DNA of 39,761 nt from Dehalococcoidia bacterium (GTDB lineage Bacteria > Chloroflexota > Dehalococcoidia > Bin125). The position numbers and the translations under genes are program-made. The DNA is taken from contig JAJDZG010000097.1 of the NCBI GenBank assembly GCA_022824765.1, positions 1 to 39,761 of the forward strand, written 5' to 3'. Every line of letters starts with the position of its first letter. The first letter of the stretch is position 1. Positions 1 through 39,761 of the stretch are shown one piece after another. The notes beneath the pieces are model-generated. The model saw only the letters and a list, made by a program, of their open reading frames with translations. It searched no databases and was not told where the DNA came from.

Positions 1-5
1 CGGGG

Positions 6-119
6 CCCCGTGCTTGACCCGAGTCCCCGTGCTTGACACGAGTCCCCGTGCTTGACACGAGTCCCCGTGCTTGACCCGAGTCCCCGTGCTTGACACGAGT
101 CCCCGTGCTTGACACGGGG
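6..119. repeat. Six-unit 19-bp tandem repeat array, hairpin-forming
   Basis: Six contiguous 19-bp units (starts at 6, 25, 44, 63, 82, 101) with consensus CCCCGTGCTTGACACGAGT and no spacers. Units 1 and 4 read GACCC where units 2, 3, 5 and 6 read GACAC, so the array is two copies of a three-unit, 57-bp higher-order repeat. The last unit ends CACGGGG and is a perfect inverted repeat: a 7-bp CCCCGTG/CACGGGG stem with a CTTGA loop. Each unit contains TTGACA or TTGACC. The array may extend beyond the window's left edge. Function unknown; it could be an intergenic satellite or a transcription terminator of an upstream gene. Confidence 0.9.
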
Positions 120-449
120 ACAATCAAGCATCCTTGACACCCAATTGCCAGAGCAGTACGTTTGCTCTAGTGCGAACTGCCAGAGGGTGAGCATCCCATG
201 TCAGCATCGTCACGCTCGACAAGAGATCGCCCGAACGCCGGCTGAATCGCGCTGAACACAGCCGAACACAGCCGAACAAGGTTGAACGAACCTGAACACC
301 CTGAACGCACGATCTCCAGTAAAACACTGGACTTCGTGCGGTTCTCAGCCCCGAGAAAAAATTCGGCTGAACAGCGAACGGCAACGCTCAGGCGCCAAAT
401 GCCCGCCCGCCTCGAACGACCAGCCTGACCGCAACTGAGGAGTTCCCAA
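120..449. other. Gene-free leader upstream of the first oxidoreductase
   Basis: About 330 bases with no convincing coding sequence; the only ORFs are low-quality antisense frames. It contains the phased GAAC array described separately (233-308), two further GAAC words at 369 and 376, and an A-rich stretch near 354-362. A good Shine-Dalgarno, GAGGAG at 437-442, lies seven bases before the ATG at 450. The region probably holds the promoter and regulatory sites of the downstream flavin oxidoreductase; no promoter hexamers are clear enough to call. Confidence 0.6.
231..308 (+). repeat. Helically phased 10-bp GAAC repeat array
   Basis: The word GAAC recurs at 254, 264, 274, 284, 294 and 303, preceded by GAAT at 244 and GAAC at 233. 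The spacing is almost exactly one DNA helical turn. The fuller unit is about GCCGAACACA or CCTGAACACC, so the words are near-identical with drift outside the core. It lies about 140 bases upstream of the flavin oxidoreductase start. Such phasing places all the words on one face of the helix, as in arrays bound cooperatively by a regulator, but a decayed simple repeat is also possible. Confidence 0.8.
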
Positions 450-1541
450 ATGGACTATGGACTGGTCGTTCCCACCTACATCGACATGTGGAAGGAAGTC
501 GTGCGCGCCGAGGAAGCAGGCTTCACGCACGCCTGGTTCCCCGACTCTCAGCTGATCTGGTCCGACTGCTACGCGGCCATGGCGCTGGCCGCCGAGCGTA
601 CATCGACCATCAAGCTGGGCACACACGTCTCCATCCCATCCAACCGCATCGCGCCCGTGACTGCCTCAGCGATCGCCACCATCAACAAGCTCGCCCCAGG
701 ACGCACCATCCTCGCCCTGGGCACCGGATACACCGGCCGCAACACGATGGGCTTGCCGTCCTATCCCGTCGCCAAGTTCCGTACCTACGCACAGCAGGTC
801 CGAGACCTCCTCGACGGCAAAGACACCCTCCATACCGACGACGTCACCGGCCGCGAGACGTGGATTCGACTCATCCATCCCGACCACGAAGACTTCTACA
901 ACATCAAGGACCACATCCCCATCTACATCGCCGCCAACGGACCACGCGCGACCGCAGTGGTTGGCGAGGTCGGCGATGGCTTCGTCACCGCAGGCGCAGG
1001 ACCATGGCTCGACAGCGCCTTCCCGATCATCGAGAACGCCGCCCGCGAGTCAGGGCGCTCGACCGAGAAGCCCTACACCGTTGGTCTCACCGGTGCGTGC
1101 GTGCTCGAGGACGGCGAAGACGTCATGTCCGACCGAGTGATTCACCGCGCAGGCGCCGTCGCCGCTGTCTACAACCACACGCTCTGGGAATCCGAGTACG
1201 GCGGCTGGGGCGGCAATCTCAAGGGCACCGACCCCGATGCAGCAGCTGAGTACAACCAGTACATCACCAGATACGCCGAAGAGCGAGGCCGTCCCCTCGA
1301 CCGACTCTACCTCGACGTGCACGAAGGCCACTACAGCTATCTCAAGGATGGCGAGGCGCAATTCATCACCGAAGACCGCCTCAACGACTTGATGATCGGC
1401 ACACCAGATCAGTTCATCGAAAAGGCGGAACAGGCGGCCGCTCGGGGCGTCGACCATCTCGCCCTCACCGCGCTCGGCCCAGCCGCAGCCAACACCCTCA
1501 TCGATGAAATGGCCCCCATCATCGCCAGGACAGCTGGATGA
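450..1541 (+). CDS. LLM-class flavin-dependent oxidoreductase (luciferase-like, F420/FMN type)
   Basis: 363 aa, the usual size for the bacterial-luciferase-like superfamily, whose members use reduced flavin or F420 in a TIM barrel to oxidise or reduce small organic substrates. The N-terminal strand-helix unit (GLVVPTYIDMW, then EEAGFTHAWFPDS) and the central LALGTGYTGRNTMG segment fit the barrel. AANGPRATAVVGEVGDG is the typical strand-6/7 motif, close to methylene-H4MPT reductase (Mer)-like members. The start at 450 is supported by GAGGAG seven bases upstream. The next gene overlaps or abuts its stop codon, suggesting a two-gene operon with an alpha/beta hydrolase, plausible for sequential oxidation and hydrolysis of one compound. 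Cofactor choice (FMN or F420) and substrate cannot be decided. Confidence 0.9.
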   Translation: MDYGLVVPTYIDMWKEVVRAEEAGFTHAWFPDSQLIWSDCYAAMALAAERTSTIKLGTHVSIPSNRIAPVTASAIATINKLAPGRTILALGTGYTGRNTMGLPSYPVAKFRTYAQQVRDLLDGKDTLHTDDVTGRETWIRLIHPDHEDFYNIKDHIPIYIAANGPRATAVVGEVGDGFVTAGAGPWLDSAFPIIENAARESGRSTEKPYTVGLTGACVLEDGEDVMSDRVIHRAGAVAAVYNHTLWESEYGGWGGNLKGTDPDAAAEYNQYITRYAEERGRPLDRLYLDVHEGHYSYLKDGEAQFITEDRLNDLMIGTPDQFIEKAEQAAARGVDHLALTALGPAAANTLIDEMAPIIARTAG

Positions 1542-1548
1542 CCTGCCA

Positions 1549-2190
1549 GTGGACACTCCGCTGACCTGGAACCTGCCCAAGTCCCCGCCAGCGCCGACAC
1601 TGATACTCACCCACGGCGCCGGCGCATCCTCGACGCATCCCAACACCACCCAGTTGGCCGAGCTCATCGCCGCCGCAGGCGTCCGCGTCGCGCGCTTCGA
1701 CTTCCCATACATGCAGCGCGCCACCGCCGAAGGACGCCGACCCTGGCCGCCCGATCCTGAGGACGTACTCGTCGCGACCTGGCTCTCCGTCATCCAGCAG
1801 CTCTCCGAGCAGGGCGTCGCGCGTGGCGAGCTGGTCATCGGCGGGCGCAGCATGGGCGGTCGGATCGCCAGCTACATCGCCGATCGCATCGAGATCGGCG
1901 GCTTGATCTGCATCTCATACCCCTTCCACGCGCCCGGCGATCCATCGCGTGCAATGCCGCTCTACATGCAGCAGATGCAGACACCCACGCTCGTCGTGCA
2001 AGGCGAGCGCGACGAGTACGGAACCCGTGAAGAAGTCGAGGCCTACAACCTCTCGCCGCAGGTAACGCAACTCTGGATCCCCGACGGCGACCACGGCCTC
2101 AAGCCAAGAAAGCGCTCCGGCCACACAGAGGCATCCAACCGAGAGCTCGCCGCAACCGCCATCGCCAACTTCGTTCGAGGACTCAAGTAA
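1549..2190 (+). CDS. Alpha/beta hydrolase of the COG3571/KANL3-like family
   Basis: 213 aa from the GTG at 1549; an ATG at 1504 in the same frame would add 15 residues but overlap the upstream gene by 38 bases. I prefer 1549 because members of this family begin just before the first beta strand, here LTWNLP followed by TLILTHGAGAS. The HGAGA oxyanion-hole motif, the nucleophile elbow GRSMGG, the acid loop GERDEYG and the catalytic histidine in DGDHGLK are all present and ordered as in a serine hydrolase. It is translationally close to the preceding flavin oxidoreductase, so the two probably work together. Substrate unknown; the family is mostly uncharacterised, with dienelactone-hydrolase-like relatives. 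Confidence 0.85.
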   Translation: MDTPLTWNLPKSPPAPTLILTHGAGASSTHPNTTQLAELIAAAGVRVARFDFPYMQRATAEGRRPWPPDPEDVLVATWLSVIQQLSEQGVARGELVIGGRSMGGRIASYIADRIEIGGLICISYPFHAPGDPSRAMPLYMQQMQTPTLVVQGERDEYGTREEVEAYNLSPQVTQLWIPDGDHGLKPRKRSGHTEASNRELAATAIANFVRGLK

Positions 2191-2577
2191 CGCTCGCGTC
2201 GATCAGCGGTGCCAAACCACCTCCGCCGGTCGACGCTCCGCTGGCATCTCCCATATCTCCTCACGCAGGTAGCCCAAGTGGAGGAAGGCACCGATCCGAT
2301 CCCGCTCGCCAATGCCCAGCCAGCGCCTAGCCTCCGAGTTCTCATCCAACGCGCCGGTGCTCCACTTGCTCGCAAGCAATGGGCGATCCGATCCGAGCAC
2401 TCTTGCGCCAGGCGCACTGCCATGTTCAAGCCAGCCCCGACTGGCAGCGTGGCGGCACGTTGATCTTGGTCACCCTCGCCGCGACCATCGGTCAGCTCGT
2501 AGATGGATTCGCCTTCCACGACCGGATGCTCTGGTGGGACTGATCTGCGCCGTCGCGCTGTGTAGTAGTGCCGCTCG
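2191..2577. other. Non-coding stretch with decayed nitroreductase copy
   Basis: 387 bases without an intact gene. The first half (2203-2425, minus strand) is a broken nitroreductase tail, annotated separately. The remainder, 2430-2577, shows a short minus-strand reading frame with PPEHPVVEGESIYELTDG, which I could not assign to a family. It may be filler brought in with the duplication. No hairpin terminator was clear at the end of the hydrolase gene. Confidence 0.55.
2203..2425 (-). pseudogene. Truncated duplicate of the adjacent nitroreductase (C-terminal part)
   Basis: Reading minus strand, the frame encodes SKWSTGALDENSEARRWLG, then GERDRIGAFLHLGY and EMPAERRPAEVVWHR, which aligns closely with the last 55 or so residues of the intact nitroreductase at 2578-3111 (TKWSTGALAENPAAKRWLG ... 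EMPAERRPAEVVWRE). Upstream of this block homology continues only as AACATG and short words in other frames, so the gene lacks its FMN-binding N-terminal part and has frame-disrupting changes. It lies downstream of, and in the same orientation as, the intact copy. Best explained as a partial tandem duplication that has decayed; no function is expected. Confidence 0.85.
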
Positions 2578-3111
2578 TCATTCCCGCCAGACGACCTCCG
2601 CCGGGCGGCGCTCCGCTGGCATCTCCCGCATCTCATCAGGTGCGTAGCCCACATACAGGAACGCGACGATCCGATCCTGCTCGCCGATCCCCAGCCAGCG
2701 CTTCGCGGCCGGGTTCTCCGCCAGCGCCCCGGTGCTCCACTTGGTCGCAAGTCCCCGCGCCGTCGCCGCCAGCATCATGTTCTGCACCGCACAACACACC
2801 GCCGCGTAGTCCTCCTGATCGCGCACCGCATCGTCCAACACAGCCTGCTGGGTCACCGCGATGAACTGCGGCGACCGCATCAGCTTGCCGCGCGGATCCT
2901 TCGCAAACTCGCCGCCGCCGTCGACGACGGCGTCCGCCAGCTGAGCCCGCGCCGCGCCAGCGACCACGTGGAAACGCCACGGCTCGGTGTGCTTGTGATT
3001 GGGCGCCCAGCGCGCCGCCTCAATCAGCTCCGTAAGCTCCTCGGGCGGCACTGCACGGTCCGAGAACACCCCGATCGTGCGGCGCTCGCGGATTGCCGTG
3101 TCGACATCCAT
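2578..3111 (-). CDS. Nitroreductase family FMN/NAD(P)H oxidoreductase
   Basis: 177 aa from MDVDTAIRERRTIG. Nitroreductases of this fold are FMN dimers that reduce nitro groups, quinones, flavins or enones using NAD(P)H. The start motif (AIRERRTIGVFSDR) carries the FMN-phosphate-binding arginines. It is followed by the AARWAPNHKHTEPWRF segment, and the C-terminal GIGEQDRIVAFLYVGY strand matches the usual (I/V)xxxxxxGY ending. The frame is open far upstream, to 3456, but that part is antisense to the MFS gene. The start at 3111 is favoured by GAGGGAG just upstream; an ATG at 3126 is an alternative. It is divergent from the MFS transporter gene across 64 bases, so drug or quinone handling by both is plausible. 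A broken copy lies directly downstream. Confidence 0.9.
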   Translation of the reverse strand: MDVDTAIRERRTIGVFSDRAVPPEELTELIEAARWAPNHKHTEPWRFHVVAGAARAQLADAVVDGGGEFAKDPRGKLMRSPQFIAVTQQAVLDDAVRDQEDYAAVCCAVQNMMLAATARGLATKWSTGALAENPAAKRWLGIGEQDRIVAFLYVGYAPDEMREMPAERRPAEVVWRE

Positions 3112-3125
3112 GCCACGCTCCCTCA

Positions 3126-3135
3126 TTGTTAACAA
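3126..3135. promoter_or_regulatory. Perfect palindrome TTGTTAACAA between divergent genes
   Basis: A perfect 10-bp palindrome in the 64-base gap between the nitroreductase (minus) and MFS (plus) starts. It sits where one dimeric repressor could control both genes. Overlap with the alternative nitroreductase start at 3126 favours the start at 3111. No regulator gene is adjacent, and a 10-bp AT-rich palindrome can occur by chance. Confidence 0.35.
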
Positions 3136-3175
3136 GTTCTGACGTAAACCTGCACACAGCATACGATCGCCACAC

Positions 3176-4477
3176 ATGATTCGCGCAGGTATCGGGCAGA
3201 CATTCGAGGCGTTCGGCATTGGCCTGTTCCGCCTCCACTGGTCACTGACCGTGATGGCCTTCATGGCCTTCTCGATGAACTTCACCGTGCTGCCGATCGT
3301 GGCCTTCGACCTGGGCGGCGACAACTCATCGGTCGCGCTCGCAATGGCCGGCAACGGCATCGCCTGGTTCTTCATCGGACCCTTCGCCGGTGCCCTAACC
3401 GATCGGCTCTCCAAGCGCCGACTGATCGTCCTCGCCCAGACCGTGATCGCGATCAACTATGCGGTGATCGGCTTCCTGATCCTGGTCGGCCGCATCGAGG
3501 TCATCTGGCTCACGGTCAGCACGCTGCTGTTGGGCGCCTGCTTCGCCTTCACCGGACCCTCTCGACGCGCATACGTCGCCGACCTCGTCCCGCCCCGGCT
3601 GGTCGGCAACGGCGTGGCGCTGCTTCAGTCTGGACTGAACTTCCCCACGTCGGTGGGGCCCGTGATCGGTTCGCTGCTGCTGTTCGCGCCGTTCATCGGC
3701 GCCGCTGGGGCGTACTTCATCATGTCGGCGATTCTGGTCGTGACGATTGCCTTGCTGTTCCTGATGCCGCCCGGCAGGCCCCGCAACGTGCCGCGCGGAT
3801 CGGTGCTGCGAGAGCTCCTGCTCGGGCTTCGCTACGCCTGGCAACAGCCCAGACTGCGGGTGCTTCTGGCGATGCTGCTGCTTGTCGCTGCCACAGCTGG
3901 CCCCTATCAGAACATCTTGCCCGGTCTGCTCGAGAACGCCTTCGGCATCGAATCGCGCAACCTCGGCCTGACCACCTGGCCAATGGGAGTGGGATCGTTG
4001 GTTGTCGGGCTTTCCGTTGCGGGCGTGGTCGGCACGCGATGGTCCGGCGGGGTCCTGCTCGTCACGAGCTGCGCCTTCGGAATCGGAGTGGCGCTGTTGG
4101 GCGTGACCCCAAACGCGCTCGTGATGCTGCCCGTCGTCTTCCTGATCGGCTCCGGATTCTCAGCCTTCCAGACGCTCAACACGGCCGAGGTCATCCGCCA
4201 ATCGGAACCCGAGTATCACGGTCGCGTCACAGCCCTGACCTTCCTGCCGTTCGGGGTGCAATCGTTCACGGGTCTTGGCTTCGGCCAACTCGCCGACCTG
4301 ATCGGCGAGCAAGACGTACTGATCCTGATGGGACTCTCGGCCATCGCAATCAGCCTCGTACTGGGAGCGCTCTACCTGCGGATCAAGTCGCCGACCATCC
4401 CCGCGCGAGCCGCGGCCGCGCGACTAGCGCGCCGTACGCTTCGCCCGGTCGCTGCTGTGATGCGCCCGCAGAAGTGA
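3176..4477 (+). CDS. MFS transporter, EntS/MFS_3-like exporter
   Basis: 433 aa with about twelve hydrophobic helices, the standard length for the major facilitator superfamily. The loop between helices 2 and 3 reads GALTDRLSKRR, a clear motif A (GxxxDRxGRR type). The second half starts near residue 220 after a basic cytoplasmic loop (PPGRPRNVPRGS). Sequence style (LRYAWQQPRLRVLL before helix 7, FSAFQTLNTAEVIRQSEPEYHGRVTAL near helix 10) is that of the MFS_3 exporters related to EntS, which pump out siderophores or drugs. It is divergent from a nitroreductase and convergent with the S9 peptidase, whose stop lies 16 bases away. Substrate unknown. Confidence 0.9.
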   Translation: MIRAGIGQTFEAFGIGLFRLHWSLTVMAFMAFSMNFTVLPIVAFDLGGDNSSVALAMAGNGIAWFFIGPFAGALTDRLSKRRLIVLAQTVIAINYAVIGFLILVGRIEVIWLTVSTLLLGACFAFTGPSRRAYVADLVPPRLVGNGVALLQSGLNFPTSVGPVIGSLLLFAPFIGAAGAYFIMSAILVVTIALLFLMPPGRPRNVPRGSVLRELLLGLRYAWQQPRLRVLLAMLLLVAATAGPYQNILPGLLENAFGIESRNLGLTTWPMGVGSLVVGLSVAGVVGTRWSGGVLLVTSCAFGIGVALLGVTPNALVMLPVVFLIGSGFSAFQTLNTAEVIRQSEPEYHGRVTALTFLPFGVQSFTGLGFGQLADLIGEQDVLILMGLSAIAISLVLGALYLRIKSPTIPARAAAARLARRTLRPVAAVMRPQK

Positions 4478-4493
4478 GCCACTGCTCAACTCG

Positions 4494-6440
4494 TCACTTC
4501 AAGTAACGATCAAACCACCCGACCATCCGCTCGTAGTACTCGCGCACCAGCGCCGGGTCACCGACGCGCATCATCAAGTGTGAACAACCGGGGAAGCGCA
4601 CCATCTCCGCGGTCTTGCCGCGATAACGCAGTCCGGCGAAGTACTCCTCGCCCTGCGAGATCGGCACGCGCCAGTCATGCTCCCCGTGCAGGATCAGCAC
4701 AGGACACTGAACGTTCCCGACGTATGACATCGGCGATCGCTCGCGGTACCAGTCGAAGTTGTCATCGGGAACGTCGCCCCACTGATACGACCCCCACGAC
4801 GGTCCAATGTCCGACACACCCCACATCGACCAGAGATTGACAACGGGCGCGCCCGCGACCGCTGCCTTGAACCGGCGCTGTTCATCATGGCCGATCAGCC
4901 AGGTCGTCATGTATCCGCCATACGAGTAACCATGCACACCGACGCGACTCGCATCGACATACGGCCTTGCGCAGATCTCATCGAGCGCAGCCAACAGGTC
5001 CCGCGAGTCCTCGCCGCCCCAATCCTCCGTCACGGCGTCGGTGAAGTCGGCACCGAACGTCGATGAACCGCGCGGATTGACGAACAGCACGATGTACCCC
5101 GCGCCGGCAATCACCTGATGCAAGACATTGAAGCCCTCGCCGAAGAAGCCGTTCGGCCCGCCATGTATCTCCAGCACGAGCGGATACGACTGCTCAGGAT
5201 CGAAGTTCGGCGGAAACACCAGACCACACGGAATCGTCCAACCGTCGCGCTCGATCGCGAACTGCTCGACGACGCCAACCTCATGCGCCTCGAGGAAGTC
5301 GTCCGAGACATTCGTAAGCACCGCTTGCGAGTCTTCGTTGATCGCGACAATCTCTCCAGGCGCATCCGGGGTGGTGGACACGATCGCCATCGACCGACCG
5401 TCGGATGACACATCGATGCCGTTGATCAGCTCCGCCTCAGCGCGCAGCGCCTCGACCTTCCCGGAACCATCGGCGTCAGCCCGGTAGACCCCTGAGCGGC
5501 CGTTGGCATCGGCCGCAAAGATGATCCCATCCTCCGTCCAGACCATCGCTGGCGGCCCCGCAATGGGGAAGAAGCCCGTCTGCGGATTGACCGTGTCGTC
5601 AGTCAGCCGCGTGCGGCGTCCGCTGTATCGCTCGATCCGCTCCAGATACGCCTGGTGACGCTGCGACATATCGGTCACCGAAACCGCGAGTGATCGGCCG
5701 TCGGGCGACCAGCACGGTTTGCCTGCCGACATCACGCCTGGTGTCAGACGCTCCACATGTCCGCCTCCAACGCCCAGCGTGGACATCACACACAGCTCCG
5801 ACCCGAACGGTCGCCGCCGCTCACGGTCCACCGTGCGGTCGGCTGTGAACGCGACCCATCGCCCGTCCGGCGAAACCACGGGATGCGCGTGGTTGTAGGT
5901 TCCTGTGGTCAGCTGCGTCGCCTCACCGCTCATCGCATCAATCCGGAACAGCTGATACCAGGCGTCCTCGCGATAGCCCAGGGCGTCCCCGCGGTAGTAC
6001 ACGTCACGCACTACCGTCGTCCCCGACCCGTCGCGCGCGCCGCGATGCGGATCCACGTCCACGCTCGCAATCATGCCTGAACCGTCCGGTAACCAGTCGA
6101 ACGCTCCCACGGCGTGGGGCAAGTCTGTCAGCCGCTGCGCTTCGCCGCCGTCCATCGGCAGCAGCCAGATCTGACGAGGCGAACCCGCGTCAGATGTCGA
6201 CGGACGCAGAAACGCCAGTGCCGTGCCGTCTGGCGACCAGGTCGGCGCCGAGTCCGAAGGCCCGCCCGTCAAGCGTCGCGGTGCGCCGCCCTCGACGGGA
6301 GCCGACTCAATCCAGGAGACCCGCTTGCCGTCGATCACGGCGGCGTGCACGAAGGCCACCGTCGCGCCGTCAGGCGACAACGCCGGTGCCGCCGCACCGC
6401 CCAGCTCAAACACAATCTCAGGTCCAATCGGCTGCCGCAT
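4494..6440 (-). CDS. S9 family peptidase (prolyl oligopeptidase / acylaminoacyl peptidase type)
   Basis: 648 aa from MRQPIGPEIVF. The frame runs open to 7202, but that extension is antisense to the next gene and lacks family similarity; GGGGGCGG sits just upstream of the chosen start. The N-terminal 350 residues form a WD40-like PD40 beta propeller with repeated SPDG words (ALSPDGATVAF, TWSPDGTALAF, VVSPDGRWVAF). The C-terminal alpha/beta hydrolase has the triad: Ser506 in GYSYGG, Asp589 in GEHDWRVP and His621 in GCSHLMM. LEIHGGPNGFFG is the oxyanion region. Family members cleave short or N-acylated peptides, usually in the cytoplasm; I see no signal peptide. Divergent from the hydrolase at 6510. 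Confidence 0.93.
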   Translation of the reverse strand: MRQPIGPEIVFELGGAAAPALSPDGATVAFVHAAVIDGKRVSWIESAPVEGGAPRRLTGGPSDSAPTWSPDGTALAFLRPSTSDAGSPRQIWLLPMDGGEAQRLTDLPHAVGAFDWLPDGSGMIASVDVDPHRGARDGSGTTVVRDVYYRGDALGYREDAWYQLFRIDAMSGEATQLTTGTYNHAHPVVSPDGRWVAFTADRTVDRERRRPFGSELCVMSTLGVGGGHVERLTPGVMSAGKPCWSPDGRSLAVSVTDMSQRHQAYLERIERYSGRRTRLTDDTVNPQTGFFPIAGPPAMVWTEDGIIFAADANGRSGVYRADADGSGKVEALRAEAELINGIDVSSDGRSMAIVSTTPDAPGEIVAINEDSQAVLTNVSDDFLEAHEVGVVEQFAIERDGWTIPCGLVFPPNFDPEQSYPLVLEIHGGPNGFFGEGFNVLHQVIAGAGYIVLFVNPRGSSTFGADFTDAVTEDWGGEDSRDLLAALDEICARPYVDASRVGVHGYSYGGYMTTWLIGHDEQRRFKAAVAGAPVVNLWSMWGVSDIGPSWGSYQWGDVPDDNFDWYRERSPMSYVGNVQCPVLILHGEHDWRVPISQGEEYFAGLRYRGKTAEMVRFPGCSHLMMRVGDPALVREYYERMVGWFDRYLK

Positions 6441-6509
6441 GTCCGCCCCCTTCGGTGTCGCCCCTATCCTAGCCAGCAGCAGAACACTCTTAGCGTTCGG
6501 AGGCGAAAC

Positions 6510-7295
6510 ATGGCCACGATTGACCGCGACGGCGTCAGCATCCACTACGAATCGCACGGCAGCGGACCAGCGATCCTGCTCTCGCACGGCTACGGCGCGA
6601 CATCGCAGATGTGGGAGGGACAGCTTGAGCTGCTCTCGGCGGACCATCGGCTCATCGTCTGGGACATGCGCGGACACGGCCAAACCGACTCGCCCGATGA
6701 CCCATCGTGCTACTCCGAGGCCGAGACCGTCGCCGACATGGCCGCGATCCTCGACGCCGAGGGCGTCGACGACGCCGTCATCGGCGGACTCTCGCTCGGC
6801 GGTTACATGTCGCTCGCCTTCCACGTCGCGCACCCCGATCGGACGCGCGCCTTGATGCTCTTCGACACCGGGCCCGGCTACAACAATCCCAAAGCCCGCG
6901 AAGGCTGGAACACCGGCATGGCCATTCCACGCGCGGAGGCGCTCGAGCGCGACGGCCTGGCGGCGCTGGGTGGCTCCGAGGAAGTGCGCGTCTCGACCCA
7001 TCGCTCGGCTGAGGGTTTGGCCAAAGCCGCACGCGGCATGCTCGCGCAGTTCGACAACCGCATCATCCAATCGCTCGCCGGCATCGACAAGCCCACGCTT
7101 GTCCTTGTCGGCGAGAACGACGAGCCATTCCTCGCCGGCACCGACTACATGGCCAACAAGATTCCCACCAGCACGACGGTCATCGTGCCCAACGCCGGAC
7201 ACGCCGCCAACATCGACAACCCAGACGACTTCAACGAAGCCGTCGCGTCATTCCTCTCATCGCTCCCCCTGGCAGGAGGAGCTGTCACGGAGTGA
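6510..7295 (+). CDS. Alpha/beta fold hydrolase
   Basis: 261 aa, the normal size of a single-domain alpha/beta hydrolase. Start at 6510 has GGAGG seven bases upstream. Visible motifs: the HGYGA oxyanion segment, WDMRGHGQTDSP (the usual DxRGxGxS strand-4 turn), the nucleophile elbow GLSLGG, the acid loop LVGENDEPF and the catalytic His in NAGHAANID. This pattern fits 3-oxoadipate enol-lactonase, haloperoxidase-like or carboxylesterase relatives. It is followed after 57 bases by a flavin monooxygenase, repeating the hydrolase plus LLM pairing seen at 450-2190. Exact substrate cannot be told. Confidence 0.9.
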   Translation: MATIDRDGVSIHYESHGSGPAILLSHGYGATSQMWEGQLELLSADHRLIVWDMRGHGQTDSPDDPSCYSEAETVADMAAILDAEGVDDAVIGGLSLGGYMSLAFHVAHPDRTRALMLFDTGPGYNNPKAREGWNTGMAIPRAEALERDGLAALGGSEEVRVSTHRSAEGLAKAARGMLAQFDNRIIQSLAGIDKPTLVLVGENDEPFLAGTDYMANKIPTSTTVIVPNAGHAANIDNPDDFNEAVASFLSSLPLAGGAVTE

Positions 7296-7352
7296 TTGAG
7301 GGGGTCCCTCCGCCGCGGAACGGCCGAGTCAACACATAGACAGGTACAACCC

Positions 7353-8534
7353 ATGCAGGTCAGTCTCTTCTTCCTTCCCTCAGTCGGCACCCGCGCGGAC
7401 ATCGAAGCCGGCATGGCCGGCAACCGCCCCGAGCTCTACCAGGACATGCTCGCCGACCTCACCGCCTTCGCCAAAGCCGGCGACGCGCTCGGCTACGACT
7501 CGATCGGCTTCACCGAGCACCACTTCCACATCGAGGGATTCGAGGTCTCGCCCAATCCGATCATGTTGGACCTCTATCTCGCCATGCAGACCGAGCGCAT
7601 CCGCGTCGGCCAGCTCGGCCTGGTCCTCCCCGCGCAGAATCCGATTCGCGTCGCCGAGGACATCGCGATGCTCGACCACATGAGCGGCGGTCGAGCGCTG
7701 GCCGGCTTCGCCCGTGGCTATCAGCGACGCTGGGTCGACACGATGGCGCAGCAGATCCACGGCGTCCACGCCGCCAGTCCCGGCAACCACGACGCGATCG
7801 ACGCGGCCAACCGCGCCGCATTCGAAGAGCACTTCCAGATCATCAAGCGCGCCTGGACCGAGGACATGATCTCCTACCAGGGCCAGGCCTGGCAGATCCC
7901 GCCCGACGGCACCCCGTGGGACATCGAGGCGACCCGGCTCTACGGCAAAGGCATCGACGAGCACAACATCGTGCGCGAGATTGGCGTCGTCCCCAAGCCG
8001 CTGCAGAAGCCGCATCCGCCGCTGTTCCAGCCGTTCGCCTCGTCCGAGCGCACAATCCGCTGGTGTGCCCGCGAAGGCATCACCGCCATTCTCCCGCCGA
8101 TGTACCCCGAGCTGCAGAATCGCCTCTACGAGGTCTACCAGGAGGAAGCGGCGAGCGTGGGCAGGGACCTCAAGCCCGGCGAAGGTCTCGGCGTGCTGCG
8201 CGACGTCATCATCACCGACACCGACGAGGAGGCGATGGATCTCTGGCGTCACTCAGCCGCATTCGCCGGAGGCGCCTGGTTCGCGCCATTCGGCTTCGCC
8301 GAGGCGCTGCGTCCACCCGGCGGAGAGATCATGACCCCGCAAGACCAGCTAGACAACGGCCTCCTCTTCGCCGGCACCCTCGACTCAGTGAAAAAACAAG
8401 TCCAAGCCATGATGGACGTCACACCCGTAAGCTGGATCTTCATGTGGCAATACAACGGCCTGCTGAGCCAGGGCCAAATCCTCAGGTCAATGGAGCAGTT
8501 CAAAGAGTCGGTGCTGCCGGAGTTTGGCGGGTGA
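7353..8534 (+). CDS. LLM-class flavin-dependent monooxygenase (luciferase alpha-like)
   Basis: 393 aa, longer than the gene at 450 and closer to the bacterial luciferase/limonene-monooxygenase branch. The N-terminal strand MQVSLFFLPSVG, the GYDSIGFTEHHF segment typical of flavin-binding luciferase-like enzymes, and LDHMSGGRALAGFARGY around residue 110-130 are diagnostic. A middle segment (AWQIPPDGTPW, then IGVVPKPLQKPHPPLFQP) is the usual substrate/flavin loop. It probably hydroxylates or performs Baeyer-Villiger-type oxidation using reduced FMN from a partner reductase not seen here. It is co-directional with the alpha/beta hydrolase upstream, so the two may process one compound in series. 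Start chosen at 7353; longer in-frame N-terminus lacks family similarity. Confidence 0.92.
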   Translation: MQVSLFFLPSVGTRADIEAGMAGNRPELYQDMLADLTAFAKAGDALGYDSIGFTEHHFHIEGFEVSPNPIMLDLYLAMQTERIRVGQLGLVLPAQNPIRVAEDIAMLDHMSGGRALAGFARGYQRRWVDTMAQQIHGVHAASPGNHDAIDAANRAAFEEHFQIIKRAWTEDMISYQGQAWQIPPDGTPWDIEATRLYGKGIDEHNIVREIGVVPKPLQKPHPPLFQPFASSERTIRWCAREGITAILPPMYPELQNRLYEVYQEEAASVGRDLKPGEGLGVLRDVIITDTDEEAMDLWRHSAAFAGGAWFAPFGFAEALRPPGGEIMTPQDQLDNGLLFAGTLDSVKKQVQAMMDVTPVSWIFMWQYNGLLSQGQILRSMEQFKESVLPEFGG

Positions 8535-8591
8535 GGGGAGGACTGAGCGGGTAGATCTCCTCAACGCCAGGACCCCGGGCATGGAGCTGCT

Positions 8592-10895
8592 ATGACGGAT
8601 CTGCTAGCTGCACTTCGTGACTTCGATGCCCTGCGTCCGGGCGACGATCTCCAGACCAACTCACTGGAAGCCATACCTCCGCGGTACGGGGATGGTTCAG
8701 GAATGCGCCGCCTCTCTGGGCGAATGAGGTCAGCCCTCCATGCGATGCAAATCGAGCGACTCTACGAACATCAAGAAGATGCTATCCAGTATGCGCTTGA
8801 CGGGAGCAACGTAGTACTGCAGGCCCCCACGGCAAGCGGGAAGACGCTCGCATTCCAGCTTCCACTGCTAGAAACACTGATGGACAATCCTGCCGGCCAT
8901 GCGCTGATGATCTATCCAACGAAGGCCTTGGCGCTAGATCAGCGGGAACAACTGATGAAATTAACGAGCAGTATCACCGGTGGACGAATCGATTCTTGGT
9001 GGTACGACGGCGATACCGACCCTGAAACCCGTGCCGCATTGCGCAAAAGACCGCCGCATATCCTGATCACCACACCCGAGATGGTGAACAACACGTTCCT
9101 CGCTCACGCCGACCTCTGGGATAGTTTTCTGTCGAATCTGCGGTGGGTGATCGTAGATGAGATGCATGAGTACCGCGGATACTTCGGTTCGAACGTCTCA
9201 CTGCTGCTCAGGCGCTTTGCCTTCCACCTCTCGAAGAAGGGCGTGAGTCCGCAGTTCTTTCTTTGTTCCGCGACCTGCGCCAATGCCAGAGAGCACGCTG
9301 AGAACCTCACCGGACTCGAGTTTGTTGAAGTCAATGCGGCGAACAGCATGCGGCCCTGGAGAGAGTTTACCTTCATTAGTCCTGACATCCCTGACTTTCG
9401 CTATTGGGAAATCTTGCAACTCAGGACAGTCAACGCTGCCCTTGCTTGTTTACATGCTGGGAAGTCATTGCTCGTGTTCTGTCCGACCCGCAAGTTTGCT
9501 GAAACGTGCGTGGGGATTGCAAAACGGGAAATCGAGCGACTTCGAGAAGAACGTTCGATGGAGCTAGATCCCTCTGTGGTAAGAGTGTTTAGAGCAGGAT
9601 TGTCAGCGGAAGAGCGACATGAGATTCAGGAGGGTCTGAAGCAAGGCAGCGCGCAACTGGTGTTCACGACCAATGCTCTAGAGCTTGGCTTGGACATCGG
9701 GGGGCTGGACGGCGTCATTCTTGCTGGTTTTCCCGACAGCATGATGGCTGCGTGGCAGCGGATCGGCAGAGCCGGTCGAAGCTGGCGATCAGATGCCTTT
9801 GTGCTCTACTTTGCCCGCAACAATCCACTCGATATCTTCTACGCATCGAATCTGGTTACGTTTCTGCAGAAGCCTCTCGACGACCTGGTAGCGAGTGCGA
9901 GCAACGAGGAGCTCGTTGAGAAGCATGTCCCGGCCTTGTTGTTCGAGACTGAGGACCTCACTGAGGGCGAGCCAATTCTGGGGACTGCGCTGTTTGAGGC
10001 CGCACGGGCAATTCAGCAAAGTGGCGGTGCTCCAGTCCGAAACACCCGTTACCGACCGCATCAAGCAGTCGATCTTCGCGGCGCAGGCGGTCAGCGCTTC
10101 GTGGTCAGGGATGGCGAAGCGGAGATCGGCACGCTGTCTGGCCAACAGCAGTTCCGAGAGGCGTACCAACGCGCAATCTATCTGCATGGAGGCCGGAGAT
10201 ATCGTGTGAACGAAATCTCCCTCACGGGTGACGGCGGAGAAATCTCCCTGTCCACTGCCGAGCCTTACTTGAGAACCGACGCCAAGCTATTCACCATGTT
10301 AACCGAGCAGGACATATTCGCGGGAAACAGATGGTCACGTAATGGATCTGCCGTGAGCACATTCTATGGCAAGGTCCTCATGACGGAGACGATGACAGCG
10401 GTCGAAGAGATCAACGAGCAGACAGGTGAAGTTGTTGATCGTTGGGTGCCGAGCAACAATGCGGCGCGGTTTGCCAACGCTCACGCCTGTTGGGTGTGTC
10501 TCGAAACAGAGAGCCAGGAGATGGCGGACGCATTCGTTACGCTTCAGCACCTTTTGCGGGTCGGGGCGCTGTTTACCATACCGCTAGACTCTCATGACAT
10601 TGGCCCGCATTGTGATGTCAAGCAACAGAAAGCGTATCTGGTAGAGAGCTACCCTGGGGGTATTGGCATTGCACGAAAGGCTCTGCAACGGTGGCAGGAT
10701 ATCCTGAAGGCCGGCATTCAAGTTGCGTCGTCTTGTAGCTGTCGGCGCGGCTGTCCGAACTGTGTTGTCCCACCCCGGTCGCGGGACGAGATTGACAAGG
10801 TTAAGGGCATCGCATTGGCAGAAGAGTTGATGGGCATCGCACAGGAAGGGCAGCATGCGACAATTGAGAGTGGGTTGTGGAAACCTGTGGCTTAG
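8592..10895 (+). CDS. DEAD/DEAH-box helicase with C-terminal DUF1998 (MrfA-like)
   Basis: 767 aa. Superfamily 2 helicase core: Walker A APTASGKT near residue 79, DEAH-type box VDEMHEYRG near 190, SAT in LCSATCANA, then the second RecA domain with TTNALELGLDIGG and the motif VI QRIGRAGR. The C-terminal half is the DUF1998 region with a four-cysteine cluster (CSCRRGCPNC, residues about 716-725). This matches Bacillus MrfA, a 3'-5' helicase of the mitomycin-C excision pathway whose partner nuclease MrfB is not in this window. The gene is visibly more A/T-rich than its neighbours, with codons such as TTT, TTA and AGA that flanking genes avoid, suggesting later acquisition. GGAG at 8583 supports the start. 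Confidence 0.9.
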   Translation: MTDLLAALRDFDALRPGDDLQTNSLEAIPPRYGDGSGMRRLSGRMRSALHAMQIERLYEHQEDAIQYALDGSNVVLQAPTASGKTLAFQLPLLETLMDNPAGHALMIYPTKALALDQREQLMKLTSSITGGRIDSWWYDGDTDPETRAALRKRPPHILITTPEMVNNTFLAHADLWDSFLSNLRWVIVDEMHEYRGYFGSNVSLLLRRFAFHLSKKGVSPQFFLCSATCANAREHAENLTGLEFVEVNAANSMRPWREFTFISPDIPDFRYWEILQLRTVNAALACLHAGKSLLVFCPTRKFAETCVGIAKREIERLREERSMELDPSVVRVFRAGLSAEERHEIQEGLKQGSAQLVFTTNALELGLDIGGLDGVILAGFPDSMMAAWQRIGRAGRSWRSDAFVLYFARNNPLDIFYASNLVTFLQKPLDDLVASASNEELVEKHVPALLFETEDLTEGEPILGTALFEAARAIQQSGGAPVRNTRYRPHQAVDLRGAGGQRFVVRDGEAEIGTLSGQQQFREAYQRAIYLHGGRRYRVNEISLTGDGGEISLSTAEPYLRTDAKLFTMLTEQDIFAGNRWSRNGSAVSTFYGKVLMTETMTAVEEINEQTGEVVDRWVPSNNAARFANAHACWVCLETESQEMADAFVTLQHLLRVGALFTIPLDSHDIGPHCDVKQQKAYLVESYPGGIGIARKALQRWQDILKAGIQVASSCSCRRGCPNCVVPPRSRDEIDKVKGIALAEELMGIAQEGQHATIESGLWKPVA

Positions 10896-10987
10896 TGGTG
10901 TCTCTTTGGGGTGGCCCATTCACAGCTGCGTCAGCAACGCCACCGCGCCGATGCTGCGGATGACCATGGTGGTCCACTCTTGAGGTC

Positions 10988-12019
10988 CTAGTTTAGCCGT
11001 TCCAGGATCAGCCCCAGATTCCCTGGCTCCGACTGCAACTCCCCGACTGGGAAACTCCTCACCACTTCAGCCACCGCCTCATTCACTGGTGTCGGCACCT
11101 CGACTGCTCTGCCCTGCTCCACGACCCAGCCGTTGAGCGCGTCGATCTCGACCCGGCGCCCGCGCATGACGTCCTGCAGAAAACTCGGCCGACCCTCCCC
11201 CAGCGCCTGCGCGCCCGCGATCAGTTCGGCGTCCAGCTGCGTGGAGTCTCCACCGTTCGCGACATCGACGAAGCGTTGTGCGTCTATCCCCCAGACGCCC
11301 TCGATGTTGTGGCCGTGCGCGCGGCCGACCTCGATCACCTCAGCCGCGATCCGGATGCACAGCCAACGCGTGTCGTCGCGGCTGCGGACCTCGCCCGAGC
11401 CGTAACCGGTCAGGCCGGCGATCGGATTGGCCATGCAGTTGACCGCAAGCTTGCCCCAGCGTTCGCCCCATAAGTTTGTCGTAGCTTCGGAGCCCGCGAC
11501 ATGAGCCATCATGGCCGCGATCTCGCGTGCGCGATCAGTGTCGGCGCCGTCGAGTTCACCCACTTTGAAGCCGAGCGTCCTCGTGTCAGTCCTCATGCAA
11601 TGGGCCGGCTCGTACATGCCCGCGCCAATCGTAATGACGCAGCCAAGCGTGCGCTCACGGCCGACGACGGCCGCCACGCGCTCGTCGTTGATCCCATTCT
11701 GGAAGTCGACGACCGCACCGTCGTCTCTGACGAGCGGTGAGATGAACGATGCGGCCCACTCAGTGTCATAACTCTTGACAGCCACGATGCCGATGTCGAA
11801 CTGTTCCGAGAGTCCTTGCGCTTCGTACATGTGAAGCGCCTTGACGGGCACGCGGAAGTCACCCAGCAGTGGACCGCTGAGACGCAGTCCGTCCCGCTTC
11901 ATTGCGTCGATATGCTCGGTCCAATGGTCGAAGAGCGTGACGTCGAATCCGGCGCGGGTGAGCATGCCGCCCACGACACCGCCGATCGCGCCCGCGCCGA
12001 TGATGCCGACCCTGGTCAT
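10988..12019 (-). CDS. Ketopantoate reductase family NAD(P)H oxidoreductase (PanE/ApbA)
   Basis: 343 aa. The N-terminal Rossmann motif GIIGAGAIGG (residues 5-14) binds NAD(P)H. VAVKSYDTEWA and the C-terminal domain GKLAVNCMANPIAGLTGYG, with the family's catalytic lysine, are clear, as is the C-terminal S-x-x-QD pattern (PSFLQDVMRGRRVEIDALNG). The family reduces 2-dehydropantoate to pantoate, but many paralogues act on other 2-oxo or 3-hydroxy acids. Here the gene is the third in a minus-strand operon with two MaoC hydratase subunits: its ATG lies one base after the stop of the preceding gene. That context argues for a role in acyl or hydroxy-acid degradation rather than pantothenate synthesis. 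Confidence 0.9.
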   Translation of the reverse strand: MTRVGIIGAGAIGGVVGGMLTRAGFDVTLFDHWTEHIDAMKRDGLRLSGPLLGDFRVPVKALHMYEAQGLSEQFDIGIVAVKSYDTEWAASFISPLVRDDGAVVDFQNGINDERVAAVVGRERTLGCVITIGAGMYEPAHCMRTDTRTLGFKVGELDGADTDRAREIAAMMAHVAGSEATTNLWGERWGKLAVNCMANPIAGLTGYGSGEVRSRDDTRWLCIRIAAEVIEVGRAHGHNIEGVWGIDAQRFVDVANGGDSTQLDAELIAGAQALGEGRPSFLQDVMRGRRVEIDALNGWVVEQGRAVEVPTPVNEAVAEVVRSFPVGELQSEPGNLGLILERLN

Positions 12020-12020
12020 C

Positions 12021-12485
12021 TCAGCCTCGCTTGGGCAAGCGGACCGTGGCCCAGCCCGGCGTGGTCACGCCCAGTCGGTCGTTTTCCAACCACACTTCCA
12101 GGTCAACGACACCATGAGCGTCGTCGAGGTCCGACTTGCCGACCACTTTGCCCCGCGCATGTACCTGATCGTCGGGGATGTTCATGCGACGCATTTCGAA
12201 GCGGAACTTGCGCAGCCAGCCGGCAGGTCCGGCCCAATCGGTCACGACGCGGCAGAGAGCGGCCTGCGTCCAGCCGGTGTTGTAGAAGATGGCGGGGTGG
12301 CCAGCCTCGGCCGCAAACTCAGGATCATGATGGACGGGATAGAAGTCCTGCGATCCCGAGACTTGCTCGGCCATCTTCGTCCAGGTCAACGACAGGTCGT
12401 AGCCGCCGATCGCGTCGCCGACACGGACATCCTCCCAGTAGGTCTGTTCCGTGGCGATGGAGTTGGGTGCGCTGCGGGTGGTCAT
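12021..12485 (-). CDS. MaoC-type hotdog hydratase, catalytic subunit
   Basis: 154 aa from MTTRSAPNSIATEQ. MaoC-like single-hotdog proteins hydrate 2-enoyl-CoA thioesters. The hydratase motif is present as QDFYPVHHDPEFA (residues about 44-56), with the Asp and His expected for the active site, followed by AGHPAIFYNTGW. The ATG overlaps the stop of the upstream gene in an ATGA arrangement, so the two are translationally coupled and probably form a heterodimer, as in mycobacterial HadAB/HadBC. An upstream extension of the frame (to 12710) overlaps that gene and is not similar to the family. The next gene is a ketopantoate-reductase-family enzyme. Confidence 0.88.
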   Translation of the reverse strand: MTTRSAPNSIATEQTYWEDVRVGDAIGGYDLSLTWTKMAEQVSGSQDFYPVHHDPEFAAEAGHPAIFYNTGWTQAALCRVVTDWAGPAGWLRKFRFEMRRMNIPDDQVHARGKVVGKSDLDDAHGVVDLEVWLENDRLGVTTPGWATVRLPKRG

Positions 12486-13030
12486 TGCGGTCGCTCGCCT
12501 TCTTCCGTTTCGACTTGCTCGGGTGTGCGGTGGGTACACAGCGTGTTGGTGCCGATCGCGACCAGCTCGCTGTGTTGATTGGTGATGCGTGTTTCGGTCA
12601 CAATCCACACGCTGCGCGGGTCGAGTCTGATCGATTTCTCGAAGATGTCCGTCACCTCGGTCTGCTGCGACAGATGGTCGCCGACCCTCGCTGGCAGCAC
12701 ATACTCCCACTCAGTGTTGAGGTTGATCATTCGCTCCCCGCGCGTGGGGACTTCACGGACAATGTTCATCGGATTGTCAGTCGTGGGCGGCCAGACACCG
12801 GCGCCGGCGAAGTAACGCGTCATGACCGGAGGCGCGATGACCGACCCATGCACCGACGACTCACCGTACTCAGGATCGAGAAAGAGCGGGTTGGTGTCCT
12901 CGACCATGTGGCAGTGCCGCCGGATGCTGTCGTACTCGACGGGGTAGCGTCCGCGCACGACCTCGGTTGTGCGGCCGAGCCATTCCTGGCGCACTGCTTC
13001 AATGTCGTACGGGCCTGCGACACGAACCAT
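12482..13030 (-). CDS. MaoC-type dehydratase partner subunit (FAS1-like hotdog, N-terminal type)
   Basis: 182 aa, resembling the MaoC N-terminal dehydratase domain (PF13452 type). The region corresponding to the hydratase motif reads VEDTNPLFLDPEYG: the Asp and Asn-Pro are kept but the catalytic His is replaced. The usual reading is a structural or substrate-binding hotdog that pairs with the catalytic subunit encoded next. It opens the minus-strand operon of three genes, and its stop overlaps the following start by four bases. The divergent small membrane protein gene begins 80 bases away, and a TAGGAT at 13076 could serve as a -10 element there. Confidence 0.85.
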   Translation of the reverse strand: MVRVAGPYDIEAVRQEWLGRTTEVVRGRYPVEYDSIRRHCHMVEDTNPLFLDPEYGESSVHGSVIAPPVMTRYFAGAGVWPPTTDNPMNIVREVPTRGERMINLNTEWEYVLPARVGDHLSQQTEVTDIFEKSIRLDPRSVWIVTETRITNQHSELVAIGTNTLCTHRTPEQVETEEGERPQ

Positions 13031-13109
13031 CGATACACCGCCTGTGATACACCCGTGCTGGGAGCGTCAGACTGCTAGGATTGGGTCAAGATAGCAGAGG
13101 AGCTGCCGC

Positions 13110-13334
13110 ATGTCCCTGATGACCCCCCTCCTGCGCTTGCGGAAAGTCGTGCGGTCAATGGGCGCCAGCACGGAGCAGGCGGATGAGTTTGCCGACGCCA
13201 TGTCCGACTACCCGGGCCGTCGTGAATGGCAGCTGATGCTGGACGAGATGTTTGCCCGCTGGTTCAATCGGACCATGCTCGGAATGATCTTGCTGATCAG
13301 CTTGGCTGTGGCCATAATCGTCGCACTTGACTGA
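13110..13334 (+). CDS. Small hypothetical protein with C-terminal membrane helix
   Basis: 74 aa; start supported by GAGGAG eight bases upstream of the ATG. The first 50 residues are hydrophilic and helix-prone (LRLRKVVRSMGASTEQADEF), followed by a single hydrophobic segment MLGMILLISLAVAIIVAL at residues 56-73 reaching the very end. This is a tail-anchored topology with the body probably in the cytoplasm. I do not recognise a family. It stands alone between the MaoC operon and the crotonase gene, convergent with the latter by six bases. Confidence 0.7.
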   Translation: MSLMTPLLRLRKVVRSMGASTEQADEFADAMSDYPGRREWQLMLDEMFARWFNRTMLGMILLISLAVAIIVALD

Positions 13335-13340
13335 GCGCCG

Positions 13341-14204
13341 CTACTTGCTGCGCGGACCGAACGGCTCCGGACGGAACGGCTCGTCGCGCGCCTTCAGGAA
13401 CGCCCCGAATCCACCTTGCGCTCTCGCCTCGTCGAGGTGCGCGACTTCTGGGCCGTCCGCAGACGCCTCGACCATGGTCGAGAGCATCGATCCGACGTTG
13501 AGGGCGTTTCTGAGGCCCATCGCCTCGAGCCCCCTGGATGTGATCAGCTTGTTGTAGCGAACAGAATGGGAAGGCACGAGGGCGAGGCGCCGGGCGAGCG
13601 CATCGGCTCGCTCCATCAAATCCTCGGCCGGCACGATCTCGTTGATCACGCCCAGACGCAGAGCTTCCTGGGCGTCGAAGTGGTCGCCGGTCAGCGCGTA
13701 CCGGTGCGCTGCCTTCCAGCCGGCCAGCGCAGCGAAGAGGACGGAGCTGTTGGAGATCATCCGCACTTCCGGTTGCGCGAACACCGCCCGGTCCGAAGCC
13801 AGCGTGATGTCAGCCGCGAGCGAGTACCAGAACCCCCCGCCGATGCACCAGCCGTTGACCGCCGCGATGATCGGCGTCTCCAGCGTCATCAGGTGCATCA
13901 TCATGTCGGGGTTGCGCGAGGAGAATCGGAACCAGCGCTCCAGGTGCTCCGAGACCGGCTGCGTGGGACCGCCAACTTCGCTGTCGATTCCGCCACCCGA
14001 GATGTTGTAACCCGAGGAGAACGCCCGTCCTGCGCCGGTAAAGATGATCGCACGCGCTGACGGATCCGCGTTCGCTTCATCCAACGCGTCGTGAAACTCT
14101 TGCTCCAGCGCGGGAGTGATCGCATTCAGCGTTTCAGGGTTGTTCCAGGTGATCGTGACCACCGGACCGTCCTGCTCGTAGAGCACGTTCTCATAGTCAG
14201 CCAT
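13341..14204 (-). CDS. Enoyl-CoA hydratase/isomerase (crotonase) family protein
   Basis: 287 aa from MADYENVLYEQDG. The crotonase fold's CoA-binding and oxyanion signatures are visible: GAGRAFSSGYNISGG (residues about 58-72) and AVNGWCIGGGFWYSLAADI. The region following the usual glutamate, FAQPEVRMISNSS, lacks the PGAGGTQRL pattern of canonical 2-enoyl-CoA hydratases, so this is more likely an isomerase, hydrolase or retro-Claisen type of crotonase. The frame is open to 14606, but the extension is antisense to the CaiB gene. Divergent from the CaiB transferases; the shared 76-base gap would house both promoters. Its role is probably in acyl-CoA catabolism. Confidence 0.88.
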   Translation of the reverse strand: MADYENVLYEQDGPVVTITWNNPETLNAITPALEQEFHDALDEANADPSARAIIFTGAGRAFSSGYNISGGGIDSEVGGPTQPVSEHLERWFRFSSRNPDMMMHLMTLETPIIAAVNGWCIGGGFWYSLAADITLASDRAVFAQPEVRMISNSSVLFAALAGWKAAHRYALTGDHFDAQEALRLGVINEIVPAEDLMERADALARRLALVPSHSVRYNKLITSRGLEAMGLRNALNVGSMLSTMVEASADGPEVAHLDEARAQGGFGAFLKARDEPFRPEPFGPRSK

Positions 14205-14280
14205 CGCGCGCCGCCTCTCGATGTTCAATCGGTCGCAGTCTACGTCAGCAGCTGGCGTAGGCTGTGCGCGGGAGGCGTCG

Positions 14281-15573
14281 ATGCCGGGTCCGCTGGATGG
14301 CATCAAGGTGCTGGAATTGAGCCAGATCATCGCTGGCCCATACTGCGGCGTCGCGCTGGCCGATCTCGGTGCGGACGTGATCAAGCTCGAGGCCCCCGGC
14401 GGCGAAGGCGCGCGACGCATCGGCCAGTTCGCGCCCGGCGAGAGCAAAGCGTTCCATGCGTTGAATCGAGGCAAGCGCGGCGCGGTGATCAATCTGTTGA
14501 CCGCCGACGGTCGTGCCGCGCTGCACCGTCTGGTTCCCCACTTCGACGTGTTCATCTCCAACCTGCGGCCCGGCGTCGCCGAGCGAATCGGCGTGGACTT
14601 CGACACGCTGCGAGCGCATCGATCAGACCTGATCTACCTGGACGTGACGGGCTTCGGCGACCGTGGGCCGAGCGCGGGACGGGCCGGTTCCGACGTGGTG
14701 GTGCAGGCCTACTCAGGCTTGCTCGCCGCCGATCAAAAGGTCAGTCCGGACGGGTCCCCTGAACACATCACCGCGACCGCACCGGCTGACTATGTGGCGG
14801 CGCTCGGCGGCGCGATGGGCGTCTGTGCCGCGCTGTACCACCGATCGATGACGGGGGAGGGTCAGCGCCTGTCGACAACTCTGCTCGGCGCTGGGTTGGC
14901 GCTGCAGAGCCCGTGGGCGGCGAGCGTGCCCGTCTCAGACTCAGTCCTCGTGACACCGCTGCGCGAGACCATGAACGCATTGCGCGAGTCTGGCGCGACG
15001 TATGCCCAGATGGTCCAGGCGCGGCGCGATCGCCCATCGCAAGGCACGGCGTTTCGTCTCTACTACGGCGGATACCCAGTGCAGGACGGTGCGATCATCC
15101 TCGGTGCGCTCACCCCGCAGAACCGCGACCAGATCCGCTCCGCGCTCGGCATCACCGATGATCCCACCGACCGCGACGATTTCAACGCCATCGGTCCCGA
15201 CGCAGACGCCACCACGGCGCGCTTGGAGGCGCAGATTCGCACCACGCTGATGAGCGGCACGATGGCCGAGTGGATGGACCGCCTCGACGCCGTGGGCGCC
15301 CCGGCTTCCCCGATCAACTGGCCCGAGGACATCGCAGATGATCCCCAAGTTCAGGCGATGGGCTTGATGCCCGAGATCGAGCACTCGTTGACTGGTCCCG
15401 AGCGCCTGGTCGGACCGTTGATCGAGATGTCCGCGACGCCGACCGGCTCCGATCGGGCCTCACCGCCGCTCGACGCGGATACCGACGCCATCCTCCGCGA
15501 GCACGGCTTCGCAGACGACGAGATCGCCGAACTGCGCGCCAGCGGCGCCATCGGCAGCCGCCACAGCGTGTAG
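14281..15573 (+). CDS. CaiB/BaiF family (class III) CoA-transferase, copy 1
   Basis: 430 aa. Class III CoA-transferases move CoA between carboxylates through an aspartyl-CoA intermediate. Visible family marks: DGIKVLELSQIIAGPYCG at the N-terminus, DLGADVIKLEAPGG, NRGKRGAVINL, and Asp170 in APADYVAALGG as the likely catalytic residue; HRSMTGEGQRLSTTLL follows. Start at 14281 is favoured by GGGAGG and by homology with the next gene; the frame opens earlier at 14221 without similarity. A second, closely similar copy follows after 71 bases, in the same direction. Substrates for the pair cannot be inferred; neighbours are crotonase and MaoC enzymes. Confidence 0.93.
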   Translation: MPGPLDGIKVLELSQIIAGPYCGVALADLGADVIKLEAPGGEGARRIGQFAPGESKAFHALNRGKRGAVINLLTADGRAALHRLVPHFDVFISNLRPGVAERIGVDFDTLRAHRSDLIYLDVTGFGDRGPSAGRAGSDVVVQAYSGLLAADQKVSPDGSPEHITATAPADYVAALGGAMGVCAALYHRSMTGEGQRLSTTLLGAGLALQSPWAASVPVSDSVLVTPLRETMNALRESGATYAQMVQARRDRPSQGTAFRLYYGGYPVQDGAIILGALTPQNRDQIRSALGITDDPTDRDDFNAIGPDADATTARLEAQIRTTLMSGTMAEWMDRLDAVGAPASPINWPEDIADDPQVQAMGLMPEIEHSLTGPERLVGPLIEMSATPTGSDRASPPLDADTDAILREHGFADDEIAELRASGAIGSRHSV

Positions 15574-15644
15574 CTCCGTATCCTGAACCCATCCGAAACA
15601 GCCGCAAGGCACACCACAAGGCGGCACACGACAAGGAGACACTC

Positions 15645-16946
15645 ATGGCTGGCGCGCTCGATGGAATCAAGGTCCTGGAAGTGACGCAGATCATCGCTGG
15701 GCCGATGTGCGGAGTGTTCCTCTCGGACATGGGCGCCGACGTGATCAAGGTCGAATCGGCGGCGGGCGATGGGATGCGGCTGCTCGGCCAGTTCGCACCC
15801 GGCGAGAGCAAAGGCTTCCACGTCTTCAACCGAGGCAAACGCGGGATCGTCCTCGACCTGCAGAGCGACGGCGGACGCGCCGTGCTGCACCGCATGATCG
15901 CTGAGATGGACGTCTTCCTGATCAACGCGCGGCCCGGCGTGCCCGACCGGCTCGGCGTGGACTACGACACGCTGCGATCAATCAATCCGTCGCTGATCTA
16001 TCTGGAGAACACCGCCTACGGTCCCTCGGGGCCGTCGGCGCACCGGGCCGGCGCGGACATCATCGCGCAGGCCTACTCAGGACTGATGGCCGGCGACGAG
16101 AAGTTCGACGAGCACGGCGGACCAGACCTGATCACGGCAACAACGCCGGCCGACTTCGCGGCTGCCTTCACCAGCGCCATCGCCGTCTGCGCCGCACTCT
16201 TCCATCGCGAACGCACCGGCGAAGGCCAGAAGATCGACACCTCGCTCCTCGGAGCAGCGCTGACGCTGCAGAACGCCTTCTCGGCGCGGCTCCCCGCCTC
16301 GGACGCGATCCTGCTCGATCCGATGCTGGCCGGTCTCGCTGCCGTCCGCGAACGCGGCGGCACCTACCGCGAGATGATCGGCGCGCGCGGCGGCATTCGC
16401 GCCCTCGTTGGCGGCGCGTTCCTGCTCTACTACGGCGGCTACCAGACGTCCGACGGCGCGATCATGCTCGGCTGCGTCACGCCCGCCAATCGCAACCAGG
16501 TCCGCGACGCGCTGGGCGTGACGACCGATCACGACCCCACAGACGCCGGCGATTTCAACCCGCTCGCCGACGGCGCACAGGAAGTCGTCGCCAAGGCGCG
16601 CGAGGTGATCTCCGAGCGCTTCGCCTCAGACACCACAGAGAACTGGATCGCCAAGCTCGACGCCGCAGGCGCGCCGGCCTCGCAGGTCAACATCCCCGAA
16701 GAGATGATCGACGACCCGCAGGTACAGTCGCTGGACATCTTCGTCGACCTGGAACACCGCCTGACCGGTCCCGAGACGATGGTTGGCGCGGCGTATCAGA
16801 TGTCAGCGACGCCAACAGCCGCACAGAGCGCCTCTCCGCCGCTCGACGGCGACACTGATGCCGTGTTGGCCGAGTACGGCTACCGCGCGGAAGAGATCGC
16901 CTCGCTTCGTGCATCCGGTGCAATCGGTGTTCCGAAAAGCGATTAG
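15645..16946 (+). CDS. CaiB/BaiF family (class III) CoA-transferase, copy 2
   Basis: 433 aa, colinear with the preceding gene over its whole length, including DGIKVLEVTQIIAGPMCG, NRGKRGIVLDLQ and the catalytic-type Asp170 in TPADFAAAFTSA, with the GEGQ motif afterwards. AAGGAGA precedes the ATG. The copies keep identical core words (QAYSGL, GQFAPGESK) but differ in much of the substrate-facing middle, so they arose by tandem duplication and have probably diverged in substrate or act as a heteromer, as is known for some two-subunit class III enzymes such as Chloroflexus succinyl-CoA:malate CoA-transferase. The last point is inference. Confidence 0.93.
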   Translation: MAGALDGIKVLEVTQIIAGPMCGVFLSDMGADVIKVESAAGDGMRLLGQFAPGESKGFHVFNRGKRGIVLDLQSDGGRAVLHRMIAEMDVFLINARPGVPDRLGVDYDTLRSINPSLIYLENTAYGPSGPSAHRAGADIIAQAYSGLMAGDEKFDEHGGPDLITATTPADFAAAFTSAIAVCAALFHRERTGEGQKIDTSLLGAALTLQNAFSARLPASDAILLDPMLAGLAAVRERGGTYREMIGARGGIRALVGGAFLLYYGGYQTSDGAIMLGCVTPANRNQVRDALGVTTDHDPTDAGDFNPLADGAQEVVAKAREVISERFASDTTENWIAKLDAAGAPASQVNIPEEMIDDPQVQSLDIFVDLEHRLTGPETMVGAAYQMSATPTAAQSASPPLDGDTDAVLAEYGYRAEEIASLRASGAIGVPKSD

Positions 16947-16986
16947 CCGATCTCAGCTCCTGAACCCTGCTCCCTCTCGCAGACAG

Positions 16987-17490
16987 TCAGGGTGAAGGCT
17001 CTGCAGGCCCGGGATACGGATCAGCCAGGCTGAACTCCTGCTGCGGCTCAGAGATTGGCGTGCCGTCAATCTCCTTGCCTTCCCACCAGGTCTTGACAAA
17101 CTCCAGCACCGCGATGATCTCCTCGCGCGACAACTCGTCCTTGAACGACGGCATGTCGCTGCCGAAGCCGATGCCGGACCCGCCCTCACTCACAATCCGG
17201 TACAGCACGCCGTCCGCGTGATGCCACGTGTGGCCGTCGCCATTGAGCGGCGGCGGTCTGAGGCGTCCGTTCTCTTTGCGTACCATCCAGTTCGATTCGC
17301 CCTCCCCTGCCGATCCATGGCAGCGGGCGCAGGTGCTGGCGTAGATCCGCGAGCCGCTCTGAGGTTCGCCGACGACGTTGCCGCCGTCCGATTGCACTTG
17401 CTCCGATGGAGCGCCGCCGCCGCACGCAACCAACAGCATCGCGGCGACGACAGTGAGGACGACGACTGAACCCGTGAACCAACTCGACAT
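16987..17490 (-). CDS. Lipoprotein c-type cytochrome, class I, monohaem
   Basis: 167 aa. The signal segment WFTGSVVVLTVVAAMLLVAC ends in a lipobox with Cys23, so the protein should be lipid-anchored outside the cytoplasmic membrane. A single haem site CARCH (Cys54, Cys57, His58) and the probable distal ligand Met113 in SDMPSF make a class I cytochrome c domain spanning about residues 45-135. The tail after 145 is proline-rich and flexible. Likely an electron carrier to an oxidase or reductase; no partner is adjacent. It is divergent from the aminotransferase gene at 17587. Confidence 0.92.
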   Translation of the reverse strand: MSSWFTGSVVVLTVVAAMLLVACGGGAPSEQVQSDGGNVVGEPQSGSRIYASTCARCHGSAGEGESNWMVRKENGRLRPPPLNGDGHTWHHADGVLYRIVSEGGSGIGFGSDMPSFKDELSREEIIAVLEFVKTWWEGKEIDGTPISEPQQEFSLADPYPGPAEPSP

Positions 17491-17586
17491 GCTGAGGGAA
17501 CTCTAGGTGATCGAGTCGTGGTCGAGCTTGGCCGTCACTTGGCGGTACGCTCGTACGAACGGCAATCACCAGTGTGGGAGATGGTC

Positions 17587-18759
17587 ATGGTTCGACCAAC
17601 CAGCGCCGCTGAGAATCTTGGCACGGAGACGGCGTTCGAGGTACTTGCGCGGGCCAACAAGCTCGCGGCCGAGGGACGCTCAATCATCAATCTCGGCATC
17701 GGACAGCCCGACTTCTCCACCCCCGACAACATCGTCAGCGCCGGCGAGCGCGCGCTGGCCGAAGGCAGGCACGGATATACCCCCGGCGCCGGCATCCCGG
17801 AGCTGCGCGAGGCCGTCGCTCGCGACCTGGAACGTCGTCACGGAGCGTCGGTCGACGCGGGCAGCGTGCTGGTCACGCCAGGCGCCAAGCCAGTCATGTT
17901 CTTCGCCGCACTGCTGATGGGCGAGCCCGGCGTCGAGATCATGTACCCCAACCCTGGCTTCCCCATCTACGAATCGGTGATTCGCTTCTCCGGCGCGACG
18001 CCAGTGCCGATCGAGCTCCACGAGGCGAGCGGTTTCACCTTCGATCCCGACCAGGTGCTGTCCCAGATCAACGAGCGCACGCGCCTGATCATCCTCAACA
18101 GCCCAGCCAACCCCACCGGCGGCGTCTACACACGCGACCAGGTCGAACGCCTCGTCGCAGGCCTCGAGCAGTGGCCCAACGTCGTTGTCCTCAGCGACGA
18201 GATCTACTCGCGCATCCTCTACGACGGTCGCGAACACGTGTCCTGGCTCAACTATCCCCAGCTGCGCGATCGCCTGATCGTGCTCGACGGCTGGAGCAAG
18301 ACCTACGCGATGACCGGCTGGCGGCTGGGCTATGGCGTCTTCCCGCCCGATCTGTTCCCGTACGCCGAGCGGCTCGCAATCAACAGCTACAGCTGTCCCA
18401 ACGCCGCGACGCAGTACGCAGCGATCGAGGCCCTCGACGGTCCCCAGGAGGCGGTCGACATCATGACCACCGCCTTCGACGAACGCCGCGTGGCGATCGT
18501 GCGCGAGCTCAACGATGTGCCCGGCGTTAGCTGTGTCAATCCCGGCGGCGCCTTCTACGCCTTCCCCAACATCTCGGAAACGGGCATCGACGCGCGGACG
18601 CTGCAGCATCGGCTGCTCGAGGAAGCAGGCGTGGCGGTCATCGCCGGAACCAGCTTTGGACATCTCGGCGAGGGCTACCTGCGCTTCAGCTATGCCGCGT
18701 CGCTGGAGGAGATCATCGAAGGCGTCGACCGAATGCGTACCCTGTTGGCAAACAGCTAA
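17587..18759 (+). CDS. Class I/II PLP-dependent aminotransferase (AspC/MalY-like fold type I)
   Basis: 390 aa. LGIGQPDFSTPDN at the N-terminus, GYTPGAGIPELREAV, NSPANPTGGVY, and the lysine that forms the PLP Schiff base, Lys238 in GWSKTYAMTGWRLGY, are all typical of aspartate/alanine-type aminotransferases. Two ATGs are close (17581 and 17587); GGGAG at 17575-17579 is better spaced for 17587. The frame opens earlier at 17518 without similarity. Specificity (aspartate, aromatic or branched) cannot be told. The OsmC-family gene follows 58 bases downstream on the same strand and may share transcription. Confidence 0.92.
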   Translation: MVRPTSAAENLGTETAFEVLARANKLAAEGRSIINLGIGQPDFSTPDNIVSAGERALAEGRHGYTPGAGIPELREAVARDLERRHGASVDAGSVLVTPGAKPVMFFAALLMGEPGVEIMYPNPGFPIYESVIRFSGATPVPIELHEASGFTFDPDQVLSQINERTRLIILNSPANPTGGVYTRDQVERLVAGLEQWPNVVVLSDEIYSRILYDGREHVSWLNYPQLRDRLIVLDGWSKTYAMTGWRLGYGVFPPDLFPYAERLAINSYSCPNAATQYAAIEALDGPQEAVDIMTTAFDERRVAIVRELNDVPGVSCVNPGGAFYAFPNISETGIDARTLQHRLLEEAGVAVIAGTSFGHLGEGYLRFSYAASLEEIIEGVDRMRTLLANS

Positions 18760-18801
18760 CCAGTACTGCTCCTCCCCTGCAACGGGGGAGGCGCCGAAGA
18801 C

Positions 18802-18808
18802 GGAGGGG
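18802..18808 (+). promoter_or_regulatory. Ribosome binding site GGAGGGG of the OsmC-family gene
   Basis: GGAGGGG lies nine bases before the ATG at 18818 and decides the start of the OsmC-family selenoprotein candidate. There is no comparable Shine-Dalgarno in front of the internal ATG at 19013, which would be the start if the second half were an independent gene. Confidence 0.7.
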
Positions 18809-18817
18809 ATCCGAGAA

Positions 18818-19282
18818 ATGCCCAGGTTCGAATACATCTCCCGCAACAAGCTCGAACTCAAGGACGGCTTCCGACACGCCACCTTGGGCGACGTCCCCGA
18901 GCCCGTCGTCTACGGCGTACAGGGCAAGCTCAAGCAACACTACGGCGTCCCCGAGGACGCGCCGCCGATGACGGCCACGCTCGACCACATCGTCGCCGCG
19001 GTCGGCGGTTGAATGTACGGCACGCTCGCGCGGGCGTTGTCCGCGCGCAAGGTCGAGTTCGACCCCAACACCTACACCGCCGACGTCCTGGGCACGATCG
19101 AGGGCGAGGACAACCAGACCATTCGGATCACAAAGATCCACGTCATCTTCCACATCCCCGGCATCAAGGACGAGCATCGAGCCGCCGCAAAGCGGGCCGT
19201 CAAGTTCCACGCGGCCGGTTGTCCCGCCCACGAGAGCGTGAAAGACGCCATTGAAATCACCCACGAAGCGGTCTATCACTAA
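18818..19282 (+). CDS. OsmC-family protein with in-frame TGA at the peroxidatic cysteine (candidate selenoprotein)
   Basis: Reading through one TGA at 19010-19012 gives one 154-aa protein of normal OsmC length. Both halves are in the same frame, with the second beginning at the very next codon. The N-terminal half ends DHIVAAVGG and the second half starts MYGTLARAL, matching the family's helix that carries the first reactive cysteine, so the TGA would encode Sec65 there. The second conserved cysteine is intact as Cys135 in HAAGCPAHESV. OsmC/Ohr proteins reduce organic hydroperoxides through this Cys pair. A hairpin of SECIS type follows the TGA (separate entry). The alternative is a nonsense mutation of TGC/TGT to TGA, but intact flanking codons and the hairpin argue against it. 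SelA, SelB, SelC and SelD are not in the window, so Sec decoding is unproven here. Confidence 0.85.
19027..19047 (+). promoter_or_regulatory. Candidate bacterial SECIS hairpin
   Basis: In the mRNA, CGCGCGG (19027-19033) pairs perfectly with CCGCGCG (19041-19047). Inside it, G34-U40 wobble and C35-G39 extend the stem to nine pairs, closing a three-base loop GUU at 19036-19038. The stem begins 14 bases after the TGA and the loop lies 23 bases after it. Bacterial SECIS elements sit inside the coding region just 3' of UGA, with a small apical loop having a G among its first bases, and a UGA-to-loop distance of roughly 16-37 bases; all are met. The region is GC-rich, so a chance hairpin is possible. 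Confidence 0.7.
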
Positions 19283-19521
19283 TCCAGCGGTCGTCGCGCG
19301 TTCCAGATCACCTCTTTGGGCAGCGGCGCCGGCTGCGGACGCGGCGCTGAAACCGGCCGATTCGAGAGATCGCCCGTCGTGATGTCGATGAAGTCGTCGA
19401 GCGTCAGCGGCTTGCCGCCGATCGTGAAGCGCGCGCTGGAAGAGATGGGAAACTCCCGATCGGGAGCTTCTTCTTGCGCGTCTTCTTGCGCGACTTCGAC
19501 GGTTGAGTCCTGCTCGGCCAT
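19279..19521 (-). CDS. Small acidic hypothetical protein
   Basis: 80 aa, no family recognised. The N-terminal 28 residues are acidic (EVAQEDAQEEAPDREFP) and probably disordered. A compact segment follows (SARFTIGGKPLTLDDFIDI), and a proline-rich tail (PRPQPAPLPKE) ends in WNARRPLD. It converges on the OsmC-family gene, with stop codons overlapping, and is divergent from the RibD-C gene across 22 bases. Coding is supported by clean start and stop placement in the gap and by the conserved-looking core, but there is no direct proof. Confidence 0.6.
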   Translation of the reverse strand: MAEQDSTVEVAQEDAQEEAPDREFPISSSARFTIGGKPLTLDDFIDITTGDLSNRPVSAPRPQPAPLPKEVIWNARRPLD

Positions 19522-19543
19522 GTCCGCAACCTAGCATGACACT

Positions 19544-20275
19544 ATGGACGCTCAGGAGATTCGCTACACCCAGCTGACATTTCCCGATCCGCCGACCGAC
19601 CGCCCTTTCACCACGATCAACATGGTCATGTCGGCCGACGGACGCACCGTCGTCGCGGGGACAGAGCGCGGACTCGGATCACCGCTCGATCAGCGTCTGA
19701 TGCGCGAGCTGCGCGTCCATTTCGATGTCGTCATGAACGGTGCAGCGACGTTTCGCGCCTCCGGGACGTCGGCGCGGTTGAACGATCCGAAACTGGAGCG
19801 GTGGCGGACGGAACGCGGGATGCCTCCCTCGCCGATCGCCGCGGTGTTGACCCGCAGCGGAGACCTGCCTGAATCGCGCCGCTTCTTCACCGACGACGGA
19901 TTCGATGCGCTGGTTTATCTGTCCAGCGCCGCCCCTGAACGTGTCCGGCGCGAGCTGGAATCCAGAGGCCGACCGGTCGTCGTCGTGCCCGAAGGCCGCG
20001 AGGCCCCTGCCGCGCTCGATCACATGCGACGCGAACTCGGCGCCCGGCGTGTGCTCATCGAGGGCGGCGCCGTCCTCAACGGCGACCTCGTCCGACAAGG
20101 CCTCGTCAACGAGTTCTTCCTCACCCTGTCGCCCAAGATCGTCGGCGGCGACTCAGCGCATCCCGCCGTGCAGTGGCCCGGCCATCAACAGGTGGAAGAG
20201 ATGCGCGGGATGGAACTCGTCCATGCGCGGACGGCCTCAACCGGCGAGCTGTTTCTGCGCTATCGGCTGGCCTGA
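19544..20275 (+). CDS. RibD C-terminal domain dihydrofolate-reductase-fold reductase
   Basis: 243 aa with only the reductase (RibD_C) domain and no deaminase. Visible family marks: RPFTTINMVMSADGRTV, GSPLDQRLMRELR, DVVMNGAATFRASGTSAR and the late GARRVLIEGGAVLNGDLV with LVNEFFLTLSPKIVGG. The fold is that of dihydrofolate reductase with NADPH binding; free-standing members include pyrimidine reductases of riboflavin synthesis and unrelated reductases. No rib genes are nearby, so a riboflavin role is not assured. Convergent with the NHL gene by nine bases. Confidence 0.88.
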   Translation: MDAQEIRYTQLTFPDPPTDRPFTTINMVMSADGRTVVAGTERGLGSPLDQRLMRELRVHFDVVMNGAATFRASGTSARLNDPKLERWRTERGMPPSPIAAVLTRSGDLPESRRFFTDDGFDALVYLSSAAPERVRRELESRGRPVVVVPEGREAPAALDHMRRELGARRVLIEGGAVLNGDLVRQGLVNEFFLTLSPKIVGGDSAHPAVQWPGHQQVEEMRGMELVHARTASTGELFLRYRLA

Positions 20276-20284
20276 AGTCGCGCG

Positions 20285-21226
20285 TTACTCCCGCACGAGC
20301 TTGCTCAGCGAGTGCAACTCGACTCCCAACGCCTTGCCGCGAATCGTGTTGCAGACCTCCCCGACATAGACGTCGCCCTTCGAGTCCACCGCGATGCCGT
20401 GCGGCGCGATGAACTTGCCCGCCTCGTCGCCCTCGTCCGGGTCGCCAAGCACCGCCAGGCGCTTGCCCGAGCGGTCGTAGATGCTCACCCGATGGCCCAA
20501 ACCCGGCGCGCCCTGCATGCCGCCCATCTCATTCAGCTCGCCGATGTAGATGTTGCCGTCCGGCGCGAGCGTGAGGCCGTCCGGTCGGTGGATGTTGTTC
20601 CACATCGTCACGAACTGGCCGGACTCCGAGAAGATCTGCACGCGGTGGCACTCGCGATCAGCGATGTACAGCAGCCCGTCCTCGTCGATCGCGATGTTGT
20701 GCGGACGGATGAACTGTCCGGCGTCGATGCCAGGCGTGCCCCAGGTCTGCTTGTGGTTGCCATCGGCGTCAAAGCGGTGGACGCAGCTGTTGCCGTAGCC
20801 GTCGGTGACGAATATGTCGCCTGACTTTGGACTGACCGCCGCGTGCGTCGGCCGATTGAACGGCTTGCCCTGCCACGCCGGCGCTGGATCGTAGGGATCG
20901 CCCAGCGTCTGCAGCAGCTCGCCGTCAGGCGACCAGCGGGTGATCGTGTGTGTTCCGTCATCGGCGCCCCAGACATCGCCCTCAGGACCGATCCAGATGC
21001 CGTGCGAGCGGTCCGTGAAGTTGCCCTGACCCCAACTGCCGCGCCATGATCCATCGGCGTTGAAGACCATCAGCGGATGTTCGACGTTGCGCGTCAACAC
21101 ATAGACCGTGTCGTTCGCGTCGACGGCGACGCCCGGACATTCGACCAGCGTGATGCCGTCTGGCAGCTGCTCCCACAGGTCGAGCGCGGTGTAGCTGAAG
21201 TCTCCGTCGTTAAGCTGCGCTGGCAT
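20285..21226 (-). CDS. NHL-repeat six-bladed beta-propeller protein
   Basis: 313 aa, made almost wholly of NHL repeats: AVSPKSGDIFVTDGYGNSCV, NIAIDEDGLLYIADRECHRV, GLTLAPDGNIYIGEL and GIAVDSKGDVYVGEV mark successive blades, with a DGYGN or DREC turn before the next strand. The architecture is like peptidyl-alpha-hydroxyglycine amidating lyase-like and SMP-30-like propellers, but catalytic metal ligands cannot be assigned. No signal peptide is visible, so it is probably cytoplasmic. Divergent from the carboxyltransferase gene across 104 bases. Confidence 0.88.
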   Translation of the reverse strand: MPAQLNDGDFSYTALDLWEQLPDGITLVECPGVAVDANDTVYVLTRNVEHPLMVFNADGSWRGSWGQGNFTDRSHGIWIGPEGDVWGADDGTHTITRWSPDGELLQTLGDPYDPAPAWQGKPFNRPTHAAVSPKSGDIFVTDGYGNSCVHRFDADGNHKQTWGTPGIDAGQFIRPHNIAIDEDGLLYIADRECHRVQIFSESGQFVTMWNNIHRPDGLTLAPDGNIYIGELNEMGGMQGAPGLGHRVSIYDRSGKRLAVLGDPDEGDEAGKFIAPHGIAVDSKGDVYVGEVCNTIRGKALGVELHSLSKLVRE

Positions 21227-21330
21227 AATGGATGCTCCTGGGCTGCGATGCGGCCGTATTGCGGCGAGTTGCTGCCGCCAAGTCTAGCCGCGAGCGCCGT
21301 GCGCAGCGGGCACAGGACGAAGGGTGTGAC

Positions 21331-22995
21331 ATGACCAGCGCCGACCTCCAGGCAGAGTTCTCCCAGCGGCTGGCGGCTGCTCCGCAGATCCAATCCAGCG
21401 TCGACCCGCAGGCGGCAGAGTTTCAGGAGAACGCCGCCTGGATGCGCGGCTTGGTTGACGACCTGCGGGTGCGTGAGCTGGAGGTCCGAGGCGGCGGCGG
21501 ACCCCGCAGCGTCGAACGTCACCACGCTCGCGGCAAGCTGCTCGCCCGCGAGCGGATCGAGCGCCTGCTCGATCACGACTCGCCGTTCCTCGAACTCTCT
21601 CCGCTCGCCGCAAACGGCATGTACGACGACGGTGCGCCGGGAGCCGGCATCGTGACCGGCATCGGCCGCACCGCCGGGCGGGAAATCGTGATCGTTGCCA
21701 ACGACGCCACCGTCAAAGGCGGCAGCTACTACCCAATCACGGTCAAGAAGCACCTGCGCGCTCAGGAGATCGCCGCACAGAATCGGCTGCCCTGCGTCTA
21801 TCTGGTCGACTCCGGCGGCGCGTTTCTGCCGATGCAGGACGAGGTCTTCCCGGACCGCGATCATTTCGGGCGCATCTTCTACAACCAGGCCACGATGTCG
21901 GCGGCCGGCATTCCGCAGATTGCGGCCGTGATGGGCTCCTGCACCGCTGGCGGCGCATATGTGCCCGCAATGTCGGACGAAGCGATCATCGTCGACGGCG
22001 TCGGCACGATCTTCCTGGGCGGTCCGCCGCTGGTCAAAGCGGCCACGGGCGAAGAAATCTCGGCAGAAGAACTGGGCGGCGGACTGGTCCACACACAGAT
22101 TTCGGGCGTCGCCGACCATCTCGCCGCTGATGACGAGCATGCGCTCGAGCTCGTCCGCGCCGCTGTTGCCAATCTCGGCGCCGCCGACACGGCAGCCTGG
22201 CCGCTGACCCCGACTGAGCAGGTCGAGCCGCCGCTCTATGACCCGCAGGAGATCTACGGGATCGTCCCCCAATCAACCCGCAAGTCGTATGACATCAGAG
22301 AGCTGATCGCCCGCTTGGTGGACGGATCACGCTTCCACGAGTTCAAGCCGTCCTATGGCGCGACCCTCGTCTGCGGGTTTGCTCGGGTGATGGGTCATCC
22401 GATCGGCATCGTGGCCAACAACGGCATTCTGTTCTCCGAATCGGCGCTCAAGGGCGCGCACTTCATTCAACTCTGCGCCAAGCGCGGCACTCCCCTCGTG
22501 TTCCTCCAGAACATCACCGGATTCATGGTCGGTCGACGCTACGAGCACGAAGGAATCGCCAAGCACGGCGCGAAAATGGTGACCGCCGTCGCCTGCGCCG
22601 ATGTGCCGAAGTTCTCCGTCGTGCTGGGCGGGTCGTTCGGCGCCGGCAACTACGCCATGTGCGGACGCGCCTACTCGCCGCGCCTGCTCTGGACCTGGCC
22701 CAATGCGCAGGTCTCGGTGATGGGCGGCGAGCAGGCAGCCAACGTGCTCTTGACCATCCGGCTCGACGCGCTGCGACGCCAGGGCGAGGAGATGTCGCTC
22801 GAAGATCAGCAGGAGTTCATGGCGCCGACCCTCGCCAAGTACGCCGAAGAAGGCGCCGCATGGTACGGATCAGCACGCATCTGGGACGACGGCATCCTCG
22901 ATCCCGTCGACACCCGACACGCGCTCGGCGTCGGCCTCGCAGCAGCCCGCAACGCCCCTATCGCCGAATCCAACTTCGGCGTCTTCCGCATGTAG
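21331..22995 (+). CDS. Acyl-CoA carboxylase carboxyltransferase (beta) subunit, methylcrotonyl-CoA type
   Basis: 554 aa, the usual size of the beta subunit of biotin-dependent carboxylases that transfers CO2 from biotin to acyl-Co[20 protein letters not shown] at the N-terminal crotonase-like domain, the first oxyanion loop [16 protein letters not shown] and the second [16 protein letters not shown] are diagnostic. The words [13 protein letters not shown]-like ([19 protein letters not shown]) and [14 protein letters not shown] favour 3-methylcrotonyl-CoA carboxylase over propionyl-CoA carboxylase. A biotinylated alpha subunit would be needed but is not in this window. Start at 21331 is chosen by family length; the frame opens at 21232. 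Confidence 0.93.
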
Positions 22996-23006
22996 CGAGC
23001 CCCGTC

Positions 23007-23025
23007 ATTCCAGCTCGTCTGGAAT
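23007..23025. terminator. Perfect hairpin between convergent genes
   Basis: ATTCCAG (23007-23013) and CTGGAAT (23019-23025) form a perfect 7-bp stem around a CTCGT loop, 12 bases after the carboxyltransferase stop and before the end of the minus-strand NTF2-like gene. No U-tract follows, so it may be a REP-like palindrome or a weak bidirectional terminator. Confidence 0.5.
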
Positions 23026-23053
23026 CTCGCCCGACGCGTCACTCCAGACGCCG

Positions 23054-23470
23054 CTAGCCCGGCAGAGGCTGCTGATAACCCGTCACCGACACCACGTCGC
23101 GCCGGGCGAACAGCCACTCCCCCTCATGCTTGACCACCACATCCTCGTAACCGAGCAGATTGGAGCTCACGGAACCGTCGGCCTGCGGCACACGGAAATC
23201 AAGGAAACACTTGTGCTGACAGGTGTCGCCATCGACCTCGAAGAGGTGGTTGTCGGTGAAGTGCATACCGCCCGGGAATGCCTCGGCCAGCTGGCCGCAC
23301 AGGACCACCAGCGCGTCGCGGCCCTCCGCCTGACCCGCCGGTCCGGCAAACACGCCGTCCGGCGTAAACGTCGACGCCCAGCCCTCGCCGTCCGCCTGAT
23401 CGACGGTGTAGTTGTAGCGCGAGCAGAGGTCAATGATCGCAAATCGATCCTCAAGCGAGATGTTGCCCAT
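23054..23470 (-). CDS. NTF2-like/SnoaL-type nuclear transport factor 2 family protein
   Basis: 138 aa, the size of a single NTF2-like alpha+beta domain. The N-terminus EDRFAIIDLCSRYNYTVDQAD is the canonical helix, followed by WASTFTPDGVFAGP and the cone-forming strands with HFTDNHLFEVDGD. Members bind or act on small hydrophobic ligands (dehydratase, isomerase or ring-hydroxylating dioxygenase beta-like). Catalytic identity cannot be inferred. It lies 35 bases downstream of the RidA-like gene on the same strand and probably shares transcription. Confidence 0.85.
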   Translation of the reverse strand: MGNISLEDRFAIIDLCSRYNYTVDQADGEGWASTFTPDGVFAGPAGQAEGRDALVVLCGQLAEAFPGGMHFTDNHLFEVDGDTCQHKCFLDFRVPQADGSVSSNLLGYEDVVVKHEGEWLFARRDVVSVTGYQQPLPG

Positions 23471-23505
23471 GGTGCTCCTCCGTCATGGATGTCTGGTGAA
23501 CGGGT

Positions 23506-23904
23506 TCAGTCCAACACGACCGTTGCTTCGACCTCGATCAGCAGGCCCGGAAAGGCCAGCGCCTGGACGCCGATCAGCGTGCTGGCCGGTGGATTCGGTC
23601 CGTTGAAGACCGCGTTGCGCGCGTCGGCGAGCGCATGGCGGACCGATGGCGAATAGTCGACGATGTAGACCGTAGTCTTGGCCACGTCGTTGATCGTGGC
23701 GCCGGCGGCGGCGATGCAAGTGGCCAGATTCTCGTACGCCCGCTTCGCCTGCGCGGCGAAGTCGCCCTCGCCAACCAGTCCTTCGTCGTTGTCCCATGCG
23801 ACCTGCCCCGAGATGTGAATGATCTTGCTGCCCGTTGCCGTCACGACTTGGGTGAAGTCGGGCGAGGCCAGCAATCCGTCGGGGTTGATGTGTTCAAGTG
23901 CCAT
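23506..23904 (-). CDS. RidA/YjgF family protein lacking the usual arginine
   Basis: 132 aa from MALEHINPDG, the normal RidA length. HISGQVAWDNDEGLVGEGDF, NLATCIAAAGATINDVAKTTVYIVD and the closing LIEVEATVVLD are typical YjgF/YER057c segments. RidA enzymes hydrolyse reactive enamine/imine intermediates and need an arginine in the PARxxV block; here that block reads PPASTLIGV, with Ser in place of Arg. It may therefore be a non-deaminating member or have a different activity. The frame opens upstream to 23958 without similarity. It leads a likely operon with the NTF2-like gene. Confidence 0.88.
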   Translation of the reverse strand: MALEHINPDGLLASPDFTQVVTATGSKIIHISGQVAWDNDEGLVGEGDFAAQAKRAYENLATCIAAAGATINDVAKTTVYIVDYSPSVRHALADARNAVFNGPNPPASTLIGVQALAFPGLLIEVEATVVLD

Positions 23905-23987
23905 CTGTGCGATCCTTCGCTCAGCGTCTGTGTGCGCGCCTAAGATAACGCTCGACACGACCCGCCGACAGTGAAGAGGAGAGCCCG

Positions 23988-24620
23988 ATGCCGAAGATAG
24001 GTCGAATGGGGATGCCGCTGTACGAGGCGATCTACTCGATGCGCGCGATTCGCCGCCTGCGGCCAGATCCGATTCCCGAGCGGGACCTGGAGATCATCCT
24101 GGACGCGGCGCGTCAGGCGCCCAATGGCGGCAACATGCAGCCGTGGCACTTCCTGGTCCTGCGCGAACGCGCCATCATCGAGCAATTCGCGCCGCTCTAT
24201 CACGAGGCCTGGTGGGCGAAGCGCGCCGATGCCGGCATCGAGGGACGTGACCATCCCGCGCTGCAGAACCCCGTCAGCCAGAGCGCCATGCGGCTCGCCG
24301 ACGAGATCGGCGGCGCGCCGGTGATCGTCCTGCTCTGCGCGACCGCGCCGGGCGCCGGCAACGCGCAGTCGGTCATTCCCAGCGCCCAGAACATGCTGCT
24401 CGCTGCCCGCAGTCTCGGCATCGGTGGCACCATCACCACGCTCCATCCTGCGGTCGACGATCGAGTCAAGCAGATGTTCGAGATGCCCGAGCAAGCCCAG
24501 ATCGTCTACTGCATTCCGCTCGGTTACCCGCAGGGTCGCTTCGGTCCGCTCAACCGCAATCCGCTGCGAGAGATCGTCTCTGAGGATCGCTGGGGCCAGC
24601 CGGCCGACTGGGTCGAGTAG
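23988..24620 (+). CDS. Nitroreductase family protein, second type
   Basis: 210 aa. MPLYEAIYSMRAIRRLRPDPIP has the start-helix arginines of FMN-binding nitroreductases. AARQAPNGGNMQPWHFLVL and SAQNMLLAARSLGIGGTITTLH are classic middle segments, and QIVYCIPLGYPQGRFGP is the closing GYP motif. GAAGAGGAG lies shortly before the ATG. This belongs to a different subfamily from the gene at 2578 (the C-terminal half differs greatly), so it is not part of that duplication. It probably reduces nitro or quinone substrates using NAD(P)H. Divergent from RidA across 83 bases. Confidence 0.92.
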   Translation: MPKIGRMGMPLYEAIYSMRAIRRLRPDPIPERDLEIILDAARQAPNGGNMQPWHFLVLRERAIIEQFAPLYHEAWWAKRADAGIEGRDHPALQNPVSQSAMRLADEIGGAPVIVLLCATAPGAGNAQSVIPSAQNMLLAARSLGIGGTITTLHPAVDDRVKQMFEMPEQAQIVYCIPLGYPQGRFGPLNRNPLREIVSEDRWGQPADWVE

Positions 24621-24642
24621 CCGACCTGGGCCCTTCCTCACG

Positions 24643-25785
24643 CTACTCGAACAGATAGCGGTAGAAGTACGGGACCGGATCAATCGTCTCCACCGCTCCC
24701 GAGGGCGGCGGCATCAGGTGCAAGCCTTCACGGACGGCGATGTGCACGTGTTCGAACGTCGTGTGATCGTCCACCCCCATACCCTCGTTGCCCTGCACGC
24801 CAAGCGCGTCGCCGACCTGAACGTCCGACCCGGCCCAACGATAGAAATACCGCACATGCTGGTAGTAGACCGTGTGCCCGTCGTCGGTGTGGACGACGAT
24901 CGCCCCGTAACCCCAGTCGATATGGGCGATCGTGCCGTTCGTCAGCGAATAGAAGACGTCGTCGTGGGTGCGCGCGCCGATCACGTGGTAGGTCTGCACG
25001 TCCCAGCCTGAGTGGCCGCCCTCGTACCCGGTCCACTTGATCTGCGGATCTGCCCCATGACAGTTGTAGCTGTGGTTCAGATGCGTCGCCGGCAGCAGCA
25101 GATCATCCCACAAGGTCGTCTGGTGGTTGAACAGGAGCACGGCGATGGCATCGCGCTTCAGAACCTCGGACCGATCAGCCGAACAGCGCGTGCCGGCGTA
25201 CCTGCCGTACTGCAGCCAATCGGGCGGCTCGTCGTAGGACGGATCCGTTTCGGGGTACACGAACCGCGGCGGCTCGTCGGAATCAGGCGCTCTGCGCAGG
25301 ACGACCCCGATCTCCAGCAGATATCCGCCGGTGATCCGCCCCCGCGTGTGCTCTGACGAGACGATCCGGTACCCACCGGGCTCGATGGTTCGTTCAAGTA
25401 CCGCGCGACCGCCCAACGCGCGGCTGCGCGAGACCGCGATCACATCGCCGCTCTCGCCCACCAGTCGCAGGTGAGCATGAAATTGCCGCGCCTGCATCGA
25501 CAAACTGACGGTCGCCGTCTGCTGCACGCTGAAGCTGAACAGGTCGGCGGCATCTTGCCGGTCGTACGGGTCCGCGCAGTCGTCGTCTGACAGTTCGGCG
25601 CGCAACTCCAGCGGCTCGGCGAGCGCACCGAGCTCGTGGGGCGTGCAATCGGCGTCAAGCTCCGACGAGGCCCGTCCGACCGCGGCAGCGGCAATCAGGA
25701 CAAGCAGAGCGCCGACCAGCACGAGCAACAGCCGTGCATGATGCGACATAAGCATGCACGCAAGGATACGACTCCTCCGCGCCAA
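24643..25785 (-). CDS. Secreted M23-like (LytM) metallopeptidase-fold protein
   Basis: 380 aa. The N-terminus has basic residues and a strong hydrophobic segment LLLVLVGALLVLIAAAAVG (residues about 20-38), a signal peptide or anchor. Residues about 60-180 form a beta-rich domain with cysteines (DADCTPHELG, DDDCADPYDR). The C-terminal M23 domain shows GGHSGWDVQ, with the HxxxD zinc pair, and EHVHIAV, with the HxH motif. Such enzymes cut peptidoglycan or act as degenerate activators. The start is uncertain: MLM at 25755 or MSH at 25749 would give shorter forms with the same signal. It follows the phytanoyl-CoA dioxygenase gene by 16 bases. Confidence 0.8.
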   Translation of the reverse strand: MARRSRILACMLMSHHARLLLVLVGALLVLIAAAAVGRASSELDADCTPHELGALAEPLELRAELSDDDCADPYDRQDAADLFSFSVQQTATVSLSMQARQFHAHLRLVGESGDVIAVSRSRALGGRAVLERTIEPGGYRIVSSEHTRGRITGGYLLEIGVVLRRAPDSDEPPRFVYPETDPSYDEPPDWLQYGRYAGTRCSADRSEVLKRDAIAVLLFNHQTTLWDDLLLPATHLNHSYNCHGADPQIKWTGYEGGHSGWDVQTYHVIGARTHDDVFYSLTNGTIAHIDWGYGAIVVHTDDGHTVYYQHVRYFYRWAGSDVQVGDALGVQGNEGMGVDDHTTFEHVHIAVREGLHLMPPPSGAVETIDPVPYFYRYLFE

Positions 25786-25801
25786 TGGCGCGCACGCGGG
25801 T

Positions 25802-26719
25802 CTATCGCTGTTGACGATCCTCGTACGTGTCGAAGAACCGATTCTTGACCGTCTTCTGGTTCTCGTAGATCGATCCCTGTTTCGGCGAGGCGGGCAACGG
25901 CAGATATGCCGGCACGTCGGTCTGTCGCGGCTGTTCCACAGACTCCCCGGCGCACATGAACGACTCGTACTGCTCCAGCGTCATCTTGCCCAGACCCATG
26001 ATCGGCCAGGCATCGGCTGCGGCGTACCCGTATAGCAACAGTCGGCGCGGACTCTCCGAGCGATTCAGCGCCGACCCGTGCATGATCCGCACGTGATGGA
26101 AGGAGACCGAACCAGCCGGACCCTCAAGGGCGACGAGGTCCTTCTCCATGTCCCAATCAAAGTTCACCGGCTCGACCGCGCCGGTGAAGTAGCGATCCTC
26201 AGGGTGATGATGGTCATAAATCGGGCGCTTGTGCGAGCCAGGCACGACCAACAGCGGCCCGTTCACCGCGTAACAGTCGTCAAGCAAGACCCCGGCCGCC
26301 AGCAGGTCGTCGTTGGTGTGCGGATAGAACGGCCAATCCTGGTGCCACTCGACCGGCGCGCCGTACTCCGCCGCCTTCATGTTCAGCTTGTCATTCTGCA
26401 GCCTCACGTTCGGACCGATCAACGCCGTCACCACATCCATCAGCACCGGATGCTGGGCAAGCTCGCGGAAGAACGGCCAGTGCCAGGACGGCGACTTCAG
26501 CCGCCGCACGCGCGGTTCTTGCGGCGTGTGCGAGTCCTCGAGGTCGTACTGCGCGTTGTGATCAGTCAGGCCCGCCGCCTCGGCGACGATCCGGTCTGTC
26601 TCGTCGCGCAGCGCTTGCAGCACCTCGTCAGGCAGCAGCTTGGGCATCAGCAGATAGCCGTTCTCGTGATAGAACTCGACCTGCTCCTGGGTGATCGTCG
26701 ACGCGGCGGCGGTGGTCAT
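25802..26719 (-). CDS. Phytanoyl-CoA dioxygenase (PhyH) family Fe(II)/2-oxoglutarate oxygenase
   Basis: 305 aa. The metal triad is visible: His126 and Asp128 in EWHQDWPF, and His214 in RIMHGSALNRS, with Arg226 shortly after as the likely 2-oxoglutarate ligand. The N-terminus, QEQVEFYHENGYLLMPKLLPDE, is the canonical helix of the PhyH family. Members hydroxylate acyl-CoAs, alkaloids, phosphonates or nucleotides; the substrate is not evident. Start at 26719 has GGAGTTTCAC-type weak upstream purines. Divergent from the gamma-glutamyltransferase gene across 52 bases. Confidence 0.92.
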   Translation of the reverse strand: MTTAAASTITQEQVEFYHENGYLLMPKLLPDEVLQALRDETDRIVAEAAGLTDHNAQYDLEDSHTPQEPRVRRLKSPSWHWPFFRELAQHPVLMDVVTALIGPNVRLQNDKLNMKAAEYGAPVEWHQDWPFYPHTNDDLLAAGVLLDDCYAVNGPLLVVPGSHKRPIYDHHHPEDRYFTGAVEPVNFDWDMEKDLVALEGPAGSVSFHHVRIMHGSALNRSESPRRLLLYGYAAADAWPIMGLGKMTLEQYESFMCAGESVEQPRQTDVPAYLPLPASPKQGSIYENQKTVKNRFFDTYEDRQQR

Positions 26720-26771
26720 GTGAAACTCCTCAACTCGCCGACAATTCTACGCGATGCGTAGACTGTGCCGC

Positions 26772-28406
26772 ATGACCACACTTCCTGAACACCCCTTCCG
26801 ATTCGAATCACGACGATCGCCGGTGCTGTCCACGCGCGGCATCGTGGCCACGAGCCAGCCGCTCGCCTCCGTCGCTGGCGCGCGCATCCTCTCCGACGGC
26901 GGCAACGCCGCCGACGCCGCAGTCGCTGCTGCCGCCACCCTCGCCGTGACCGAACCGACATCGACCGGCATCGGCGGCGACTGCTTCTGCCTCTTCTACC
27001 ACGCCTCCGATCAGTCAGTCTCAGCGCTCAACGGAAGCGGACGCGCGCCCGCTGCGCTCGACCTCGACGTGGTCAAACACGGCGAAGCCTGGGATCGGCA
27101 GGGTCCGCACGCGGTGACCGTGCCCGGCTCGATCATGGGCTGGCACGACACCGTCACCCGTTTTGGGCGCATGCCGCTCGCCGACGTCCTGCAGCCGGCG
27201 ATTGAGATCGCCGAGCAGGGCTTCCCGCTGACCCCGGCCATCGCGCGCGGATGGGCAGGACAGGAAGAGTTGCTGGCAGCGCAAGGGCCAGCCGGTCATG
27301 ATCTCTTGCTCGGCGGCCGCGCACCGAAGGCCGGGGAAGTCTGGACGAATCAACACATCGCCCGCGTCATGCGAGAGGTCGCCGAGGGCGGTCCAGACGC
27401 CTTCTATCGCGGACGCCCCGCCGAGCGTATCGTCGAGGCGCTCGAAGGCCACGGCGGCGTCATGTCGCTCGACGATCTCGCCAATCACCACTCCACCTTC
27501 GACGAGCCGATCTCGACGACCTATCGCCGACACCGAATCTGGGAGTGTCCGCCAAACGGTCAGGGCATCACGACGTTGATGGCGCTGAACATCCTCGAAG
27601 GCTTCGAAATCAGCGACTACGCGGCCCGCTCGCCCGAAGTTCTACACATCGTCATTGAGGCGCTCCGACTCGCCTTCGCCGACGCGAGAACACTGGTCGC
27701 GGACCCCAGCCAGGTCCACGTGCCCATCGAAGCAATGCTCAGCAAGTCCTACGCCGCCAAGCGTCGACAGCTCATCGATCCAGACCAGGCCATCGAGCTC
27801 GCCGCGCCAGGCTTCCTGCCCGGACAATCGGACACGGTCTACCTGTCGGCCGCCGACGGCGACGGCAACGCCTGCTCGTTCATCAATTCCAACTACGAGG
27901 GCTTCGGCAGCTGCATCGTCCCCCGGGAGAGCGGCTTCAGCCTCCAGAATCGCGGGGCCGGATTCGTCGTCGACGATCCATCGCATCCCAACGCGCTGGC
28001 CGGCGGCAAACGGCCCTACCACACAATCATGCCCTCGATGATCACCCGTCAGGATGGCGCCCTGCACGCCAGCTACGGCGTGATGGGCGGTTGGAACCAG
28101 CCACAGGGGCAGACGCAGGTCGTGCTCAACCTGATCGACCGCGGCATGGACGCTCAGACCGCCATCGACGCGCCCCGCGTATCGATGTATGAAGAGCCGC
28201 CCAACGGCCGCATCTACGTCGAAGACACCTTCGGCATTGAGGTGCTCGCCAGGTTGACCGAACTGGGCCATCCGGTCATGCCGGCCAGCGGCGCAATCCG
28301 CACCGGAGTCGTCGGCAAGGGTCAGATCATCGTCCGAGACCCCGAGCGAGGCGTCCTCTGGGGCGGTTCCGACCCTCGCTCCGACGGTTGCGCAATCCCG
28401 CTGTAG
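26772..28406 (+). CDS. Gamma-glutamyltransferase family (Ntn-hydrolase) protein
   Basis: 544 aa from MTTLPEHPFRFESRR. The frame opens at 26754 with six extra residues. GGNAADAAVAAAATLAVTEP and STGIGGDCF are the N-terminal GGT signatures. The autoprocessing site corresponds to Thr355 in SDTVYLSAADGDGNA (the TTHxSVxD position of GGT), with the conserved GKRPYHTIMPSM block and MGGWNQPQGQ afterwards. No signal peptide is visible, unlike secreted GGTs. Family members transfer or hydrolyse gamma-glutamyl groups; others act as acylases, so substrate remains open. Confidence 0.92.
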   Translation: MTTLPEHPFRFESRRSPVLSTRGIVATSQPLASVAGARILSDGGNAADAAVAAAATLAVTEPTSTGIGGDCFCLFYHASDQSVSALNGSGRAPAALDLDVVKHGEAWDRQGPHAVTVPGSIMGWHDTVTRFGRMPLADVLQPAIEIAEQGFPLTPAIARGWAGQEELLAAQGPAGHDLLLGGRAPKAGEVWTNQHIARVMREVAEGGPDAFYRGRPAERIVEALEGHGGVMSLDDLANHHSTFDEPISTTYRRHRIWECPPNGQGITTLMALNILEGFEISDYAARSPEVLHIVIEALRLAFADARTLVADPSQVHVPIEAMLSKSYAAKRRQLIDPDQAIELAAPGFLPGQSDTVYLSAADGDGNACSFINSNYEGFGSCIVPRESGFSLQNRGAGFVVDDPSHPNALAGGKRPYHTIMPSMITRQDGALHASYGVMGGWNQPQGQTQVVLNLIDRGMDAQTAIDAPRVSMYEEPPNGRIYVEDTFGIEVLARLTELGHPVMPASGAIRTGVVGKGQIIVRDPERGVLWGGSDPRSDGCAIPL

Positions 28407-28425
28407 CCGAACGAGACAGCGCCAA

Positions 28426-28824
28426 TCAACGCCGCGCGTCAATGCGATCCAACGGCCCAGACCAATCCAGGATTCGGCGGTCGCTAGTGACCAGGCTGTG
28501 CCCAGCCAGCGCAGTGGCAACGATGATGCGATCAGCGGGATCTCCATGCAAATCGGGAAGTAGTCCAGCGCGGACAGCGACGTCGCCGTCAATGGGAAGC
28601 TCGTTCAGGCCGCCATCCAATTGTTGGTCTCGGAAGGTGCCAACGTCGGTGGGTAATGTGATGTTGGACTTTGACTGGAGCATGGCGAGTTCCCAGAAGG
28701 TGATGGCAGAAACTGCAGCGTCGTTGTCTCGCCAAGCCTGGAGGGCCAAACTGCGCGCTCGCGCTCCCAGCTTTGAGTCCCCAATCCTCAACCAGATCAG
28801 CACATGAGTATCCATCAGGATCAT
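28426..28824 (-). CDS. PIN-domain toxin (VapC family)
   Basis: 132 aa from MILMDTHVLIW. The PIN nuclease fold carries conserved acids: Asp5 in LMDTHVL, Glu in TFWELAML (about residue 45), Asp in DPADRIIVATAL and Asp in TSDRRILDW. VapC toxins are Mg2+-dependent ribonucleases that cleave tRNA or rRNA and are neutralised by the cognate antitoxin. The start overlaps the stop of the antitoxin gene as ATGA, the typical coupled arrangement. The open frame extends upstream to 28866 but overlaps the antitoxin. The pair is complete, so it is likely active. Confidence 0.93.
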   Translation of the reverse strand: MILMDTHVLIWLRIGDSKLGARARSLALQAWRDNDAAVSAITFWELAMLQSKSNITLPTDVGTFRDQQLDGGLNELPIDGDVAVRAGLLPDLHGDPADRIIVATALAGHSLVTSDRRILDWSGPLDRIDARR

Positions 28825-29138
28825 TTGCGCAGGTCGTCCCAATCTCGTTCCCACTGTTCCTCCCAATCATCGTCCAGCACAGAGCCTTCAACGATGTCGA
28901 CCCCTTCAGCGATCCAGATTTTGCCTCGATCAGCCCCCCAAGGGTCTGCAAATGGCGGACCGTTCGGACTCGGCGCTTGCGCAGCGCAAGGCACCAGTCG
29001 CGACATCGGGCGGCCATCCTTCGTGATCGTGATGGACTCGCCGCTCTCGGCCACCTCGTCGATCAGCGAGAGGCACCGAGCTTCGAACTCCGCCGCATCG
29101 ATCGTGCGCGCGCTGTCCACGGTTCGTTGTTCCGACAT
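28821..29138 (-). CDS. Phd/YefM-family antitoxin
   Basis: 105 aa from MSEQRTVDSARTIDAAEFEARC. SLIDEVAESGESITITKDGRPMSRLVP (residues about 24-50) is the Phd/YefM DNA-binding half. The C-terminal part (VEGSVLDDDWEEQWERDW) is acidic and Trp-rich, suited to wrap the PIN toxin. Such antitoxins repress their own promoter, so a palindromic operator would be expected in 29139-29217, where I saw none clearly. The gene is translationally coupled to the toxin by a four-base overlap. Confidence 0.9.
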   Translation of the reverse strand: MSEQRTVDSARTIDAAEFEARCLSLIDEVAESGESITITKDGRPMSRLVPCAAQAPSPNGPPFADPWGADRGKIWIAEGVDIVEGSVLDDDWEEQWERDWDDLRK

Positions 29139-29217
29139 GCCTGGACTCTCCGCAATCCTCAGGGCGGCGTTGCAGTCAGCGTACCAAGCTGTGGTCCCGC
29201 TTTTGCGGGCAGCCCGC

Positions 29218-29511
29218 TCAGCCGAACCCGCCTCCTCCGATGTCGCCGCCGAATCCGCCATCGAATCCACCGCCCGCGTCGTGGCCGCCACCGTCATGAC
29301 CCACGTCGAAGCCGTGCGCGCCGTGATGTGCGCCATCGGCGAAGTCGCTGCCGGCAACCAGGCCGACTGCCGCCGCGCCGCCGACCCAGAGCCACATGTT
29401 GTCCTGCCACTGGTGAACCCTGGCGTTCGCGCGGCGGCCGAACAGTCGCGAGACAATCCGCAGCGGCACGAACAGGATCAGCTGGATAATCTCCGCGAGG
29501 AGCGTTCGCAT
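29218..29511 (-). CDS. Small membrane protein with Gly/His/Asp-rich tail
   Basis: 97 aa. Two hydrophobic stretches near the N-terminus (IIQLILFVPLRIVSRLF and MWLWVGGAAAVGLVAG) are followed by a low-complexity tail of Gly, His and Asp (GAHHGAHGFDVGHDGGGHD, then GGFGGDIGGGGFG). A His-rich tail of this kind can bind metal ions. No family is recognised. It lies directly downstream of the ABC transporter gene (30 bases from its end) on the same strand and could be transcribed with it. Confidence 0.6.
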   Translation of the reverse strand: MRTLLAEIIQLILFVPLRIVSRLFGRRANARVHQWQDNMWLWVGGAAAVGLVAGSDFADGAHHGAHGFDVGHDGGGHDAGGGFDGGFGGDIGGGGFG

Positions 29512-29541
29512 CTCTGTCGCCTGCCAATCAACTCGGTTGCA

Positions 29542-32500
29542 TCATCGTGACGACGCCAACTGTCGGCGTACCAATCGCGAGTACAACCCGTCCTCTGACG
29601 CTAGCTGATCGTGATTGCCGATCTCCACGACCTGCCCGTCGTCGAGCACGACGATCTGATCGGCATCGCGGACGGTCGAGAGTCGGTGCGCAATGACCAG
29701 CGTCGTGCGGTCCGACATCAGCTCGTCCAATGCGCTGCGTACGAGACGCTCGTTGAGTCCGTCAAGGTGTGACGTGGCCTCGTCCAGGATCAACACTGGC
29801 GCATCCTTGAGCAGCGCGCGGCCAATCGCGACCCGTTGGCGCTGACCGCCAGAGAGCTGCGCGCCGCGCTCGCCAACCGGAGTGTCCAGACCGTCTGGCA
29901 GAGACTCCACGAAGTCCACCAAGCCGGCCCGCTCGATGGCCAGACGCAGTTCCTCGTCCGCCGCCTCGGGCTTGGCGACGAGCAAGTTGTCGCGAATCGA
30001 CGCGTTGAACAGATAGGTGTCCTGCGCGACCAGCGCCACCTGACCCCGCAGGTCATCGAGTCGGTAGGTGCGCAGGTCCGCGTCCTCCAGCGTGATCCTG
30101 CCGTCCTGCGGATCCCAGAAGCGCAAGAGCAAGTGCGCCGCCGTCGTCTTGCCCGCACCAGACGGCCCCACCAGTGCGACCGTGCCGCCAGGCTTGAGCT
30201 CGAAGCTGACATCGTTCAACGCGGGGTTGGGCGTGTCCTCGTATCTGAAACGGACGTCGGCAAAGGCGCCTTCCGAGACGCCCGCGCCGATTGCTCCGCC
30301 TGGCGGCGTCCTGGCGGCTCCCGCGCCATCGGTGACCGGCACCGTCTCCGAGTGCACGGCCGTCAGCCGGCGCGTCGCGCCCAGGGTGTCGCCGAGCCGT
30401 CGCCCGACCTGCGCGAGTTCGGCGACGGGCATGAACGCGCCCATCGCAAGCAGCGTCAACAGCGGGGCGAGCGAGGAATCGATGTCGCCGCCAACCGCCA
30501 GCGCTCCGCCGATGGTCAGCACCGCCAGTCCGCCGTAACCAGTCAGGCCTTCCAGGAGCGTCCGTTGCGCGGAGATTTGACGATTGAACCCAGCCCGGAT
30601 CGGCAAATAGTCGCGCATCAACGCTTCGAACTCCTGCTTGCGCTGCGGCTCGCGCTGGAAGGCGGTCACTTCCCTCAAGCCCTGCAGCGTGTCGACCATG
30701 TGCGCGTTCAGCGCGCCCAGATGATCTCGCGATCGCGAGCCCAGCCGGTCGACGATCCGTCTGGTCAACAGCGGACTCAGCGCGGCAAACAGCAACAGCG
30801 GCGCCAGGCCAATGCCGAGCCGCCAGTCGACCACGAACAGCGTGATCAGCGCCGCGCCGGGAATGACCACGCTGACAAACGCGTTGGCAATCGTGTGCGC
30901 GAAGAAGTACTCGACTGTTTCCACATCCTGCGTCGCCATCGAGACCAGGTCGCCAGTCCGTCGACGCAACAGATAGGCCGGCGCGAGTTGGTCAAGCTTG
31001 CGGAACAGCGCGATCCGCATGTCGGCCAGCAGGCGGAAGGCCATGTCGTGCGAGATCCAGTTTTCCAGGAAGCGGAACAGGCCAGTCAGGACCGCAACCA
31101 CGATCAGCAGCGCCGCGAGCGCGGTGATTGAGTCGCCGTCCCGTACGTTGGCCACCATCAACGCGCCAATCACACCTACCGCGATCGCGCCGAAGAAGTG
31201 TGCGACACCCGCCAGGAACGAGAGCGATGTCTTGAACCAATACGGCGCCGCCAACGCCAACAATCGTGTCGATGTCTCGCGCCAGCCCATCCCCTCCGCC
31301 CGCACGATCGCCTCCGTCGCGGCGCTGCCGTCAGCCGTCGCCGTCAACGGAGCAGCGGCAGCCGACCCTGCCGGTTCGGGCAGCGGACCGTCATCTCGTT
31401 GCTCGAAGCCGTCGAGCGATGGATCGGTGAGTTGGCCCGCCATCAGCCAGTCGTAGACCCCGCCCTCGGCGAGCAGCGTCTCGTGGTCGCCGCGTTCAAC
31501 CAGTCGGCCGTCATCGAGGACGAGGATCTCATCGCAGTCGCGCACGCTCGACAGGCGATGCGCCATGATCAGCGTCGTCCGACCCTGCATCAGGCGGTCG
31601 AGCGCAGACTGGATGGTGGCCTCATTCTCCGCGTCGACGCTGGACAGCGCCTCGTCGAGGATCAGGATCGGTGCGTCGCGCAGCAGCGCGCGTGCGATGG
31701 CGATCCGCTGACGCTCGCCGCCCGAGAGCCGGTGCCCGCGCTCTCCGATCACCGTCCCGTAACCCTCAGGCAGCGACGAGATGAAGTCGTGCGCGTTGGC
31801 CGCGCGTGTGGCCTCCTGAATCTCCTCGTCCGATGCCTGCGGATTGGCAAAGCGCAGGTTCTGCAGCACCGAGCCGTGGAAGAGGTACGTGTCCTGCAGC
31901 ACGACTGCCATCTGCGCGCGAATGTCCGCGAAGCGCAGCTCGTTGATATCCGTGCCGCCCAGCCGAATGGCGCCAGATTGGGGCGTGTACAAGCGCTCCA
32001 AGAGCCAGACCAACGTGGACTTTCCGGAGCCGGAGCGCCCGACGACGCCGATCCGGCGGCCAGGCTCCACGCTGAACGATACCTCGCTGAGCGCCGCACG
32101 GCGGCCGCTGGGATAGCTGAACGTCACCTGATCGAACTCGATCCGCGGCTCGAGCTCGCCGACGGGCGCCACATCCACGTCCGGCGTCAGCGGCGTGGCG
32201 CGGTCAACATCAAGCACGCTCTCCGCCGCGGCCACTCCCAGCAGTCCTTGATGGAATAGCTGTGACAGCTCACGCAGCGGACGGAACACCTCCACCCCCA
32301 ACATGAGCACAACAAGCAGCTCCGCCAGCTCCATCGCGCCTGATTCCACACGCAGCGCGCCGACGTACAGGGCGACCGCCGCGCCGACCGTGATCGCCAG
32401 AATGGTCAAGCCTTGCGCCACCGCGTTCTGGAACAGCACGCCCATCGTCGTCCGGAACACCTCCTGCGCCCGTTCCGCCAACTCGGCGCCGCGCCGTCCG

Positions 32501-33141
32501 CTTTGCCCGAAGGCCTTCAGCGTCGCCAGTCCTTGCACCGAGTCGAGGAAGTCGGCCGCGAACGAGCCGTATGCATCCCGACGGCGCAGCGACGCCTCGG
32601 CATTCTTCTGCTTCAGCAGCTGCGGGACGAGCAGGGTGATGAGGGCGAAGCCAAAGTAGATCGCCGCCACGGGCAGGTCGAGAAAGCCCATGAAGACGAA
32701 AATGCCAATCGGCGCCAATGCCGCGACGATCAGCTGGGGCAGATACTGCCCGAAAAAGGTCTCCAGCTGCTCCACGCCCTCGATCACGCCGACCGTCACA
32801 TCGCCCGTGCGCTGACGGTCGAAGTGCGACGGACCCAGGCGCGTGACCTGATCAAACAGCCGTTGGCGCAGCGAGAACTGCACCTGCAGCGCGGTGCCGT
32901 TGGCGATCTCTTCCTTGGCGTACAGGAACAGCGATCGCGCGGCGATCGACACCGCCGCCGCGATGATCAGCGGGACGAGATCTCCGAACGAATCTCCCTC
33001 GAAGATGCGTGCGCCAATCCAACCCAGCAGCGCCAGCCGAGCCACCCCCGCCGTGACAGCCAACATGCCAACCGTTACGGCCAGGGCAATCCGCCAGCGA
33101 ACGCCGGCCGTGAATCGCCACAGATCCCAGGAAAAGCTCAT
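29542..33141 (-). CDS. Single-chain double ABC exporter (two TMD-NBD halves fused)
   Basis: 1199 aa, twice the usual half-transporter. First half: transmembrane domain residues about 10-300, nucleotide-binding domain with Walker A GRSGSGKST (368-376), signature LSGGERQ (472-478) and Walker B ILILDE (492-497). Second half: TMD starting near 625, Walker A GPSGAGKTT near 992, signature LSGGQRQ and Walker B VLILDEATS near 1103. Both NBDs look intact, so both ATP sites may be active. Bacterial exporters of this fold are usually encoded as two genes; the fusion is less common. It could export lipids, peptides or drugs, and a CydDC-like role is possible but not shown. The interdomain linker around residues 590-620 is rich in Gly, Ala and Pro. 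Confidence 0.93.
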   Translation of the reverse strand: MSFSWDLWRFTAGVRWRIALAVTVGMLAVTAGVARLALLGWIGARIFEGDSFGDLVPLIIAAAVSIAARSLFLYAKEEIANGTALQVQFSLRQRLFDQVTRLGPSHFDRQRTGDVTVGVIEGVEQLETFFGQYLPQLIVAALAPIGIFVFMGFLDLPVAAIYFGFALITLLVPQLLKQKNAEASLRRRDAYGSFAADFLDSVQGLATLKAFGQSGRRGAELAERAQEVFRTTMGVLFQNAVAQGLTILAITVGAAVALYVGALRVESGAMELAELLVVLMLGVEVFRPLRELSQLFHQGLLGVAAAESVLDVDRATPLTPDVDVAPVGELEPRIEFDQVTFSYPSGRRAALSEVSFSVEPGRRIGVVGRSGSGKSTLVWLLERLYTPQSGAIRLGGTDINELRFADIRAQMAVVLQDTYLFHGSVLQNLRFANPQASDEEIQEATRAANAHDFISSLPEGYGTVIGERGHRLSGGERQRIAIARALLRDAPILILDEALSSVDAENEATIQSALDRLMQGRTTLIMAHRLSSVRDCDEILVLDDGRLVERGDHETLLAEGGVYDWLMAGQLTDPSLDGFEQRDDGPLPEPAGSAAAAPLTATADGSAATEAIVRAEGMGWRETSTRLLALAAPYWFKTSLSFLAGVAHFFGAIAVGVIGALMVANVRDGDSITALAALLIVVAVLTGLFRFLENWISHDMAFRLLADMRIALFRKLDQLAPAYLLRRRTGDLVSMATQDVETVEYFFAHTIANAFVSVVIPGAALITLFVVDWRLGIGLAPLLLFAALSPLLTRRIVDRLGSRSRDHLGALNAHMVDTLQGLREVTAFQREPQRKQEFEALMRDYLPIRAGFNRQISAQRTLLEGLTGYGGLAVLTIGGALAVGGDIDSSLAPLLTLLAMGAFMPVAELAQVGRRLGDTLGATRRLTAVHSETVPVTDGAGAARTPPGGAIGAGVSEGAFADVRFRYEDTPNPALNDVSFELKPGGTVALVGPSGAGKTTAAHLLLRFWDPQDGRITLEDADLRTYRLDDLRGQVALVAQDTYLFNASIRDNLLVAKPEAADEELRLAIERAGLVDFVESLPDGLDTPVGERGAQLSGGQRQRVAIGRALLKDAPVLILDEATSHLDGLNERLVRSALDELMSDRTTLVIAHRLSTVRDADQIVVLDDGQVVEIGNHDQLASEDGLYSRLVRRQLASSR

Positions 33142-33241
33142 AGCCTCGTTCGTATCGCCGACAGTCCCGGCAGGCAGCGCGCAGCCGACCGTGGATCGGA
33201 GTCCGCGCCCCTGTCGACGCGGTGCTCACGCAAACAATAAC

Positions 33242-34351
33242 TCAGCCCGTCCGGCGTCGACGTAGCACCACCACTGAGAAACCTGCCAGCACCAACCCGA
33301 TCAGCAGTCCCCCCGCAACCACGTACCACCCAGTCGCCCCGCCGTCCCCGGACAGCAATCCACCAGTTCCGGTTCCTGGAGGCGACTGTGGACTCACCGT
33401 CCCACCTCTGGACTCGACCGTTTGCTCGTCCGAAGTAGTAGACGTCGTGTCGTCATCCTCGTCATCCGCAGCCTCGTCGTCAGGATCATCGGCGTCCTCA
33501 TCATCCGAAGTGTCATCGTCAGAGGTGTCGTCGTCAGGGTCATCATCGCCCGGCGGATCGTCATCACCCGGCGGATCATCGCCCGGCGGGTCATCATCAC
33601 CCGGTGGATCGTCGCCCGGCGGGTCGTCATCACCCGGCGGATCGTTACCCGGCGGGTCATCATCACCTGGCGGGTCGTCACCCGGCGGGTCGTCATCGCC
33701 CGGAGGATCATCACCCGGCGGGTCATCATCACCCGGCGGGTCGTCATCACCCGGCGGGTCGTCATCACCCGGCGGATCATCGCCCGGCGGGTCATCATCG
33801 CCCGGCGGGTCATCATCGCCTGGCGGATCGCCGACGGGCGGATCGTCATCGCCCGGTGGAGCGTTCCCATCGGGCGGATTCGTCGGCGGATCGTCGTCCT
33901 TCGTCGGAGGTTGCTGTTTGCTCACCTCAAGCTCAATATTGACCGTACATCGATTCCACTGACGCTCAGCCTGCCGACCGCCCACAAAGAACGTCGCGTC
34001 GCAGACCCCCTTCTCCAGCAGCTCCGCATCCACACGCAACGACCAGTTGCCCTCCTGATTGCTCACCTGACTCCGAGCGATCACCGTCTCACGGACCCGA
34101 ATCTCGACGCTCGTCCCCTTCGGCGCCGGCGATCCATCCACGATCGCCCGACCCTCGAAGCGGTACACCCGCACCGGTTCCTGAGCACCGGCGTCCGACG
34201 CCGCGAGCAGCGCAACGAGCACGGCCATCACCAGACCGATGACCAGCCAGCGCGCCCGACCCAGAGTGGACAGCGAAGAGTTCTGAACCGTCTGAACCGT
34301 CTCGACCGATTTCACCGCTCGCCCCACAGACTCTGACCGCTCGTCGTGCAC
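33242..34351 (-). CDS. Surface protein with PPGDD repeat stalk and C-terminal membrane anchor
   Basis: 369 aa from a GTG codon. The N-terminal stretch ends in a hydrophobic segment WLVIGLVMAVLVALLAA, a signal or anchor. Residues about 58-155 form a beta-rich, Ig-like or carboxypeptidase-regulatory-like domain (YRFEGRAIVDGSPAPKG, SLRVDAELLEKG) with two cysteines. Residues about 165-275 are an acidic stalk built of PPGDD/PPGDDD units, then an Asp/Glu-rich segment. The C-terminal helix GWYVVAGGLLIGLVLAGF is followed by VVVLRRRRTG. Topology: anchored with the domain outside. Downstream of it on the same strand lies the ABC exporter. The start could be further in; no good Shine-Dalgarno is visible. 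Confidence 0.8.
   Translation of the reverse strand: MHDERSESVGRAVKSVETVQTVQNSSLSTLGRARWLVIGLVMAVLVALLAASDAGAQEPVRVYRFEGRAIVDGSPAPKGTSVEIRVRETVIARSQVSNQEGNWSLRVDAELLEKGVCDATFFVGGRQAERQWNRCTVNIELEVSKQQPPTKDDDPPTNPPDGNAPPGDDDPPVGDPPGDDDPPGDDDPPGDDPPGDDDPPGDDDPPGDDDPPGDDPPGDDDPPGDDPPGDDDPPGNDPPGDDDPPGDDPPGDDDPPGDDPPGDDDPPGDDDPDDDTSDDDTSDDEDADDPDDEAADDEDDDTTSTTSDEQTVESRGGTVSPQSPPGTGTGGLLSGDGGATGWYVVAGGLLIGLVLAGFSVVVLRRRRTG
33540..33850. repeat. PPGDD-encoding tandem repeat tract
   Basis: About 310 bases of imperfect tandem repeats with core words CCCGGCGG and GGGTCATCATC, encoding PPGD, PPGDD and PPGDDD units (12, 15 or 18 bases) in the minus-strand surface protein gene. Unit changes are whole codons, so the frame survives expansion and contraction. 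On the opposite strand the same tract reads as SPGGSS-type repeats, a shadow frame. Length variation between strains is likely. Confidence 0.85.
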
Positions 34352-34572
34352 CTGACGCCCATACGCGTCCTACTTGCAAGTGTGCAATCCGCGTTGATCC
34401 TCCGCAAGGATGAGCGTTACCCATTCCCCATCCACTTTGCGCAGGGACAATGAAACCGCGCCGCACCCGCAATCTGCCACGCGACGAGCGGTCGCGAATG
34501 GACGACGACTGACTCCTATCCTGAACTGGCCAGCCCGTCTGACCATCGTTCCCTCAGAGGATCTCTTCGACC

Positions 34573-35913
34573 ATGACCTTCGACGAAGCACTCCGAGATC
34601 GACTCACGACCGAGTTCGGCGACGGCGCACGCCGGACGACCTCCGACGGCGCCGCAGCGCTGGCCTGGAGGCTCGGCGAATTCGACCTGCTCTGGCACAG
34701 CGCCGCCTCCGACACCGCGCTGCGCCAGACCTGGGGCGAGCGCAAGAATCGCGGACCCCGTCCGCTCGTCCTCGTGGCACCGATGTCCGACCCGGCCAAG
34801 ATCCGCGTCTGCGGACCGCAGCATCCACAGCCGATCCGCGAACTCCCCATCGAGCCGCTGCTGCGCATCCTGCGTGAGGCAGCAGCACTGCACTTCAACG
34901 AGGCCGCCCAGACGCTGTCAGGCGGGTTCGACCGACTCGAACGCGCCGCCCTGCCCGGACTCCGCGTCAAGGAACTGCTCACGCCCCACTTCGTGCGCGA
35001 ACGGCTGCGACCTCGACGCGCCCGGCTGGCCGAAACCATCGCCGACGTGACCGACGCCGACGCCCGCGCCTGGAGCACGCTCTTCCGAACGCTCGGCTAC
35101 GCCGCCGAGCAGCTGCCGCGACGCGGACACCTGCTGCGCGACGAGCAGGACCCGCACGGCTCTCCAATAGCAGTGGTGCATCCCTCCAACGATCCCGACG
35201 CCTTCGGACAGCTCACCGCCGACGGCGCCCTGCCCGAAGGACTCCTGCTCGCCGACTGCGAACGTCACGGCGCCGCCTGGGGCATTCTCGCCGCGGGCGG
35301 ACGCTACCGACTCTTCCAGCGTCGACCCGAATCGGGCGCCGCCGGCGGACAGTACCTCGAGATCGACGCCAACGACCTCAAGGGCGACAGCCGCTTCTGC
35401 CTCGGTCTGCTCTCGCCTCCGTCGCTGCGCGATCACGGCTGGCTCGAAGACTGGGCCCGTGAGGCGCGCGACTTCGGCGAGGAACTGCGCAAGGGACTCG
35501 AGGACCGACTGATCCGCGACGTCCTGCCCTCCGTCGCGCGCGGACTCGGCGAGCACCTCGAGTCCGAGGCAGTCGATCCCGGCGCGCCGGAGCAGCTGGA
35601 ACGGATCGGCGAGGCCGCGCTCACGCTCGTCTTCCGGTTCATGTTCCTGCTCCACGTCGAGGCGCGCGGATTCCTGCCCGTCAACGGCACCGTCTACAGC
35701 CGACGCAGCGCCACCAGCCTCGCCCGCGAGTGCCACGACGCCCTCGCCTCAGGACCCGCCGACCGCAACTCCACTCGCATCTGGGACGACCTCAGCACCC
35801 TCGTCGGCATGATCCGGCGCGGCGACTCCGACGCCGGCGTGCCCGCCTACAACGGTCAGCTCTTCGCCGCCGAAGGCTTCCCCGGCAGCTCCCGAAAAAC
35901 TGCCGCGGAGTGA
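34573..35913 (+). CDS. Truncated type IIG restriction-modification protein (N-terminal part, Eco57I-like)
   Basis: 446 aa, but full-length members of this family are about 1000 aa or more. The region FRFMFLLHVEARGFLPVN and GVPAYNGQLFAAEGFPGSS is the stretch that precedes the adenine-methyltransferase domain in Eco57I-type RM enzymes (the family word is VPAYNGGLF). The frame then ends SSRKTAAE and a stop, with no methylase motifs I or NPPY. A C-terminal piece of the same kind lies at 38393-38539. The gap between the two pieces holds a helicase and an IS5 remnant. The protein is probably inactive. Weak purine-rich AGAGGA at 34556 precedes the start. Confidence 0.75.
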   Translation: MTFDEALRDRLTTEFGDGARRTTSDGAAALAWRLGEFDLLWHSAASDTALRQTWGERKNRGPRPLVLVAPMSDPAKIRVCGPQHPQPIRELPIEPLLRILREAAALHFNEAAQTLSGGFDRLERAALPGLRVKELLTPHFVRERLRPRRARLAETIADVTDADARAWSTLFRTLGYAAEQLPRRGHLLRDEQDPHGSPIAVVHPSNDPDAFGQLTADGALPEGLLLADCERHGAAWGILAAGGRYRLFQRRPESGAAGGQYLEIDANDLKGDSRFCLGLLSPPSLRDHGWLEDWAREARDFGEELRKGLEDRLIRDVLPSVARGLGEHLESEAVDPGAPEQLERIGEAALTLVFRFMFLLHVEARGFLPVNGTVYSRRSATSLARECHDALASGPADRNSTRIWDDLSTLVGMIRRGDSDAGVPAYNGQLFAAEGFPGSSRKTAAE

Positions 35914-35968
35914 GCCGCAACGAAGAGCGCGTCCTTGCGGAGCCGTTTGCCTGTTAGGCTTTCTGCTC

Positions 35969-38071
35969 ATGCAACATCTCGATCCTTCCCAACTGTCATT
36001 TGTCCAGGCGCCGGCTGGCCACATTCGACTGCTCGCACCGGCAGGCTGCGGCAAGACACACACACTCCTCGCCCGGTGCGCCCATTTGTCAGAGCAAGCT
36101 CCCGTCCTGGGTCCTATGCCAACGTTTCTCATCGTCTCATTCACCACAGCGGCCAGCAAGGAACTTCAGAGCCGTCTCAATGTAGGCGGCCATTCACTCC
36201 CTCCCAGATCCCAGACCGAGATCCGCACCCTCAACTCCTGGGGGTGGCGCCGCTTCTCGCCCGCAAGAAACGCCCCTCACTTGGTTGTCCGTCAACATGA
36301 ACAAGCCACAGCAGCCAAGACCGTGCTGGGCGATCTTTGCACCCAGCACGACGCCGTGCATGGCGCGCTGTCCAGTCAACGTCTGACATACCTCTCCCTC
36401 CTGAGACTCATCGATGAATTCAAATCGCTCGCCTTTATTCATAAGCGCCACACCGATTATCAATCCTTTCGCACTCACGTAAACGACCTCAAACAACAGG
36501 GGCACAGCGCGTATCTCAGTCGCAAACTCGCCCAATCTCTCAAGGATGGCGGCATCCTCAGGAACGAACACCTTGTCGACCTGTACCCCAGTATCTTTTC
36601 CCGCTTCTACCGCTTCTGGCTTGCCGCCGTTCCTGCCCTCGCTGAGGCCGGATACTTCACCTTCGAAGACCAAAAGTACTTCGCGCTTCTGGACGAACTC
36701 AACCTACTAACTGAGTTCTCAACCAGTGGCCCTCCTCCCACTTATGACCATATTCTCGTGGACGAATTTCAAGACATCAACCCACTTGACTTGCGCTTGA
36801 TCAAAGCGATACGAGAGCGAACAAGCGCGACTATGACAAATGTCGGCGACGATGACCAAGCGATATACGAGTGGCGAGCAGGAACGCCCGAGTACATTCT
36901 GAACCCTGATAAGATATTCCAGATACCGTTTGAGACGAAGATTCTCCAGGTAAACTACCGGTCCCCTTTGAACATGATCCGCATGTCCCAACGGCTGATA
37001 TCCCACAACAAGCGTAGAGTGCCGAAACAGACCCAAGCTCAACTCTCGCCCCCCGATGATGCAACGATCGAGGTGATCAGCCCCACCGGGGACATCGACT
37101 CACTCCATGAACTCGCCCTCCTACGTGACGACGCGATCCGCAAAGGAACAGATCCAACTCGGATCGCAATCCTCACCAGAAGAACCGACCAGCTGGTCAA
37201 CCCTCAGATTTACTTCATGACGGAGCGGATACACATTGCAGTTGCGCAAGACCAACAGCTCACCACCAGCGACAGCTACGGAGCCCTGCTGGAGCTTCTC
37301 CAGATCAAGGCGGAGGCGGGGTACCCAAAGAGACTCCTTGAGGCTCGAAACGCTGTACTCAGTCTGTTACGCGGCGCTTTGGCACACCGAGTCGGCCGGC
37401 AAGGGCGCAATCGGATCAGAGGTATACTGCCAAGGCAAGGATCTATCTCAGTAGAGGATGCTGTCTCATTGCTAGCCGATCACTTCGACTCGGGCCATGG
37501 CGCTTCGCTCGATGAGCGCCAACTACAGAACGCGACGATAGCGGCCGAGGACTTCATTGAATCTAAGAGCGTTGTGGATGCTCTAGGTTGCTTGGAGCAA
37601 AGCTTCGAAATGTTCAAAGAAGACCGCGAAGGAGGGGTTGAAGATATCTTTCGAGCCGCCCCACCCTTCGAGCATCTGATGTCCCATGCTCATCGGTTTG
37701 GCAAGGATTCTGGCGCATTTGTCAATTTTCTTGAGGACTCTGCTAAGACCTACGTGCATGATATCGCCAGTGGGGAGCACGACGTCGAGAGACAATCATC
37801 AAATCGCGAGTTACGAGCCATTCGGATGATGACTGCGCATCGGGCGAAGGGAAGGGAGTTCGACTTTGTGATTCTGCCAGATGTCGTTGATGGGATCTGG
37901 CCTAGTGGAAGGAACGAGACGATAGAAGAGAAAGAAGGAGAGCGTCGCGTGTTCTACGTGGCATTCACGCGCGCGCGAAAGCGGGTCTCCATAGTAGTCA
38001 ATCGAGATCGTGGTTCGGCGCAATCGCCATATGTTGCTGAGTTGGGGCTACCACAGGAGATATCCGAATGA
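35969..38071 (+). CDS. UvrD/Rep-type superfamily 1A DNA helicase
   Basis: 700 aa. Motifs are in order: Walker A APAGCGKT (residues about 24-31), Ia FTTAASKEL, II VDEFQD near 259, III GDDDQAIYEWRAG, IV VNYRS, V MTAHRAKGREFDFV near 620 and VI VFYVAFTRARKR near 660. This is a UvrD/PcrA-like 3'-5' helicase, shorter and more divergent than housekeeping UvrD; it could serve phage defence or DNA repair. The gene is much richer in A/T than its flanks and splits the restriction-modification gene, so it is likely foreign. There is no nuclease domain or adjacent partner gene, which argues against a complete Gabija-like pair. Confidence 0.93.
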   Translation: MQHLDPSQLSFVQAPAGHIRLLAPAGCGKTHTLLARCAHLSEQAPVLGPMPTFLIVSFTTAASKELQSRLNVGGHSLPPRSQTEIRTLNSWGWRRFSPARNAPHLVVRQHEQATAAKTVLGDLCTQHDAVHGALSSQRLTYLSLLRLIDEFKSLAFIHKRHTDYQSFRTHVNDLKQQGHSAYLSRKLAQSLKDGGILRNEHLVDLYPSIFSRFYRFWLAAVPALAEAGYFTFEDQKYFALLDELNLLTEFSTSGPPPTYDHILVDEFQDINPLDLRLIKAIRERTSATMTNVGDDDQAIYEWRAGTPEYILNPDKIFQIPFETKILQVNYRSPLNMIRMSQRLISHNKRRVPKQTQAQLSPPDDATIEVISPTGDIDSLHELALLRDDAIRKGTDPTRIAILTRRTDQLVNPQIYFMTERIHIAVAQDQQLTTSDSYGALLELLQIKAEAGYPKRLLEARNAVLSLLRGALAHRVGRQGRNRIRGILPRQGSISVEDAVSLLADHFDSGHGASLDERQLQNATIAAEDFIESKSVVDALGCLEQSFEMFKEDREGGVEDIFRAAPPFEHLMSHAHRFGKDSGAFVNFLEDSAKTYVHDIASGEHDVERQSSNRELRAIRMMTAHRAKGREFDFVILPDVVDGIWPSGRNETIEEKEGERRVFYVAFTRARKRVSIVVNRDRGSAQSPYVAELGLPQEISE

Positions 38072-38129
38072 GTTTAGGGTCACGATGGGTCTGTAGCGCT
38101 GTTCGTGGGTGCTGAGTGAAGGCGAGCGC

Positions 38130-38392
38130 ATCTCCATCCGGCCGCAGCCAGCGCCCATAACGACCGCCGCCGGCGCAGCGCGATCGGCGGCCGCACAACT
38201 CGTCATCCCGGTTACCGCCAGAGTCAGCGGCCGCGCAAGCTGGTCGAGGAAGAGTTCGGTTGGATCAAGACCGACGGCGCGGGCGGCAAGCTGCGCTATC
38301 TGGGCCGGGCCCGCAACAAGCTCTGGCTCGAACTGACCGCCGTCGCCTACAACCTCACCCGCCTGGCCAACATCGAAGCCGCAGCCGCATAG
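38130..38392 (+). pseudogene. IS5-family transposase remnant (C-terminal end)
   Basis: One frame reads HNDRRRRRSAIGGRTTRHPGY, then RKLVEEEFGWIKTDGAGGKL, RYLGRARNKLWLELTAVAYN and LTRLANIEAAAA before TAG at 38390. This is the C-terminal end of IS5-type DDE transposases (RSAIDGRTTRHPGYAVSQRxRKxxEExFGWxKT). The catalytic N-terminal part, first Asp residues, start codon and terminal inverted repeats are absent. It lies right after the UvrD gene and directly before a piece of the broken RM gene, so it may have mediated the insertion. Confidence 0.85.
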
Positions 38393-38539
38393 CCCGACCG
38401 AGCGGAGACGGCCTCAGACGCCGTCGCCCACGGCTACGGCCTCAGCGTCGACGAGCTGCGCTTCATCTTCGACGACTTCACCCTCGACGCCGTCCCCCAG
38501 CGCTTCCGCGAACAGGTGATCGCCCACTTCGAGTCGTGA
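38393..38539 (+). pseudogene. C-terminal fragment of the type IIG restriction-modification gene
   Basis: The frame after the transposase stop reads DAVAHGYGLSVDELRFIFD, then DFTLDAVPQRFREQVIAHFES and a TGA at 38537. Eco57I-like RM/methyltransferase proteins end with just such a segment (AxAYGLxxDELRxILDDF). It fits as the missing tail of the truncated gene at 34573-35913, in the same orientation, about 2.5 kb downstream. Homology cannot be proved without alignment to a complete family member. Confidence 0.6.
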
Positions 38540-38586
38540 GCGTCGCGAGAGTCTCGATAGACTGGACCCAACGGGAGGATCACGAC

Positions 38587-39144
38587 ATGACCACCACCCA
38601 GACCGGGCTGCTCACCGCCGCCGACCTCCTCCGCCTCTCAGCGAACGGTTTCCGCGGCGAACTCGTGCGAGGAGTCCTGAGAGAAACCATGCCAGCAGGA
38701 CAACGACACGGAAAAATCGTCTCAAGACTCAACTTTCAGCTGGGCCTGCACGTCTACCCGCAGCGGTTGGGCACGCTGGTTGCCTCAGATTCAGGAGTCC
38801 TGATCGAGCGCGGTCCAGACACCGTGCGAGAGCCAGACATCGGCTTCACGTCGGTCGAGCGTATGCCGCTTGGGGAGGAGCTAGACACATACGCCGAGGC
38901 GGTGCCAAATCTCGTCGTCGAGGTTGCCTCGCCCAACGATTCACGCAGCTATCCAGCCGAGCGCTCCGAGATGTGGCTCTCGGCCGGTGCGCAGCTGGTC
39001 TGGTTCGTCCACCCCGAAACCCGCAGCATTGACGTCTACCGCACCGACCAGCCAATGATCACGATCAGCGGAGACGAGCCGCTCGACGGCCAGGACGTCC
39101 TGCCAAGTTTCAGCTGCCACCTCACCGACATCTTCGACGAGTAG
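38587..39144 (+). CDS. Uma2 family endonuclease, copy 1
   Basis: 185 aa. Uma2 (DUF820) proteins have a PD-(D/E)xK nuclease-like fold and are numerous in Chloroflexota and cyanobacteria. Family words: GFRGELVRGVLRETM, ASDSGVLIERGPDTVREPDI, then NLVVEVASPND and GAQLVWFVHPETRSIDVYR. The REPD and VEV-SPND pair fits the nuclease-type acidic residues. GGGAGG precedes the start. It is followed 16 bases later by copy 2. The biological role of Uma2 proteins is not settled. Confidence 0.88.
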   Translation: MTTTQTGLLTAADLLRLSANGFRGELVRGVLRETMPAGQRHGKIVSRLNFQLGLHVYPQRLGTLVASDSGVLIERGPDTVREPDIGFTSVERMPLGEELDTYAEAVPNLVVEVASPNDSRSYPAERSEMWLSAGAQLVWFVHPETRSIDVYRTDQPMITISGDEPLDGQDVLPSFSCHLTDIFDE

Positions 39145-39160
39145 CAGGGAGCAACACCCC

Positions 39161-39718
39161 ATGACCACGACGCAGACCGGGCTGCTCACCGCCGACGACC
39201 TCCTCCGCCTCTCAGCCGAGGGCTTCCGCGGCGAACTCGTGCGAGGAATGCTACGAGAAACTATGGCAACCAATCGGGAACACGGATTCATCGTCGTAAA
39301 TCTTGCCACCGAGTTGCGCAACTTTGTCAAGCCGCGCCGACTCGGCTCCATCGTCGCCTCCGACTCCGGTGTGCGGCTCGAGCGCGGCCCCGACACGGTC
39401 CGCGAGCCAGACGTCGCGTACACCTCGTTCGAACGGCAGCCGCGCGGCGCCAACCGAACCAGCTACGCCGAAGTCGTGCCAGACATTGTCGTCGAGGTCG
39501 CCTCGCCCAACGATCAACGCAACTATCCGGCCGAGCGCTCCGAGATGTGGCTCTCCCACGGCGTCCAACTCGTCTGGTTCGTCCACCCCGAAACCCGCAG
39601 CATCGACGTCTACCGCACCGACCAGCCAATGATCACGATCAGCGGAGACGAGCCGCTCGACGGCCAGGACGTCCTGCCCGGCTTCAGCTGCCACCTCACC
39701 GACATCTTCGACGAGTAG
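39161..39718 (+). CDS. Uma2 family endonuclease, copy 2
   Basis: 185 aa, same length and layout as copy 1. The first 35 residues and the final 60 or so (from PAERSEMWLS to HLTDIFDE) are nearly identical, down to the DNA, while the middle (about residues 36-115) has many changes: ATNREHGFIVVNLATELRNF against AGQRHGKIVSRLNFQLGLHV in copy 1. The REPDVAYTS and DIVVEVASPNDQRN words are kept. GCAGGGAGCAACACCCC lies upstream as a repeated leader, also found before copy 3. Confidence 0.9.
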   Translation: MTTTQTGLLTADDLLRLSAEGFRGELVRGMLRETMATNREHGFIVVNLATELRNFVKPRRLGSIVASDSGVRLERGPDTVREPDVAYTSFERQPRGANRTSYAEVVPDIVVEVASPNDQRNYPAERSEMWLSHGVQLVWFVHPETRSIDVYRTDQPMITISGDEPLDGQDVLPGFSCHLTDIFDE

Positions 39719-39761
39719 CAGGGAGCAACACCCCATAACCACGACGCAGACCGGGTTGCTC
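39719..39761 (+). pseudogene. Start of a third Uma2 copy with ATA in place of ATG (cut by window edge)
   Basis: After copy 2 the leader CAGGGAGCAACACCCC recurs and is followed by ATAACCACGACGCAGACC and GGGTTGCTC, which equals the opening of copy 2 (TTTQTGLL) except that the start codon is ATA at 39735. Copy 3 may be silent, or use the TTG at 39756. The rest lies outside the window. Confidence 0.7.

What the first reader, a model, noticed from the sequence alone, without database searches (positions are those of the whole stretch)
18818..19282. OsmC-family gene reads through an in-frame TGA at its reactive-cysteine position: probable selenoprotein
Two apparent ORFs lie in the same frame with only TGA between them. 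Joined, they give a 154-aa OsmC-like protein with the TGA at codon 65, in AVGG-[TGA]-MYGTLARAL, exactly where OsmC/Ohr proteins have their peroxidatic Cys. The resolving Cys135 is present. Selenocysteine there would raise peroxidase reactivity. Sec-containing OsmC-like proteins were, to my recollection, predicted in marine metagenome selenoproteome surveys, so the family may not be new, but this locus would be mis-split by standard gene callers.
Basis: partly seen in the sequence, partly recalled or inferred. Interest (0 to 1): 0.93.

Follow-up and report, generated by a model that had tools for sequence, protein, structure and literature searches.

The report
Selenocysteine-containing OsmC-like peroxidase subfamily
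A bacterial gene that looks broken by a stop codon is most likely read through by inserting the rare amino acid selenocysteine at its predicted active site, and the same arrangement recurs in related genes of several bacterial phyla, so it appears to be an overlooked second group of selenium-using OsmC-type enzymes.

Summary
In detail: window 18818-19282 (+) is one 154-codon OsmC-family frame with TGA at codon 65 (19010-19012). The selenoprotein reading is strongly supported. The genome carries tRNA-Sec(UCA), SelA, SelB and SelD. TGA sits at the same column in 79 of the 80 best relatives of a genome scan; the other has TGC. In 296 genomes of Rubrobacter's phylum, 29 of 31 TGA-form genomes have SelA, against 0 of 4 Cys-form genomes. 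A hairpin meeting the four criteria of the published bacterial SECIS model starts 14 nt after the TGA; relatives keep a stem-loop one codon further on. The fold is OsmC/Ohr. OsmC-like selenoproteins with UxxT are in print and appear to be NCBIfam NF041052. This gene is not of that type: 21 bits against 95, UxxG motif, separate clade. It is a second OsmC selenoprotein subfamily; I found no subfamily model and no paper on it in the library searched. Not shown: selenium in the protein, peroxidase activity, and whether Sec arose once or twice (AU tests undecided).

The parts
18818..19282 (+). OsmC-family selenoprotein gene, 154 codons, read through one in-frame TGA, ends TAA
   Evidence: (PF02566 42.1 bits)
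19010..19012 (+). TGA codon 65, proposed Sec codon at the peroxidatic Cys position
   Evidence: TGA at this column in 79 of 80 relatives; aligned to Cys in L044/L132 and in 6 genes of four genomes of Rubrobacter's phylum
19027..19047 (+). SECIS-like hairpin: stem 19027-19035 / 19039-19047 (9 bp), loop GUU 19036-19038, spacing 23 nt from the TGA, -16.4 kcal/mol for the isolated hairpin
   Evidence: criteria from PMC13188914 (passages)
19220..19222 (+). codon for Cys135 (TGT), predicted resolving Cys, followed by Pro
   Evidence: Cys135 invariant in the 30 rows of A1 and present in 78 of 80 genome-contig loci (not aligned in the broken L097 and L110); aligned to the CP site of 1ukk and 2pn2 (weak E-values)
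18802..18808 (+). Shine-Dalgarno-like GGAGGGG upstream of the ATG
   Evidence: by eye
17518..18759 (+). aminotransferase gene (PF00155), upstream neighbour kept within the genus only
   Evidence: tblastn match (E<=1e-6) in 14 of 14 genus loci and in none of the other 66 loci

Best explanation
The gene encodes a 154-residue OsmC/Ohr-fold protein in which UGA 65 is decoded as selenocysteine by SelB with Sec-tRNA(UCA), directed by the stem-loop at 19027-19047. Sec65 takes the place of the peroxidatic Cys. By analogy with Ohr/OsmC it would attack an (organic) hydroperoxide, and the resulting selenenic acid would be resolved by Cys135 and reduced by a thiol donor. The read-through frame, the machinery, the conserved UGA, the hairpin and the fold are shown by computation. 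Sec insertion follows strongly by inference, and the confidence given is for that. Peroxidase activity, substrate and reductant are inferred from the superfamily only (about 0.65). It belongs to a subfamily (U-[ML]-x-G, usually C-P) separate from the published UxxT type, found by record title in Chloroflexota, Rokubacteria, Actinomycetota, Acidobacteriota and other groups.
For: Genome: tRNA-Sec UCA (RF01852 66.4 bits; ARAGORN), SelA 523 bits, SelB 347 bits with its neighbours in the frame, SelD 352 bits, itself with one in-frame TGA. TGA at the column: 79 of 80 genome-contig loci; 28 of 29 loci of the phylum sample. SelA in 33 of 37 host genomes (37 of the 80 loci, chosen by me for spread), 32 over the cut-off. 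Sample of 296 genomes of Rubrobacter's phylum: 35 with the family; SelA at E<=1e-40 in 29 of 31 TGA-form and 0 of 4 Cys-form genomes, 185 of 296 overall. Hairpin: 58 to 64 of 64 non-genus sequences pair at each of seven positions; one pair is G-C in 34, C-G in 22, A-U in 1, G-U in 1. 27 further TGA sequences pair 6.04 of 7 on average, against 1.67-3.74 in slid controls. The window hairpin meets all four model criteria; 0.2% of 7234 codons in window genes have one as stable. AF2 pLDDT 93.8; the 50 Foldseek PDB rows printed are OsmC/Ohr by title, or hypothetical, putative or untitled entries.
Against: The window's 55-nt segment folds only slightly better than its shuffles (z -1.23; 27 of 200 as good). 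The general SECIS model is met at 13.5% of codons of window genes, 7.1% with G[G/U], so meeting it is weak by itself. The genus hairpin is one codon nearer the TGA than in other relatives, so two registers must be accepted, and L059 has loop AAU without an early G. The covarying pair rests on few independent changes. Two TGA-form genomes (G703, G704) and 4 of 37 host genomes show no SelA match, completeness unknown; G095 has only a weak one. G303 has TGG (Trp) at the column although it has SelA. L193 and L194 pair only 2 and 1 of 7. The four Cys-form genomes are not independent (one clade). Function: PDB sequence matches are weak (best E 0.021), and PMC4069020 (title and start of abstract) reports an organic-peroxide resistance protein without thiol peroxidase activity.
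Confidence: 0.93

Rival explanations
1. Two separate ORFs or a decayed gene: the TGA is a true stop, with re-initiation at the overlapping ATG (TGAATG) or no function.
For: The window has an ATG directly after the TGA and 64- and 89-codon pieces. Two of 80 relatives, L097 and L110, are broken downstream, and G662 has a frame break after the TGA.
Against: TGA at one column in 79 of 80 relatives of several phyla, nearly all with open frames on both sides. In much of the family the next codon is CTG, CTC, CTT or CTA, so re-start is not the conserved feature. In the model of the read-through protein column 65 lies inside one helix, H54-76.
Confidence: 0.02
2. UGA is read as another residue (Cys or Trp) by a suppressor tRNA or a changed code, not as Sec.
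For: Cys homologues exist; TGG occurs once at the column (G303).
Against: TGA ends 15 of 31 window ORFs. The UCA tRNA matches tRNA-Sec at 66.4 bits and SelA, SelB and SelD are present. The TGA form goes with SelA (29 of 31) and the Cys form with its absence (0 of 4).
Confidence: 0.03
3. It is simply another member of the published UxxT OsmC-like selenoprotein family (NF041052).
For: Same superfamily, with Sec at the aligned column and a second Cys; an AU test does not reject both selenoprotein groups as one clade (p 0.196).
Against: 21 bits against a cut-off of 95. Among 30 members the best NF041052 E-value is 9.5e-6, and 13 of 30 match at E<=0.01. Motif UxxG, not UxxT; C-P as in classical OsmC. 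Separate clade, 100/98. Four sampled genomes carry both.
Confidence: 0.12
4. Sec protein, but not a peroxidase: a thiol/selenol redox carrier, or a sulfur- or electrophile-handling enzyme on the OsmC fold.
For: Long stem branch (2.07 changes per column) and weak similarity to solved Ohr/OsmC; not all proteins linked to organic-peroxide resistance are thiol peroxidases (PMC4069020, title and start of abstract).
Against: Sec65, Cys135 and the fold match the peroxidase arrangement; an Arg at position 19 is nearly invariant.
Confidence: 0.3

Closest known systems
OsmC-like selenoprotein, UxxT (Sargasso Sea 2005, GOS 2008; NCBIfam NF041052 OsmC_like_Se)
   Same: OsmC superfamily, predicted Sec at the aligned active-site column, second Cys, mostly TGA form (25 of 26 matches over the cut-off; TGA column seen in 24 of the 25 fetched)
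   Different: Motif mostly F-U-[LM]-L-T and C-[HYF] second site, against U-[ML]-x-G and mostly C-P here; not recognised by the model (21 against 95 bits); separate clade. That the published sequences are NF041052 members is my inference from the motif and the model's name.
OsmC / Ohr thiol peroxidases (PF02566)
   Same: Fold (Foldseek E 3e-8 to 8e-6 in the rows printed), catalytic-Cys column and the C-P site (1ukk, 2pn2, E 0.036 and 0.077), Pfam above cut-off
   Different: Sec instead of the peroxidatic Cys; 10-19% identity to the structural matches printed; Asp56 stands near where Ohr has its Glu (placement by eye and recall, not tested)
Bacterial selenoproteins with a bSECIS hairpin (for example SelD; FdhF by recall)
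   Same: UGA, hairpin just downstream, SelA/SelB/tRNA-Sec/SelD
   Different: Other host protein family; the hairpin sits in two registers in different clades

Membership tests
bacterial selenoprotein | in-frame UGA conserved at one column, with Cys in some homologues | tested here: met
bacterial selenoprotein | tRNA-Sec, SelA, SelB and SelD in the same genome | tested here: met
bacterial selenoprotein | bSECIS hairpin (loop 3-9 nt, stem 4-16 bp, G in the first two loop positions, spacing 16-37 nt, <= -7.5 kcal/mol) | tested here: met
   loop GUU, 9 bp, spacing 23, -16.4 (model read in passages). 13.5% of codons in window genes meet the model, 7.1% with G[G/U]; 0.2% have a hairpin as stable.
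bacterial selenoprotein | Se actually in the protein | not testable with these tools
   needs 75Se labelling or mass spectrometry
OsmC/Ohr superfamily (PF02566) | profile score over the cut-off and fold | tested here: met
   42.1 against 27.5 bits; Foldseek
OsmC/Ohr superfamily (PF02566) | peroxidatic and resolving chalcogen residues | tested here: met
   column 65 (TGA written as C) and Cys135 invariant in A1; aligned to the Cys and CP of 1ukk and 2pn2 (weak E-values)
OsmC/Ohr superfamily (PF02566) | catalytic Arg and Glu of Ohr (PMC5962072, start of abstract in listing) | tested here: inconclusive
   R19 nearly invariant, D56 invariant; geometry not examined
OsmC/Ohr superfamily (PF02566) | hydroperoxide reductase activity | not testable with these tools
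   biochemistry needed
NF041052 OsmC_like_Se (UxxT) | score over the cut-off of 95 | tested here: not met
   21 bits; no match in G000 at E<=0.001 by genome search
NF041052 OsmC_like_Se (UxxT) | UxxT motif | tested here: not met
   UMYG here, U[LM]xG in the relatives
NF041052 OsmC_like_Se (UxxT) | one clade with it | tested here: inconclusive
   tree separates them; AU p 0.196

The most novel reading that the evidence does not exclude
This is a Sec-first peroxidase family: selenocysteine is the ancestral state, carried widely over bacterial phyla, and the Cys versions are reversions in lineages that lost the Sec machinery, with decayed SECIS remnants. Pairing in the SECIS dictates the residue at Sec+11 (Ala, Gly or Val), so the RNA element shapes the protein.
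Probability: 0.55. Interest if true: 0.68.

Novelty: new variant of a known kind. Interest (0 to 1): 0.57.

Why it matters
It adds a second OsmC selenoprotein subfamily, present in at least six phylum-level groups by record titles. I found no model specific to it: Pfam gives only the general PF02566 for the window gene, and NCBIfam gives only weak matches over 30 members (best E 2.7e-6). I found no paper on it in the library. A gene caller that does not know the family would see two short ORFs (not tested). Because the Sec form predominates and hosts with named genomes exist (Rubrobacter taiwanensis, L103; Ktedonobacteria brp13, L082), it gives a testable system for why a hydroperoxide-type enzyme keeps selenium, and for what happens to enzyme and SECIS when the Sec machinery is lost.

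Tried and rejected
Considered and rejected: two coupled ORFs, gene decay, sequencing error, changed genetic code or suppressor tRNA, plain membership in NF041052 (see rivals).

Led nowhere or did not help the case: PDB profile search at E<=0.001 gave no hit. Folding of the window's own segment against shuffles is weak. Gene neighbourhood is conserved only within the genus and says nothing on function. AU tests do not settle Sec-to-Cys reversion (p 0.089) or the number of Sec origins (p 0.196). Rfam (gathering threshold) and ARAGORN found nothing in the window. The SelD SECIS of the same genome allows two hairpins and was not used. One script crashed and printed nothing; its pair counts were rerun without the alignment-folding scan. 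Paper searches on selenocysteine with Chloroflexi (52 papers), selenoprotein with NCBIfam (4) and selenoprotein with sponge and Chloroflexi (3) gave listings that I did not follow beyond two papers. One of these, on Chloroflexi SepRS/SepCysS (PMC5424206), was read in passages for a UGA-as-Cys rival; the term UGA does not occur in its text.

Full report
OBSERVATION. Window 18818-19282 (+) reads as one frame of 154 codons with a single TGA at codon 65 (19010-19012) and a TAA stop. Pfam OsmC spans the TGA (residues 56-150, 42.1 bits, cut-off 27.5). It is the only PF02566 match in the genome at E<=0.001. A GGAGGGG sits upstream of the ATG (by eye).

SEC MACHINERY. The window's assembly (G000, 2.35 Mb, 171 contigs, 92% complete) has a tRNA-Sec with anticodon UCA (66.4 bits; ARAGORN), SelA (523 bits), SelB (347 bits with its neighbours in the frame) and SelD (352 bits), which itself carries an in-frame TGA in the motif NCGGUGSKFG. 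By record titles of the 14 relatives at 84-93% identity it is a Dehalococcoidia/Chloroflexota organism. TGA is otherwise a stop: 15 of 31 window ORFs that I chose end in it.

CONSERVATION OF THE TGA. A genome-contig scan with alignment A1 found 293 relatives and kept the best 80; the other 213 were not seen. Of these 80, 79 have TGA at the column and one (L132) TGC. One of the two search patterns, as printed, requires Cys at this column, so the scan was not biased towards TGA. Two of the 80 (L097, L110) are broken downstream of the TGA; the other 78 have Cys at column 135. In a sample of 400 genomes of the phylum, 37 have the family at E<=1e-5, with 41 matches. Of the 29 loci aligned with the window, 28 have TGA and one (L044, the same gene as L132) TGC. 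Three more matches were fetched: G387 and G205 have TGA, G303 has TGG, Trp. The remaining matches were not checked by codon. By record title the hosts include Dehalococcoidia and other Chloroflexota, Ktedonobacteria, Rokubacteria, Rubrobacter and other Actinomycetota, Acidobacteriota, Gemmatimonadota, KSB1 and Desulfobacterales; bin labels such as 'Bacillota' may be wrong.

SEC/CYS AND SELA. SelA is common in the window's phylum (331 of 400 at E<=0.001, 321 over the cut-off), so its presence in the 37 positive genomes (36 strong, G095 only 7e-5) is weak evidence there. The phylum of Rubrobacter taiwanensis (Actinomycetota; the tool does not name it) is a sharper test. Among 296 genomes the family occurs in 35 at E<=1e-10 and SelA at E<=1e-40 in 185. 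The 31 genomes with the TGA form include 29 with SelA (not G703, G704). The four with the Cys form (G450, G514, G525, G578; six genes, TGC or TGT checked) include none. TGA was checked by codon in 30 of the 31; the 31st, G662, has it before a frame break. By my own arithmetic the chance of 0 of 4 is about 3e-4, but the six Cys genes are one clade, so this is not four independent events. Of 37 host genomes of named loci (37 of the 80, chosen for spread), 33 have a SelA match, 32 over the cut-off. In 12 genomes searched with PF02566, the printed matches with a TGA belong to this family or to NF041052 and the other OsmC rows have none.

SECIS. In the window a 9-bp stem with loop GUU begins 14 nt after the TGA (19027-19047; spacing 23 nt to the loop, -16.4 kcal/mol). 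It meets all four criteria of the bacterial SECIS model printed in PMC13188914 (passages). The model is met at 13.5% of 7234 in-frame codons of 16 window genes, 7.1% with G[G/U], but a hairpin as stable occurs at only 0.2%. Against its own shuffles the segment is unremarkable (z -1.23). In 64 non-genus TGA sequences (15 genus rows, the Cys row L132 and the broken L110 left out) the hairpin lies one codon further downstream; the loop is GGC, GGA or GTC in 56 of 64. Its seven pairs hold in 58 to 64 of 64, and the pair at offsets 23/31 is G-C 34, C-G 22, A-U 1, G-U 1. That pair has the highest covariation of all pairs at least 90% paired in the 54 nt. The 3' partner is the second base of codon Sec+11, so the residue there (Ala, Gly or Val) goes with the wobble base of the codon at Sec+8. 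Most of the switch is one event: all 22 C-G rows are Rokubacteria, Ktedonobacteria or near Chloroflexota, the six rows of that group in the tree form one clade, and the A-U row (L073) lies inside it (read by eye). In 27 further distinct TGA sequences not used to define the stem, 6.04 of 7 pairs form on average, against 1.67-3.74 for slid versions. The six Cys genes form 3 to 6 pairs (mean 4.0); none of their loops (GAA, CAA three times, CGC, GCT) has G followed by G or U, though three keep a G in the first two places. L132 (Cys) forms 5 pairs with loop GAT, and the Trp row L184 forms 6 with loop GGA. L193 and L194 are TGA rows that do not fit this register. In the genus the 13 distinct sequences (of 15) keep the nearer hairpin, loop GTT 7, GAT 5, AAT 1.

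FOLD AND ACTIVE SITE. AlphaFold2 on A1, with Cys standing for Sec, gives pLDDT 93.8, pTM 0.86. The 50 printed Foldseek PDB rows are OsmC/Ohr proteins by title, or hypothetical, putative or untitled entries. Weak profile alignments to 1ukk (E 0.036) and 2pn2 (E 0.077) place column 65 on their Cys and Cys135 on their CP site. Invariant in A1 are column 65, Cys135, Pro136, Asp56, Arg77 and Arg126; Arg19 is nearly so. Ohr has an Arg and a Glu in its active site (PMC5962072, start of abstract in the listing); whether Arg19 and Asp56 play these parts was not tested. A peroxidase that forms a selenenic acid resolved by Cys135 is therefore an inference.

RELATION TO WHAT IS KNOWN. OsmC-like selenoproteins were predicted from the Sargasso Sea (3 sequences, UxxT; PMC1088965, passages) and GOS (UxxT; PMC2398784, passages), and are listed as UxxT in two reviews (PMC9312934, PMC13188914; passages). 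The NCBIfam model NF041052 finds such proteins: 26 of 400 phylum genomes over its cut-off, 25 of the 26 with one TGA. In the 25 fetched, 24 have it in mostly F-U-[LM]-L-T, with ULAT, UTLS, ULIS and UMLS variants, and one (G293) has Cys. The window gene scores 21 against 95. 13 of 30 A1 members match it at E<=0.01, best E 9.5e-6. Here the motif is U-[ML]-x-G, usually with C-P at the second site. G036, G071, G293 and G317 hold both families. A 128-row tree puts this family in one clade (78 rows, 100/98, stem 2.07) apart from NF041052 (in a 100/100 clade with one long-branched Cys row), with Cys OsmC groups on both sides. The Cys members fall inside the TGA members there. AU tests, however, reject neither the TGA rows as a clade without the Cys and Trp rows (p 0.089) nor the two selenoprotein groups as one clade (p 0.196), and long branches are present. 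Paper searches for OsmC with selenoprotein (7 papers), OsmC with selenocysteine (10), organic hydroperoxide resistance with selenocysteine (7), and Rubrobacter with selenoprotein (5) showed no UxxG OsmC selenoprotein in what I read. Most listed papers were seen only as listings; in PMC1794560, which counts selenoproteins of Rubrobacter xylanophilus, the term OsmC does not occur (passages). Subscription journals are mostly missing from the library.

VERDICT. Very likely a real selenoprotein gene, of a second OsmC selenoprotein subfamily: new variant of a known kind. Peroxidase function is likely but unproved, evolutionary direction open.

Noticed in passing
window 6-116: Tandem array of a 19-bp unit (5.8 copies, 96% match) at the contig end.
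   Followed up: no
window 33242-34351 (-): 369-aa protein without a Pfam match, with a long Pro-Gly-Asp-Asp-rich repeat (18/33/51-bp DNA periods) and, by eye, hydrophobic stretches near both ends; perhaps a surface protein.
   Followed up: partly
window 38260-39718 (+): Two adjacent ORFs whose proteins look alike by eye, the second a Uma2 putative restriction endonuclease (PF05685).
   Followed up: no
window 34573-35913 and 35969-38071 (+): A protein of 446 aa without a Pfam match directly before a UvrD-type helicase; perhaps a two-gene repair or defence unit (guess).
   Followed up: no
window 19279-19521 (-): 80-aa ORF convergent with the selenoprotein gene and overlapping its stop in the window; matched in all 14 genus loci (64-93% identity, further away in L065), no Pfam match.
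   Followed up: partly
L048 1501-2442: SelD of the same genome is itself read through a TGA in NCGGUGSKFG.
   Followed up: partly
L184 (G303): Relative with TGG (Trp) at the Sec column although its genome has SelA; the hairpin pairs 6 of 7. A recent loss or an assembly error.
   Followed up: partly
L082 and L086 (Ktedonobacteria brp13): Two TGA-form copies of the gene about 20 kb apart in one complete genome.
   Followed up: no
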